Source: Syntrophomonadaceae bacterium (lineage in GTDB: Bacteria; Bacillota; Dethiobacteria; DTU022; UBA8154). From it: a stretch of DNA of 55,807 bases. Every line of letters starts with the position of its first letter. Position 1 is the first letter of the stretch. The stretch covers positions 1 through 55,807 of the forward strand of contig PWRZ01000180.1 of assembly GCA_003563385.1 (NCBI GenBank). The letters run 5' to 3'. Under the pieces are notes generated by a model that saw nothing but the letters and a program-made list of their open reading frames with translations, was not told the DNA's origin and made no database searches. This document shows positions 1 through 55,807 of this stretch, piece by piece. The position numbers and the translations under genes are program-made.

Positions 1-2
1 CC

Positions 3-617
3 GCCGGCGGTTACCTGGTGTTTTCTTCAGTGGAAGCTTTCCGGGTTGGGGTAACGACATCACCGGGTATGTGGGCGGCAATCGCGGCGCTGATATCCAT
101 CGCCGTAAAGGAGCTGCTTTTCCGCTATACGTGGAAACTGGGGCAGAAGATTAAATCCTGTGCCATCCTGGCCAATGCCCGGGACCACCGCTGCGATGTT
201 TTTTCATCGCTGGCCGCCCTGGTTGGAGTTACCGGTGCACGGATGGGGGATTACATCGGTTACAGCGCCCTTTACTACCTCGACACGCTGGCCGGCATAG
301 TGGTATCGGTACTCATTATTCGCATGGGAGTAGAGATCCTGCGCGATGCCGGGAAAGAGCTCATGGACGGTATGTGCCCGCCGGAAACGGTGCAGGAGAT
401 CAACCGCATAGCGCTGCAGGTCCCCCGGGTAAAAGAAGTGCAGAGCATACGGGCCCGCTGCAGCGGGCCGGGGGTGCTGGTGGACCTGGAGATAGGTGTG
501 GAAGGAAAACTGAGCGTAGAGGAAGGACACCAGGTGGCACACGATGTAGAGGACAGGTTGCTTCAGGAAAAAGAGGATATTCTTTCTATAATCGTGCACG
601 TGGCGCCATCTGAGTAG
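3..617 (+). CDS. Cation diffusion facilitator transporter, 3' part
   Basis: The frame is open to the left edge of the window, so the track's GTG at 18 is internal and the gene is cut at its 5' end. What remains looks like the last membrane segments (around MWAAIAALISIAVKEL and LDTLAGIVVSVLIIRMG) followed by the cytoplasmic C-terminal domain with its alternating beta/alpha pattern (VKEVQSIRAR, VDLEIGV, DILSIIVHV). This is the CDF family layout for proton-driven efflux of divalent metals. The metal site before the DVFSSLAALVG helix reads DHRCD, i.e. DxxxD where zinc exporters usually have HxxxD. This hints at Mn or Fe rather than Zn, but substrate cannot be settled from a fragment. No operon link to the next gene is evident (about 115 bases apart). 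Confidence 0.85.
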   Translation, partial: AGGYLVFSSVEAFRVGVTTSPGMWAAIAALISIAVKELLFRYTWKLGQKIKSCAILANARDHRCDVFSSLAALVGVTGARMGDYIGYSALYYLDTLAGIVVSVLIIRMGVEILRDAGKELMDGMCPPETVQEINRIALQVPRVKEVQSIRARCSGPGVLVDLEIGVEGKLSVEEGHQVAHDVEDRLLQEKEDILSIIVHVAPSE

Positions 618-733
618 CCAGGTGCATTTTTTCTTTTTAATTCTTGCTTTAAAAAGCAGGATTATAAGCACTTAAGAGAGAAAATAAATAAGGTTTTTAA
701 AATGATAAGCTTTGCAAAAAGGAGGTTATGGTA

Positions 734-1219
734 TTGAGTGAGGCAAAAGCTGCGGTTATAGAAGAGGATTTTGATTTAGACAGGACAGAAAACTTGCTGC
801 AGGAGTTCCTGGACAAAAAAGGAGTTATGGTCCCCGTTTTACAAAAAATCCAGGACGAGTTTGGCTACCTGCCGAGACCGGCCCTCGAATACACGGCCAG
901 AAGGCTGCGTATTCCCGTCAGCAAAGTCTTCGGGGTAGCCACATTTTATGCCCAGTTTCACCTTCACCCGCGGGGCGAGAATATTGTCAAGGTCTGCCGC
1001 GGGACGGCCTGCCATGTCAGGGGTGTAACCGAGGTGGCCGACAAAATGAAGGAGCTTTTGAAGGTGGGCGTGGGAGAGACGACCGAAGATATGAAGTTTA
1101 CCTATGAAGAAGTAGCCTGTATCGGTGCCTGCGGCCTGGCTCCTGTAATGATGATCAACGACCAGACATTCGGCAAACTTGCCCCGGACAAGCTTGAAGG
1201 AATCCTGGAGAAATTTTAG
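734..1219 (+). CDS. NuoE-like [2Fe-2S] subunit of NAD(H)-linked formate dehydrogenase
   Basis: A thioredoxin-fold [2Fe-2S] subunit of the NuoE/HydA-gamma family. The four ligands are visible as CRGTAC (C90, C95 of the track ORF) and CIGAC (C131, C135). The protein passes electrons between the flavin subunit and the catalytic subunit. Length (about 160 aa) is normal. The track begins at ATG 728, only two bases after GGAGG. TTG at 734 lies eight bases from it and gives MSEAKAAV, so I prefer 734. It is the first gene of an operon with a small cysteine-rich protein, a NuoF-like protein and the selenocysteine FdhA. Together these indicate a soluble NAD(H)-dependent formate dehydrogenase, possibly electron-bifurcating, rather than complex I. 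Confidence 0.93.
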   Translation: MSEAKAAVIEEDFDLDRTENLLQEFLDKKGVMVPVLQKIQDEFGYLPRPALEYTARRLRIPVSKVFGVATFYAQFHLHPRGENIVKVCRGTACHVRGVTEVADKMKELLKVGVGETTEDMKFTYEEVACIGACGLAPVMMINDQTFGKLAPDKLEGILEKF

Positions 1220-1252
1220 GGTCTTTCTTTAGAGGAAGGGAGAGAGGAGACC

Positions 1253-1432
1253 ATGGAAAAATTTATCGACCCCTGTTGCGAAGAGTGCTTTAACAGCAAA
1301 GAAAAACCCTGCGAACAGTTTGTAGAATGCTGTCTCTCGGGCCCTTTATGCCATGAAAGTGACGAATGCGCCGCCAAGCGGAAGGCCATTGTAGAAAGGC
1401 TTGCCCACAGCAAGGGTTACTTGGAAATATAA
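1253..1432 (+). CDS. Small cysteine-rich protein in the formate dehydrogenase operon
   Basis: A 59-codon ORF, too short for the supplied track, fills the gap between the NuoE-like and NuoF-like genes. It has a purine-rich ribosome binding site (GGGAGAGAGGAGA) just before ATG 1253 and ends at TAA 1430-1432. The product begins MEKFIDPCCEECFNSKE and contains eight cysteines in 59 residues (C8, C9, C12, C20, C26, C27, C33, C39), followed by a basic helix-like tail. The spacing suggests a metal or iron-sulfur site, or a disulfide/zinc fold. I do not recognise a family. Same-strand position inside the operon argues that it is expressed with the dehydrogenase and may be an accessory subunit or maturation factor; that role is inference. 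Confidence 0.8.
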   Translation: MEKFIDPCCEECFNSKEKPCEQFVECCLSGPLCHESDECAAKRKAIVERLAHSKGYLEI

Positions 1433-1459
1433 ATTCAAGGCCAGGAAGGAGGGAAATTA

Positions 1460-3244
1460 GTGTACGAAAAACATATTCTTATCTGCGCCGGTACCGGGTG
1501 CATTTCATCAGGTGCCCTGCCGGTCAAGGAAGTGCTGGAAAATGAGCTGAAAAAACATAACCTGGAGGACAAGGTCCGCATCATTCTTTCCGGTTGCCAC
1601 GGCTTCTGCGAAAAGGGACCCATTTTTATTGTATTCCCGGAAGATATATTCTACTGCGAAGTAACAGCCGAAGACGTTCCCGAGCTGGTGGAAGAGTATC
1701 TTGTTAAGGGCAACATCGTGGATAGGCTGCTCTATAAGGACCCCACGACCGGGGAGACTGTCACCTCGCACGAGGACATCCTCTTTTACAAAAAGCAGCT
1801 GAGACTGACCCTTCGAAACTGCGGTGTAATCGACCCGGAAAACATCGATGAGTATATTATCCGCGGCGGCTACGACGGGCTGAAAAAGGCCCTCAGCATG
1901 GAGCCGACAGAAGTTATCGATACGGTTAAAAAGTCCGGCTTGAGGGGGCGCGGCGGGGCCGGGGTCCCCACCGGTGTAAAATGGGAGTTTGCCTATAACA
2001 GCGCCAGCGACAAGAAATACGTGGTCTGCAACGCTGACGAGGGTGACCCCGGGGCCTTCATGGACCGCAGCGTCCTGGAGGGCGACCCCCACGCCGTCCT
2101 GGAGGGGGTGCTCATCGCCGGGAAGGCCATCGGCAGCGACGAGGCATACATCTACGTGCGGGCCGAGTACCCGCTGGCAGTACGCCGCTTAAGGACGGCC
2201 ATTGCACAGGCCGAAGAATACGGACTCATAGGAGAAAATATCCTCAACAGCGGTTTTAATTTTAAGGTTAATGTAAAGGAAGGCGCCGGTGCCTTTGTCT
2301 GCGGGGAGGAGACAGCCCTGCTTAAATCAATTCAGGGCGAGAGGGGCATGCCGCGGCCGCGGCCGCCGTTTCCTGCCGTAAAAGGTCTCTGGGACCAGCC
2401 CACCTGTATAAACAACGTGGAGACATTTGCCAACGTTCCCCTTATCTTCCGCAAGGGCGCTGACTGGTTTGCCTCCGTGGGGACCGAGGGGAGCAAGGGG
2501 ACCAAGATATTTGCCCTTACCGGAAAGGTCAACAATACCGGCCTCTGCGAGGTCCCCATGGGCATTACCATAAGGGAGATCGTCTTCGATATCGGCGGCG
2601 GTATTCGCTTTGACAAGAAATACAAGGCCGTGCAGATCGGCGGGCCTTCCGGCGGCTGTATCCCGGAGGAGCACCTGGACCTGCCCGTTGACTTCGACTC
2701 CCTGACGGCAGCCGGGGCCATGATGGGCTCCGGGGGTCTCGTGGTCATGGACGAGGAGACCTGCATGGTGGACCTGGCGCGCTATTTCCTCGCCTTTACC
2801 CAGAACGAGTCCTGCGGCAAGTGTACGCCCTGCCGCGAGGGTACCAAGCGCATGCTGGAAATGCTGGAGCGCATCACCGAGGGTAAGGGCGAAGAGGGTG
2901 ACATTGAGCGCCTGGAGAAGCTGGCCGTGACCATTAAGGACAGCTCGCTCTGCGGGCTGGGGCAGACGGCACCAAACCCGGTGCTGACCACGCTGCGCTA
3001 TTTCCGGAACGAATACGAGGCCCATATATTCGACCGGCGCTGCCCGGCCGGGCTCTGCAAGGACCTGCTCGTCTACTACATCGACCCGGAGCTGTGCAAC
3101 GGCTGCCGTGCCTGCCAGAAGGTCTGCCCTGTCGATGCCATAACGGGCGACAAGAAGGAGCCCCACGTGATAGACGAGAGCAAGTGTATAAGCTGCGGCG
3201 CCTGTTTAGAACGCTGCAAGCAAAATGCCGTTAAGACCAAATAG
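1460..3244 (+). CDS. NuoF-like NADH-binding flavin/iron-sulfur subunit (HydB type)
   Basis: This 594-aa protein carries the full HydB/NuoF extended architecture. Residues 1-95 form a thioredoxin-like [2Fe-2S] domain with C9, C14, C46 and C50. The FMN/NADH-binding Rossmann-like domain follows, with GRGGAGVPTG near 163-172. Next come the SLBB region and the [4Fe-4S] motif ESCGKCTPCREGT near residue 450. The C-terminus is a two-cluster ferredoxin (CNGCRACQKVC and CISCGACLERC). It oxidises or reduces NAD(H) and connects to FdhA. The added N- and C-terminal cluster domains are typical of soluble bifurcating hydrogenases and formate dehydrogenases, not of respiratory NuoF. The start is GTG 1460 after AGGAGGG. 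Confidence 0.93.
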   Translation: MYEKHILICAGTGCISSGALPVKEVLENELKKHNLEDKVRIILSGCHGFCEKGPIFIVFPEDIFYCEVTAEDVPELVEEYLVKGNIVDRLLYKDPTTGETVTSHEDILFYKKQLRLTLRNCGVIDPENIDEYIIRGGYDGLKKALSMEPTEVIDTVKKSGLRGRGGAGVPTGVKWEFAYNSASDKKYVVCNADEGDPGAFMDRSVLEGDPHAVLEGVLIAGKAIGSDEAYIYVRAEYPLAVRRLRTAIAQAEEYGLIGENILNSGFNFKVNVKEGAGAFVCGEETALLKSIQGERGMPRPRPPFPAVKGLWDQPTCINNVETFANVPLIFRKGADWFASVGTEGSKGTKIFALTGKVNNTGLCEVPMGITIREIVFDIGGGIRFDKKYKAVQIGGPSGGCIPEEHLDLPVDFDSLTAAGAMMGSGGLVVMDEETCMVDLARYFLAFTQNESCGKCTPCREGTKRMLEMLERITEGKGEEGDIERLEKLAVTIKDSSLCGLGQTAPNPVLTTLRYFRNEYEAHIFDRRCPAGLCKDLLVYYIDPELCNGCRACQKVCPVDAITGDKKEPHVIDESKCISCGACLERCKQNAVKTK

Positions 3245-3266
3245 AAAGGGCAAAGGAGGGAAATGA

Positions 3267-5933
3267 ATGGTTTCTCTGACAATAAACGGCCAGAAAGTAG
3301 AAGTAGAACCGGGAACAACCATATTGCAGGCTGCTGAAAAGCTCGGCATCTCCATTCCCACCTTCTGTTACGACCCGGAGCTGACGCTGGTGGGTGCCTG
3401 CCGCATCTGCGTGGTAGAAGTGGAAAAGGCCCGCACCCTGATCGCTTCATGCTGCACACCTGCCGCAGAAGGCATGGTAGTGCATACCGATTCGGAGCGG
3501 GTCCACGAAGCCCGCAGGGAGAACCTGAGCCTGCTGGTGGCCAACCATCCGCCGGAATGCCTCACATGTGAGAAGACGGGGAGCTGCCGCCTGCAGGACT
3601 ACTGCTACCAGTACAGGGTTGAGAAGAGCGACTACAAGGGAGAGATGAAAGAACATCCCCTGGACGACAGCAACCCCTTCTATATCAGGGATATGAACAA
3701 GTGTATCCTCTGCGGCCTGTGCGTGCGCAAGTGCTATGAAATAAACGGGGCCGCCGCTATAGATTTTATTAACAGGGGTTTTGATGCAAAGATAACACCG
3801 GCCTTTGACGAGCCCATGGAAAACTCCCCCTGCGTTTTCTGCGGCATGTGCGTCGATGCCTGCCCGGTGGGGGCCCTCACTCCCAGGCAGAGTATAGGCA
3901 GGGGACGCCAGTGGGAGCTGACGACGGTAAAGACGATCTGCCCCTACTGCGGTACCGGCTGCGGTATTGAGCTGCTGGTGAAAGACGACGAGGTTGTGGG
4001 CGTAAGGGGTGATACTTCCAACCCCGTCAACAGGGGCCAGGTCTGTGTCAAGGGACACTTTGGAATTGACTTCCTGCACAGCCCGGAACGCCTCACCAGG
4101 CCGCTGGTCAGGAAAAACGGTGAGCTGGTGGAAACTTCCTGGGACGAGGCCCTCAACGTCGTGGCAGAGAAGATGAAAGGGGCGCAGGGCACAGAGCTGG
4201 CCGGCCTTTCTTCAGCCCGGGTCACCAACGAGGAAAACTACCTCTTCCAGAAGCTCCTGCGCATGCGGGGCACTAACAGCATCGACCACTGTGCCCGACT
4301 CTGACACGCTCCCACAGTAGCCGGTCTGGCTACAGCATTTGGAAGCGGAGCGATGACCAACAGCGTAGGGGAGATCGAAGATGCAGAGGCCCTGTTCATA
4401 ATTGGTTCAAACACCACCGAGACCCATCCCGTTATCGGGTACAGGGTAATAATGGCCCGCAAAAAAGGCGCCGCCTTGATCGTGGCCGACCCGCGCGCCA
4501 TTGAGCTGGCCGAATACGCCGACGTTTTCCTGCAGCTCCTGCCGGGGACGAACGAGGCCCTGCTAAACGGGATGCTCAACGTTATCATTGAGGAGGGCCT
4601 GGTTGACGAAAACTTCATCAACGAGAGGACAGAGGGCTTCGACCAGGTCAAGGCGGCCATACAGAAGTATACCCCCGAAAAAGTGCAGGAAATAACGAGG
4701 GTGCCGGCAGATGACATACGCCGGGCGGCACGCCTCTACGCCGGGGCGGAGAGCGCGGCCATTCTTTACACCATGGGTGTAACACAGTTTACCAAGGGCA
4801 CCAACTCGGTGCTGGCCATCGCCAACCTGGCCATGGCTACCGGCAACCTGGGGAAAGAGTTCAGCGGTGTAAACCCGCTCCGGGGCCAGAACAACGTCCA
4901 GGGCGCCTGCGATATGGGAGCGCTGCCCGTTGTCTATACCGGCTACCAGCGCGTGGACAACGAGGAAGTGCGCGCCAAGTTTTCGAAGGCCTGGGGAGTT
5001 GACCTGAACCCGACACCGGGCCTGACGGTAACGGAGATATCGGACGCCGCCCTGGAAGGGAAAGTAAAGTTCCTCTATATCATGGGCGAGAACCCGGCCC
5101 TCAGCGACCCCCATCTCAACCACCTCATGGAGGCCCTCGAAAAAACGGAATTCCTGGTGGTCCAGGATATATTCCTGACCGAGACGGCCGCTAAGGCCGA
5201 CGTGGTCCTGCCGGCAGCTGCTTTTGCCGAGAAAGAAGGCACTTTTGTAAACACGGAGCGCCGGGTGCAGATGCTGGGCCGGGCTGTTTCCCCTCCAGGC
5301 GAGGCAAAAGCGGACTGGATCATCCTGCAGGAGCTGGCCGGCAGGCTGGGCATTAACTGGAACTATTCTTCTGCAGAGGATATTTTTGAAGAGATCGCCT
5401 CCTTGACCCCGAGCTACGCCGGGATCAGCTACCGGCGGCTGCAGGATGAAGGAGGGCTGCAGTGGCCCTGCCCCACTCCCGACCATCCGGGGACAAAGTT
5501 CCTGCACCAGGGGCAGTTCGTAAAGGGCAAAGGGCTCTTTACCCCCGTGGAGTACGCGGACCCCGCCGAAAAGGCCGACGGCGAATACCCGCTCCTTCTT
5601 ACTACCGGGCGCAATCTTTACCACTACCACACCGGCTCCATGACCCGGCGCAGCGAAGCCATCGCCGAGTTTAAGGACGAGGAGAGAATCCAGGTAAGCG
5701 TCGAAGATGCCGAAAAAATGGGTATCAAGGACGGGGATACCGTCAAGGTGTCCTCCCGCAGGGGAGAGCTGCAGGTAAAGGCCCAGGTGACGGAGATAGT
5801 TCCGCCGGGGGTCGTTTTCATGACCTTCCATTACAGCGAGGCCGCGGTGAACCTGCTTACCAACAATGCTCTTGACCCGGTGGCCAAGATACCGGAGCTG
5901 AAGGTCTGTGCTGTGAAAGTGGAGAAAGTGTAA
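3267..5933 (+). CDS. fdhA: Selenocysteine-containing formate dehydrogenase alpha subunit (FdhA)
   Basis: The track lists two ORFs (3267-4304 and 4353-5933), but they are one 888-residue protein interrupted by an in-frame UGA at 4302-4304. The context reads DHCARL-U-HAPTVAGLATAF, matching the active site of selenocysteine formate dehydrogenases (E. coli FdhF CCARVUHGPSVAGL), so U346 binds molybdenum/tungsten. Before it lie a NuoG-like [2Fe-2S] domain (C34, C45, C48, C62), a His-Cys3 cluster (H94, C98, C101, C107), two [4Fe-4S] motifs (C146-156, C189-199) and the catalytic-domain cluster (C225, C228, C232, C260). The C-terminal part carries the bis-molybdopterin domains. It interconverts formate and CO2. 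ATG 3267 follows AAAGGAGGG. The organism must have selA, selB, selC and selD, none of which is in this window. Confidence 0.96.
4302..4335 (+). promoter_or_regulatory. UGA selenocysteine codon with bacterial SECIS hairpin
   Basis: The UGA codon (4302-4304) is followed by a perfect six-base-pair stem, GTAGCC (4317-4322) with GGCTAC (4328-4333), closing the loop GGTCT. E. coli fdhF presents the same GGUCU in its apical loop, 18 bases after UGA. Here the distance is also exactly 18 bases. This is the element bound by SelB that directs selenocysteine insertion, and it explains why the reading frame continues. Confidence 0.93.
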
Positions 5934-5961
5934 AGTGACCGGTTAGAACAACACGTTATCG

Positions 5962-5997
5962 GGGAACCGCCTTCAATGCAAACCGGGGGCGGTTCCC
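5962..5997 (+). other. Strong hairpin between fdhA and fdhD
   Basis: GGGAACCGCC (5962-5971) and GGCGGTTCCC (5988-5997) form a perfect ten-base-pair stem around a 16-base loop. No U-run follows (CTCTCATGAGG), so it is not a canonical intrinsic terminator. It may be an mRNA-stability or attenuation element between fdhA and fdhD. A TATAAT box at 6011-6016 follows, without a clear -35. Confidence 0.55.
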
Positions 5998-6035
5998 TCT
6001 CTCATGAGGGTATAATAGGGTATAACGAGGGAAGG

Positions 6036-6839
6036 ATGGGCAATAAAATGATTGGGAGCAGCAACGGCACTGCAGAAGTGGAGATAGTGCGCGTAAAAGA
6101 CGGGCGGCGCAGCGGGGAAAAAGACCTGGTCGTTGCCGAGGAGCCGCTGACAATATTTTTTAACGACAGGGAGTTTGTAACCCTGCTGTGCTCGCCGGAA
6201 AATGTGGACCGCCTCGCTTTGGGCTTTCTTCGTTCCGAGGGGCTGATCACTGATGCAGAAGAGATAGATGAGGTAAAGACGGACCGCGAGCGCGGCATTG
6301 TTTTTGTCAGTACCAGGGTGCAGACGAACATGGTGGAAAAGCTGTACGGGAAAAGGACGATCACTTCCGGCTGTGGTAAGGGGACCGTTTTTTTCAATGT
6401 TCTCGACTCCCTGCAGAGCAAGCCGGTAGAATCTTCTTTTAAAGTCAGCTCCCGGGCGCTGCTGGCGCTGATGTCTTCCCTGCAGAAAGATTCCCTGGTG
6501 TATAAAAGCACCGGTGGAGTTCACAGCGCCGCCCTTGCCGATGAAGAGGAGATACTCTTTTACAGTGAAGACATCGGGCGGCACAATGCCGTGGACAAAA
6601 TTGTCGGGGAGTGTGTGTTAAAAAAAATAGCGCTGGATGATAAAATTCTCCTTACCAGCGGGCGCCTCACTTCGGAGATAGTGATCAAGGGCGCCAAGCT
6701 GCGCTTTCCCATTATCGTGTCCCGCTCGGCCCCGACATCTTTAAGCGTCGAACTGGCCCGGAAAACGGGCTTAACGCTTGTGGGGTTCGCGCGCGGCAGG
6801 CGCCTGAATATATATAGCCATGATTACCGGGTAACATAA
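6036..6839 (+). CDS. fdhD: Formate dehydrogenase accessory sulfurtransferase FdhD
   Basis: FdhD transfers sulfur from the cysteine desulfurase to the molybdopterin cofactor, which formate dehydrogenase requires for activity. The family core is visible: LALGFLRSEGLI, TITSGCGKGTVFF, STGGVHSAAL, EDIGRHNAVDKIVG and SGRLTSEIVIK. The usual CxxC loop is present only as a single cysteine in SGCGKG, a form I take as a normal variant. The track start at 5976 lies inside a hairpin. ATG 6036 with GAGGGAAGG in front is the better start and gives a normal length of 267 aa. It sits directly downstream of fdhA, as expected for a maturation factor. Confidence 0.93.
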   Translation: MGNKMIGSSNGTAEVEIVRVKDGRRSGEKDLVVAEEPLTIFFNDREFVTLLCSPENVDRLALGFLRSEGLITDAEEIDEVKTDRERGIVFVSTRVQTNMVEKLYGKRTITSGCGKGTVFFNVLDSLQSKPVESSFKVSSRALLALMSSLQKDSLVYKSTGGVHSAALADEEEILFYSEDIGRHNAVDKIVGECVLKKIALDDKILLTSGRLTSEIVIKGAKLRFPIIVSRSAPTSLSVELARKTGLTLVGFARGRRLNIYSHDYRVT

Positions 6840-6932
6840 AATAAATAGCCGCCTGTAGCTCTGCTGACACTGCCGCAGCCGATTTGGGGGAGACGGTTGA
6901 AATTATATGAAATTATAGATGTTGTAACTGGC

Positions 6933-7769
6933 TTAAATTTTGGCAGCTGCCGGAGGGGCAAGGCGCTTTGCGGTTACGTTTATCCTGGCGACCTGGAAGC
7001 CGGTGAGGCTTACTATCTTGCTTTTGACCTCGTCCTGTACCTGCCTGATAATATCGGGCAGGTAAGCGCGCTTGAATTGCAAAACGACCTCCATGTTGAT
7101 GACCATCCCGTTAACGGTGGTCACGATGGAAGTTTTGTAGGCCCTGTGTACTCCTTCCACCTGCTGGGCGACGTGGACCGCGATCTGCTCGATGGCGTGC
7201 TCGGACAGGAAGTAGTTGCCCAGGGAGCTGTAGAGGGGGCGTACTACGGAATACTCGAGGGTTTGGGGGGGGGAGGAGTGGCTTTTGCCCAGGAAAAAAG
7301 CCTTGATCGGGTCCAATATGTAACCGGGGAAGTCCTTTTCAATGGCAAAGGTGGGAATGGGGATGGCGTGGCGGTTTTCCTTTTCCCTTATTCCCAGGGC
7401 CTTGGAGATCTCGCTGGGTCCCGCTATTTCTTCAATCCTGATAATCTCCTCCGGGATGGGAAGCTCAAGACGCTGCACTATCTGTTCGATCATGCGTTCC
7501 GATATGCCGATGACAAGGATCCTGTCGGGAAGCAGTTCCTTGATCTTGTTGCGTACCTGGGAGGCGTGCTCGTGGTCAAGGAAAACGGCCACCTTTGTGG
7601 CCGCCATCCTCGTTTTTTCTCTCTTGGCAGAGCGGCCGGCCAGGACCTGGTTCCCCTTGATGAGCAGCCCGTCATCAATGATATATTTAATTCCAAGGCG
7701 GTAGGCCAGCAGGGCGGAGCGGTGGCTTTTACCGGTACCGCTGCTTCCAACCAGGGCGTACGTTTTCAT
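6933..7769 (-). CDS. P-loop ATPase fused to a C-terminal Asp23/Gls24-like domain
   Basis: The 278-aa product starts with a Walker A loop (ALVGSSGTGKSHRSALL). The nucleotide-binding part runs to roughly residue 165. From about 170 the sequence resembles the Asp23/Gls24 alkaline-shock domain (EQIAVHVAQQVEGV, TSIVTTVNGMVINMEV, IIRQVQDEVKSKI, INVTAKRL). Asp23 proteins are usually small stand-alone envelope-stress proteins, so the fusion to a GTPase/ATPase-like domain is notable. It is transcribed away from the regulator at 7959 and converges on fdhD. GGAGAG precedes the start codon on the minus strand. The 330-aa plus-strand ORF over the same bases is its shadow. Function is unknown; an ATP-driven envelope or stress role is a guess. 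Confidence 0.82.
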   Translation of the reverse strand: MKTYALVGSSGTGKSHRSALLAYRLGIKYIIDDGLLIKGNQVLAGRSAKREKTRMAATKVAVFLDHEHASQVRNKIKELLPDRILVIGISERMIEQIVQRLELPIPEEIIRIEEIAGPSEISKALGIREKENRHAIPIPTFAIEKDFPGYILDPIKAFFLGKSHSSPPQTLEYSVVRPLYSSLGNYFLSEHAIEQIAVHVAQQVEGVHRAYKTSIVTTVNGMVINMEVVLQFKRAYLPDIIRQVQDEVKSKIVSLTGFQVARINVTAKRLAPPAAAKI

Positions 7770-7795
7770 CTTCGCTCTCCTTTTTTTGTGCGTTC

Positions 7796-7825
7796 AGTAT
7801 ATCATAACCAACCGCTGTTTGTCGA
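7796..7825 (-). promoter_or_regulatory. Probable sigma-A promoter of the Asp23-domain ATPase gene
   Basis: Read on the minus strand, TCGACA (-35, 7820-7825) and TATACT (-10, 7796-7801) are separated by 18 bases. Each box differs from consensus at one position. They lie about 30 bases upstream of the minus-strand start codon at 7769, in an AT-rich divergent intergenic region. Confidence 0.55.
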
Positions 7826-7958
7826 CTTCATTATAATTTCTAATATAATTTTAAAAAAAATAATCTTCCCAGGCAGGATTTCCTTCTAATTTTTACGAAT
7901 ATTCTAAGGTGAGAAAAGATGAGAAAAGAGTATCCAGTGGAGGGAGGCTAAAAGGATT

Positions 7959-9659
7959 GTGGTAACAAAAGTAGCCTTAATTACCGAAGGAGAAAGCGGA
8001 TACTCTGCATTTAAAGTTCTAAGAGAAATGGAAGAGCAGGTGTCAATTGCGGGCATAGCCGATATAAAGGGGGATTTTTCCTGGCTCAAGCAGACCGAGA
8101 AAAGGCGGTACTTTGCCACCAATGACCTGGCCAAGCTTCTTTCTCTGGCAGACATTGATGTCGTACTGAACACTGTCGGCTCTGAAGAGGTGAGACGTTT
8201 GTTAAATGAGCTGAAGGCCCCCTCGGTGGACGTTTTGGAAGCCGGTCCCGGAAGTCTTTTGACGACTCTCCTGGAATCGAAGGAAGATCTCCTGGAAGCG
8301 AAGAGGTTGAAGGGTGAGCTGTGGACCGTCCTTAATTCGGTGCAGGAGGCCATTGAGGTGGCCGACAACAGCGGTGTGATCAAGTATGTAAACCCTGCCT
8401 TTACCAGGGTGACCGGCATTATGGAAAAAGACCGGGTTGGCAGGAACATATTCGAAGTATCCCCGCAGGGGGCACTGGCCCAGGCCCTTATCAGGCAGAA
8501 ACCGGTCACCGGCTACCGCACTACCGTCGGGGGCTCCGATGTGGAGGTTATTTCAAATGCTGTCCCCATCATGGTGGAGGGCGAGGTTGAAGGAGCGGTT
8601 GTCGTCTTTCAGCTGGTAACGGATATTTTGAAGCTGGTAGACGAGCTACAGAAAAGCAATGTTGTCATCGAGAACCTCTACGACCGTATTGACCAGATAA
8701 CCGGCAGCAAGTTTACTTTTAATGATATTATCGGTGGAAGCAAGGTGTTTAAAGCGGTCGTCGATATGGCCAGGCAGGCGGCCAAAAGCGATTCCCCTGT
8801 GCTGATAACAGGTGAAAGCGGTACCGGCAAGGAGATGTTTGCGCACGCCATTCACCATGCCAGCTCCCGCTACAGGCGCCCGCTGATCAAAGTGGACTGT
8901 TCGGCCCTTCCCGACTCCATGCTGGAGCTGGAGATATACGGGTATGAAAAAGGGGCTTTCTGCGGGGCCATGCGCACGAAAATGGGCAGAGTTGAGCTCG
9001 CCGACAAGGGCACTCTCCTGCTCGACAACCTCGGGGAAATGAACCTCAACTTCCAGGAGAAGCTGGTAAACTTCATTCGCGAAATGCAGTTCAGGCGCAC
9101 TGGCGGTAAAGAAACGATCAAGGTTAACGTGCGCGTTATCGCCACGACCTCGCAGAACTTGAAGAGCCTGGTGCAGCGCGGGCGTTTCCGTGAGGATCTT
9201 TACTTCCAACTGCAGGTAATAGACCTTAAGATACCCTCGCTGAGACGGCGCCTTGAAGATGTCCCCCTGCTCGTGAACAGCTTCATAGAGAAATATAACC
9301 GCAAGCTGGGCAAAAATGTGCAGGGTGTATCTTCGGAAGCGATGCAGATGCTCACCAACTACGAGTGGCCCGGCAATGTTAAAGAGCTGGAGTTTGTCGT
9401 TGAAAGGGCCATGGTTCTTGCCGACGGCACCAGGATTGAAAAAGAACAGCTGGCCCCCTATATCGCCCGCTTTACGAGCATGGGCATGCCCAATATCGGC
9501 GAGATTATCCCGCTGGAGAAGATGGAGCAGATGATGCTGAAGACCGCCCTAACCCGTTACGGGGAAACGCTTGAAGGCAAGAAAAAAGCAGCTCATTCCC
9601 TGAACATTTCCCTGTCTACTCTCTACAACAAGATAAAAAAATACAAGGCCAACCTGTAG
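7959..9659 (+). CDS. PAS-domain regulator of the sigma-54 activator (AAA+) family, altered catalytic motifs
   Basis: The 566-aa protein has four parts. Residues 1-110 resemble a Rossmann-like sensor domain (KVALITEGESGYSAFKVL, IAGIADI, DIDVVLNTVG). A PAS domain follows (VLNSVQEAIEVADNSGVIKYVNPAFTRVTG). The AAA+ domain runs from about 255 to 480, with Walker A GESGTGKE near 285. A Fis-type helix-turn-helix ends the protein (AAHSLNISLSTLYNKIKKY). Three key motifs deviate: GAFTGA is GAFCGA (about 333), Walker B LDE is LDN, and the second arginine finger in FREDLYxRL is glutamine (FREDLYFQL). It lies directly upstream of the succinyl-CoA/methylmalonyl-CoA genes, as a PAS regulator does in the Pelotomaculum propionate cluster, and probably controls them. 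GTG start after GGAGGG. Confidence 0.9.
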   Translation: MVTKVALITEGESGYSAFKVLREMEEQVSIAGIADIKGDFSWLKQTEKRRYFATNDLAKLLSLADIDVVLNTVGSEEVRRLLNELKAPSVDVLEAGPGSLLTTLLESKEDLLEAKRLKGELWTVLNSVQEAIEVADNSGVIKYVNPAFTRVTGIMEKDRVGRNIFEVSPQGALAQALIRQKPVTGYRTTVGGSDVEVISNAVPIMVEGEVEGAVVVFQLVTDILKLVDELQKSNVVIENLYDRIDQITGSKFTFNDIIGGSKVFKAVVDMARQAAKSDSPVLITGESGTGKEMFAHAIHHASSRYRRPLIKVDCSALPDSMLELEIYGYEKGAFCGAMRTKMGRVELADKGTLLLDNLGEMNLNFQEKLVNFIREMQFRRTGGKETIKVNVRVIATTSQNLKSLVQRGRFREDLYFQLQVIDLKIPSLRRRLEDVPLLVNSFIEKYNRKLGKNVQGVSSEAMQMLTNYEWPGNVKELEFVVERAMVLADGTRIEKEQLAPYIARFTSMGMPNIGEIIPLEKMEQMMLKTALTRYGETLEGKKKAAHSLNISLSTLYNKIKKYKANL

Positions 9660-9777
9660 TTAAAAGGTTTAACAGGTGGACTTTCCGCTCAAACACCGTC
9701 CAGGCTTTTTAAGAGGCGGCGGTTTGCTTGGCTGTCCCCGTTAGAGGAAACAGATAAACGGAGGTGAGTGTAAGTAA

Positions 9778-10884
9778 ATGAAGTTGTATGAGTTTATGGG
9801 TAAAGAACTTTTTGCCAGCTACGGGATACCAACACCTGAAGGGAGGGTTGCCAAAAATCCCGCGGAAGCGGCAGAAGCAGCGGAACAGATCGGCTCGGTT
9901 GTTATCAAATCACAGGTTTTGACCGGGAAGCGCGGGAAAGCCGGGGGTATCGCCTTTGTCGATAACCCTCAGGAGGCCGGGAAAGAAGCGGAAAGGATCC
10001 TGGACATGGAGATCGGCGGTTTTAAAGTGGAGCACCTGCTCATAGAGAGCAAGCTGCAGATCGACCAGGAGTATTACCTGGCCATTACCATTGACAACTC
10101 CCTGCGCTGTCCTGTTATCCTTGCTTCCACCCAGGGAGGCATGGACATCGAGGAGGTCCCCGAAGAGTATATTGTAAAGTATCCCATAGATGTAGCAATT
10201 GGGATGCAGCCGTTTATGATCAGGGAGGTGGCCCGCCAGCTGGGCCTGACCGGAGAACTGGGCAAGCAGTTTGCATCAATTTTGGGCAGGCTTTACAGGG
10301 CTTTTAAAGATAGGGACGCCGAGCTGGTGGAGATCAACCCCTTAATTGTAAGCGGAGACAGTTTTATTGCTGCCGATGCCAAGGTCACCATCGACGACGA
10401 TGCCCTCTTCAGGCACAAGGACCTGCCCAGGGTGGAAGAAAAGACGGATCTGGAGAAACGCGCTGGTGACCTGGGGCTTGCCTACGTGGAACTGGATGGC
10501 GATATCGCCGTCATGGCCAACGGTGCCGGTATGGCCATGGCTACGCTGGATATGATCAATTATTACGGCGGCAGCCCGGCAAATTTCCTTGACGCCGGGG
10601 GAGGGGCCGGGGTAGAGCAGACCGCGCAGGCACTGGAGCTGCTGCTGGCCACTGAACCAAAGGCAATCCTGATCAACATTTTTGGAGGGATAACCCGCTG
10701 CGATGACGTGGCCAACGCCTTTGCCACGGTTAAGAAAAACAAGGAAATAACCATGCCGGTGGTTTTCAGGCTGGTAGGGACGAACGAAGAAGAAGGAAGA
10801 AAAATTCTGGATGATATAGGGATAATTGCTTATAAAACGATGCAGGAGACCGCACAGAAGGCTGTAGAACTTTCCAAACAGTAA
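9778..10884 (+). CDS. sucC: Succinyl-CoA synthetase beta subunit (ADP-forming type)
   Basis: An ATP-grasp succinyl-CoA synthetase beta subunit of 368 aa (family length about 370-390). Recognisable elements are MKLYEFMGKELFASYGIP at the N-terminus, KSQVLTGKRGKAGGI, LVEINPLIV and NIFGGITRCDDVA near the C-terminus, where the nucleotide and CoA-ligase interface lies. The enzyme couples succinyl-CoA cleavage to ADP/GDP phosphorylation, a substrate-level ATP step. The start ATG 9778 follows CGGAGGTGAG. It forms an operon with sucD and the methylmalonyl-CoA mutase genes. Confidence 0.95.
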   Translation: MKLYEFMGKELFASYGIPTPEGRVAKNPAEAAEAAEQIGSVVIKSQVLTGKRGKAGGIAFVDNPQEAGKEAERILDMEIGGFKVEHLLIESKLQIDQEYYLAITIDNSLRCPVILASTQGGMDIEEVPEEYIVKYPIDVAIGMQPFMIREVARQLGLTGELGKQFASILGRLYRAFKDRDAELVEINPLIVSGDSFIAADAKVTIDDDALFRHKDLPRVEEKTDLEKRAGDLGLAYVELDGDIAVMANGAGMAMATLDMINYYGGSPANFLDAGGGAGVEQTAQALELLLATEPKAILINIFGGITRCDDVANAFATVKKNKEITMPVVFRLVGTNEEEGRKILDDIGIIAYKTMQETAQKAVELSKQ

Positions 10885-10950
10885 AATTACTAAAAGAAAG
10901 GAGGTGTAGGCCCGTTTCTATAAGATAAGCTGATAGAAATGGGGCTGGTA

Positions 10951-11820
10951 ATGGCAATTTTTATCGATGAGAAAACAAGGGTCATGGTGCAGGGTATAAC
11001 CGGCAACCAGGGTTCTTTCCACGCCCGCCAGATGCTCGCCTACGGCAGCAATATTGTGGCTGGGGTTTCACCGGGCAAAGGAGGCCGGGAGGTTGAAAAC
11101 GTCCCCGTTTTCGATACCGCTGAGGCCGCAGTTGCAGCACAGGAGCCCGATGCTTCTATCCTGTTTGTGCCCGCTGCTTTTGCCAAGGATGGTGCGCTGG
11201 AAGCGCTTAGCGCAGGTATGAAAGTAATTGTCATGATTACAGAGGGCATTCCGGTACACGATGCCATGGAGGTTATAGACTATGCCAACCGCAAAAACGC
11301 CGTTGTCGTGGGACCGAACACTTTCGGCATCGTTTCTTCCAATAAATGCAAGATTGGGATCATGCCCAACCAGATCTACGTAGGAGGGCCCATCGGTGTT
11401 GTCGCCCGCAGCGGCACCCTCAGCTACGAGATCGTCGCCAACCTCAAAGAAGCCGGGTACGGTACATCCACGGTGGTGGGTATGGGAGGAGACAGGATTC
11501 TCGGCTTAAATTTTATCAATGTCCTTGAAGAGTTTGAAAAAGACAGTCAGACAGAGCTGATAGTCATGGTTGGCGAAATCGGCGGTACCGCTGAAGAGGA
11601 AGCGGCAGAATACATCAAAAATAATGTCAGCAAACCTGTAATTGCCTACCTGGCCGGGAAAAGCGCCCCACCGGGCAAAAGGATGGGCCATGCCGGTGCC
11701 ATCATTGAACGTGGAAAGGGCACTTTCGACGGCAAGGTAAAGGCCCTGGAGGCCGTAGGGGTAAAAGTGGCAGAGCTTCCTTTCCAGGTCCCCGAGATGG
11801 CAAAGGAAATTTTGCGGTGA
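10951..11820 (+). CDS. sucD: Succinyl-CoA synthetase alpha subunit
   Basis: The alpha subunit binds CoA and carries the phosphohistidine. The CoA-binding region (VMVQGITGNQGSFHARQMLAYG) and the phospho-His site (GKRMGHAGAII) are both present. The track starts at ATG 10939 (MGLVMAIF). The family normally begins MAIFIDxxTR, so ATG 10951 is preferred (289 aa). The only strong ribosome site (AAAGGAGGTG, about 10898) lies 40 or more bases upstream of either start, so initiation here is less well supported than for neighbouring genes. It pairs with sucC. Confidence 0.94.
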   Translation: MAIFIDEKTRVMVQGITGNQGSFHARQMLAYGSNIVAGVSPGKGGREVENVPVFDTAEAAVAAQEPDASILFVPAAFAKDGALEALSAGMKVIVMITEGIPVHDAMEVIDYANRKNAVVVGPNTFGIVSSNKCKIGIMPNQIYVGGPIGVVARSGTLSYEIVANLKEAGYGTSTVVGMGGDRILGLNFINVLEEFEKDSQTELIVMVGEIGGTAEEEAAEYIKNNVSKPVIAYLAGKSAPPGKRMGHAGAIIERGKGTFDGKVKALEAVGVKVAELPFQVPEMAKEILR

Positions 11821-11863
11821 GAATTAACGGTATCGACAATTCTTATGCAAGGGAGGAGAGTTT

Positions 11864-13540
11864 GTGTTTGACAAGAATAAATTAGCGGAACTGAAGGAAA
11901 AAAAAGCCGCCTGGAAGAAGTCCCTGGAGAAGTCCCTGGAAAAAAGGCCGGAGCGCAAAGAGAAATTTGAAACAGACTCCAAGATACCCGTGGAACCAAC
12001 GTATACGCCAGTGGAACTGGAAGATTTTGATTACCTCCAAGACCTGGGACTTCCGGGCGAATACCCCTTTACAAGGGGTGTGCAGCCCAACATGTACCGC
12101 GGGCGCTTTTTTACCATGCGCCAGTATGCCGGCTTCGGCAGCGCCGAGGAGACCAACAAGCGTTTTCGCTACCTCCTCGAACAGGGCCAGACCGGGCTCA
12201 GCATTGCTTTCGACCTTCCCACCCAGATCGGCTTTGACTCGGACCATCCCCTGGCCAGGGGCGAGGTTGGCAAGGTCGGGGTAGCCATTGATTCACTGCA
12301 GGACATGGAAGACCTTTTCACCGGTATTCCCCTGGACAAGGTGACCACCTCCATGACTATCAACTCCCCGGCAGCGGTAATAATGGCCATGTACCTGGCC
12401 ATGGCCGAGAAGCAGGGCATCCCCTTTGACAAGCTGGGGGGGACCATCCAGAACGACATCCTCAAAGAATATGTAGCCAGGGGCACATACATTTTCCCGC
12501 CAGAACCTTCCATGAAGCTAATTACCGATATATTTGCCTACTGCGGGGAACATGTCCCCATGTGGAACACCATCAGTATTAGTGGCTACCATATCAGGGA
12601 GGCCGGCTCCACTGCCGTGCAGGAAATAGCCTTTACCCTGGCCAACGGTATCGCCTACGTGGAAGCGGCAATCAAAGCGGGGCTTGATGTTGACGGATTC
12701 GGCCCGAGGCTGTCCTTTTTCTTCAACGCCCACCAGAACTTTTTTGAAGAGATTGCCAAGTTCCGTGCTGCAAGGAGAGTATGGGCCCGTATCATGAAGG
12801 AACGCTTCGAGGCGAAAAACCCGCGCTCGCAGATGCTGCGCTTCCATACCCAGACGGCCGGATGCAGCCTGACGGCCCAGCAGCCCATGGTGAACATCAT
12901 GAGGGTTGCTTTTCAGGCTCTCAGCGCCTGCCTGGGAGGAACCCAGTCCCTGCACACCAATTCCTACGACGAGGCGCTGGCACTGCCCAGTGAGCATGCA
13001 GTTTCCCTGGCGCTGCGCACCCAGCAGGTTGTCGCTTACGAGATCGGCATAACCGATACGGCGGATCCCCTCGGTGGTTCATACTTTATCGAAAAATTGA
13101 CCGACCAGATCGAAGAGCAGGTTATGAATTACATCAACCGCATTGATGAGATCGGCGGAGCGGCCAAGGCCATCGAACAGGGCTTCATGCAGAAGGAGAT
13201 CCAGCAGAGCGCCTACGAGTACCAGAAGGAAGTGGAAGAGGACAAGAGAACCGTTATCGGTGTGAACAAGTTCGTTACCGAGTACGAAGAGCCTACCGGC
13301 CTGCTCAGGGTAGACCCCACGGTAACTGAACGCCAGGTGGAAAAGCTGGAGAAAAAGCGCCAGGAAAGAGACGGCAAGAAAGTGGCCGAAGCGCTGAAAG
13401 AGCTGCGCAGTGTAGCCCAGACAAATGAAAACCTGATGCCTGTTATCCTGGAAGCGGTTAAAGCTTATGCCACTGTAGGTGAAATTTGCGGAGTGCTCAG
13501 GGAAGTATATGGTGAATTCCAGCAGCAGGTGCTGCTCTAA
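11864..13540 (+). CDS. Methylmalonyl-CoA mutase, large (catalytic) subunit
   Basis: This 558-aa TIM-barrel catalytic subunit of adenosylcobalamin-dependent methylmalonyl-CoA mutase isomerises succinyl-CoA and (R)-methylmalonyl-CoA. The substrate-channel signature is clear ([33 protein letters not shown], quoted in part), as are [49 protein letters not shown] and [12 protein letters not shown]. It lacks the cobalamin-binding domain, which is supplied by the separate next gene. Residues 1-45 form a charged Lys/Glu-rich extension. GTG 11864 follows GGGAGGAG. The short form could in principle be another acyl-CoA mutase, but the adjacent epimerase and carboxyltransferase favour methylmalonyl-CoA. 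Confidence 0.94.
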
Positions 13541-13569
13541 AAGCCTGGTGGGAAAGGAGCGTAAAAAGA

Positions 13570-13965
13570 ATGTCTGAGAAGATCATTAGAGTTCTAGTTG
13601 CCAAGATCGGGTTAGATGGACATGATCGCGGGGCCAAGGTTATTGCCCAGGCCTTAAAGGATGCCGGCATGGAAGTTATATATACGGGTTTGAGGCAGAC
13701 CCCGGAGAGTATCGTGGAAACAGCTATCCAGGAAGATGTCCAGGTTATCGGTATGAGTATTCTTTCCGGAGCCCACATGCAGCTCTTGCCGCCAGTCACG
13801 GAGTACTTACGCAACCAGGGAGCCGGTGATATCCTGGTGGTTTCCGGTGGGGTCATCCCCAAGGATGATATACCGTTCCTCAAGGAAGCGGGGATTGCCG
13901 AAGTTTTTACCCCGGGAACTTCTACCGTGGATATTATTAAATTTATTAAAGATAATGTGTCTTAA
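13570..13965 (+). CDS. Methylmalonyl-CoA mutase, small cobalamin-binding subunit
   Basis: A 131-aa stand-alone B12-binding domain. It shows the base-off/His-on signature DGHDRGAK (DxHxxG), then SILSGAH (SxL) and [11 protein letters not shown] (GG), in the usual order. It joins the preceding 558-aa subunit to make a two-gene mutase. Spacing to the large-subunit gene is 29 bases, with GGAAAGGAG in the gap. Adenosylcobalamin needed here would come from the cobO product at 54.5 kb, and MeaB would guard the holoenzyme. Confidence 0.95.
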
Positions 13966-13986
13966 AGAAAGGAGAGAAGGTCCAAA

Positions 13987-14391
13987 ATGTTGAAGAAGAT
14001 CGATCACATCGGCATAGCTGTTAAGAACCTGGACGAAGCTTTGAAATTTTATGAGGAAAAACTGGGTCTGAAGGCTACCGGCACGGAAGTAGTGGAGGAG
14101 CAGAAAGTTAGAATTGCTTTCCTGCCTTTAGGAGAGAGCAAGCTGGAGCTTCTGGAGTCTACCGACCCCGAAGGCCCCGTGGCCAAGTTTATCGAGTCGC
14201 GCGGTGAAGGTGTGCAGCATATTGCCCTTCGTGTGGACAATGTCGAAGAGAAGGTTAAAGAGCTGGAGGAGCAAGGAGTACGCCTGATTGATAAAACTCC
14301 CCGTTATGGTGCCGGGGGCGCCCGTATTGCTTTCCTGCACCCCAAATCTACTTACGGAATCCTGTTAGAACTCTGCCAGAGGGATGAATAG
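13987..14391 (+). CDS. mce: Methylmalonyl-CoA epimerase
   Basis: A 134-aa vicinal-oxygen-chelate protein that interconverts (R)- and (S)-methylmalonyl-CoA. The N-terminal metal ligand lies in KIDHIGIAVKNLDEALKFYE. Further hallmarks are LLESTDPEGPVAKFIESRGEG, QHIALRVDN and the C-terminal PKSTYGILLELCQ. Length is normal. It is 21 bases after the mutase small subunit and 15 before the carboxyltransferase, so all are in one operon. Confidence 0.95.
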   Translation: MLKKIDHIGIAVKNLDEALKFYEEKLGLKATGTEVVEEQKVRIAFLPLGESKLELLESTDPEGPVAKFIESRGEGVQHIALRVDNVEEKVKELEEQGVRLIDKTPRYGAGGARIAFLHPKSTYGILLELCQRDE

Positions 14392-14406
14392 GAGGTGCCA
14401 TAAATA

Positions 14407-15948
14407 GTGGAAGACAAGTTAAACTTTTTACAGCAGAGAAGGGAAATAATACTCAAGGGCGGTGGAGACAAAAGGATTGCCGCCCAGCACGAAAAAGGAA
14501 AGCTGACCGCCAGGGAAAGGCTGGAGCAGATGCTGGACCCCGGAAGCTTCGTAGAGGTGGGTACTTTTTCGCAGTCCGGGCTGGAGGATGCCAGCACGCT
14601 CGATATCCCCTATCCCGGTGAAGGTGTAGTAACCGGCTATGGAACAATGGACGGGCGCAAGGTTTACGTCTTCGCCCAGGACTTTACCGTTGCCGGCGGT
14701 TCACTGGGAGAGATGCATGCCGCCAAGATCTGCCGGGTGATGGACCTTGCCGCCAAGAACGGTGCTCCTTTTATCGGGCTTAACGATTCAGGGGGAGCGC
14801 GTATCCAAGAAGGGGTGCTGTCCCTGGATGGTTATGGCAACATCTTTTACCGCAACACTGTTTTTTCGGGCGTTATCCCACAAATATCGGTTATTATGGG
14901 TCCCTGTGCCGGGGGTGCAGTCTACTCGCCGGCCCTGACCGACTTTATTTTCATGGTTGACAAGAGCAGCTACATGTTTATCACCGGTACCCAGGTAATA
15001 AAGGCTGTTACCGGGGAAGATGTGAGCCCGGAGAAGCTCGGCGGTGCCAAGACCCATAACGAAACCAGCGGTGTGGCACATTTCCTGGCTGCCGACGAGC
15101 AGGAGTGCATCAACATGATCAAGAAACTGATCGGCTTCCTGCCTTCCAACAACCTGGACGACCCGCCCGTTGCTGCTCCTGCCGAGCCCACCCTTCCCGC
15201 CGAGGACCTGCTTACCCTGGTACCCCCTGACCCGAACAGGCCTTATGACGTGGTAGATGTCATTACCAGGATCGTCGACGGCAGTGATTTCTTCCAGGTG
15301 CACGAGCATTATGCCAAGAATGCCGTCGTCGGTTTTGCGCGCATAAACGGTCAGCCGGTCGGGATTATCGCCAACCAGCCGAAGGCCCTGGCCGGGTGCC
15401 TGGATATTAACAGCTCCGATAAAATATCCCGTTTTGTAAGGTTCTGTGACTGCTTCAATCTTCCCATGATAACATTTGTCGATGTTCCCGGCTACCTTCC
15501 CGGGGTAAACCAGGAGTACGGCGGTATCATCCGCCACGGAGCCAAGATACTGTACGCCTACTCCGAGGCAAGTGTCCCGCAGATCAGCATCATCCTGCGC
15601 AAGGCATACGGCGGTGCCTACATCGCCATGAACGGGCGCTGCCTGGGAGCCGATTATGCCTACGCCTGGCCGACTGCGGAGATAGCGGTGATGGGCCCCG
15701 AGGGCGCTACCAATGTCATTTTCCGCAAGGAAATTGATAAAGCGGAAAATCCGGAAGAGGAGAGGAAAAAGAGGGTCGAGGAATACCGCCACCGCTTTGC
15801 CAATCCTTACATTACCGCTGCCAAGGGCTGGATAGATGACGTCATTGACCCGCGCCATACGCGCGAGCTGCTCATCAAGGGTCTGGAGGCACTGAAAGGA
15901 AAGTATGAGGATAGACCGCGCAAGAAGCACGGGAACTTCCCTGTATAG
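14407..15948 (+). CDS. mmdA: Methylmalonyl-CoA/propionyl-CoA carboxyltransferase subunit (MmdA/PccB type)
   Basis: A 513-aa carboxyltransferase with two crotonase-like halves. Visible motifs are KLTARERLEQMLDPGSF, DFTVAGGSLGEMHAAKI, FIGLNDSGGARIQEGV, MGPCAGGAVYSPALTDF and FVDVPGYLPGV. It moves a carboxyl group between methylmalonyl-CoA and carboxybiotin. It could be part of a sodium-pumping decarboxylase, a transcarboxylase or a propionyl-CoA carboxylase. No biotin carrier or partner subunit is encoded in this window, so the complex type is open. GTG 14407 follows TAGGAGGTG. It is the last gene of the cluster, and a strong terminator follows. Confidence 0.93.
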   Translation: MEDKLNFLQQRREIILKGGGDKRIAAQHEKGKLTARERLEQMLDPGSFVEVGTFSQSGLEDASTLDIPYPGEGVVTGYGTMDGRKVYVFAQDFTVAGGSLGEMHAAKICRVMDLAAKNGAPFIGLNDSGGARIQEGVLSLDGYGNIFYRNTVFSGVIPQISVIMGPCAGGAVYSPALTDFIFMVDKSSYMFITGTQVIKAVTGEDVSPEKLGGAKTHNETSGVAHFLAADEQECINMIKKLIGFLPSNNLDDPPVAAPAEPTLPAEDLLTLVPPDPNRPYDVVDVITRIVDGSDFFQVHEHYAKNAVVGFARINGQPVGIIANQPKALAGCLDINSSDKISRFVRFCDCFNLPMITFVDVPGYLPGVNQEYGGIIRHGAKILYAYSEASVPQISIILRKAYGGAYIAMNGRCLGADYAYAWPTAEIAVMGPEGATNVIFRKEIDKAENPEEERKKRVEEYRHRFANPYITAAKGWIDDVIDPRHTRELLIKGLEALKGKYEDRPRKKHGNFPV

Positions 15949-15964
15949 GTGATTGTGGTGTCAC

Positions 15965-16004
15965 AAAAAAGAAGCAAGGGGACGTACCTCTTGCTTCCTT
16001 TTTT
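15965..16004 (+). terminator. Intrinsic terminator of the methylmalonyl-CoA operon
   Basis: GAAGCAAG (15971-15978) pairs with CTTGCTTC (15990-15997). Inner G-C and G-U pairs extend the stem, and an A-run sits before it. CTTTTTT follows the hairpin. This is a textbook Rho-independent terminator, possibly acting in both directions. Confidence 0.9.
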
Positions 16005-16098
16005 GGGTATAGCGGCAGAAAGTTGCCTTTGCTCCGTGGCAAGTTCCACTTCTGGAAGTGGCGGCGGCGGAAAGCATACCTGAAGGAGGGAGACAGCT

Positions 16099-17139
16099 GT
16101 GGTGCGAGTGGGGATAGTCGGGGTAACCGGCTATACGGGAGGCGAAATTTTACGGATCCTTCACGGCCATGACGGTGTTGAATTGACCTATGTTACCGCA
16201 CATACCATGGCCGGCAGGATGCTCACAGAGGTATACCCACATTACCAGGGGATAATGGAGGCAACCTGCCATGCTTTTTCAGTGGAAGAAGCTGCCCAGA
16301 AAACGGATCTTGTTTTTTCCGCACTGCCGCACGGGGAATCCATGGACGTGGTCCCGCAGCTCTGTGAGGCCCGCTTGAAAGTAATAGACCTGAGTGCCGA
16401 TTTCCGCTTGAAAGAGGCACAGCTTTACAGCAGCTGGTACCGCAAGGAGCACCGTGCACCCGCTTACCTGGGCAGGTCCGTTTACGGCCTGGCCGATATC
16501 TACGCCGGGGATATAAAAGAAGCGGACCTTGTGGCCAATCCGGGATGTTATCCTACTTCGGTCCTGCTGGCCCTTGCTCCAGTCGCCGGAGAGGACCTGC
16601 TGAACTGGAATTCCCTTGTAGTTGACTCCAAGTCCGGCACCTCGGGGGCCGGGCGCGTCCCTTCCCCGGTGCTGCATTTCCCGGAATGCTCCGAGAACTT
16701 CCGTGCCTACCGTGTTGCTGAGCATCAGCATACCCCGGAGATGGAACAGGAGCTGGGGCGGCTGGCAGGCAGGAAAGTCACCTTTACTTTTGTGCCTCAT
16801 CTTGTACCTATGGTAAGGGGAATATTGAGTACCATCTACGTTCAGCTAACTAAAAAGATGGAGGAAGAGGAAATCAGGAATATTTACAGTAATTATTACA
16901 GTGAGTGCAAGTTTGTGCGGCTGCTACCGCCCTCCCTGGTCCCGGAAACCAGGCACGTTTACGGCAGCAATTACTGCGATATTTCCCTCAAGTATGACCG
17001 GCGCACGGACAGGCTGATTATTATTTCTGTTATTGATAACCTGGTAAAAGGCGCGGCCGGACAGGCCGTTCAAAATATGAACCTTGTTTTAGGGTTTGAA
17101 GAGGGCAGAGGACTGGATATAGTTCCAATCCGGCCGTGA
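16099..17139 (+). CDS. argC: N-acetyl-gamma-glutamyl-phosphate reductase
   Basis: ArgC reduces N-acetylglutamyl phosphate with NADPH, the third step to ornithine. The 346-aa protein has the nucleotide loop VGIVGVTGYTGGEILRIL, the catalytic cysteine in VANPGCYPTS, and SGTSGAGR and EHQHTPEMEQEL. The length is standard. The start is GTG 16099 after GAAGGAGGG. It opens the arginine gene run, 95 bases after the terminator of the previous operon. No clear promoter or ARG box was recognised in that gap. Confidence 0.97.
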   Translation: MVRVGIVGVTGYTGGEILRILHGHDGVELTYVTAHTMAGRMLTEVYPHYQGIMEATCHAFSVEEAAQKTDLVFSALPHGESMDVVPQLCEARLKVIDLSADFRLKEAQLYSSWYRKEHRAPAYLGRSVYGLADIYAGDIKEADLVANPGCYPTSVLLALAPVAGEDLLNWNSLVVDSKSGTSGAGRVPSPVLHFPECSENFRAYRVAEHQHTPEMEQELGRLAGRKVTFTFVPHLVPMVRGILSTIYVQLTKKMEEEEIRNIYSNYYSECKFVRLLPPSLVPETRHVYGSNYCDISLKYDRRTDRLIIISVIDNLVKGAAGQAVQNMNLVLGFEEGRGLDIVPIRP

Positions 17140-17170
17140 TTGTGATATTCTTCAAGGTGGTGGTTGTAAA

Positions 17171-18379
17171 ATGAGCTACCCTGTTGAAAAAATTGGCGGA
17201 GGGATTACGGCGCCCGGGGAAATAGAAGCTGCCGGGGAGCACTGCGGTTTAAAGCCGGGAGGCGATAAGGATCTGGCCCTGATTTATTGCCGCCGGCCGG
17301 CCGCCGCAGCGGGAATGTTCACCACGAACAGGTTTAAATCCCCCCCGCTGCTGGTTTCAGAAAAGCACCTGCAGAACCCGGTCCGGGCCATTGTTATCAA
17401 CAGCGGTGTTGCCAATGCCTGCACCGGACAGCAGGGCATAGATGACGCCCTGGCCACTGCGGGAGCGGCGGCCTCCGAGCTCGCTGTTGGGAGAGAGGAA
17501 GTGCTCGTCTTTTCCACCGGCGTTATCGGGGTTTACCTGCCCATGGAGAAAATCAGCAGGGGCATCGGCAGTGCCGCAAAAAACCTCTCCCCCCGGGGCG
17601 GCGGCAGCGCGGCAGAGGCCATTATGACTACCGACACCGTGCCCAAGGAAGCGGCCTACCGGGTCAGGGCGGGCGGCAGCTCTTTCACTATCGGTGGCAT
17701 GGCCAAAGGCTCGGGGATGATATGCCCGGATGTGGCCACCATGCTCGCCTTTATAACCACCGATGTGCAGGTTGAAAGGGGCCTTCTGCAGAAGGCATTG
17801 AAAGCTGCCGTTGACCGCTCCTTTAACGTGATCAGCGTTGACGGGGATACCTCACCGAACGATGCGGTGATCCTCCTTTCCAGCGGTGCCTCGGGTCTGC
17901 GGGTAGAGGAAAACGGCCCCCTCTGGGATATTTTTGTGGAGGCCCTGACCATGTTCTGCCGGGAGCTGGCCTGCATGATCGTGGCCGACGGGGAAGGGGC
18001 TACCAAGTTCATCGAACTGAATATCAAGGGTGCCCCCGATTATGATACGGGGAGGGCGCTGGCGCGTGCCATACTAAACTCCTGCCTGGTTAAGACGGCC
18101 TTTTTTGGTGAAGATGCCAACTGGGGGCGGATCATAACCGCTCTCGGTTATGCCGGTGTTTACTTTGACCCGGCCAGGATTAATGTTTACCTGGGGGATC
18201 TCCAGGTCACTGAAAACGGCAGGGGCCTCGTTTTTGATGAGCTGAAAGCCAAGGAGATCCTGGGCCAGGAGAAAATCAATGTCACCGTGGAGCTGCAGAT
18301 TGGCCATGAAGATGTAACTGCCTGGGGATGTGACCTGAGCTATGATTATGTTACCATAAACAGCAGTTACAGGGGCTAG
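17171..18379 (+). CDS. argJ: Bifunctional ornithine acetyltransferase / N-acetylglutamate synthase
   Basis: ArgJ recycles the acetyl group from N-acetylornithine to glutamate and often also makes N-acetylglutamate from acetyl-CoA. It is an N-terminal-nucleophile enzyme that cuts itself before a threonine. The site is present as KGSGMICPDVA|TMLAFITTD. Other signatures are INSGVANACTG and FGEDANWGRIITALGYAG. The 402-aa length is normal. It lies 31 bases after argC, with AAGGTGGT before the ATG. The cyclic pathway this implies agrees with the presence of argC, argB and argD and with no separate argE here. Confidence 0.97.
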   Translation: MSYPVEKIGGGITAPGEIEAAGEHCGLKPGGDKDLALIYCRRPAAAAGMFTTNRFKSPPLLVSEKHLQNPVRAIVINSGVANACTGQQGIDDALATAGAAASELAVGREEVLVFSTGVIGVYLPMEKISRGIGSAAKNLSPRGGGSAAEAIMTTDTVPKEAAYRVRAGGSSFTIGGMAKGSGMICPDVATMLAFITTDVQVERGLLQKALKAAVDRSFNVISVDGDTSPNDAVILLSSGASGLRVEENGPLWDIFVEALTMFCRELACMIVADGEGATKFIELNIKGAPDYDTGRALARAILNSCLVKTAFFGEDANWGRIITALGYAGVYFDPARINVYLGDLQVTENGRGLVFDELKAKEILGQEKINVTVELQIGHEDVTAWGCDLSYDYVTINSSYRG

Positions 18380-18466
18380 GCCTGTTCCTGTCGCCATCAG
18401 CGGTAGCATTATTATTAAAATAATATTGGTGCATCATTGATATTGTGCATGGAAGGGGAAGCGGGT

Positions 18467-19357
18467 ATGAAAAAAGGAGTAGAAAGCCTTATTGCCAAGG
18501 CTGAAATACTGATCGAGGCGCTGCCGTACATACGCACGTTTGCCGGGAAGACATTTGTTATTAAATACGGCGGCAAGGCCATGATCAGCGAGGACTTGAA
18601 AAGTTCGGTGGCCCAGGATATTGTGCTGCTTAAGTATATTGGTATAAACCCGATCATAGTTCACGGTGGCGGTAAGGAGATAACGCAGCTGATGGACAAA
18701 CTGGGGAAAAAGGCCCAGTTCGTCGGCGGGCTGCGCGTTACCGACCGGGAAACGATGGAGATAGCGGAAATGGTTCTTGTGGGAAAGGTTAACAAGGAAA
18801 TTGTCAACCTGATTAACCGCCACGGGGGGCTGGCTGTCGGTTTGAGCGGCAAAGACAGCAACTTGCTGGTTGCCAAAAAGAAATCTCCGGCTACTTCAGG
18901 TGCTGACAGCAGTGCAGTGGACCTCGGCTTCGTTGGCGATATCGAAGAGGTGAACCCTGCGGTTATAAGCACGCTCTGCCGCAGCGGCTATGTCCCGGTG
19001 ATATCTTCTATCGGGGTCAGCAGGGAAGGTGAAGGGCTTAATATAAATGCCGACCACGCCGCCGGGGCGGTTGCCGCAGCGCTGAAAGCGGAGAAACTGA
19101 TACTGCTTACCGATGTGGAGGGTATAATGTCCAGCGAGGGAGATGTGAGTACGCTCATTTCCTCCCTGGACCGGCAGAAGGCCGAGGAAATGATCGGCTG
19201 CGGGGAAATATCCGCGGGAATGATTCCCAAGGTGCGGTCCTGTACTGCAGCGCTCAGTGAAGGTGTCTCCAGGACGCATATTATCGACGGCCGGTTGAGC
19301 CATTCCATGCTGCTGGAGATATTTACAGATAGAGGTATTGGAACGATGGTGGTATAG
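18467..19357 (+). CDS. argB: Acetylglutamate kinase
   Basis: ArgB phosphorylates N-acetylglutamate and is usually the arginine-feedback point. The amino-acid-kinase fold shows FVIKYGGKAM, IVHGGGKEITQLMDKLG, RVTDRETMEIAEMVL and INADHAAGAVAAAL. The N-terminal helix seen in arginine-sensitive hexameric enzymes (KAEILIEALPYIRTF) is present, so feedback inhibition is plausible. The track starts at TTG 18437. ATG 18467, eight bases after GGAAGGGG, is better and gives 296 aa, the usual length. Confidence 0.96.
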   Translation: MKKGVESLIAKAEILIEALPYIRTFAGKTFVIKYGGKAMISEDLKSSVAQDIVLLKYIGINPIIVHGGGKEITQLMDKLGKKAQFVGGLRVTDRETMEIAEMVLVGKVNKEIVNLINRHGGLAVGLSGKDSNLLVAKKKSPATSGADSSAVDLGFVGDIEEVNPAVISTLCRSGYVPVISSIGVSREGEGLNINADHAAGAVAAALKAEKLILLTDVEGIMSSEGDVSTLISSLDRQKAEEMIGCGEISAGMIPKVRSCTAALSEGVSRTHIIDGRLSHSMLLEIFTDRGIGTMVV

Positions 19358-19471
19358 TATCAAAATGAGGATACACCTTTTACCGGCCCGGCCCGGCAGC
19401 ATTTATGCTTTCTTTGCCAATGAGGGCCTGTGAGGGCGGAGCCTTACAGGGAGTTTCATTTTACCTGATAT

Positions 19472-19491
19472 TATGACCCCCTCGGGTCATA
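19472..19491 (+). other. Short perfect hairpin between argB and argD
   Basis: TATGACCC and GGGTCATA pair perfectly (eight base pairs) around CCTC in the 200-base gap between argB and argD. There is no U-run, so it is not a typical terminator. It could be an operator-like dyad or a processing site. The rest of this gap shows nothing I can assign. Confidence 0.4.
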
Positions 19492-19564
19492 TCGGTTAGT
19501 TTGTAGATGGCAGCGATTATGGAGCCACTGGTTATAAAAGCTATATTTGGGGGAGGGGTCAGGT

Positions 19565-20776
19565 GTGATTAAAGAGGAGGAAAAGATGTTTATTATCAAT
19601 ACCTATAACCGCAGCCCGGAGCATACATTGTTGTTAGTAAGGGGCAAAGGTACGCTCGTTTACGACGATGAGGGCAACGAGTACCTTGATTTTGTAGGGG
19701 GACTGGCTGTCAATGCCCTGGGACATTCTCACCCGGACGTAATAAACGCTGCCTGGGAACAGATGAACAGGATCATGCACACCTCCAACCTCTACTACAC
19801 GGAACCGCAGGTTAAGCTGGCCAAATGCCTGGTCGAGAACTCGGCTGCCGGCAAGGTATTTTTCTGTAACAGCGGGGCGGAGGCTAACGAAGCGGCTATC
19901 AAGCTGGCCCGCAAGTATATGAAGCTGCAGGCGGGAAGGGGAAAATATGAAATTATTACCGCCTACAACTCGTTTCACGGGCGTACCCTGGCTACCATAA
20001 CGGCTACCGGCCAGCAGAAGTACCAGCATTATTTTGAACCGCTGCTGCCCGGTTTCCGCTACGCGGAGTTTAACAACCTGCAATCTTTTGCTTCCCAGGT
20101 TAACGAGCATACCTGCGCTATCATGGCGGAGCCTGTCCAGGGTGAGGGCGGTGTCCATGTAGCCACGGAGGAGTTCTTTTTGGGGCTTCGCCGGCTTTGT
20201 GACGATAATAATATTCTGCTGGTCCTGGACGAAGTGCAGTGCGGTATGGGGCGGACGGGGAAGCTGTTTGCTTACGAGCACTACGGCATAACTCCCGATA
20301 TTTTCACGCTGGCCAAGGCGCTGGGGGGCGGCCTTCCCATAGGGGCCATGCTCTGCTCAGACCGCGTTGCTTCTGGATTTGCACCCGGAGATCATGCTTC
20401 TACTTTTGGAGGAAATCCGGTGGCCTGCGCTGCCGCCCTGGCAGTTATGAATGCGCTGCTGCGGGAGAATTTCCTGAAAGAGGTGCAGGATAGGGGCCGC
20501 TATTTCAGGGAAAAGCTGGAGAAATTAAAAGCTGCTTATCCCGGTTTAATCAAGGAAATCAGGAGCAGGGGCATGATCGCGGGGGTCGATCTTGCTGCAG
20601 GGGCACAGGCCGGTGCACAGGCCGTTCAGAGAGAGTGCCTGCAAAAGGGCCTGCTCGTTAACTGCATCGGAGAGCGCACTTTGCGCTTTTTACCGCCCCT
20701 GAACGTGTCCAGCGAAGAAATAGACTCGGCTGTGGGGATTTTTGAAGAAGTACTGGTGGAAACAAAAAAGAATTAA
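19565..20776 (+). CDS. argD: Acetylornithine aminotransferase
   Basis: A class III PLP aminotransferase that converts N-acetylglutamate semialdehyde to N-acetylornithine. Motifs include YLDFVGGLAVNALGHSHP, NSGAEANEAAIKLARK, SFHGRTLATITATGQ, the PLP-binding LVLDEVQCGMGRTGK and FTLAKALGGGLPIGA with the Schiff-base lysine, and STFGGNPVACAAAL. The track starts at TTG 19547. GTG 19565 after GGGAGGGG gives VIKEEEKMFIINTYNRSP, matching family N-termini. ATG 19586 with its own GGAGG is an alternative. Confidence 0.95.
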   Translation: MIKEEEKMFIINTYNRSPEHTLLLVRGKGTLVYDDEGNEYLDFVGGLAVNALGHSHPDVINAAWEQMNRIMHTSNLYYTEPQVKLAKCLVENSAAGKVFFCNSGAEANEAAIKLARKYMKLQAGRGKYEIITAYNSFHGRTLATITATGQQKYQHYFEPLLPGFRYAEFNNLQSFASQVNEHTCAIMAEPVQGEGGVHVATEEFFLGLRRLCDDNNILLVLDEVQCGMGRTGKLFAYEHYGITPDIFTLAKALGGGLPIGAMLCSDRVASGFAPGDHASTFGGNPVACAAALAVMNALLRENFLKEVQDRGRYFREKLEKLKAAYPGLIKEIRSRGMIAGVDLAAGAQAGAQAVQRECLQKGLLVNCIGERTLRFLPPLNVSSEEIDSAVGIFEEVLVETKKN

Positions 20777-20855
20777 ACCCGGTTCAGCGGTCACTTCAGT
20801 TGACAGTGCAGCATGTGGAAAGCTCTACCCGCTCTCCGGTCTTGTCGGGGAAGAA

Positions 20856-20877
20856 AATGCAGCGGGTTTGCTGCATT
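20856..20877 (+). other. Perfect hairpin between argD and the nitrilase-family gene
   Basis: AATGCAGC (20856-20863) and GCTGCATT (20870-20877) form an eight-base-pair perfect stem with the loop GGGTTT. No U-run follows. It may be an RNA processing or stability element inside the arginine transcript. Confidence 0.4.
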
Positions 20878-20928
20878 GCAGGCTGGGGTCTAAAGGACAG
20901 CTTTTGAACCGGTAACGGAGGAGAGACA

Positions 20929-21888
20929 TTGGACTGGAGAGTTGTTGAAAGAAGATTTTCCGATAACGAGGATAGCCCCACCATTCTCCTGGCAAACATG
21001 CACAACACCTTTGATATAATGTATAACCTCAAGAAAATGGAGGATGTTATCGAGTTGGCGCACAGGAATGATGTTAACATCGTTATATTCCCGGAGCTGT
21101 GTGTTACAGGATATGTTTGGGAAACTGAAAACAGGGGGGTCGTCAAGGAGCACCTCATGGAGGGGGAAAACAGCCGCATAGCTTCCTGGTTAAAGAACGT
21201 GAAGGACAGCTTAAGGACCGACGGCCGCGGCCTGGAGTATGTTATTTACGGCAATGTCAGGCTGAAAAACAATGACCTCTATAACTGCGTTTTTATTCTG
21301 GGCAAAGACATTGACTACAATGAAGAAGCGCTCATTTATGCAAAGGTATTTGTGCCCCGCAATGAACAATACTACTTTAAAACCGGTTCTGACAAAAGAA
21401 TGGCTATCGATACTAAGTGGGGGCGATTCGGCTTCTTAATCTGTTACGATATTTGTTTTGTAGAGCTGGCACGGCAGTATGCGTTTACAGACGAGGTGGA
21501 TGCCATTATTACGGTGGCTTCCTGGCGTTCCGAAGCGACCAGGGAGTACGCCGAGATGAACATTAAGACGGACCATTATTACGGGTTTATTTGGGATCTT
21601 ATGAATTCTTCAAAGGCTGCCTACAACCAGCTCTGGAGCCTTGGTGCCAATGCGGTGGGCACGCATGATGTCAGCGGTGACATTTTCTGGGGAGGAAGCG
21701 GCGTGTGGGCTCCTTCCGGGCTGCAGCTCTTGAGAGCTTCAAACATGAAGGAAGAGCTGCTCTTAATCAGGAACCTCGCTATAAAAGAACAGAGATACCT
21801 GGAGCGGGACCAGTTCGACTACCGCATCGATTTTCGAAATGTCTACCGCGAGCTGGAGGCCAAGTGTCACTGTGTCGAGCTCTCCTAG
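20929..21888 (+). CDS. Nitrilase-superfamily carbon-nitrogen hydrolase in the arginine operon
   Basis: A 319-aa protein with an intact nitrilase-type triad: E56 in FPELCVTGY, K139 in IYAKVFVP and C172 in GFLICYDICF. Such enzymes hydrolyse amides or nitriles (for example carbamoylputrescine, ureidopropionate or omega-amides). The substrate cannot be read from the sequence. It lies between argD and argF on the same strand, with gaps of about 150 and 86 bases. The start is TTG 20929 after GGAGGAGAG. The C-terminal 50 residues (YLERDQFDYRIDFRNVYREL) resemble the tail that packs between subunits. Position suggests a nitrogen or arginine/carbamoyl-related substrate; this is inference. Confidence 0.88.
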   Translation: MDWRVVERRFSDNEDSPTILLANMHNTFDIMYNLKKMEDVIELAHRNDVNIVIFPELCVTGYVWETENRGVVKEHLMEGENSRIASWLKNVKDSLRTDGRGLEYVIYGNVRLKNNDLYNCVFILGKDIDYNEEALIYAKVFVPRNEQYYFKTGSDKRMAIDTKWGRFGFLICYDICFVELARQYAFTDEVDAIITVASWRSEATREYAEMNIKTDHYYGFIWDLMNSSKAAYNQLWSLGANAVGTHDVSGDIFWGGSGVWAPSGLQLLRASNMKEELLLIRNLAIKEQRYLERDQFDYRIDFRNVYRELEAKCHCVELS

Positions 21889-21974
21889 CGGGGATTGCTG
21901 CAGTTGCGTGAAAATGGCGGGAGAAGGCTGCCTTTTGCACTTCCGCCTGAAAATAGCTTGGGAGGTGCTCTAAA

Positions 21975-22916
21975 ATGGGCGGTTTGCGGGGAAGGCACTT
22001 TTTGACGCTGCAGGACTTTACACCGCGGGAAATTAAGGATATGCTCAGTTTAACGAGAGAGTTGAAGTCCAGGCAGAAAATAGAAGAGCCCCATCTCCTG
22101 CTGAAGGGCAAGACGCTGGCGATGATCTTTCAAAAGTCTTCAACCAGGACAAGGGTTTCTTTTGAAGTGGGAATGTGGCAGCTCGGTGGCTATGCCCTGT
22201 TTTTGAGCAGCCAGGACCTGCAGATGGGCAGGGGTGAACCGATAAAAGATACCGCCGCCGTCCTGTCGCGCTACGTGGACGGGATCATGATCCGCACTTT
22301 TGACCATGCCGAAGTGGAGGAGCTGGCCGCCCACTCAACCATACCGGTAATAAACGGCCTTACGGACCTCTATCACCCCTGCCAGGCACTTGGTGACCTG
22401 TTTACCATTCAAGAGAAGCTCGGCACCATGCAGGGGGTCAATGTTGCCTATGTCGGTGACGGAAACAATGTGGCCCACTCCCTGTTACTGGGGTGTTCAA
22501 AGATGGGGTTGAATATACGCGTAGCCTCACCGCCGGAATACCGGCCGCAGGAGGAAGTTGTTGTCCGGGCCATGGAAAACGCCTCCCTTTTGGGTGGCAG
22601 GGTGCTGGTCACAGCCGACCCTGCCGAAGCTGTCGCCGGGGCCGATGTTGTATATACGGATGTTTGGGCCAGTATGGGGCAGGAGGAAGAAAAAAATAAG
22701 AGGCGGGCGGTTTTTTCCGGCTACCAGGTTAACAGTAAGCTTGTTGGAAAGGCCGGGCCCGGCGCGCTGGTTATGCACTGTCTGCCGGCATACAGGGGAG
22801 AGGAGATTACCGCCGAAGTGCTGGAAAGTGAGCAGTCGGTAGTCCTGGACCAGGCTGAAAACAGGCTCCATGCCCAGAAGGCATTGATGGCCGTGCTAAT
22901 GGGCAATATTATTTGA
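21975..22916 (+). CDS. argF: Ornithine carbamoyltransferase
   Basis: ArgF condenses ornithine and carbamoyl phosphate to citrulline. The 313-aa protein has the carbamoyl-phosphate motif KSSTRTRVSFE, the HPCQALGDL segment, DVWASMGQE, and the ornithine-binding HCLPAYRGEEI. The last of these separates it from aspartate carbamoyltransferase. ATG 21975 follows GGGAGGTG. It is immediately followed by argG (16 bases), consistent with co-transcription. Confidence 0.97.
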   Translation: MGGLRGRHFLTLQDFTPREIKDMLSLTRELKSRQKIEEPHLLLKGKTLAMIFQKSSTRTRVSFEVGMWQLGGYALFLSSQDLQMGRGEPIKDTAAVLSRYVDGIMIRTFDHAEVEELAAHSTIPVINGLTDLYHPCQALGDLFTIQEKLGTMQGVNVAYVGDGNNVAHSLLLGCSKMGLNIRVASPPEYRPQEEVVVRAMENASLLGGRVLVTADPAEAVAGADVVYTDVWASMGQEEEKNKRRAVFSGYQVNSKLVGKAGPGALVMHCLPAYRGEEITAEVLESEQSVVLDQAENRLHAQKALMAVLMGNII

Positions 22917-22932
22917 GGGATGGTGATTTTAT

Positions 22933-24150
22933 ATGCCCAAAGTAGTCCTGGCTTACTCCGGGGGGCTTGATACTTCTGTAATATTAAGATGGCTTAAGGA
23001 AGAATACGGTTACGAGGTTATTGCCTTTGCCGCCGACCTGGGGCAGGGCCCCGATGAGCTGAAGGGGCTGGAGGAAAAAGCTCTTGCTACCGGTGCTTCC
23101 AGTGTCTATATACAGGATTTGCGAAAGACGTTCCTGGAGGAGTATGTTTTCCCTATGCTCAGGTCCGGGGCACTGTACGAACGAAAGTATCTCCTTGGAA
23201 CTTCCATCGCCAGGCCCCTCATAGCGCGCGGCATGGTGCAGGTAGCCCTAAAAGAAGGGGCCGAAGCTGTTGCCCACGGGGCTACGGGAAAAGGTAACGA
23301 CCAGGTACGCTTCGAGGTTACCGTCAAGGCCCTGGCGCCGGAGCTAAAAATTATTGCCCCTTGGCGGATATGGGAGATTCGTTCCCGTAAAGATGCCATC
23401 GACTACGCCCGGCGCTATGATATACCGGTTCCTGTTACGGTGGAAAAACCTTACAGCATGGATCGCAATATCTGGCATATCAGCTACGAGGGCGGTATTT
23501 TGGAGGATCCGCACCAGGAGCCGCCGGAGGATATGTTCTTGCTGACCAGATCCCCCGCGCAGGCGCCTGATGAGCCGGCGGTAGTGGAGATTTCATTTGA
23601 GAAGGGGGTGCCCGTGGCCCTTAACGGCACTGCCATGGACAGCGTCTCACTGCTCAATACTTTAAATGAGATTGCCGGCGAAAACGCCGTTGGAAGGGTT
23701 GACCTGGTAGAGAACCGTCTCGTGGGCATGAAATCGCGCGGCGTCTATGAAACACCCGGCGGCACGCTTCTTTACTTTGCCCACAGGGAGCTGGAGCAGC
23801 TTACACTGGACAGGGAGACGATGCGATTTAAAGAGGCCGTGGCCATTAAATACGGGGAAATTGTCTATTACGGTCTCTGGTATTCTCCGCTGCGCAGGGC
23901 GCTCGATGCCTTCATTGACAGCACGCAGGAGAAGGTCACCGGTGACATCGAGCTGAAACTTTACAGGGGTAATATAACCATCAGCGGTCGCCGTTCCCCT
24001 TACTCTCTCTACCATACGGGACTGGCCACCTTCGAGGAAGGCGAGCTTTATGACCAGAAGGATGCCGGCGGTTTTATAAATCTTTTCGGGTTGCCCCTGC
24101 AGGTAGAAGCTCTGCTGCGGGGAACCTGGAAAAGTGAACTGGAGAGTTGA
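22933..24150 (+). CDS. argG: Argininosuccinate synthase
   Basis: ArgG joins citrulline and aspartate using ATP via a PP-loop. The signature [17 protein letters not shown] is at the N-terminus. [21 protein letters not shown] and [15 protein letters not shown] follow in normal order. Length is 405 aa, as usual. It starts at ATG 22933 after GAGGGATGG, 16 bases after argF, and argH begins three bases beyond its stop. Confidence 0.97.
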
Positions 24151-24153
24151 AAA

Positions 24154-25632
24154 GTGAAGCAAAAAGGAAGAAGCGATAACAGCAGGCGCAGCAGCGGTAC
24201 ACCGGGCCGGGAACAGTCTTTTTCTCCCCTGTCTTCCCCTTGGGGGGGGCGGTTTTCGGAGGGTCCCAGTGAAGAAATCGCCCTTTTCACAGCTTCACTG
24301 CCTTTTGACTGCCGCCTGGCCCGGGAAGACATCCTTGGAAGCATCGCCCACTGCCGCATGCTGGCCAAAACAGGAATACTGGGCAAGCAGGAAAGCGAGC
24401 TCATTATCAAGGGCCTGCAGGAGATTGAAGAGGAGATTGCCGCCGGTCGTTTCCCTTACGATATTGCTTTTGAGGATATTCACATGAATATCGAGAAGAG
24501 GCTTATCGATAAAGTGGGCCCTGCCGGGGGTAAGCTGCACACCGCACGCAGCCGCAACGACCAGGTGGCCCTCGATATGCATATGTACGTTAAAAGGCAG
24601 ATCGGAGAAACGGATCGATTGATCGGGGCGCTGCAGGAGGTTATCTTGAAAATTGCCCGCGAGAACCTTGATGTGGTCATGCCCGGGTATACACATTTGC
24701 AGAGGGCCCAGCCGGTCCTTTTCTCCCACCACCTGCTGGCCTACTTCTGGATGCTGCAGAGGGACAGGGAGCGCTACCGCGACGCCTGTAAAAGGGCCGA
24801 CATGATGCCGCTGGGGGCCGGTGCACTAAGCGGGACCGGCTTCCCCATTGACCGCGAGGAAACAGCCGGGGAGCTGGGCTTTGGCCGGCTTTATGAAAAC
24901 AGCATCGATGCGGTAAGCGACCGCGATTTTGTGCTGGAATTTTTAAGCTGCTCCGCCCTGCTGTTGATGCATTTGAGCCGCCTGAGCGAGGAACTGGTCC
25001 TGTGGTCATCGGAGGAGTTTTCATTCCTGGAGATGGGGGATGCTTTTACCACCGGCAGCAGCATGATGCCCCAGAAGAAGAACCCCGATGTGGCCGAACT
25101 GGTCCGTGCCAAAACAGGGAGGGTTTACGGCAACCTGGTATCCCTGCTGACGGTGATGAAGGGACTTCCGCTTGCCTATAACAAGGATATGCAGGAAGAT
25201 AAGGAGCCGCTGTTTGATACAGTCGATACTGTGAAAGCGGTACTTTCCATTTATACCGAACTGTTGGGCAGCATAGAAATAAAAAAGGAGAACATTAAAG
25301 CGGTGCTGGAAAACGATTTTTCAACGGCGACGGAGCTGGCCGATTACCTCGCTTCCAGGAATGTCCCTTTTAGGGAAGCCCATCACGCCGTGGGGAAACT
25401 GATCCGCTACTGCCTGGAAAAAGGGAAACCGCTGAAAGAGCTTACCGCCGGCGAGCTGGAGGCTTTTCACCCCCTTCTTGCCGGAGAGGAAGCGCTTAAA
25501 AGGCTTGATTATTATGAGGCGGTAAAGGTGAAAAAATGTCGGGGCGGTACCGCTCCGGAGGCTGTAAAAGAGCAGCTTTTGGCAGCAGAACAGTGTTTAG
25601 AAGCAGGAAATAATTTTATTATCAAGAAATAA
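24154..25632 (+). CDS. argH: Argininosuccinate lyase with a basic N-terminal extension
   Basis: ArgH releases arginine and fumarate in the last step of the pathway. The fumarase/aspartase-superfamily signature GSSMMPQKKNPD is present, as are DVVMPGYTHLQRAQP and HTARSRNDQVALDMHMY. Family members normally begin near WGGRFSE. Here about 28 extra residues precede it (KQKGRSDNSRRSSGTPGRE, quoted in part), rich in Ser, Arg and Gly. GTG 24154 has GGAGAG eight bases upstream, so the extension is probably real. The gene starts three bases after the argG stop. Its fumarate by-product could enter the same C4 acid pool as the succinate genes upstream. Confidence 0.95.
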   Translation: MKQKGRSDNSRRSSGTPGREQSFSPLSSPWGGRFSEGPSEEIALFTASLPFDCRLAREDILGSIAHCRMLAKTGILGKQESELIIKGLQEIEEEIAAGRFPYDIAFEDIHMNIEKRLIDKVGPAGGKLHTARSRNDQVALDMHMYVKRQIGETDRLIGALQEVILKIARENLDVVMPGYTHLQRAQPVLFSHHLLAYFWMLQRDRERYRDACKRADMMPLGAGALSGTGFPIDREETAGELGFGRLYENSIDAVSDRDFVLEFLSCSALLLMHLSRLSEELVLWSSEEFSFLEMGDAFTTGSSMMPQKKNPDVAELVRAKTGRVYGNLVSLLTVMKGLPLAYNKDMQEDKEPLFDTVDTVKAVLSIYTELLGSIEIKKENIKAVLENDFSTATELADYLASRNVPFREAHHAVGKLIRYCLEKGKPLKELTAGELEAFHPLLAGEEALKRLDYYEAVKVKKCRGGTAPEAVKEQLLAAEQCLEAGNNFIIKK

Positions 25633-25715
25633 GACTATAGTAATGTGTTATTATGCAGCGCAGGGCATTGATTCTAAGCTGCCGGAAAGGAGGTTCCCGG
25701 CCTTACAGTTTCAGG

Positions 25716-26588
25716 ATGCCGGTAAAAGAGATGTTTAAGAAAGTATTAATGGCCATAGATGCATCTTCAGTGGCAATGGAGTTGTTCAACTGCATACCGG
25801 ACCTGAGGACGATGGGCATGGAGGAGCTGCTCATAGTGCATGTTGTCCCGGCGGAAGAGCTGTACGACAAGGGCATCAATAAATACAGGCCCCGCTTTCA
25901 AAAACTGGTCAAAGGAAAGGTTGACACTTTAATAGAGGAGGGTATTACGGCACGTTTTTTGATCGAGAAAGGGCACCCCCCCCCCAGACGAATTGTTCAA
26001 CTGGCTGAAGAAGAAGACGTGGACCTGATCCTGATCGGCTCTGTCGGCGAAAGCATTATCCGCGAAATACTGGTGGGCAGCACTACCAGGGAAGTGGTAC
26101 GCCTGTCCAAGCAGCCCGTCCTGGTGGAGAAGTTCATTACTCTGGGGATGGGCACACCGTACATACCAATGTTCTCGAAAGAACGGTCTTCCATATTACT
26201 GCCCACCGATTTCTCGGAAGCGTCCGAGGTAGTCTACAATAAATTTTTGGAACATGCCGAGAGGCTGCGCCGTGTGATACTGATGCATGTGATACAGGTT
26301 GTAGAGGAATCCTATATCCCTGATGACCTGAAGAAGAAGAAAGAAAAGGCGGAACACTACCTGAAGAGCTGGCAGCAAAAATTCACCCAAAAAGGGGTCA
26401 GGGCCGACATTAAACTCCTGGAAGGGGTTCCCTCCAAGCAGATCATAGAGGTTTCCGAGTACGAGGGTGCCACCCTTATTGCCATGCCCACATGGGGGCT
26501 GGGAGGGGCCTTTACCAGCTTTATTGTTGGAAGTACAGCTGACGCGGTGGTCCGCAATTCGAGCCGTTCCATTCTCTTTATCAAGTAA
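25716..26588 (+). CDS. Tandem universal stress protein (two UspA domains)
   Basis: Two UspA domains in one chain. Domain 1 begins KKVLMAIDASSVAMEL, with the ATP-type loop GSVGESIIREILVGSTTREVV. Domain 2 begins SSILLPTDFSEASEVV and ends MPTWGLGGAFTSFIVGSTADAVV. Both keep the G-x2-G-x(8-9)-G-S/T nucleotide-binding pattern well or approximately. Such proteins bind ATP and modulate stress survival, and some act on transporters. The start is uncertain: the track uses ATG 25653, but ATG 25716 begins just before the domain. The strong GGAAAGGAGG at 25684-25693 is too far from either. It may be a separate unit from argH. Confidence 0.88.
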   Translation: MPVKEMFKKVLMAIDASSVAMELFNCIPDLRTMGMEELLIVHVVPAEELYDKGINKYRPRFQKLVKGKVDTLIEEGITARFLIEKGHPPPRRIVQLAEEEDVDLILIGSVGESIIREILVGSTTREVVRLSKQPVLVEKFITLGMGTPYIPMFSKERSSILLPTDFSEASEVVYNKFLEHAERLRRVILMHVIQVVEESYIPDDLKKKKEKAEHYLKSWQQKFTQKGVRADIKLLEGVPSKQIIEVSEYEGATLIAMPTWGLGGAFTSFIVGSTADAVVRNSSRSILFIK

Positions 26589-26637
26589 CAGCAGGGCACC
26601 GCAGTTCGGGTCTTACAGCGACCTATCATTTTTACGG

Positions 26638-26667
26638 TTGCTTTTTTTATTGCGGAAGGGGTATAAT
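26638..26667 (+). promoter_or_regulatory. Probable sigma-A promoter of the HepT-like/2-oxoacid oxidoreductase operon
   Basis: TTGCTT (26638-26643) and a perfect TATAAT (26662-26667) are separated by 18 bases. They lie about 35 bases upstream of the ATG at 26704, in the only gap between the universal stress gene and the following operon. Confidence 0.6.
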
Positions 26668-26703
26668 TAACCAGGACTTCTTTTTATGAGAAGAGCAGGG
26701 AAA

Positions 26704-27234
26704 ATGAGTAACTCTGAAAGGTCTGCCCGTAAACATATTCCATCTCCGCGCGATGCTGGCAGTGCGATCTCTTCCCTGAAAGCGTCAATGGAAGAAATGG
26801 AAAGCATTGTCGCGGAGATTCGCAAGCACAAAAAGCTGCTCGATTACGACGACAGGGCCGAGATGTTGTTTCGAATGGGCAGTTACCTCTATGAATTTTA
26901 CGTGGCCGTAGAAGAGGGGCTGCTGGCCGCGGCCCGGCATTTGAACAGGTGGGTGCCTTACAGCCTGGACTGGCATGAACTGCTGCTTAGAATAATGCAG
27001 AAACCGCTGGGAGAGTTTGGGATGCCGGTACTTTCTCCCCCGACGGCGGCCAGGCTGGAGAAGTACCTTTATTTTTACCTTGCTTTTCCCAACACCTGTA
27101 CAGCTCTTTCCCCGGCAAAGGTGAAGGAGCTTGTCGGGGACCTGGAGACGGTCCACGGGCTGCTGCAGAGTGATTTTCAGGGATTACAGCGGATCCTGGA
27201 AGGACTCCACGGGCAGCGCAGAGGGGGTATATGA
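26704..27234 (+). CDS. HepT-like helical protein, RNase motif apparently absent
   Basis: A 176-aa, probably all-helical protein. The block RAEMLFRMGSYLYEFYVAVEEGL, with YSLDWHELLLRIM and VLSPPTAARLEKYLYFYLAF, resembles the HepT-like (nucleotidyltransferase-partner, HEPN-type) fold. In those proteins the equivalent of LYFYLAFPNTCTALSP carries an R-x(4-6)-H catalytic motif, which I cannot see here. The fold assignment is tentative and no antitoxin-like nucleotidyltransferase is adjacent. ATG 26704 follows GAGCAGGG and is preferred to ATG 26686. Its stop overlaps the leader of the next gene, so it is probably co-transcribed with the ferredoxin oxidoreductase genes. Confidence 0.55.
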   Translation: MSNSERSARKHIPSPRDAGSAISSLKASMEEMESIVAEIRKHKKLLDYDDRAEMLFRMGSYLYEFYVAVEEGLLAAARHLNRWVPYSLDWHELLLRIMQKPLGEFGMPVLSPPTAARLEKYLYFYLAFPNTCTALSPAKVKELVGDLETVHGLLQSDFQGLQRILEGLHGQRRGGI

Positions 27235-27235
27235 T

Positions 27236-27460
27236 GTGAGCAAAATAGTTATAAAAGAGGAAATATGCAAAGGCTGCCGGTACTGCATGCTTGCCTGCCC
27301 CCGGGAGCTGATTCATATAAACGAGGATACCATAAACAACCTGGGCTACAACCCGGCTCATTATGTCGAAAACCAGCAGTCGCCGTGCACGGGTTGTGCT
27401 CTTTGTGCCGAAATCTGTCCCGATGTGCTTATCGAGGTCTACCGGGATAAAAAGAGGTGA
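27236..27460 (+). CDS. korD: 2-oxoacid:ferredoxin oxidoreductase delta (2[4Fe-4S] ferredoxin) subunit
   Basis: A 74-aa ferredoxin-type subunit with two cluster motifs, CKGCRYCMLACP and CTGCALCAEICP. It carries electrons from the thiamine-pyrophosphate site to soluble ferredoxin. The track's ORF from 27131 runs back into the previous gene. GTG 27236, nine bases after GAGGGGG and just beyond the previous stop, is the sensible start. It is 12 bases from the alpha subunit gene. Confidence 0.9.
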   Translation: MSKIVIKEEICKGCRYCMLACPRELIHINEDTINNLGYNPAHYVENQQSPCTGCALCAEICPDVLIEVYRDKKR

Positions 27461-27472
27461 TTAAAAAAGAAA

Positions 27473-28552
27473 ATGGTGGAACGTAAATTGCTGCAGGGAT
27501 GTGTCGCACTTGCAGAAGGGGCTATTGCCGCCGGCTGCAGGTACTATTTTGGCTATCCTATAACGCCGCAGAATGATATACCGGAGTATCTCTCTGGAAG
27601 GCTTCCCCAGGTTGGGGGGGTATTTATACAGGCTGAAAGTGAAATAGCCTCCATTAACATGCTGCTGGGAGCATCCGCTGCCGGTGCAAGGGCAATGACT
27701 TCCTCGTCCGGCCCCGGGATTTCCCTGATGCAGGAGGGCCTTTCCTATATGGCCGGTTCAGAGCTGCCGGGACTGGTGGTAAATATAACCAGGATCGGCC
27801 CCGGCCTGGGGGGGATCGCCTCCTCGCAGGGTGACTACTGGCAGGCCACCAGGGGCGGCGGCCACGGGGATTACCGGCTCATAGTACTGGCGCCCAATTC
27901 GGTCCAGGAAATGTATGACCTGACCATTAAGGCATTTTACCTTTCTGACAAATACCGCAATCCGGCCATGATTCTCGCCGATGCCATTCTCGGGCAGATG
28001 AAAGAGCCGGTGCGCTTAAAGAAGCCTCCCGTAGAAATACCGCATAAGCCGTGGGCCCTTACCGGGGCCAGCGGGAGAAAAGCGCAGATTATAAAGTCAC
28101 TTTACCTCGGCGACGGGGAAATGGAGGAGCATAACTGGCACCTGTACGAAAAGTACGAACAGCTGCAGCGCCGTGACACCCTGGTAGAAATAGATGTCGA
28201 TGACAATGCCGATATTCTCCTTATCTCTTTTGGTTCCTGTTCCCGGATGGTCCAGTCCGCTGTCGGAATGGCCAGGTCGCGTGGGTTGAAGGTCGGTTTT
28301 GTCCGTCCCATTACCCTTTTCCCCTTCCCGCACGATACCATCAGGGAGCTCTCCAGGGAAGTGGGCAGGGTGCTGACCGTGGAGATGAACACGGGGCAGA
28401 TGTGGGATGATGTCAGGCTTTCCCTCCACCCGGGATGCCGTGCGTCGCTGCTTGCCCGTCCGGGAGGGGGCATACCGTCTCCGGCCCAGATACTGTCGAA
28501 GATGGAAAAGTTACTGAAGGCGGGGGATAAAGTTGCAGAAGGTATTTGCTAG
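27473..28552 (+). CDS. vorB: 2-oxoacid:ferredoxin oxidoreductase alpha subunit (VorB/KorA type)
   Basis: The alpha subunit (359 aa) contains the pyrimidine-binding domain and the transketolase C-like domain. The family signature is YFGYPITPQNDIPEYLS, then FIQAESEIASINMLLGA, MTSSSGPGISLMQEG and GGGHGDYRLIVLAPNSVQEM. The complex oxidatively decarboxylates a 2-oxoacid to the acyl-CoA, reducing ferredoxin, or runs in reverse. The sequence looks close to 2-oxoisovalerate (VorB) enzymes, but 2-oxoglutarate is equally hard to exclude and would fit the succinyl-CoA genes nearby. ATG start with no strong ribosome site (TTAAAAAAGAAA). Confidence 0.92.
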   Translation: MVERKLLQGCVALAEGAIAAGCRYYFGYPITPQNDIPEYLSGRLPQVGGVFIQAESEIASINMLLGASAAGARAMTSSSGPGISLMQEGLSYMAGSELPGLVVNITRIGPGLGGIASSQGDYWQATRGGGHGDYRLIVLAPNSVQEMYDLTIKAFYLSDKYRNPAMILADAILGQMKEPVRLKKPPVEIPHKPWALTGASGRKAQIIKSLYLGDGEMEEHNWHLYEKYEQLQRRDTLVEIDVDDNADILLISFGSCSRMVQSAVGMARSRGLKVGFVRPITLFPFPHDTIRELSREVGRVLTVEMNTGQMWDDVRLSLHPGCRASLLARPGGGIPSPAQILSKMEKLLKAGDKVAEGIC

Positions 28553-29279
28553 GCCGCAGTCTATGCTGGAGACGACCTCTCATTTTTGTCCCGGCTGTCA
28601 TCACGGCACCGTCCACCGCCTCCTGTGCGAGGCCATCGACCACTACGGTATCAGAGAGAATACAGTTGGCGTGCCGGGAGTGGGCTGCGGTGTATTTCTA
28701 TACGATTACATTGATATAGACGTCTGCGAGGCCCCCCACGGCAGGGCCCCGGCGGTGGCAACGGGGATGAAGAGAGTTGCCCCGGAGAATTTCATTTTTA
28801 CTTACCAGGGAGACGGCGACCTGGGGGCGATCGGTTTTTCAGAGGTGGTACATACTGCCAACAGGGGGGAGAATATTACCGTTATCTTTGTTAACAACAG
28901 CGTATACGGTATGACCGGGGGGCAGATGGCCCCAACGACCCTCCTGGGCCAGCGTACCACTACCTCTCCCCGCGGAAGGGACCTGCGCAATGACGGCTAT
29001 CCCCTGCGCATGACCGAAATGCTGGCTGCGCTGGAAGGGGTGGTCTTTGCGGCGAGGGTTTCCCTGCACACGGCCGCCCATGTCAAAAAAGCACGTAAGG
29101 CCGTTATGAAAGCTTTCCATACTCAGCTGGAGGGCACCGGGTTTTCCTTCATTGAATTTATCAGTGCGTGCCCTACCAACTGGAATCTTTCTTCACAAGA
29201 ATCGGTCAATAGAATTGAAAAAGAAATTATTCCTTATTATAAGACGGGTATCTTCAAGGAAAAAGACGGGGGGGGTTAG
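28533..29279 (+). CDS. korB: 2-oxoacid:ferredoxin oxidoreductase beta (TPP-binding) subunit
   Basis: The beta subunit binds thiamine pyrophosphate and the proximal cluster. HFCPGCHHG gives the N-terminal cluster cysteines. GDGDLGAIGFSEVVHTANRGENITVIFVNN is the TPP/Mg motif (quoted in part). YGMTGGQMAPTT matches the family. It starts at TTG 28533 after GGCGGGGG and overlaps the alpha gene by 20 bases, implying translational coupling. The start MQKVFARPQS agrees with homologues; ATG 28563 is a weaker alternative. Length is 248 aa, as usual. Confidence 0.92.
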   Translation: MQKVFARPQSMLETTSHFCPGCHHGTVHRLLCEAIDHYGIRENTVGVPGVGCGVFLYDYIDIDVCEAPHGRAPAVATGMKRVAPENFIFTYQGDGDLGAIGFSEVVHTANRGENITVIFVNNSVYGMTGGQMAPTTLLGQRTTTSPRGRDLRNDGYPLRMTEMLAALEGVVFAARVSLHTAAHVKKARKAVMKAFHTQLEGTGFSFIEFISACPTNWNLSSQESVNRIEKEIIPYYKTGIFKEKDGGG

Positions 29280-29283
29280 ACAG

Positions 29284-29856
29284 ATGTATTACGATATAAT
29301 TCTTTCCGGGTTTGGAGGGCAGGGCATACTGCTGACGGGAGACCTGCTTGCCAGCGCCGCCATGCTGGAAGACAAACATGTTACCTGGATGCCTTCCTAC
29401 GGGGTGGAAATGAGAGGAGGCGCAGCCAGCTGCACGGTGGTAGTTTCCTCCACAAGAATCGGCTCCCCGATCAGCGAAAAAATCCAGGGACTGATAAGCA
29501 TGAGCAAACCGTCTCTTCTTAAATACCAGGGAAGGATAAGAAGCGGCGGCCTGCTGGTATTAAATACTTCCTTTGCAGATCCGGACCTGGTTGAGAGGGA
29601 AGATATAACAAAAATATGTTTGCCGGCCAGTGAGATAGCTTACCAGGAAGTAGGCGAGTACAAAATGGCCAACATGGTGGTTTTGGGAGCTTTTGCCGCG
29701 CACAGCGGGGTTGTGTCCCTGGAAAAGCTGGAAGAGGCGGCAGAGGTTTTGCTGACGGGCAGGAAAAAAAAGCTCGTTCCCGTGGTGAAAAAGGCCCTTA
29801 ACTGCGGCGGTAGTTATAAAAAATATGTCCGCGCGGTGCAGCCGGTTAAGGGTTAA
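29284..29856 (+). CDS. korC: 2-oxoacid:ferredoxin oxidoreductase gamma subunit
   Basis: A 190-aa gamma subunit with the Rossmann-like start YYDIILSGFGGQGILLTGDLLASAA and WMPSYGVEMRGGAASCTVV. It completes a DABC-order four-subunit complex. The track ORF from 29152 is an extended frame inside korB. ATG 29284, five bases beyond the korB stop and preceded by GGGGGG, is the start. A strong terminator lies about 130 bases downstream. Confidence 0.92.
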   Translation: MYYDIILSGFGGQGILLTGDLLASAAMLEDKHVTWMPSYGVEMRGGAASCTVVVSSTRIGSPISEKIQGLISMSKPSLLKYQGRIRSGGLLVLNTSFADPDLVEREDITKICLPASEIAYQEVGEYKMANMVVLGAFAAHSGVVSLEKLEEAAEVLLTGRKKKLVPVVKKALNCGGSYKKYVRAVQPVKG

Positions 29857-29946
29857 TGGCGGGATTTTGCAAAAATAACGGGCAAAGGATTATTATTTAT
29901 GACAGATTCACATTTTCAGGGTAGACCCCCATGCCCCCACAGAACG

Positions 29947-29992
29947 AAAATTTTCAATGTGTCCCAAAATTTTCAATGTGTCCCGAAATTTT
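29947..29992 (+). repeat. Two and a half tandem copies of a 19-base repeat
   Basis: AAAATTTTCAATGTGTCCC occurs twice head to tail (29947-29965 and 29966-29984), then the half copy GAAATTTT (29985-29992). It lies between korC and its terminator. Repeated end sequences of this look are seen at ends of some insertion sequences, so a scar is possible. No transposase is nearby. Confidence 0.65.
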
Positions 29993-30037
29993 AAAGAGGA
30001 GCCCTCCGGAGTTAACGGGGAGGCTCCTCTTTGTTAA
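29993..30037 (+). terminator. Intrinsic terminator after the 2-oxoacid oxidoreductase operon
   Basis: AAAGAGGAGCC (29993-30003) pairs perfectly with GGCTCCTCTTT (30022-30032). An inner CCTCC/GGAGG extends it, so the hairpin is very stable. The U-rich GTTAATTAATTT follows. It closes korDABC and may also work in reverse. Confidence 0.8.
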
Positions 30038-30130
30038 TTAATTTATGGCCCGAAAAGGAAAAAGAGGTATTTTTGGCGAATTATTCCGCTATAAATGTCG
30101 TTTGACCACTAAACCGGGGGGAGAAAGCTT

Positions 30131-31168
30131 TTGGGAGCTTACTATTTGTTTGTTTTAATTATTACCCTTATTTTTTTACTTTTCCTGGTTTTCTTTAGGA
30201 AAGCGTTTGTCGGGCTTACCGGCAGGGTCATTATTTTACTTATGTTATGGGCCTTTATCGCTTCTTCACTTTTTCCCGGGATTGTGAGCTTTCTGTCTCC
30301 GGCGCCCGCGCTGATGGCAGTATCATTTCTTGCCGTGGCCGGCGGGTATATTATTTACAGCAGGGCGGCGGAGACAAAAGAAACAGGGGAGGGCGCCGCT
30401 GCAGGGCATACCGGCCTGGAGAGAGACCTTCAGGTGGCCGGCGGCCCCGGGGCAAGTGGGCAGGTGGAGGCTCAAAGCCCTGTCTGCGGTGTACAGACAG
30501 GGGTGTCCCCGCTCCAACCGGCAGGGGTTACGGCAGGCGGCCATGCCTCTGATTCCTGTAAGAATTCTGTCCATGTTTCCGTGAGGGAAGGCGAAGAGAT
30601 AAGCGGAGAAGTCTCTTTTTCGGGGCCGATACCGGAAAAGGCGGAACCTGCCCGCAGCGCGGAGAGGCAGCGGGAGCGGGAAGGCAGGCCCCCGCTTTCG
30701 GAAGAAGGCGGGGAAACGTTCCCTGAAGATACTGCCAGCACAGAAACCAGCCCTAAAAGGGAGGGAAAGGAGGTTTTATTATTGCCACGGGGGGATAGGC
30801 CTTTAAATACCCTTGTAAACAGTGCTTACCAGGCCAAAGAAAAAGATGAACTGACCCTGGCCACAGAGCTTTTCAGCGAGGTGCTTTCCAGGACCGATGA
30901 CATTAATCTCAAGGGGATGGCGCTGACAGAGCTGATTTTTCTTTACAGGGACCAGGGGAGGTACCTGGAGGCAGCTGATATGATCGGGGAATTTTTAGCG
31001 GGGCACTCTTCTTCCCTGGAGCCTACCCTGAGCCGTTATTACAGGCAGATGTTTGCCTATATGCAGACCGTTGACGAGCTGTTAAAAAAGGCCAAAAGTC
31101 CTGGGCTTCCGTTTCCCCAGGTACCGCACTTGATTAAAATGAGCGCCGAAAAGGTATTGAAGGAGTAG
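30131..31168 (+). CDS. Membrane-anchored protein with a low-complexity linker and TPR-like C-terminus
   Basis: No family recognised. Residues 1-75 contain about three hydrophobic segments (YLFVLIITLIFLLFLVFF, VIILLMLWAFIASSLF, ALMAVSFLAVAGGYII). A roughly 140-residue charged and Gly/Glu/Ser-rich linker follows, of low complexity. The last 130 residues have a helical-repeat look (NTLVNSAYQAKEKDELTLATELFSEVL, quoted in part; YRDQGRYLEAADMIGEFL), suggestive of tetratricopeptide repeats. The C-terminal domain would be cytosolic or surface-exposed depending on topology. TTG 30131 follows GGGGGGAG. The PRC-barrel gene starts 30 bases after its stop, so they probably share an operon. Confidence 0.72.
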   Translation: MGAYYLFVLIITLIFLLFLVFFRKAFVGLTGRVIILLMLWAFIASSLFPGIVSFLSPAPALMAVSFLAVAGGYIIYSRAAETKETGEGAAAGHTGLERDLQVAGGPGASGQVEAQSPVCGVQTGVSPLQPAGVTAGGHASDSCKNSVHVSVREGEEISGEVSFSGPIPEKAEPARSAERQREREGRPPLSEEGGETFPEDTASTETSPKREGKEVLLLPRGDRPLNTLVNSAYQAKEKDELTLATELFSEVLSRTDDINLKGMALTELIFLYRDQGRYLEAADMIGEFLAGHSSSLEPTLSRYYRQMFAYMQTVDELLKKAKSPGLPFPQVPHLIKMSAEKVLKE

Positions 31169-31198
31169 GTGCAAAAAAACGTGGGAGGGTTAAAGAAA

Positions 31199-32053
31199 GT
31201 GAAAAAGAGCAAGGAAATAATCGGTTCCCCTGTTATCAGCATTGCTGATGGCATACAGGTCGATACTGTCAAAGGCCTCGTTGTTAACGCAGAACAAAAA
31301 AGCGTAGAGTTTCTGCTCCTGGATGAGCGTGAAAGAGCCAGTGAGTTGAGGGGAATCCCCTTTCGCTCGGCTGAAGGTGTGGGGGAGTTTGCGGTCACTG
31401 TAGGAAACAAGAGCAGTATTATTGATGTTATGAAAGTGGGGGCGCTCCAGGAGCTTATTGAAAAAGATATCAATGTAATTGGCACAAAAGTTATTACCTG
31501 CAAGGGAAAGTACCTGGGCGAAGTTACGGAGTTCTCCATGAATACGGAAAACGGGGCACTGGTTGAATTTTATTACAAGGGCGAAGGAGACGAGGAAAAA
31601 GCTGTTCCGGCAAAAGATGTTATTACCGTCGGCAAAGAAGTACTCGTTGTTAAGGAAACGGTGCCCCTGCAGGGAGCGGGGGGAGAACCGGCGGTAGTGG
31701 AGACAGGGGAAGAGGCCAAAAATTTTAACCAGGGAGATGATCGGTCGCAAGAAGGTGCCGTCCTTACCAGCACGAGGGAGAAAGAGGAGCTTTTGAGCCC
31801 TTCTCCCACGCCCTCTGCCACGGCTGAAGAGAGCACCGCTGCTGAGAAAAAAGGCGACCTGGATCCCGCGGAAATATTTATCCAGCGTCAGCGCCAGTAT
31901 GTTATTGGCAAGCCTTTGTTAAAAGATGTAAAAACTGATCAGGGAGAGGTCCTGGCCTGGGAAAATGAGGTGGTCACAGAAGAGCTTTTCAATCGCATAA
32001 AGGCCCTCGGGGCACAGAAGCTGATGGAACTGGCCATGTCTGTCAGGGAGTAG
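31199..32053 (+). CDS. Protein with tandem PRC-barrel domains
   Basis: Two PRC-barrel domains are visible: SKEIIGSPVISIADGIQVDTVKGLVVN and DINVIGTKVITCKGKYLGEVTEFSM (each quoted in part). They are followed by a low-complexity acidic linker and a C-terminal segment with another partial repeat (YVIGKPLLKDVKTDQGEVL). PRC barrels occur in RimM and in photosynthetic reaction centre H and mediate protein or RNA contacts. In Firmicutes such tandem forms are sporulation- or envelope-linked, function unknown. The track starts at GTG 31169. GTG 31199 with GGGAGGG about ten bases upstream is the better start and gives 284 aa. Confidence 0.8.
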   Translation: MKKSKEIIGSPVISIADGIQVDTVKGLVVNAEQKSVEFLLLDERERASELRGIPFRSAEGVGEFAVTVGNKSSIIDVMKVGALQELIEKDINVIGTKVITCKGKYLGEVTEFSMNTENGALVEFYYKGEGDEEKAVPAKDVITVGKEVLVVKETVPLQGAGGEPAVVETGEEAKNFNQGDDRSQEGAVLTSTREKEELLSPSPTPSATAEESTAAEKKGDLDPAEIFIQRQRQYVIGKPLLKDVKTDQGEVLAWENEVVTEELFNRIKALGAQKLMELAMSVRE

Positions 32054-32123
32054 AGCTGAATAGTTAAAAATTGTAAGCTTAACTGTTTTTACTTTGACCG
32101 TTTTACTTGGGAGGGGTTAACGA

Positions 32124-33476
32124 GTGGCTGGTTCTCAGCGCAAGGTCTTGCTTGTGCTGCTGTTGTTAATTCATGTCCTGGTAGGCACCGGTGGAGGGAT
32201 TGGAGCGGCCTTCTATCATTACCGGCACAATGATATTGTCTGCCCCGGTGCAGTAATATCGAGGGTGCCTGTTGGCGGGTTGAATTATAAAGAAGCCCGG
32301 GAGCTTTTAAACGAGCAGTTGAAATCGCCTTCTTACCTGTCTTTTACCTGGAAGGAAAGCGCATTTCGGGTTGATCTCGATGAAAATGTGGCCCGCTTTG
32401 CTCTTGACAGAGCGTTCCAGGATGCCGCGGAGCTGTGCAGTATCAATAGAGAGTGGCACCATTTTTTTAACGTGGTCAGGTGGTTCCCCCACGGCAGGGA
32501 TATAATAGCCCCCCTAACTGTCTCTTACCCTCATCTAAAAGAGATGATCGAGGATTTAAAGAGTGAGGTGGTGAAGGAACCCGAAGATGCCACGATAATA
32601 ATTGAAGAAGGCCACCCCCGGGTGCTCGCGGAAAAACAGGGACGTAAAATCGATATCAACAAAAGTATCGAAACAGCAGTTCAGTATCTTGCGGAGGGCT
32701 GCTATGAACAGATACCTTTACAGGTAAAAATTGTCCAACCGGCAGTTACAGCTAAAAGCCTCCCTGATTACAGCGCCGTTTTGGCATACCATGAAACTCC
32801 GCTGGATGAAGACAACACCGACAGGAACTATAACATCATGCTGGCATTGCGTGCCATCCACGGGATCGTAATCGAGCCGGGGGAGGTGTTTTCATTTAAC
32901 GAGACGATCGGCCCGGTTACCGCCAAAAAAGGCTACAGGGAGGTCCTCGTCATCAGGAACAGGAAATTTGTACCCGGGATTGGCGGGGGCATTTGCCAGG
33001 TAGCTACTACCTTGTACGGTGTTGCCTTAAGAACAGAGCTGGAAATAGTGCAGCGGTCAAACCACAGCAGGCCCGTTTCTTATGTCCCCCTGGGCCAGGA
33101 TGCCACTGTGGCCCAGCATATAATAGACTTGAAGATAAGGAACAACCGTGACTTCCCGGTTATGCTTGTCGGAGATATGAACAGCTACCTGCGAATCGTC
33201 CTTTTTGGTGCTGAAAGCGACCCCCACCGCGAAGTGAAAATTGTAAGTGAAGATATAGAAACGATCTCGCCGCGGCTGCTGGAACAGCCCGACCCAAGCC
33301 TGCCCGTTGGGGTCAGGCAGCAAGTCCAGGAAGGAGAGGAAGGCTACCGCGTAAACGTTTACCGTGTTTTCTATGAGGAAGGCGTGGAGGCCGAAAGAGA
33401 ACTTGTTTCCACCGATGTATACCTTCCTGTTAATGAGGTTGTCAGGGTTGGGATAAAGAAGCAAATAAATAAGTAA
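32124..33476 (+). CDS. VanW-family exported protein with a C-terminal G5-like domain
   Basis: A 450-aa protein with an N-terminal membrane or signal segment (KVLLVLLLLIHVLVGTGGGIGAAF). A peptidoglycan-binding-like repeat region follows to about residue 230. The VanW domain is clear from GIVIEPGEVFSFNETIGP, then RKFVPGIGGGICQVATTLY and RSNHSRPVSYVPLGQDATV. The last 80 residues (DPSLPVGVRQQVQEGEEGYRV, GVEAERELVSTDVYLP) look like a G5 domain. It probably acts at the cell envelope. The VanW role in glycopeptide resistance is not established and is not implied here. GTG 32124 follows GGGAGGGG. About 70 bases separate it from the PRC gene. Confidence 0.88.
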   Translation: MAGSQRKVLLVLLLLIHVLVGTGGGIGAAFYHYRHNDIVCPGAVISRVPVGGLNYKEARELLNEQLKSPSYLSFTWKESAFRVDLDENVARFALDRAFQDAAELCSINREWHHFFNVVRWFPHGRDIIAPLTVSYPHLKEMIEDLKSEVVKEPEDATIIIEEGHPRVLAEKQGRKIDINKSIETAVQYLAEGCYEQIPLQVKIVQPAVTAKSLPDYSAVLAYHETPLDEDNTDRNYNIMLALRAIHGIVIEPGEVFSFNETIGPVTAKKGYREVLVIRNRKFVPGIGGGICQVATTLYGVALRTELEIVQRSNHSRPVSYVPLGQDATVAQHIIDLKIRNNRDFPVMLVGDMNSYLRIVLFGAESDPHREVKIVSEDIETISPRLLEQPDPSLPVGVRQQVQEGEEGYRVNVYRVFYEEGVEAERELVSTDVYLPVNEVVRVGIKKQINK

Positions 33477-33688
33477 CAGCACCTCCACTTAGTGAACCTT
33501 TTTGCTTCGCTGTACAGATTGAGCGGGCTGCATCATCTTGCCATCATCAGGTAGTTGCTATTTACGAACTTGCAAGCATCCGCTTCGGCAGCATTTTTGC
33601 TGTTGGGGCTGGAGGGAGCTTTTTATTGTTGATGATCTCAGCAGGCCTGTCCAAAGCGGGGTACGCACTGGGTTCGAACTGACACGGG

Positions 33689-33744
33689 TATGAATGGGTT
33701 ATGAATGGATATAGAGATAAATATAGAGATAGATATAGAAATGG
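33689..33744 (+). repeat. Short tandem repeats in front of the tRNA nucleotidyltransferase gene
   Basis: TATGAATGG is repeated (33689-33697, 33700-33708), then TATAGAGATAAA / TATAGAGATAGA / TATAGAAATGG (33710-33744). Read from ATG 33701 it encodes YRDKYRDRYRN in frame with the next gene. The array sits immediately before the ribosome site (GGTGAAG). Confidence 0.8.
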
Positions 33745-33751
33745 TGAAGTA

Positions 33752-35218
33752 ATGTTTCCTTTTATGCATTTTCTATTAACAACGGCCCAAAAGCGGGGCA
33801 TTTCCCTCTACATTGTAGGCGGATTTGTCCGAGATATCCTGCTGGGCCGCGACAGCTATGACCTGGACATGGTAACAACGATGAACCCGCGTGCACTGGG
33901 ACTGGAGATTGCTGAGCATGCTGGAGGGCATTATTTTGAACTGAACGTGGAGCATGCAACCTCGAGAATTTACCTGGTACATGAAGGCACTGACTGGGAG
34001 GTGGATGTCGGTCCCTTGAAAGGGAGGAATATAATGGAGGACCTCCAGAAAAGAGATTTCACTGTCAATGCCATGGGCATATCTATAGAAGATTTTTCCC
34101 GGAAAAAAGACTGGTGGAACTATGTCCTGGACCCTACCGGCGGCAGGACAGACCTGCAAAAAAGATTGCTCCGGGTCACCGGCGAAGAAGCCTTACACAA
34201 AGACCCCATCCGTATCTTGAGGGGTATTCGCCTTTCCTCCAAGCTGGATTTTTTAATAGAAGAAAAAACAGTGCAGCTCTTTGAAACAAACAGGGCCCTC
34301 CTTTCCGGGGTGGCGGGGGAAAGACTGAAACTGGAAATGGGTAGGCTGCTCGAAAAACCGGCGGCGCGTTCTTTTGAACAAATGTATCATCTTCAACTGA
34401 TGGAGGAGCTGTTACCGCCGCTGGGTGAACTGATGGAGAGAAGCTGGAAATATTACAGCCCCCGCGGCCTGGAGCATTCACTGCTCACCCTTAATTATTT
34501 TGAAAGTATAACAGATGATATGCCTTTCCCCATGCACTGGGAAAAAATGCTCCAGCTATACCTGGACAAAAAAGTAAAGGGCGGCTGGAAGGTAAGGCAG
34601 ATCCTGAAGCTGGCCGCTTTCTTACACAATATTGTCGGTTATTCTGCTGTCCCTCCTGATAAAAATACCGGGGAGGTGCTGCAGAGAAAGGAAGCCGGAT
34701 ACGTGCGTAACTACAGCAGGCGCTTGCACATGAGCCGGGAGGAAGAAAAAAAGCTCGACAGGTTCGTCCTTTATTATATATATCCTTTATGGCTGTACAG
34801 GGTCCCGCACCGGACCGGTGGAACTCTTTATGGTTTTTACAGGGCTCTTGGCACTGATACCCCCGGTATCCTGCTGCTGTCCCTGGTCGATTACTATGCT
34901 TTGTGGGATCTTCTTCCCGCCAGGGAAAAAGAGTATCTGCCATCCCCCAGGGAATACAAAAAGTTCATCGATAACCTGCTTTACCGGTATTTCTTTGAAG
35001 AAGAAAGGTATGTGCGTCCTCCTTCCCTAATTGCCGGGAGCGAGATAATGGACCGCTTGGGTATTGATGAAGGGCCGCTGGTCGGCTGGATCCTGGAGAT
35101 AATTGCGGAAGCACAGGCAGAAGGTACTGTTACAACCAGGAAAGAGGCTATTGACCTGGCTAAAAAAGAATACCGCAGCATACGCAATGGAAAGGAGAGA
35201 ATTGGAAGAAGTGTTTGA
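33752..35218 (+). CDS. CCA tRNA nucleotidyltransferase / poly(A) polymerase family protein
   Basis: A class II nucleotidyltransferase. The head domain has LYIVGGFVRDILLGRDSYDLDMV (quoted in part; the DLD carboxylates hold the metals), the RDFTVNAMGIS motif and the neck helix RILRGIRLSSKLDFLIEE. CCA-adding enzymes and poly(A) polymerases are not separable by eye. The remaining 280 residues are long and diverge from typical CCA enzymes. The track starts at ATG 33701 inside the repeats. ATG 33752 with GGTGAAG five bases upstream is preferred (488 aa). Another ATG follows at 33764. About 275 bases without a gene separate it from VanW; besides the repeats I see nothing there. Confidence 0.9.
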   Translation: MFPFMHFLLTTAQKRGISLYIVGGFVRDILLGRDSYDLDMVTTMNPRALGLEIAEHAGGHYFELNVEHATSRIYLVHEGTDWEVDVGPLKGRNIMEDLQKRDFTVNAMGISIEDFSRKKDWWNYVLDPTGGRTDLQKRLLRVTGEEALHKDPIRILRGIRLSSKLDFLIEEKTVQLFETNRALLSGVAGERLKLEMGRLLEKPAARSFEQMYHLQLMEELLPPLGELMERSWKYYSPRGLEHSLLTLNYFESITDDMPFPMHWEKMLQLYLDKKVKGGWKVRQILKLAAFLHNIVGYSAVPPDKNTGEVLQRKEAGYVRNYSRRLHMSREEEKKLDRFVLYYIYPLWLYRVPHRTGGTLYGFYRALGTDTPGILLLSLVDYYALWDLLPAREKEYLPSPREYKKFIDNLLYRYFFEEERYVRPPSLIAGSEIMDRLGIDEGPLVGWILEIIAEAQAEGTVTTRKEAIDLAKKEYRSIRNGKERIGRSV

Positions 35219-35243
35219 CAATTGTTTGCACGGGTGTTACAAT
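35215..35243 (+). promoter_or_regulatory. Sigma-A promoter for the riboswitch-fapA unit
   Basis: A perfect TTGACA (35215-35220) and TACAAT (35238-35243, one mismatch to TATAAT) are spaced by 17 bases. The -35 box overlaps the stop codon of the preceding gene. The transcript would begin near 35250, just before the c-di-GMP riboswitch. Confidence 0.75.
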
Positions 35244-35272
35244 TTTAAAGAAGTGTTTAAATATTTATTCTG

Positions 35273-35359
35273 TTTCCGCCAGGGCAAACTTACTGAAAAG
35301 TAAGGACGCAAAGCTATGGGTCTAAAGCGGTACAGCTAGGACTGCCAGGCTGCCGGAAA
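35273..35359 (+). promoter_or_regulatory. Cyclic-di-GMP-I (GEMM) riboswitch
   Basis: The conserved core AGGGCAAAC ... AAGGACGCAAAGC ... TATGG ... TCTAAAG is present in order. P1 pairs TTTCCG (35273-35278) with CGGAAA (35354-35359). P2 is CTTACT/AGTAAG capped by a GAAA tetraloop. The TATGG ... CTAAAG receptor typical of GEMM-I lies in P3. It precedes a terminator-like hairpin and a FapA gene, so c-di-GMP should control fapA expression by attenuation. Whether ligand turns expression on or off is not determined by eye. Confidence 0.92.
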
Positions 35360-35398
35360 AGCTTTATGTAGTCAAGTCTTCTGCATATTGCTGATCAT

Positions 35399-35443
35399 CG
35401 CAGTCACTGCTACCGTTAAAGGTGGTCTGGGGCTGCGTTTTTT
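35399..35443 (+). terminator. Regulatory terminator downstream of the c-di-GMP riboswitch
   Basis: CGCAG (35399-35403) pairs with CTGCG (35433-35437), and CTACC pairs with GGTGG around a short loop. Six U residues follow (35438-35443). It lies between the riboswitch aptamer and the fapA start, as expected of an expression platform. Confidence 0.7.
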
Positions 35444-35494
35444 AAATTTGTTTGCCGGAACAGGGCTATCCAGCTCGGGAGGTGGGATTAGCAG

Positions 35495-37309
35495 ATGAGT
35501 GATCATATATCTCTTAGAGAAAGCGGAGAAGGGGAAGATGGACGGTGGGAAATAAAGGACGGCCGTTTGATTGTGACTGATCCACTTGGGGAAGGACTTC
35601 CTGTTGTGGTTGTGCCTCATCAGCGCGCGGAGATAAAAGTAAACGACCAAATTGTTAATGCTCCCCTCCGTGTTGCTTCCAGTGACAGAGTGGAGATTGT
35701 ACCGCTTGTTGAAGAAATACCCGGTTACATAGAAGTTATAATTGACGAAGGTGGGATGCAGGCAAGTGTCAGGGTGATGCCGCGCCAGGTTAAAAAGATG
35801 AAGCTCAAAGACACCGCCGGCTGGCAGGAACTGGAGCTTTTCTTCGAAGAAGATGAAGTAAGTGAAACCGGCGAGGTAACTGAAGAGGATATTAATGCCG
35901 CGCTGAGGGAAAAGGGCGTTGTCTCCGGTATCAATTCTTTCCTGGTCAAAAAGGCTGTCAAAAAGGCCGGCAAAGAGTGGGAGGTTGTGGCCAGGGGTAA
36001 AGAGATGAAAAAAGGCAGGGACGGCTATGTGGAGTTATTTTTTAACCCCTCTACCAGGATTTCTTCCTACGATGACAGTGACCTGGCCAGGGTGGATTAC
36101 AAGGAAAAGGTGGTAATACCCTCTGTAAAGGAGGGGGACAAGCTGGCTTATATACACCCACCTGTTCCTGGAGAGCCGGGCCAACTGGTTACCGGTGAAG
36201 TAATAGAACCCCCTCCAGTGCACGAGGTTGCTGTTGTCTGCAAGGAAGGCTGTGAGCTTGATGGGGAAGGCAGTGTTCTGGCAACAAGTGCCGGCAGGCC
36301 CGCCGCAGAAGGGAAACATAACGAAAAAATCAGGGTGGTGCCTCTTTATGTGCACAGCGGCGATGTAGATCTCAAGAGCGGCAACCTGCGTTTTAAGGGT
36401 GCAATCAGGGTAACCGGTGACATTCTTGAGGGTATGACAGTAGAGAGCCATGGAGACCTTGAAGTCCTCGGCAATACCGCAGGTGCGGAGATAATTGCCG
36501 GAGGCAGGGCTATTTTTAATAAAAACGTTATCAATTCAACGGTTGCCTCGGGGATATTAAAGGATCTTTATGCGAAACTGCTTCCCTATCTCCAGGAAAT
36601 TGAAGTGATAGTAACGGCAATGACGGAAGGGATAGAGCAGCTGGGCGAGACCCTGGTCAGCAAGGGCAAGCAGCTGGGGGAACAGGAAATGATGCGCCTA
36701 TCGAAGCTCATTGCCCAGAAAAAGTACAGCAACCTGCCCGATTTGGTAAAAGAAGCCCTGGGTGTATGCGGGAAAGCGAAGTTTCCTCCCCCGGCAAACA
36801 TTGCCGGAACAATGGAGGAAATAGGGCGGTTTTTAAGACAGCTGGAGGGGGAAGGCGTGCTCAGCGATTACCTGAAGGAGCTGGACGAGGATATTAAATC
36901 GGCTATTGCTTTTCTTGAAAAGGGACAGAAAATGCCCGGAGATGTGGTTGCGAATTACGTGCAAAACTGCCGTGTCCAGTCAGGCGGGAACATTATTATC
37001 AAAGGGGCCGGCTGCTACAATTCTCAATTCAGCGCCGGGGGAGATGTCCATATTAAAGGCGTCTTCCGGGGTGGAGAAATTAGGGCTGCCGGCAATGTCG
37101 ATATAGGAGAGGCCGGGTCCCCGGGGCTGCTCATGAAGCAGGGTCGAATCTACCTGGCCGCAGGCTCTATTGCCCGGTTCCAGAAGATATACGAAAATGT
37201 ACAGCTGTTTTTCGGCAAACGCTCCTATAAATTTTCAGAAGACAGGGGCAGTGTCAAAGTATATTATTCGCCGCCGCCAGAGGATTCCGTAAAGATAGTA
37301 CATATATAA
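35495..37309 (+). CDS. FapA family (DUF342) protein
   Basis: A 604-aa FapA/DUF342 protein. An N-terminal region of about 200 residues precedes the long beta-helical DUF342 core. The core is visible as GDKLAYIHPPVPGEPGQLVTGEVI, GDILEGMTVESHGDLEVLGNTAGAEIIAGG and GGNIIIKGAGCYNSQFSAGGDVHIKGVF (each quoted in part). A coiled-coil-like segment (around 360-470) separates the two halves of the core. FapA-like proteins are linked to flagellar/polar assembly in some bacteria and are mostly uncharacterised in Clostridia. Control by a c-di-GMP riboswitch fits a surface or motility role. ATG 35495 follows GGGAGGTGGG. Confidence 0.88.
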   Translation: MSDHISLRESGEGEDGRWEIKDGRLIVTDPLGEGLPVVVVPHQRAEIKVNDQIVNAPLRVASSDRVEIVPLVEEIPGYIEVIIDEGGMQASVRVMPRQVKKMKLKDTAGWQELELFFEEDEVSETGEVTEEDINAALREKGVVSGINSFLVKKAVKKAGKEWEVVARGKEMKKGRDGYVELFFNPSTRISSYDDSDLARVDYKEKVVIPSVKEGDKLAYIHPPVPGEPGQLVTGEVIEPPPVHEVAVVCKEGCELDGEGSVLATSAGRPAAEGKHNEKIRVVPLYVHSGDVDLKSGNLRFKGAIRVTGDILEGMTVESHGDLEVLGNTAGAEIIAGGRAIFNKNVINSTVASGILKDLYAKLLPYLQEIEVIVTAMTEGIEQLGETLVSKGKQLGEQEMMRLSKLIAQKKYSNLPDLVKEALGVCGKAKFPPPANIAGTMEEIGRFLRQLEGEGVLSDYLKELDEDIKSAIAFLEKGQKMPGDVVANYVQNCRVQSGGNIIIKGAGCYNSQFSAGGDVHIKGVFRGGEIRAAGNVDIGEAGSPGLLMKQGRIYLAAGSIARFQKIYENVQLFFGKRSYKFSEDRGSVKVYYSPPPEDSVKIVHI

Positions 37310-37333
37310 AGGCAGGCGTCGGCCTTTTCCCCT
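37308..37333 (+). terminator. Weak terminator-like hairpin after fapA
   Basis: AAAGGC (37308-37313) and GCCTTT (37322-37327) pair around an eight-base loop and are followed by TCCCC. The stem overlaps the fapA stop codon. It is a short stem without a clean U-run, so function is uncertain, but it lies between convergent genes where a terminator is expected. Confidence 0.4.
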
Positions 37334-37342
37334 TCCCTTTTT

Positions 37343-38119
37343 TCAGCGGCCGTCTTTGTTGTTGCCTCCCCAGATAGTTACAATAAGCGCCCCCGCTGCT
37401 GCGGCAAGGATAACAGAAATGTGCAATTCGGCAGGGAACAGGGTCCGACCGGACCCCAAAATCATTCCGGCGGTAAAAAAAGAGAAAAAACCTTTGTACC
37501 GCTGGAACACCAGCGCTATAATCCTGGCCAGCCCGAACAGCCCTATAATGCAGCCGGCGGCAAATATAAGAAGAGGAAGCCAGTCCAGGTTTCGCAGGAA
37601 ATCCAGTATATCCCGGTACACACCCATAATAATGAGGACGGCGCTGCCTGATATGCCCGGTATAAGCATGGTGGCGCTGGATACAATCCCGGCCAAAAAG
37701 ATAACTACATTGGAAGTGTATTCCCCCAGGGGCAGTACGGCAAGGGGCTCAATAGCAATGATCCAGCCTAAAACGGTGCCCCAAATGAGGTATACGCTTC
37801 TTTTTTTGGAGAACGTACATTTATTGATCCGCAGTATAAGAGGCGCCGAGGCCCAGAGGGCGCCGAGAAGAAAGGAATAAATAACCTGCGGCCAGACGTT
37901 TAAGAGGTGGTGCAGGGAGTGGGCCCAGAAGAGCAGTCCTGCTGCAGTGCCTGCGGCAAATGTTATGTATGGCTTTAGGTTGAAAGTGGCCAGGTCCAGG
38001 AGAATCTGCCTGTATAAGCCCAGGATTATAAATGCAGTTCCACCGCTGAGCCCCGGCAGGATAAGGGCAAACCCCATGAATATCCCCTGCAAGAATTTTT
38101 TCAATTTTTTGTCCTCCAC
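37343..38119 (-). CDS. DUF368 family membrane protein
   Basis: A 258-aa polytopic membrane protein with about eight hydrophobic segments. The two inverted family motifs are ALILPGLSGGTAFIILGLY and ATMLIPGISGSAVLIIMGVY, characteristic of DUF368, now associated with transport of the lipid carrier undecaprenyl phosphate in some bacteria. A role as such a flippase is inferred from the family alone. It is on the minus strand, convergent with fapA and divergent from the small gene at 38223. A 40-base stretch separates its start codon from the -35 box at 38168. Confidence 0.87.
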   Translation of the reverse strand: MEDKKLKKFLQGIFMGFALILPGLSGGTAFIILGLYRQILLDLATFNLKPYITFAAGTAAGLLFWAHSLHHLLNVWPQVIYSFLLGALWASAPLILRINKCTFSKKRSVYLIWGTVLGWIIAIEPLAVLPLGEYTSNVVIFLAGIVSSATMLIPGISGSAVLIIMGVYRDILDFLRNLDWLPLLIFAAGCIIGLFGLARIIALVFQRYKGFFSFFTAGMILGSGRTLFPAELHISVILAAAAGALIVTIWGGNNKDGR

Positions 38120-38167
38120 TATCCTTTTTTTTCATATTCTATTATTTGGGCCGCATACCTGCTTCAA

Positions 38168-38196
38168 TTGACAAAAAGAATGGTTTATAATAGCAT
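38168..38196 (+). promoter_or_regulatory. Probable promoter of the 55-aa protein
   Basis: TTGACA (38168-38173) is followed after 17 bases by TAGCAT (38191-38196). An overlapping TATAAT (38186-38191) is only 12 bases from TTGACA, so the exact -10 is uncertain. The gene's ribosome site starts 12-15 bases further on. Confidence 0.5.
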
Positions 38197-38222
38197 AAGT
38201 TAAATGGCGAGGAGGATGAAGC

Positions 38223-38390
38223 GTGGAAGAAGCGAAGAAAAAACTGCTCGAAAGCGCTCCTAAGGGAAGGTTGCCCTGCGTCATCGCTTTCAAGGTTGCC
38301 AGAGATTACAATTTGACGGCTGCAGAGGTCGGACAGCTGTGCAATGAGCTTAAAATAAAGATAGTGAACTGCCAGCTGGGATGCTTTTAA
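38223..38390 (+). CDS. Small cysteine-containing protein ending in CQLGCF
   Basis: A 55-aa ORF below the track cut-off: GTG 38223, eight bases after GAGGAGG, to TAA 38388-38390. The product is MEEAKKKLLESAPKGRLPCV, then a helix-turn-helix-like stretch (VARDYNLTAAEVGQLCNEL), and ends KIVNCQLGCF. Cysteines are C19, C40, C50 and C54. The promoter and ribosome site support real expression. The ending CxxxC followed by a terminal Phe looks conserved-type, and such small Cys proteins occur near molybdopterin genes, but I do not recognise a named family. Possible roles are metal binding or redox sensing; none is shown. Confidence 0.78.
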   Translation: MEEAKKKLLESAPKGRLPCVIAFKVARDYNLTAAEVGQLCNELKIKIVNCQLGCF

Positions 38391-38770
38391 GGTTGACAAA
38401 GGGACGGGGTACCTGTCAAGTTGACAAGGGGACGCAAGTTGACAGGGGGACGGGGTACCTGTCAACATTGGTGCCTGGCAACGTTGACAAGGGTGACAGA
38501 GGGACGGGGTACCTGTCAACATTTTAACACTATACAGTGTAAACCTTACTCAGGTACCATCTACCTGAACCCTTATTCATGTGGAACAATGGTTCTGTCC
38601 CCGAATTTGAATTTCCCCTGGGACCGCCTAATTTTTTTCTAATCAGGTTATCAAGATATCCCTCAGGTTGACAGGTACCCCGTCCCCCTGTCACCCAGGT
38701 TGACAGGTACCCCGTCCCCCTGTCACCGGTACCCCGTCCCCCTGTCCCCCCCCCCCTGTCACCCCCCCCG
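38391..38770 (+). repeat. REP-like intergenic repeat array in inverted arrangement
   Basis: This 450-base gene-free gap (38391-38840) holds three forward copies of GGGACGGGGTACCTGTCAA(C) at 38401-38419, 38447-38466 and 38491-38510. It also holds three reverse copies (GTTGACAGGTACCCCGTCCC) at 38667-38686 and 38699-38718 and a shorter one at 38728-38740. Extra TTGACA fragments lie between copies. The centre (38511-38666) is AT-richer and contains a hairpin TCAGGTA/TACCTGA. The arrangement resembles REP elements moved by RAYT-type transposases, but no transposase is present. Long C-runs at 38747-38769 end the array. The 3' tail runs to the moeA ribosome site. Confidence 0.88.
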
Positions 38771-38840
38771 GAGGTACGTCACCGTGCTATCTTTTGGGGT
38801 GGCTGGATTGAAGGAGCTGCGGTAAAGGAGTGTGTGGTTT

Positions 38841-40085
38841 TTGCTTACGGTTTTGAGTGTCCAGGAAGCACAGCGGCGCATTCTCGAGTCCATTAAGGAC
38901 GGTAGAACAGCGATTGAAGCTGTCGAAGTTTCCTCTTCTCTGGGTAGGGTAACGGCGGAAGCGGTTTTGGCGCCGGAGATGCTGCCCTCTTTTGATCGTT
39001 CTACAATGGATGGTTTTGCGCTGAAAAGCTCAGATACTTTTGGGGCATCGGAAAGCCTGCCTGCACTGCTCAAAATTAAAGGGGAGGTGCTCATGGGAGC
39101 AGGCCCCCCGGGCACCGTGGAACAGGGCGAAGCGATGGGCATTTCCACAGGAGGAATGCTCCCCCCCGGCAGCGATAGTGTCTCTATGGTGGAGTACTGC
39201 GAGATCATCGGGGACAGCGTTGCCGTCTTACGTCCCGTTGCTCCTTATGAAAATACTCTGCGGGAGGGAGAGGACTTTGGCCGGGGCGACTTGGTGCTGT
39301 CCAGCGGTCACGCCATCCGCCCGCAGGATATTGGTGTATTAATGGCGCTCGGTATCGCGGCTGTCAATGTATATGCACGACCGCGCGTGGACATAATTTC
39401 GACCGGGGACGAACTTGTCTACCCCGGGGGGAAACCGGCGCCGGGACAGATAAGAGATGTTAACGGTCCGGCCCTTGCAGCGCAGGTGTTTGAAAGCGGT
39501 GCTCTGCCTCATTACCGGGGCATTTTTGCCGACCAGGAAGAAAAACTGCAAGCGGCCCTGCTGGCCTCACTTGAGGAGGCCGATATCGTCCTCATCTCCG
39601 GCGGCAGCTCGGTAGGGGAAAGAGATGTTACCGTAAGGGTCATCGATAATATTCCCGGGGGCGAGGTGCTTTTCCACGGCATCTCCATGAGGCCCGGCAA
39701 ACCGGCTATCTACGGGATGAGCAGCGGGAAGCCTGTCTACGGGCTTTCGGGCAACCCCGTTTCGGCGATGTTTTCTTTTCTCCTCTTTGTTAAACCGGTG
39801 CTGCGTTCCCTGCAGGGGCTGCCTCCTTTTGCTCCTTTTGTTCCTTACATTGATGCACTGTTGGACAGCAATTTTTCCTCTCCGGGGGGCAGAGAGGACT
39901 ATGTCAGGGTTGCACTGTTAAGGGATGAAGATGCGCCGGCGGGAGAAGGCGCTGCCCGTGCCAGGCCGGTATACGGTGGGCCGGGCCTGCTCAATACCAT
40001 GGTTAAGGCTGATGGTTTTTTTATTATCCCCAGGGATGTCGAAGGCCTGCCGGCGGGTTCCCCGGTAAAAGTTTATCTCTTTTAA
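38841..40085 (+). CDS. moeA: Molybdopterin molybdenumtransferase MoeA
   Basis: MoeA inserts molybdate (or tungstate) into adenylylated molybdopterin. Signatures are PSFDRSTMDGFALKSSDTF, GGMLPPGSDSVSMVEY, VDIISTGDELVYPG and SGGSSVGERDVT, ending in GLSGNPVSAMFSF. Length (about 414 aa) is normal. The track starts at GTG 38832, one base after GGAG. TTG 38841, about ten bases from GGAG, gives MLTVLSVQEAQRR like family N-termini. It is the first of three molybdenum-cofactor genes, supplying the selenocysteine formate dehydrogenase and other molybdo/tungsto-enzymes. Confidence 0.94.
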   Translation: MLTVLSVQEAQRRILESIKDGRTAIEAVEVSSSLGRVTAEAVLAPEMLPSFDRSTMDGFALKSSDTFGASESLPALLKIKGEVLMGAGPPGTVEQGEAMGISTGGMLPPGSDSVSMVEYCEIIGDSVAVLRPVAPYENTLREGEDFGRGDLVLSSGHAIRPQDIGVLMALGIAAVNVYARPRVDIISTGDELVYPGGKPAPGQIRDVNGPALAAQVFESGALPHYRGIFADQEEKLQAALLASLEEADIVLISGGSSVGERDVTVRVIDNIPGGEVLFHGISMRPGKPAIYGMSSGKPVYGLSGNPVSAMFSFLLFVKPVLRSLQGLPPFAPFVPYIDALLDSNFSSPGGREDYVRVALLRDEDAPAGEGAARARPVYGGPGLLNTMVKADGFFIIPRDVEGLPAGSPVKVYLF

Positions 40086-40117
40086 TTGCTACATTATGGT
40101 GAGGAGGATTGGCCCTT

Positions 40118-42046
40118 TTGGATAGAAAAGTGTACCTGAGCAACACCCCCCTTTCAAGGGCACAGGAAGCATTTTTGGAGGCGGCATTGAGAAGGGAACC
40201 GGGCATCGAGGAGATCGATACCACTGCTGCGGCCGGCCGGGTTACTGCTGCTCCCGTTTTTGCACGCCTGTCTTCGCCTCATTATCATGCTTCGGCCATG
40301 GACGGCGTGGCCGTGAGGGCGTCGGATACTTTCGGGGTTACCCCTACTTCTCCCGGCAGGCTGCTGCTGGGAGAAAACGCTTTTTACGTCGATACCGGCG
40401 GGGAGCTGCCCCCGGGCTGTGACGCCGTTATCATGATCGAAGATGTCATCTTTCCCGACAGGGATAATGCAGGGATGATAGAAATAAGGGAACCGGCCAC
40501 TCCCTGGCAGCATGTGCGCTCAATTGGAGAGGACATTGCCGCAGCGGAGATGATCCTGCCCTCCTATCACCGCATCAGGCCCTTTGACCTCGGTGCACTG
40601 CTCGGCGGAGGCATTTTTAATGTTAAAGTCTTGAAGGAGCCGGCAGTGGCCATAATACCGACAGGCAGTGAGCTGGTGGCCCCCGGAGCGATACCCCCCC
40701 CGGGGAAAATCACTGAGTCCAACTCCTATACTTTTGCTGCCGCTGTGCATGCCTGGGGGGGAAGGGCCGTTAAATATCCCATAGTGGAGGATGAACCGGA
40801 AAAATTAAAAGAGTCCCTGGAGCAGGCGGCCCGCCAGAGCGACCTGGTCCTGGTAAGCGCCGGCTCATCGGCGGGCAGGAAGGACCATACCCTTACGGCC
40901 CTGGAGGCGCTCGGTGAGGTGATTGTTCACGGGGTAGCCATGCGGCCGGGCAAGCCGGTAATACTGGGAATGATAGGGACAACTCCGGTAATGGGAGTTC
41001 CCGGTTATCCTGTGGCTGCCTATCTTTCCCTGGAGCTGTTTGTAAAACCGCTCCTTTACCACTGGCAGAAGCGGCCATTACCTCCCCCAAACGTCCTGGA
41101 GGCGTACAGCTCCCGCCGCGTTTATTCTTCTCTAAAGGAAAATGAATTTCTGCGCCTTAAAGTGGGGAAAGTGGGGGAAAGGTTCGTGGCCACTCCACTG
41201 CCCCGCGGGTCCGGCGTGACGATGTCGCTGGTGAGGGCCGACGGCATAACTTTAATACCGCAGGACAAAGAAGGAATAGAGGCCGGGGAGAAAATAGATG
41301 TGGAGCTGTGGCGTTCCCGGGAGGAGATCGAAAATACCATAGTATGCCTGGGAAGCCATGACCTGAGCCTGGATATCCTTTCCGACCTGCTCAAAAAAGA
41401 GGGCGGCGGCATTACCCTTTCATCGGCCCATGTGGGCAGCATGGGTGGAATTATGGCCCTTAAAAGGGGAGAAACCCATATCGCCGGAATGCATCTGCTC
41501 GACCAGGAAAGCGGCGTTTACAACATACCGTACCTGCGGCGATACCTTCCCGACCTCGAGCTGGTCCTTGTGCACCTGGCCAGGAGGGAACTGGGCCTTT
41601 TTGTCGCTCCCGGCAACAGGCGCCGGATATTTGACATTGAGGACCTCTGCCGAGATGATGTCCTTTTTGTCAACAGGCAGAAGGGGGCGGGCACCCGCCT
41701 TTACCTGGACTACATGATTAAGGAAAAAAAGCTCGACCCGGCGCGGATAAAGGGCTACGAAAGAGAGGAGTTCAACCACCTGGCTGTGGCTGCAGCCGTT
41801 GCCGCAGGTAGCGCAGATGCGGGACTGGGGATCAGGGCCGCTGCAGAGGCCCTCGGGGTGGATTTCATTCCGCTGACGCAGGAGTCATACGACCTCGCCA
41901 TGCCGGCGGCCTTCTACCAATTGCCTCCCTGCAGGGCCCTGCTTGGAGTAATAAGCTCCCCTTCTTTCAGGGAGGCCGTGCAAGCACTGGGGGGCTATGA
42001 CCTGCAGGAGTGCGGCTCACTGATGTGGCAGTCGCATAATAAGTAA
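40118..42046 (+). CDS. MoeA fused to a periplasmic-binding-protein-like domain
   Basis: Residues 1-400 are a second MoeA (SPHYHASAMDGVAVRASDTF, GGELPPGCDAVIMIED, AIIPTGSELVAPG, SAGSSAGRKDHT). From about residue 410 there is a substrate-binding-protein-like domain (VCLGSHDLSLDILSDLLKKE, SSAHVGSMGGIMALKRGETH, RQKGAGTRLYLDYM). Such MoeA-PBP fusions recur in anaerobes. The added domain probably senses or delivers an oxyanion such as molybdate or tungstate, which is inference. There is no signal peptide. The track starts at TTG 40109, two bases after GGAGG. TTG 40118 (MDRKVYLSNTPL), about ten bases from it, is preferred. It may specialise in the other metal of the pair. Confidence 0.92.
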   Translation: MDRKVYLSNTPLSRAQEAFLEAALRREPGIEEIDTTAAAGRVTAAPVFARLSSPHYHASAMDGVAVRASDTFGVTPTSPGRLLLGENAFYVDTGGELPPGCDAVIMIEDVIFPDRDNAGMIEIREPATPWQHVRSIGEDIAAAEMILPSYHRIRPFDLGALLGGGIFNVKVLKEPAVAIIPTGSELVAPGAIPPPGKITESNSYTFAAAVHAWGGRAVKYPIVEDEPEKLKESLEQAARQSDLVLVSAGSSAGRKDHTLTALEALGEVIVHGVAMRPGKPVILGMIGTTPVMGVPGYPVAAYLSLELFVKPLLYHWQKRPLPPPNVLEAYSSRRVYSSLKENEFLRLKVGKVGERFVATPLPRGSGVTMSLVRADGITLIPQDKEGIEAGEKIDVELWRSREEIENTIVCLGSHDLSLDILSDLLKKEGGGITLSSAHVGSMGGIMALKRGETHIAGMHLLDQESGVYNIPYLRRYLPDLELVLVHLARRELGLFVAPGNRRRIFDIEDLCRDDVLFVNRQKGAGTRLYLDYMIKEKKLDPARIKGYEREEFNHLAVAAAVAAGSADAGLGIRAAAEALGVDFIPLTQESYDLAMPAAFYQLPPCRALLGVISSPSFREAVQALGGYDLQECGSLMWQSHNK

Positions 42047-42082
42047 ACAGCCGGCAATACTGCTGGCAGGACGGTGATTTAG

Positions 42083-42619
42083 TTGCAAAGTGAAAACCAC
42101 CATCACGATATTACCAGGATTGTCAGGGCTGCGGTGCTGACGGTCAGCGACCGCAGCGCCCGCGGTGAGAGGGAAGATGCCGGTGGGCCGTTGATTGAAG
42201 AGATAGTGCGCAGCAAAGGGTGGGAGGTAATAGTCTACAGCGTCGTTCCCGATGACAGGACGGCCATCAAGAACGAGCTGATCAGGCTGGCCGACAATTT
42301 GGAAGCGGACCTTATCCTGACCACGGGGGGCACGGGCCTGGCGGCAAGGGATATTACACCGGAGGCGACGCTGGACGTTATCGACAGGCCGGTTCCCGGC
42401 ATGGCTGAGGCCATGCGCAGTGAGAGCCTCAAAAAGACGCCTTACGCCATGCTTTCGCGGGCTGTGTGCGGGGTAAGGGGAACTTCGCTCATTGTCAATC
42501 TCCCGGGCAGCCCCCGGGCCGTGCAGGAGTGCCTGGAGGTAATACTGCCCGTTGTCCCGCACGCCGTTGAGCTGCTGCGAGGCAGTGTCACAGATTGTGC
42601 CCCTCCCGCGGACAGCTGA
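42083..42619 (+). CDS. mogA: Molybdopterin adenylyltransferase MogA/MoaB family
   Basis: A 178-aa protein that adenylylates molybdopterin before MoeA inserts the metal. Motifs are AVLTVSDRSARGEREDAGGP, LILTTGGTGLAARDITPEAT, and VNLPGSPRAVQECLEVI. An extra hydrophilic N-terminus (QSENHHHDITRIV) contains a natural His triplet. MogA and MoaB cannot be separated by eye. TTG 42083 follows GGTGAT, 36 bases after the MoeA-PBP fusion gene, so the three genes form one unit. About 145 bases without features lie between its stop and the groE promoter. Confidence 0.92.
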   Translation: MQSENHHHDITRIVRAAVLTVSDRSARGEREDAGGPLIEEIVRSKGWEVIVYSVVPDDRTAIKNELIRLADNLEADLILTTGGTGLAARDITPEATLDVIDRPVPGMAEAMRSESLKKTPYAMLSRAVCGVRGTSLIVNLPGSPRAVQECLEVILPVVPHAVELLRGSVTDCAPPADS

Positions 42620-42764
42620 ATATTACATATTTTTTTTTCAGCGGGATATAATAATGGCTGCTGGTATTCTTTGAGAAAATAAGCAATTAAAAGAAACAGG
42701 GAGTATTTGCGCCTTCAATTGAGTATGATTGCTTTTTTGCTTCTTTATCAAGCTTTTGTTTCGT

Positions 42765-42793
42765 TTGCTTATGAGCGTTGTTGCCTGTAATAT
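42765..42793 (+). promoter_or_regulatory. Probable sigma-A promoter of groESL
   Basis: TTGCTT (42765-42770) and TAATAT (42788-42793) are spaced by 17 bases. Transcription would start near 42800, ten bases before the CIRCE element, the usual arrangement for HrcA-controlled chaperone operons. Confidence 0.6.
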
Positions 42794-42809
42794 ATGTGTG
42801 GAAAGATTG

Positions 42810-42836
42810 TTAGCACTCCTTTAAAGAGAGTGCTAA
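42810..42836 (+). promoter_or_regulatory. CIRCE operator (HrcA binding site)
   Basis: TTAGCACTC-N9-GAGTGCTAA is a perfect match to the CIRCE inverted repeat, with nine bases between the arms. It lies in the leader of groESL, so HrcA should repress this operon and heat or unfolded protein should release it. hrcA itself is not in the window. Confidence 0.97.
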
Positions 42837-42893
42837 CAGGTGGCATATCACAAAGTGACGCCAATTAAAATTATATTAAGGAGGTATAACTCT

Positions 42894-43181
42894 ATGAATC
42901 TGAAACCTTTGGGAGACAGGGTAATCATCAAGGTTTTGGAAAAGGAAGAAAAGACCACCGGGGGCATTGTGCTTCCGGACAAGGCCAAGGAAAGGCCCCA
43001 GGATGGAGAGGTAAAAGCTGTTGGCCCGGGGAAAATACTCGATGATGGAACAAAAGTGCAGATGGAAGTCAAAGTTGGGGACACGGTTGTTTTTTCCAAG
43101 TATGCCGGTTCAGAAATAAAGATCAACGGCGAGGAGTACTTAATTTTAAGGCAGGATGATATCCTGGCTGTATATTCCTGA
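42894..43181 (+). CDS. groES: Co-chaperonin GroES
   Basis: A 95-aa GroES begins [21 protein letters not shown], with the mobile-loop region [16 protein letters not shown] and the ending [15 protein letters not shown]. It caps GroEL rings. The track's ORF starts at 42840 inside the leader. ATG 42894 with AAGGAGG ten bases upstream is the true start. It sits behind the CIRCE element and before groEL with a gap of about 118 bases. Confidence 0.97.
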
Positions 43182-43284
43182 ATTTGAGCTATAATGATCA
43201 CCGGTTTGCCGGATAAGATAAAAGTGACAAATATCCAGGCATACTTAACGATACTCAAAGAAAAAGATAATTTAAGATACTTAA

Positions 43285-44922
<1,638 letters not shown>

Positions 44923-44944
44923 AAGATACAAAAGGCGTTAATTA

Positions 44945-44994
44945 AAAGGGGCCGTCCCAGGGGCTACTTTGGGCACGGCCCCTTTCTTTTTTTT
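44945..44994 (+). terminator. Intrinsic terminator of groESL
   Basis: AAAGGGGCCGT (44945-44955) pairs perfectly with ACGGCCCCTTT (44975-44985). An inner CCCA/TGGG extends the stem. C and a run of eight T follow, ending at 44994. Confidence 0.93.
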
Positions 44995-45023
44995 AGGTTG
45001 CAGGAAAAATGAAAGAGTTTGAC

Positions 45024-45064
45024 GAATAGAAAAACGAAAAGTTGAAGAATAGAAAAACTAAAAG
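45024..45064 (+). repeat. Imperfect 18-base direct repeat upstream of guaA
   Basis: GAATAGAAAAACGAAAAG (45024-45041) recurs at 45047-45064 with one mismatch. The pair lies between the groEL terminator and guaA. It is the only structure noted in this gap of about 160 bases. No purine riboswitch pattern was seen. Confidence 0.55.
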
Positions 45065-45155
45065 ACCTTCCGGCGGCCACACGGCCACAGTGACAAGTTG
45101 CTGGAGAGCCGGTTAGCAGTCGTTTAATAAGGCCATTATAATAAAGGAGAAATAC

Positions 45156-46694
45156 ATGGGAGCAGCAGAAAAGGTAGTTATACTGGATTTTGGCGGGCAG
45201 TACACACAGCTGATAGCCAGGAGAGTTCGGGAGCTGAAAGTTTACTGCGAGATTAAACCGTACAATGTGACGCTTGCGGAGCTGCTGGAAGCGGAGCCGT
45301 CTGCACTTATTTTATCAGGGGGGGCGGGGAGCGTATGCAAGCATGGTGCCCCCCGCTGTGACGAGGGTATTTACGGTATCGGCGTTCCCATACTCGGTAT
45401 CTGCTACGGTATGCAGTTGATGGCCGCGGACCTTGGCGGGATTGTTAAGGAAGCGCAAAAGCGGGAGTACGGGAAAACCAGTATTACCATCACCAAAAGG
45501 GTGGAGCTCTTCAAGGGGCTGGGAGAACAGCTCGTGGCCTGGATGAGCCACGCCGACCAGGTTAGGGAAGCGCCCCCCGGATTTGCAGTAGTTGCCGTCA
45601 GCGACAATACACCCGTTGCTGCCATCGCAGACGAGGACAGAAAGTTTTACGGGCTGCAGTTCCACCCGGAGGTCATCCATACTCCCCAGGGGCAGATGAT
45701 GCTGAGCAATTTTCTGTTCCACATCTGCCGCTTTTCGGGCAGCTGGACGATGGAGAATTTTGTTGAATTGAGCATCAGGGATATCAGGGAGAAGGTGGGA
45801 GACGAAGGGAGGGCCGTTTGCGGCTTGAGCGGGGGGATCGACTCTTCCGTTGCCGCGGTGCTGATGCACAGGGCCATCGGCTCCAGGCTGACCTGCATAT
45901 TTGTCGATCACGGCCTTCTGCGCAAGGGTGAAAAAGAGCAGGTCATCTCTACTTTTGAGGGCCATTTTAATATGGATATCGTGGTCGTGGATGCCGCTTC
46001 CGAGTTTCTCTCGCGCCTTCGCGGTGTTACCGGCCCCGAGGAGAAGAGAAAAGTGATCGGCAACCACTTTATCAGGGTTTTTGAACGGGAGGCGCAGAAA
46101 CTCGGTGACGTTGAATACCTGGTGCAGGGGACTCTTTACCCGGATGTTATCGAAAGCGGCACCGCCACCGCCGCCGTTATCAAGTCCCACCACAACGTCG
46201 GCGGGCTGCCGGAAGACATGGATTTCAAGCTTATAGAACCCCTGCGCCACCTCTTTAAAGACGAAGCGCGCCTGGTAGCACAGGAGCTCGGCCTTCCGGA
46301 AGAAGTAGTCTGGAGGCACCCCTTCCCGGGACCGGGCCTGGCCGTGCGTGTTCTCGGCGAGGTTACCCCGGAGAAGCTCTCCGTGTTGAGGGAGGCAGAT
46401 GCCATAATTATCGAAGAGATTAAAAAAGCCGGCCTTTACCGCAAGATATGGCAGGCTTTTGCTGTTTTACCGGGGGTGCTCAGCGTTGGTGTGCAGGGTG
46501 ACGGTCGTTCATATGCCCATACTATTGTCCTGCGTGCTGTTACCAGCCAGGACGGCATGACCGCGGACTGGTTTCCTTTTCCCTACGATGTCCTGGGACA
46601 GATATCGAGCAGGCTGGTGAATGAGATTGCGCAGGTGAATCGTTTTGTTTACGACGTTTCTTCCAAGCCTCCCGCAACCATAGAGTGGGAGTAA
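45156..46694 (+). CDS. guaA: GMP synthase (glutamine-hydrolysing)
   Basis: GuaA aminates XMP to GMP. The N-terminal glutamine amidotransferase has the nucleophile elbow [10 protein letters not shown] and QFHPEVIHT (His/Glu). The ATP pyrophosphatase half has [14 protein letters not shown], and the dimerisation part ends [32 protein letters not shown] (quoted in part). The 512-aa length is standard. AAAGGAG lies seven bases before ATG 45156. It sits upstream of the purine operon. The gap of about 95 bases to purE suggests possible co-transcription. Confidence 0.97.
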
Positions 46695-46790
46695 GGCGGC
46701 ATAAAGGTCGGCCGGGGCGGGGGTTGCCACAAAATCTCCGCGAGCTGTTCCCGGCCGTTTACCTTATATAATATTGGGGGTTTGCGAGCG

Positions 46791-47315
46791 ATGAATAGAG
46801 TAGGTATTGTTATGGGCAGCGACTCGGACCTGCCCGTTATGTCTGCAAGTATCAAGGCCCTGGAAGAGTTCGGCATCTCCGCCGAAATGTTCATACTGTC
46901 CGCGCACCGCCTACCAGATGAGACCGCGGCTTACGCCCGCGGTGCCGCTTCCAGGGGAATAGAGGTTATCATAGCCGGTGCCGGGGCGGCGGCACACCTG
47001 GCCGGTGCCACGGCCGCATTGACACCGCTGCCCGTTGTCGCCGTCCCTTTAAGCGGTTCCCCGCTGGGCGGGGTTGACGCTCTTTATGCCATGGTGCAGA
47101 TGCCCAGGGGGGTCCCGGTAGCGACGGTGGCTGTTGACGGCGCCTACAATGCCGGCATCCTGGCAGCCCAGATTATCGGGGTTAAGGATGGGCAGGTACG
47201 GGAAAAGATAGTGCAGTTCAAAGAAGATCTCGCCCGGCGGGTAAAAGAGAAAAACGAGCTTTTGCAGCAGTGCGGTTACAAAAAGTACCTGCGCGATGAG
47301 CTGACACAAAAATAA
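46791..47315 (+). CDS. purE: N5-carboxyaminoimidazole ribonucleotide mutase
   Basis: A 174-aa class I PurE. The start VGIVMGSDSDLPVMSAS and the SAHRLPDETAAYA loop are characteristic, with GAGAAAHLAGATAALTPLPVVAVPL in the core (quoted in part). Class I enzymes need PurK to make N5-CAIR. No purK is seen here, so either it is elsewhere or direct AIR carboxylation is used. ATG 46791, ten bases after GGGGG, is preferred to the track's TTG 46782. Confidence 0.95.
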   Translation: MNRVGIVMGSDSDLPVMSASIKALEEFGISAEMFILSAHRLPDETAAYARGAASRGIEVIIAGAGAAAHLAGATAALTPLPVVAVPLSGSPLGGVDALYAMVQMPRGVPVATVAVDGAYNAGILAAQIIGVKDGQVREKIVQFKEDLARRVKEKNELLQQCGYKKYLRDELTQK

Positions 47316-47334
47316 CGGATCGAGGTGTGCCGAG

Positions 47335-48636
47335 TTGATAGAGAGGTATACCAGGCCCGAAATGGGCGGCATCTGGACGCTGGAAAACAGGTTCAAAAAG
47401 TACCTGCATATTGAGATAGCTGTCTGCCATGCCCTGGCAGAAAAAGGGATCATACCGGCGGCGGCTGCCGAAAGCATTGAGAAGAAGGCCACTTTTAATG
47501 TGCAGAGGATACTGGAAATAGAAAAAGACACCCGGCACGATGTTGTCGCTTTTACACGCTGCGTGGCGGAGAGCCTGGGGGAGGAGTCCCGTTATTTTCA
47601 CTACGGGCTCACTTCTTACGATGTTGTGGACACCGCTTTATCACTGCTTTTAAAGGAAACCGCCGTGCTGATCCGGGAGGGCTTGGACGGGCTCTCCAAA
47701 ATCTTGAAAGAGCAGGCCTTGACCCATCGCCATACCGTTATGATCGGGCGCACACACGGGATTCACGCCGAACCGATTACGCTGGGCTTAAAGTTTGCCC
47801 TCTGGTGGGACGAGATAAACCGGCACAGGGAACGCCTGCAGTGCGCGGAAGAATCAATCTCTTACGGAAAGATGTCCGGCGCGGTGGGCACTTTCGCCCA
47901 CCTTGATCCCTCGGTTGAAGAGTTTGTCTGCCGCAGGCTGGGGCTGAAGCCCGCCCCCATATCGACCCAGATACTACAGCGCGACAGCCATGCACAGTTT
48001 CTAACGGTGATGGCACTGATTGCCTCCACGCTGGACAAAATAGCGGTGGAGATCCGCAGCTTGCAGAAAACAGAGGTGCGTGAGCTCGAAGAGCCCTTTT
48101 ACAAGGGCCAGAAAGGCTCATCGGCCATGCCGCACAAGCGCAACCCCGTCTCCTGCGAGCAGATAAGCGGCCTGGCCCGCCTTGTGAGGACCCATGCACA
48201 GGTTGCATTGGAGAACATTCCTTTATGGCATGAAAGGGATATCTCGCACTCTTCCGCCGAGAGGGTGATATTGCCTGATTCTACCATCCTGGTGGACTAC
48301 ATGCTCTACCAGATGAGGCGCATTATCGGCGGCCTGCACATTTACCCGCAGAACATGCTCAAAAACCTGGAGATGACCGGGGGACTGGTTTATTCCCAGA
48401 GCGTGCTGCTGGCCCTTGTGGAAAAAGGGCTCACCAGGGAGGAAGCATATGACCTGGTCCAGAAGTTGGCCATGCGTTCCTGGGAAGAGGGGCTTCCTTT
48501 CAGGAAGCTCCTGGAAGAGGACCCCAAAATAACTGCGCTTTTATCAGAAGCAGAGCTGCAATCCTGTTTCGACCTGGGCCGGAACTTACGTTTTGTCCCT
48601 TATATATATCAGCGGCTCGGCCTGGAGGCTGAATAA
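47335..48636 (+). CDS. purB: Adenylosuccinate lyase
   Basis: PurB acts twice in purine synthesis, releasing fumarate from SAICAR and from adenylosuccinate. The superfamily signature KGSSAMPHKRNPVSCEQ is clear, and GRTHGIHAEPITLGLK and LKPAPISTQILQRD match the family. Length (433 aa) is normal. The start is TTG 47335, preceded by GGATCGAGGTG, 20 bases after purE. The next gene's ribosome site lies within its last codons. Confidence 0.96.
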   Translation: MIERYTRPEMGGIWTLENRFKKYLHIEIAVCHALAEKGIIPAAAAESIEKKATFNVQRILEIEKDTRHDVVAFTRCVAESLGEESRYFHYGLTSYDVVDTALSLLLKETAVLIREGLDGLSKILKEQALTHRHTVMIGRTHGIHAEPITLGLKFALWWDEINRHRERLQCAEESISYGKMSGAVGTFAHLDPSVEEFVCRRLGLKPAPISTQILQRDSHAQFLTVMALIASTLDKIAVEIRSLQKTEVRELEEPFYKGQKGSSAMPHKRNPVSCEQISGLARLVRTHAQVALENIPLWHERDISHSSAERVILPDSTILVDYMLYQMRRIIGGLHIYPQNMLKNLEMTGGLVYSQSVLLALVEKGLTREEAYDLVQKLAMRSWEEGLPFRKLLEEDPKITALLSEAELQSCFDLGRNLRFVPYIYQRLGLEAE

Positions 48637-48637
48637 T

Positions 48638-50035
48638 ATGTTGCTTAAAGACGGCAAAATAAAAGAAGCCTGCGGTGTCTTCGGCATTTACGCACCGGGA
48701 GAGGATCTGTCCCGCCTGACCAATTACGCTCTCTTTGCACTGCAGCACCGCGGGCAGGAAAGCGCCGGAATTGCCCTTTCTGACGGCAGCAGTGTCATTG
48801 TCAGGAAGGGCATGGGTTTGGTTGGGGAGGTCTTCCCGCACTTCGATGATATTATGGATATACCTTCCCTGGCCGCCCTGGGCCACGTGCGCTATTCCAC
48901 CACCGGGGAATCATGCCCCGAGAATGCGCAGCCGCTGCTCATCCGCTACTACAGGGGGAGCCTGGCGGTGGCGCACAACGGCAATATTGCCAACTCCACT
49001 GAGCTGAGGGAAAACCTGGAGAGGGAAGGCTCTATTTTCCAGACCACAACCGACAGCGAGCTTATTGCCCACCTGGTGGCCCGCTACGGCAATGATAACA
49101 TGGAGGCTTCCTTAAAGAAAGCGCTGCAGCGCCTTAAAGGTTCCTATGTATTCCTCTTTTTGACAGAGAACAAACTGATCGGTGTCCGCGACCCCTACGG
49201 GGTCAGGCCCCTTTCCCTGGGAAAATGGGGAGGATACTACGTGCTAGCTTCGGAGACCTGCGCCTTTGATACCATCGGCGCCGAGATGATCAGGGATATT
49301 GAACCAGGTGAGATGGTCACAATTGATGAGAGCGGTATTAGGAGCGTGCCGGTAATGCCCTCCACGCGGACGGCCCTGTGCATTTTTGAGTTTATCTACT
49401 TCGCCAGGCCGGACAGCAATATCCACGGCAGGAATGTCCATCTTATACGCAAGGAGCTGGGCCGCCAGCTGGCCAGGGAACATCCCGTCGACGCCGACCT
49501 GGTAACGGGAGTCCCCGATTCAAGCCTCTCGGCGGCGTCCGGTTTCGCCGAGGAGATGGGGTTGAGCTACGAAATGGGGCTCATCAAGAACCGCTATATC
49601 GGGCGCACTTTTATCCAGCCGCGCCAGGAGAGCCGTAATTTAGGCGTGCAGCTGAAGCTGAACCCGGTGCGTAAGGTGGTGGAAGGCAAAAGGGTGGTCA
49701 TCGTGGACGACTCCATAGTCAGAGGGACGACGAGCAAGAGGCTGGTGCAGATGCTCTTCCATGCCGGTGCCCGGGAGGTGCACATGCGTATAAGCTCCCC
49801 GCAGATTATTTCGCCATGCTATTACGGGATAGATATTTCCACCTACGAGGAGCTGATCGGTTCGAGCAGAAAAGTAGCGGAAATATGCCGCAAAATCGGC
49901 GCTACAACCCTGGGCTACCTCAGCCACCAGGGAATGCTCTGCGCGGTGGGGCTCCCGCCTGACAGTCTCTGCATGGCCTGCTTCACAGGCGATTATCCGA
50001 TAAAGGAGTGTGTTCATGCCCGGGGAAAGCTTTGA
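48638..50035 (+). CDS. purF: Amidophosphoribosyltransferase
   Basis: PurF forms phosphoribosylamine, the first committed step. The catalytic N-terminal cysteine follows a short propeptide (MLLKDGKIKEA|CGVFG), so residues 1-11 should be removed. The Ntn amidotransferase domain (ALQHRGQESAGIAL, VGHVRYSTTG-like HVRYSTTGES, AHNGNIAN) is joined to the PRPP-binding part (VVIVDDSIVRGTTSKRLV). Cysteines in CIFEFIYFARPDS, QIISPCYYG and LCMACF match the ligands of a [4Fe-4S] regulatory cluster as in Bacillus-type enzymes. ATG 48638 follows GGAGG in the end of purB. The track start at 48593 lies inside purB. Overlaps purM by 20 bases. Confidence 0.95.
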   Translation: MLLKDGKIKEACGVFGIYAPGEDLSRLTNYALFALQHRGQESAGIALSDGSSVIVRKGMGLVGEVFPHFDDIMDIPSLAALGHVRYSTTGESCPENAQPLLIRYYRGSLAVAHNGNIANSTELRENLEREGSIFQTTTDSELIAHLVARYGNDNMEASLKKALQRLKGSYVFLFLTENKLIGVRDPYGVRPLSLGKWGGYYVLASETCAFDTIGAEMIRDIEPGEMVTIDESGIRSVPVMPSTRTALCIFEFIYFARPDSNIHGRNVHLIRKELGRQLAREHPVDADLVTGVPDSSLSAASGFAEEMGLSYEMGLIKNRYIGRTFIQPRQESRNLGVQLKLNPVRKVVEGKRVVIVDDSIVRGTTSKRLVQMLFHAGAREVHMRISSPQIISPCYYGIDISTYEELIGSSRKVAEICRKIGATTLGYLSHQGMLCAVGLPPDSLCMACFTGDYPIKECVHARGKL

Positions 50036-51065
50036 CTACAAAAAAGCAGGTGTTGACCTGGAAGCCGGCGAAAAAGTAGTGCAGGATATCAAGGAGATGG
50101 TAAAAACAACCTTTCGCCGGGAGGTGGTTACGGAGCTGGGCGGGTTTGCAGGCCTCTTTCAGCCGGACATGGGCCGCTACAGGGAGCCCGTACTGGCCTC
50201 GGCTACTGATGGAGTGGGGACGAAGCTGAAGATTGCTTTTGCCACGGGCCGCCACGATACGGTGGGCATAGATGCCGTGGCCATGTGCGTGAACGACCTT
50301 CTTGTCCAGGGTGCAGAGCCGCTTTTTTTCCTCGATTACCTGGCGGTGGGGAAGATCGATAACGCTGTCGTCAGGGAGATAATCAGCGGCATTGCCCAGG
50401 GATGCCGCACGGCCGGATGCGCCCTGCTGGGCGGGGAAACGGCGGAAATGCCCGGTTTCTACCCGCCCGGGGAGTACGATATCGCCGGTTTTGCCGTGGG
50501 CATAGTGGAGAAAGAGAAAATTATAACCGGCGCCGGTATTGCCGCCGGGGATGTCCTTATCGGGTTGGCTTCCACCGGCCTGCACAGCAATGGCTTTTCA
50601 CTGGTGCGCAAGGTGCTCCTGGAGCACGCCGCCCTTTCCCTGGATACTGTTGTGCCCCCGCTGGAGAGCCCTCTCGGGGAAGAGCTCTTGAAGCCTACCG
50701 CCATCTATGTGCCTCTGGTATTACCCCTTTTAAGTGAATACCGGGTTAAAGGTATGGCCCATATTACCGGTGGGGGTATAGTGCTCAACCTGCCGCGCAT
50801 CCTTCCACCGGGTTTGAGAGCTGTTGTCTATAAGGACAGCTGGGAAATCCCGGCAGTGTTTTCGCTGGTCCAAGAAAAAGGCGCGGTGCAGGAAAATGAG
50901 ATGTTTCGCACTTTTAACATGGGCCTGGGCATGGTGCTGGTGGTACCTCCCGCCGATAAGGGCGCACTGATGAAAGCCGTAAAAAACCGGGGATGGGGCT
51001 GTTGGGAGATAGGCTTTATGGAGGAAGGGGAAGGAATCATCTTGAAAGGAGTGGGCGGCACATGA
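50016..51065 (+). CDS. purM: Phosphoribosylformylglycinamidine cyclo-ligase
   Basis: PurM closes the imidazole ring to give AIR. Key segments are SATDGVGTKLKIAFATGRHDT, DLLVQGAEPLFFLDYLAVGK and LLGGETAEMPGFYPPGEYDIAGFAVG (each quoted in part), then GLASTGLHSNGFSLVR. Length is 349 aa. ATG 50016 follows AAAGGAG by seven bases and is 20 bases inside purF, so translation is coupled. The track's GTG 50010 is less likely. Its stop overlaps the purN start (ATGA). Confidence 0.96.
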   Translation: MPGESFDYKKAGVDLEAGEKVVQDIKEMVKTTFRREVVTELGGFAGLFQPDMGRYREPVLASATDGVGTKLKIAFATGRHDTVGIDAVAMCVNDLLVQGAEPLFFLDYLAVGKIDNAVVREIISGIAQGCRTAGCALLGGETAEMPGFYPPGEYDIAGFAVGIVEKEKIITGAGIAAGDVLIGLASTGLHSNGFSLVRKVLLEHAALSLDTVVPPLESPLGEELLKPTAIYVPLVLPLLSEYRVKGMAHITGGGIVLNLPRILPPGLRAVVYKDSWEIPAVFSLVQEKGAVQENEMFRTFNMGLGMVLVVPPADKGALMKAVKNRGWGCWEIGFMEEGEGIILKGVGGT

Positions 51066-51667
51066 GAATAGCGGTACTGGCGTCGGGGTTCGGCAGCAAC
51101 CTGCAGGCTATCATTGATGCAATAGTGAAAGGGCTGATAGACGGCCGCGTGGGGCTGGTAATCAGCGACAACAATGAAGCCTACGCCCTGGAGCGCGCCC
51201 GGAAAAACCATATCGAGGCCATTTATGTTGATCCGGGCCAGTGTCCGGGCAGGGAAAATTATGACCGCAAAATAGTTGCACTGCTGAAGGAATGGGATAT
51301 TGACCTGGTAATCCTGGCCGGGTTTATGCGCCTGCTGTCACCCTATTTCGTGGGGGAGTTCCAAAACAGGATAATGAACATACACCCGTCCCTGCTGCCT
51401 GCCTTCCCCGGGCTGGAGGGTGTTAAACAGGCCATGGACTACGGTGTCAAGGTAAGCGGATGCACGGTCCACTTCGTGGACGAAGGGCTCGATACCGGTC
51501 CCGTTATCCTGCAGGAGGCGGTACCAATATATGACGATGATACCATTGAGACGCTGCACCAGCGTATTCACGAAGTAGAGCACCGCCTCTATCCCAGGGC
51601 CATACAGCTCTTCAAGGAAGGCAAATTACGTCTGGAAGGAAGAAGGTGTTTTATCGATGAAAGGTAA
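51062..51667 (+). CDS. purN: Phosphoribosylglycinamide formyltransferase
   Basis: A 201-aa PurN transfers formyl from 10-formyltetrahydrofolate to GAR. MRIAVLASGFGSNLQAIIDA, the active-site NIHPSLLPAFPGLEGVKQAM (NxH...) and the GCTVHFVDEGLDTGPVI loop with the catalytic His/Asp are present. It begins at ATG 51062, overlapping the purM stop by one ATGA. The track's start at 50993 is inside purM. It overlaps purH by 11 bases. Confidence 0.96.
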   Translation: MRIAVLASGFGSNLQAIIDAIVKGLIDGRVGLVISDNNEAYALERARKNHIEAIYVDPGQCPGRENYDRKIVALLKEWDIDLVILAGFMRLLSPYFVGEFQNRIMNIHPSLLPAFPGLEGVKQAMDYGVKVSGCTVHFVDEGLDTGPVILQEAVPIYDDDTIETLHQRIHEVEHRLYPRAIQLFKEGKLRLEGRRCFIDER

Positions 51668-53207
51668 AACTGCCCTGATCAGTGTTTCTGACAAAAGCGG
51701 CATCGATATTTTTGCCCAGGAGCTTGCGGCAATGGGCTGGGAGATTGTATCTACGGGAGGGACAGCGCGAACTTTAAGGGATTGCGGCATCAAGGTTAAA
51801 GATATCAGCGAGCTGACGGGGTTCCCGGAAATCCTGGAAGGACGCCTCAAGACCCTGCACCCGGTAGTCCACGGGGGCATCCTGGGGCGCCGGGATGTGC
51901 CTGTGCACGGCGAACAGATGCAGGAGCACGGCATTGTGCCTATTGACCTCGTGGCGGTAAACCTGTATCCATTTGCCGAGGTTACCGCCAGGGAAGGAGT
52001 GACCCTGGAGGAGGCCATTGAAAACATTGACATCGGCGGGCCGACCATGATCAGGGCTGCGGCCAAAAACTACAGGGATGTTATTGTCATCGTGGATCCT
52101 TCCAGCTACAGCAGTGTTATCGAGGAGATGCGCCGGAAAGGGGACCTCTCGGAGGCGACCCGCTTCAAGCTCGCAGTGGATGCTTATTCGCACACCGCTT
52201 ATTACGACAGCATGATCAGCAATTACTTGCGGGAGCGCCTGGGCGAGGAAAAGGATGTTTTCCCGCCGCTGCTTACACTGCCTTTCAGCAGGGCCCAGCA
52301 GCTCCGCTACGGCGAGAACCCCCACCAGAAAGCCTGCTTTTATATTGAGCCCTACCCGGTGCCTTCCTCAGTGGCGGCGGCCGGGCAGCTGCAGGGCAAG
52401 GAGCTTTCTTTCAACAATATTAATGACCTCAATGCCGCCTGGGAAATAGTGAAGGAGTTTGATGAGCCCACCGCCGTTGCCGTCAAGCACGCCAACCCCT
52501 GCGGCGTCGGCTCTGCGGATATACTTCTCGAAGCTTACAGGAAGGCCCACGATGCCGACCCCGTTTCCATTTTTGGTGGAATAGTGGCCCTGAACCGGCA
52601 GGTGGACGAGGATACGGCCAGGGAAATGTCCAGGATATTCCTGGAAGTGATCGCCGCTCCTTCCTTTTCTCCCGCCGCCCTGGAGGTGTTTGCGCGCAAA
52701 AAAGATGTGCGCCTGCTGCAGATAGACCTTCTGCAGTCCGGGGATGAGCCGGGCTTTGATTTTAAAAAGGTAAGCGGCGGACTGCTCCTGCAGGAGGACA
52801 TGAGCGAGAGCTATGACACCGGCCAGTGGCGCGTCGTTACCAGCAGGAAGCCAACAGAGCAGGAAGTCAAGGACCTCGTTTTTGCCCTCAAGGTGGTGAA
52901 GCACGTTAAGTCCAACGCCATTGTGGTCTCCAAGAGGCAGCAGACCCTCGGTATCGGGGCCGGCCAGATGAGCAGGGTGGGCTCGGTTAAAATTGCCATA
53001 GGCCAGGCCGGTGAGGGGGTCAAGGGAAGTATCCTCGCTTCCGATGCTTTCTTCCCCTTCAAAGACGGGGTCGAAATAGCGGCCCTGGAGGGAGTCACCG
53101 CTATCATACAGCCGGGAGGGTCGGCCCGCGACGATGAAGCCATAGAGACCTGCGAAAAGTACAACGTGGCCATGGTGTTTACGGGTAAGAGATATTTCAA
53201 GCACTAG
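51657..53207 (+). CDS. purH: Bifunctional AICAR transformylase / IMP cyclohydrolase
   Basis: PurH catalyses the last two steps to IMP. The IMP cyclohydrolase half (ALISVSDKSGIDIFAQELAAMGWEIVSTGGTA, quoted in part; DLVAVNLYPF; ENIDIGGPTMIRAAAKNY) is followed by the AICAR transformylase half (LRYGENPHQKACFY, AVKHANPCGVG, VKSNAIVVSK, ending in QPGGSARDDEAIETCEKYNVAMVFTGKRYFKH, quoted in part). Length is 516 aa. It begins 11 bases inside purN, with GGAAGGAAGAAGG upstream. Confidence 0.97.
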   Translation: MKGKTALISVSDKSGIDIFAQELAAMGWEIVSTGGTARTLRDCGIKVKDISELTGFPEILEGRLKTLHPVVHGGILGRRDVPVHGEQMQEHGIVPIDLVAVNLYPFAEVTAREGVTLEEAIENIDIGGPTMIRAAAKNYRDVIVIVDPSSYSSVIEEMRRKGDLSEATRFKLAVDAYSHTAYYDSMISNYLRERLGEEKDVFPPLLTLPFSRAQQLRYGENPHQKACFYIEPYPVPSSVAAAGQLQGKELSFNNINDLNAAWEIVKEFDEPTAVAVKHANPCGVGSADILLEAYRKAHDADPVSIFGGIVALNRQVDEDTAREMSRIFLEVIAAPSFSPAALEVFARKKDVRLLQIDLLQSGDEPGFDFKKVSGGLLLQEDMSESYDTGQWRVVTSRKPTEQEVKDLVFALKVVKHVKSNAIVVSKRQQTLGIGAGQMSRVGSVKIAIGQAGEGVKGSILASDAFFPFKDGVEIAALEGVTAIIQPGGSARDDEAIETCEKYNVAMVFTGKRYFKH

Positions 53208-53233
53208 CCAGTCTAGCCAGTTAGGAGGTTTAA

Positions 53234-54514
53234 ATGATGCGCGTTCTGGTGGTCGGCGGCGGAGGCAGAGAACATACGCTGGTGTGGAAGCTGTCTCAGA
53301 GCCCGCAGGTAGAGAAAATCTATTGTGCCCCGGGAAATGCCGGTATAGCTCCACTGGCCGAGTGTGTGCCTATCGGCGCTGAAGAAGTGGAAAAGCTGCA
53401 GGCCTTTGCCCGTGAAAAAGAGATTCACCTAACGGTTGTGGGACCGGAAGCTCCGCTCATGGAGGGTATAACAGACCGGTTCCGGGAAAACGGCCAGCTG
53501 ATATTCGGCCCCTGCCGCAAGGGTGCCCTGCTGGAAGGGAGCAAGGCCTGGGCAAAGAGATTCATGACCAGGTACGGCATCCCCACCGGGGAGTATGAGA
53601 TTTTTACCAGCCCCGGGGATGCTTATACCTATCTGGAGCGGTGCAGCTTTCCGCTGGTGGTAAAGGCGGACGGTCTTGCCGCCGGGAAGGGTGTTATAAT
53701 TACGGAAAGCCTTGAGGAGGCACGCCGTGCCGTGCACTACATAATGGAAGAAAAAGCTTTCGGAAGCGCCGGGGACAGTATTATCATTGAAGAGTTCCTG
53801 GAAGGAGAAGAAGTTTCCGTCTTTGCCGTTACCGACGGCTCCACTTACCTGGCATTTCCGTCGGCCCAGGACCACAAGCCCATCTATGATGGAGACCGCG
53901 GTCCCAATACGGGCGGCATGGGGGCCTATTCGCCGGCCCCGGTGCTGACCGCGGAGATGTATAAAGAAGTGGAGGAGAAGATCTTTAAGCCGGTGGTCAG
54001 GGGCATGCAGGAAGAAGGCATTACTTACCGGGGAGTGATCTACGGCGGACTGATCGTCACCGCCAAAGGGATTAAAGCGCTGGAGTATAATGCCCGCTTT
54101 GGCGACCCTGAAGCACAGGTGCTGCTCCCGCGCCTTCAATCGGACCTTTTTCCCATTCTCTATGAAGCATCCCGGGGGAACCTGGCCGCGGTACCGGAGC
54201 CGCAGTGGACAGATGATGTGGTGGTGTGCGTGGTGATGGCCTCTGCCGGTTACCCGGGGAGCTACGAAAAAGGGAAAGAAATCAGCGGTTGGGAAAAGGT
54301 TCCCGCGATGGAAAACGCCATCGTTTTTCATGCCGGTACGGCACTCAAAAATGGTAAAATAGTGACAAACGGGGGAAGAGTTCTCGGCGTTACCGCCTGG
54401 GATCCTTCTTTAAAGGCGGCCCTGGAAAAGGCATACTCTATAACGGAGCTGGTGACATTTGAGGGCGCTTATTTCCGCAGGGATATCGCTCACCGGGCCC
54501 TGGGGCGGATGTAA
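53234..54514 (+). CDS. purD: Phosphoribosylamine-glycine ligase
   Basis: An ATP-grasp enzyme of 426 aa that joins phosphoribosylamine and glycine. It starts MRVLVVGGGGREHTLVWKL after TTAGGAGG (ATG ATG at 53234; either ATG is possible). The N-terminal loop GKRF/KAWAKRFMTRYGIPT, SFPLVVKADGLAAGKGVII and GPNTGGMGAYSPAPV are the ATP-grasp and phosphoribosylamine motifs. It is 26 bases after purH and is the last purine gene here. purC, purL, purQ and purS are not in this window. Confidence 0.96.
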   Translation: MMRVLVVGGGGREHTLVWKLSQSPQVEKIYCAPGNAGIAPLAECVPIGAEEVEKLQAFAREKEIHLTVVGPEAPLMEGITDRFRENGQLIFGPCRKGALLEGSKAWAKRFMTRYGIPTGEYEIFTSPGDAYTYLERCSFPLVVKADGLAAGKGVIITESLEEARRAVHYIMEEKAFGSAGDSIIIEEFLEGEEVSVFAVTDGSTYLAFPSAQDHKPIYDGDRGPNTGGMGAYSPAPVLTAEMYKEVEEKIFKPVVRGMQEEGITYRGVIYGGLIVTAKGIKALEYNARFGDPEAQVLLPRLQSDLFPILYEASRGNLAAVPEPQWTDDVVVCVVMASAGYPGSYEKGKEISGWEKVPAMENAIVFHAGTALKNGKIVTNGGRVLGVTAWDPSLKAALEKAYSITELVTFEGAYFRRDIAHRALGRM

Positions 54515-54540
54515 TAAAAGACGGGGGTGTTAGGAAAAGG

Positions 54541-55071
54541 ATGGTGGCCGGTAAAGAAAAAGGACTGCTGATGGTCTATACAGGTGAAGGGAAAGGCAAG
54601 ACTACGGCTGCCCTGGGGCAGGCCCTGCGCGCCGCCGGGCATGGATACAGGGTGCTGGTTATCAACTTTATGAAGGGCAGGGATTACGGGGAGCTGAAAG
54701 CGGCCCATTACCTGCCCCAGTTTGAAGTGCTCAAAGCTGGAAGGGACGTTTTCGTGGACAGGGACAACCCCGACGAGGAAGACCTGCGTCTTGCTGCCGA
54801 AGGTATGGCCAGGGCAAAGGAGGCCCTCAGCAGCGGGCAATACGACCTCGTCATCTTAGACGAGCTCAACGTGGCCGTGCATTACAACCTTGTCCCGCTG
54901 GAAGACCTGCTGGAGCTTATAAATAATAAGCGGCCCGGGGTCAACGTAATTATTACAGGGCGCCACGCCCACGAGAAGATCATTGAAATGGCCGATATGG
55001 TCAGCGAGGTAAAAGAAGTCAAGCATCACTTCACTGCCGGTATCGGCGCCAGGAAAGGAATAGAATATTAA
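54541..55071 (+). CDS. cobO: Corrinoid adenosyltransferase CobO/CobA
   Basis: CobO adenylates cob(I)yrinic acid a,c-diamide and other corrinoids, forming the adenosylcobalamin used by the mutase. The P-loop GLLMVYTGEGKGKTTAALGQAL, with the family-specific GEGKGKT and the downstream DLVILDELNVAVHYNLV, NVIITGRHAH motifs, is intact. Length (176 aa) is normal. The start ATG 54541 follows AGGAAAAGG, 26 bases after purD, and meaB follows within 25-30 bases. That pairing links the adenosyl cofactor to its mutase chaperone. Confidence 0.94.
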   Translation: MVAGKEKGLLMVYTGEGKGKTTAALGQALRAAGHGYRVLVINFMKGRDYGELKAAHYLPQFEVLKAGRDVFVDRDNPDEEDLRLAAEGMARAKEALSSGQYDLVILDELNVAVHYNLVPLEDLLELINNKRPGVNVIITGRHAHEKIIEMADMVSEVKEVKHHFTAGIGARKGIEY

Positions 55072-55094
55072 GGTCCATGATTGAGGTGGTAAAA

Positions 55095-55807
55095 GTGGAA
55101 ATGATTGAGGAGCTGTTAAAAGGCGATCGCCGTGCCCTGGCCAGGGCAATCTCGGTGGTGGAAAACAATGACTCCTTGAAAAGAGAAGTATTAAAAGATA
55201 TTTATCCCCATACAGGGAAAGCTTATATTATCGGTTTTACCGGCTATCCCGGTTCCGGCAAGAGCTCCCTTGTTGACAGGCTGATCTACGTGATGCGCAA
55301 AGAGGGGCTCAAAGTGGGTGTTATCGCTATCGATCCCACCAGCCCCTTCAGCGGGGGCGCTTTCCTTGGAGATCGTATCCGCATGCAGGAACATACCGGG
55401 GACAAGGATGTTTTTATCCGCAGCATGGGCACGAGGGGCAGCCTGGGGGGATTGTCCAGGGCAACCGGTGACGTGGTGCAGCTTCTCGATGCATTTGGCA
55501 AGGACATAATTATTATCGAGACCGTCGGGGTAGGGCAGTCCGAGGTCGATATTGTCAAAAACGCGGACACAACCATCGTCGTCCTTACCCCGGCCAGCGG
55601 GGACAGTATCCAGGTTATCAAGGCCGGGATAATGGAGATAGCGGACATTTTTGTGATTAACAAGTCCGACATCCCCGGCGCTGAGAGGACGAAGACGGAG
55701 ATCAACATCATGCTTGACCTTGATAAGAGGAAAAAGTACCGCCCTCCCGTAGTGCAGACCATTACCATGAACAACGAAGGCATCGTCGAGCTGTGGGAAG
55801 AGATAAA
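55095..55807 (+). CDS. meaB: MeaB/ArgK GTPase, methylmalonyl-CoA mutase chaperone, 3' truncated
   Basis: The frame is open to the right edge, so the gene is cut and is absent from the ORF track. The G3E-type GTPase signature is IIGFTGYPGSGKSSLVDRL (Walker A), followed by GVIAIDPTSPFSGGAFLGDR, IIIIETVGVGQSEVDIV (Walker B and switch region) and FVINKSDIP (NKxD). MeaB guards methylmalonyl-CoA mutase, gating cofactor loading and protecting it from inactivation, and interacts with the cobalamin-binding subunit. GTG 55095 follows GAGGTGG by five bases; ATG 55077 and ATG 55101 are alternatives. It is about 41 kb from the mutase genes, next to cobO. Confidence 0.95.
   Translation, partial: MEMIEELLKGDRRALARAISVVENNDSLKREVLKDIYPHTGKAYIIGFTGYPGSGKSSLVDRLIYVMRKEGLKVGVIAIDPTSPFSGGAFLGDRIRMQEHTGDKDVFIRSMGTRGSLGGLSRATGDVVQLLDAFGKDIIIIETVGVGQSEVDIVKNADTTIVVLTPASGDSIQVIKAGIMEIADIFVINKSDIPGAERTKTEINIMLDLDKRKKYRPPVVQTITMNNEGIVELWEEI

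Follow-up and report, generated by a model that had tools for sequence, protein, structure and literature searches.

Progressive decay of sigma-54 activator motifs in a regulator at a methylmalonyl-CoA operon points to control without sigma-54

We believe that the regulator encoded directly upstream of a methylmalonyl-CoA operon in a Syntrophomonadaceae bacterium probably began as a sigma-54 enhancer-binding protein and today acts independently of sigma-54, regulating its own gene and carrying an AAA+ core that would no longer hydrolyse ATP. By sequence the protein descends from intact enhancer-binding proteins that occur at the same operon, at least six of the residues required for hydrolysing ATP or contacting sigma-54 are gone from it, and its Walker A motif, PAS domain and helix-turn-helix (HTH) have been kept under strong purifying selection. 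The gene lies on a stretch of 55,807 nucleotides (GenBank assembly GCA_003563385.1, contig PWRZ01000180.1, positions 1 to 55,807), the whole of which we refer to as the window. The original prediction, that this operon is regulated without sigma-54 remodelling, finds strong support in the shared and progressive loss of motifs among orthologues, the reduction of rpoN to a remnant, the lack of any other activator in the genome and the disappearance of the -24/-12 promoter.

Results

Domains and motifs of the regulator

The features of the locus are collected in Table 1. The AAA+ domain is matched by PF00158 at 202 bits (E 6.8e-60, 10 times the cut-off), and its fold matches NtrC1 (TM 0.96 to target). 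The three changes first noted in this domain, namely the GAFCGA loop, the LLLDNLGE Walker B and the glutamine at the second arginine finger, are all present in the translation of 7959-9659, and the Walker A motif and the first arginine are intact as claimed. Beyond these three, the switch asparagine, the sensor-1 asparagine and the sensor-2 arginine have also been lost; the roles of the Walker B glutamate, switch asparagine, arginine fingers, sensors and GAFTGA loop have been reviewed (PMC7175178). On sequence grounds, the simplest reading is that the core is a nucleotide-binding, oligomer-forming pseudo-ATPase. The invariance of Walker A and the purifying selection on the domain suggest that the regulator may act through nucleotide binding.

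Table 1. Coordinates of the regulator, its motifs and the flanking elements in the window
Feature	Position	Strand	Residues	Remarks
Conserved single-copy element, candidate promoter and operator	7872-7909	+		
Sigma-H-type -35, GCAGGATTT	7873-7881	+		
28-bp imperfect palindrome, CCTTCTAATTTTTACGAATATTCTAAGG	7882-7909	+		Covers spacer and -10 region
Sigma-H-type -10, TACGAATAT	7894-7902	+		
Regulator gene	7959-9659	+	566 aa	Rossmann-like N-terminus, PAS, AAA+ (predicted pseudo-ATPase), lid, Fis-type HTH
Rossmann-like N-terminal domain	7959-8288	+		AlphaFold model, pLDDT 85.9; PDB matches; alignment
PAS domain	8310-8624	+	118-222	Among the two most conserved domains across the orthologue family
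AAA+ domain			257-428	
Lid			429-504	
Walker A, GESGTGK	8811-8831	+	285-291	Intact
Switch Asn to Asp	8895-8897	+	313	Alignment
Loop 1, GAFTGA to GAFCGA	8952-8969	+	332-337	Translation, alignment
Walker B, LLLDNLGE, catalytic Glu to Asn357	9015-9038	+	353-360	Translation, alignment
Sensor-1 Asn to Ser	9150-9152	+	398	Alignment
Arginine-finger segment, FREDLYFQL	9186-9212	+	410-418	First Arg kept, second to Gln417
Sensor-2 Arg to Lys	9381-9383	+	475	Alignment
Fis-type HTH	9513-9644	+	519-562	About 90% identity inside the window's clade
Gap between regulator and sucC, 118 bp	9660-9777	+		No -24/-12 sigma-54 promoter
Operon: sucC, sucD, methylmalonyl-CoA mutase large and small parts, epimerase, methylmalonyl-CoA decarboxylase alpha	9778-15948	+		

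The folds nearest to the N-terminus are those of NAD(P)-dependent homoserine/diaminopimelate dehydrogenases and of Rex, a Foldseek search returning DAP dehydrogenase (E 1.7e-4) and the Rex-family RSP (4.3e-4). The Rossmann-like fold originally proposed for this region is upheld by these PDB matches. The glycine motif GxGxxG is degraded in the window's regulator (ITEGESG, first glycine gone) and throughout its clade, and for this reason NAD sensing by the modelled domain is at most possible. Several relatives that belong to the partial group or have no AAA+ domain (L054, L055, L098 and L105) keep the motif whole.

Adjoining the regulator is a divergent gene (6933-7769, minus strand) whose product has a P-loop at its N-terminus and an Asp23-like segment at its C-terminus. 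The same gene stands beside the regulator in the window's clade, at most of the partially decayed loci described below and at L059, and shared regulation is possible.

Motif loss across orthologues

We found 57 loci in the genome collection. The regulator gene is directly 5' of the sucC-sucD-methylmalonyl-CoA mutase-epimerase-decarboxylase genes, whose enzyme identities were confirmed, in nearly all contigs long enough to judge, and around 40 orthologues, some of them from within the same order, immediately precede this sucCD-methylmalonyl-CoA mutase operon. At the positions changed in the window, the orthologues L021-L023 (72-73% identical) carry GAFSGA, LDN and H or Q, while paralogues in the same family of genomes read GAFTGA, LDE and YRL. 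Alignment with orthologues thus revealed changes that are common and progressive at one locus, and because they are common to orthologues, chance and sequencing error are both ruled out as their source. Orthologues with intact motifs, which had been named as a possible objection to the original prediction, do exist, but they are distant and not close ones, and there is no sign of sequencing error.

The motifs form a graded series. They are fully intact in eight orthologues (L056, L077, L078, L085, L086, L089, L092 and L095) and partly lost in six, of which L055 and L098 lack only the switch asparagine, L091 lacks the second arginine finger as well, and L054, L057 and L058 show progressively more loss. 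The window's clade combines GAFSGA or GAFCGA with LDN or LDG, and about 29 fully decayed orthologues have mostly GAMPGI or GALPG as the loop and KEINS as Walker B, with gene and locus retained. The Walker A lysine is kept in all 47 rows of the motif table, whereas every other catalytic residue has been lost at least once. Intact forms are basal and decayed forms nested in a quick orthologue tree whose outgroup is not clean.

A regulator that loses its motifs might simply be heading for a pseudogene, under selection relaxed once its role had gone. Indeed, the identity of the AAA+ domain falls from 77% among intact orthologues, where it is the most conserved domain (PAS 67%), to 62% among decayed ones, where the order is reversed (PAS 79%, HTH 86%). 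Against this, the reading frame is open throughout, Walker A, PAS, HTH and the upstream element are nearly invariant, and dN/dS in close pairs of decayed orthologues is 0.02-0.09 for AAA+ and 0-0.04 for the HTH, so that the AAA+ domain is constrained and not rotting. We therefore give very little credence to decay into a pseudogene.

Relatives of other architectures also occur. Three proteins of 303-306 residues (L104-L106) consist of a Rossmann domain with a whole glycine motif, a PAS domain and a Fis-type HTH, with no AAA+ domain, which shows that such a protein can in principle do without the AAA+ core; the gene for one of them (L105, 9986-10894) is directly 5' of a fumarase gene and near malic enzyme. 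Separately, L100-L103 (for example, L101:9962-10864) are AAA+/HTH relatives of about 300 residues that have neither the loop nor PAS and are unlinked to the methylmalonyl-CoA operon. Independent motif loss (GAFPGA, LYLEDIAG) is seen in L083 and L088, where the operon is without sucCD; neither rpoN nor a copy of the palindromic element described below was found in their genomes (G063 and G066).

Promoters at the locus

Sigma-54 sites were scored with an approximate -24/-12 matrix. A -24/-12 sequence is present in all five of the deepest orthologues (L078, L085, L086, L089 and L095), 181-202 nt past the regulator stop and ahead of the fumarase gene that heads the operon at these loci; the sites (TGGCACATATATTGCA, TGGTATGTATTTTGCA, TGGTATGTATTTTGCG, TGGTACGAATATTGCA and TGGCATATTTATTGCA) score 10.4-17.5 on this approximate matrix. 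No such sequence was found in the regulator-operon gap of any other locus, including the motif-intact L056, L077 and L092, and in the window the best score on the same matrix is -0.4 over the 300 nt that follow the regulator gene. The gap has only 30-50 bp at many decayed loci, and apparent matches at about +200 there were discounted since they fall inside the sucC coding sequence.

Upstream of the regulator, a 36-bp element, GCAGGAWTTCTTCTAATATTTACGAATATTCTAAGG, is near-invariant 5' of the start in 31 orthologues, mostly 40-90 nt away. Both of its ends agree with the sigma-H consensus RNAGGAWWW / RNNGAATWW (PMC8510167), with the window's -10 missing the purine of RNNGAATWW, and a sigH gene is present in the window's genome; the element may serve as a promoter for another sigma factor. 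The symmetry of the palindrome extends to 14-20 of its 28 positions in most loci and to 10 in L092. The AGGA-GAAT skeleton is found upstream in 34 of 41 loci, as against 4-11% of background windows. The window's genome has no more than one copy of the element, and the same holds for nearly all of 16 further genomes that were searched, G074 having one extra match at three mismatches; its single copy led us to reject the idea of a dispersed repeat. A sigma-A-like sequence, TCGACT-16-TATAAT (10/12), lies upstream of the element at 7822-7849 on the plus strand and is not obviously conserved in orthologues.

The protein could be independent of sigma-54 and yet act elsewhere, in a global or repressor role, with the element serving only as a sigma-H promoter or as the site of another protein. 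The AGGA-GAAT skeleton does also occur, with a different spacer and no palindrome, 5' of the basal L077, L085, L086 and L095, as that explanation would have it, but there is a single copy of the element, invariably right in front of the regulator gene, and on the tree the palindrome appears only with the switch from sigma-54, which fits a dedicated operator. We regard action elsewhere as unlikely. The element is already present at L056 and L092, both of which have intact protein motifs, which suggests from the sequences that the promoter switch preceded the loss of motifs.

rpoN and sigma-54 partners

The genome of the window (G000; 1.77 Mb, 84.8% complete) was searched for rpoN, as the original prediction had recommended, and only a 3' remnant was present in the assembly; no sigma-54 core-binding domain was found in it. 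The remnant comprises 41 codons, corresponding to residues 445-485 of 485, in a 42-residue frame, and encodes the last 41 residues of the DNA-binding domain. In relatives the gene order is whiA-rpoN-cggR-gap-pgk, and here whiA is followed by about 120 bp, the remnant and cggR. The remnant is located at contig C87:18311-18433 and at the end of contig C59 (L015, L107); the two contigs overlap by 121 bp at the junction, and the longer one by itself runs from the end of whiA through the remnant into cggR. The overlap could also mark strain variation. A PF00158 profile search of the genome found no other enhancer-binding protein, the remaining matches being Lon, ClpB, YifB and RarA-like AAA ATPases, which were rejected as activators. 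Unless rpoN is merely missing from the assembly, the regulator, which is the last protein of its class in this genome, cannot act via sigma-54.

Could the regulator nevertheless be a sigma-54 activator with relaxed motifs, tolerating serine or cysteine in the loop, remodelling weakly on ATP binding, and found in a genome whose rpoN is missing from the assembly only? The genome is 85% complete, and rpoN is intact in its close relatives G005, G009 and G023. The hydrolysis-defective PspF E108Q can engage the holoenzyme on ATP binding alone and still remodels on pre-melted DNA (PMC4132715), so loss of Walker B by itself is no proof of sigma-54 independence. However, six motifs have been lost together and not one, rpoN has been deleted in place and is not simply absent, the genome has no other activator and the operon no -24/-12 site, and farther along the lineage the loop has become GAMPGI and Walker B KEINS with gene and locus kept. 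Taken together, we consider continued activation through sigma-54 distinctly improbable.

Motif decay is not a general result of rpoN loss, as 31 of the 34 genomes reached through other orthologues retain rpoN. Since rpoN persists in most genomes whose orthologue has decayed, its loss from the genome of the window looks like a later event than motif decay. G005 (L023/L052; 79% complete) has an intact rpoN and, as its sole enhancer-binding protein, a degraded regulator, making it a possible next candidate for the loss of sigma-54.

Discussion

Based on these observations, we propose that the HTH of the regulator would bind the palindrome formed by the spacer and -10 of the putative sigma-H-type promoter before its own gene, and would in this way control its own transcription and, by read-through, that of the co-directional methylmalonyl-CoA operon. 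A metabolic or redox signal would enter through the PAS domain, with the Rossmann-like domain as a possible further input. With nucleotide bound, the AAA+ core would keep the oligomer together, and would not hydrolyse ATP for the remodelling of polymerase.

A broader reading, for and against which we consider the chances evenly balanced, is that this orthologous family preserves at one locus every step of the exit of a sigma-54 activator from sigma-54. First, a sigma-H-type site carrying its own palindromic operator would have taken over as the promoter; second, the switch asparagine and the second arginine finger would have been lost; third, Walker B and the loop; and last, in certain genomes, rpoN as well. 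What results would be a nucleotide-binding pseudo-ATPase that regulates the sigma-H-type promoter of a central catabolic operon.

As far as we have searched, several features appear to be new: orthologues graded in motif loss at a single locus, a promoter change that apparently came before the protein change, the putative sigma-H-type promoter, and the disappearance of rpoN from the genome of the window. The escape of a regulator from an obligatory partner is known mostly from isolated end points such as TyrR, HupR and VpsR. In the present family, orthologues that are intact, decayed in part or decayed throughout stand at the same operon in living lineages, and the order of events is directly testable. 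Furthermore, 'sigma-54 activator' labels based on Pfam can mis-state mechanism in syntrophic and related Bacillota, and the proposed model provides a concrete hypothesis for the control of propionate oxidation at its energetic limit.

The mmc (methylmalonyl-CoA) propionate-oxidation cluster of Pelotomaculum thermopropionicum is likewise headed by a regulator gene. Its fumarase-first order resembles the deep loci described here; our literature search found no mechanism for its regulator. Among NCBIfam models, the best match of the window's regulator is the PrdR-type NF041552 (residues 112-563, 389 bits, cut-off 795); PrdR is annotated as sigma-54 dependent, unlike the regulator as we read it. 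The TyrR model NF008085 matches residues 116-563 with 252.8 bits, far under its cut-off of 576.

Relatives of enhancer-binding proteins that are independent of sigma-54 are known and include TyrR, DhaR, HupR and VpsR (PMC3162934) as well as the NtrC proteins of Caulobacter and Rhodobacter (PMC10274813). Judged by its motifs, the window's regulator belongs with the TyrR, HupR and VpsR kind, that is, the AAA+ proteins without the canonical GAFTGA loop, although GAFSGA and GAFCGA are milder changes than those in TyrR-like proteins. With TyrR/PhhR of E. coli and Pseudomonas, which use the main sigma factor (PMC3162934), it shares the PAS-AAA+-Fis HTH layout, enhancer-binding ancestry and loss of the GAFTGA contact; unlike TyrR, it has a Rossmann-like N-terminus, stands at another operon and has intact orthologues at the same locus. 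HupR/NtrC of Rhodobacter capsulatus, Caulobacter NtrC and Vibrio VpsR similarly have an AAA+ domain without GAFTGA and control sigma-70 promoters, and R. capsulatus NtrC needs ATP binding and not hydrolysis (PMC10274813). In contrast to the present family, these are response-regulator proteins, several with loop deletions, whereas here the substitutions are gradual and the sensor is a PAS and a Rossmann-like domain. Finally, the preference for proline at the fourth loop position that a 2011 survey described (PMC3162934) is shared by the decayed orthologues at this locus.
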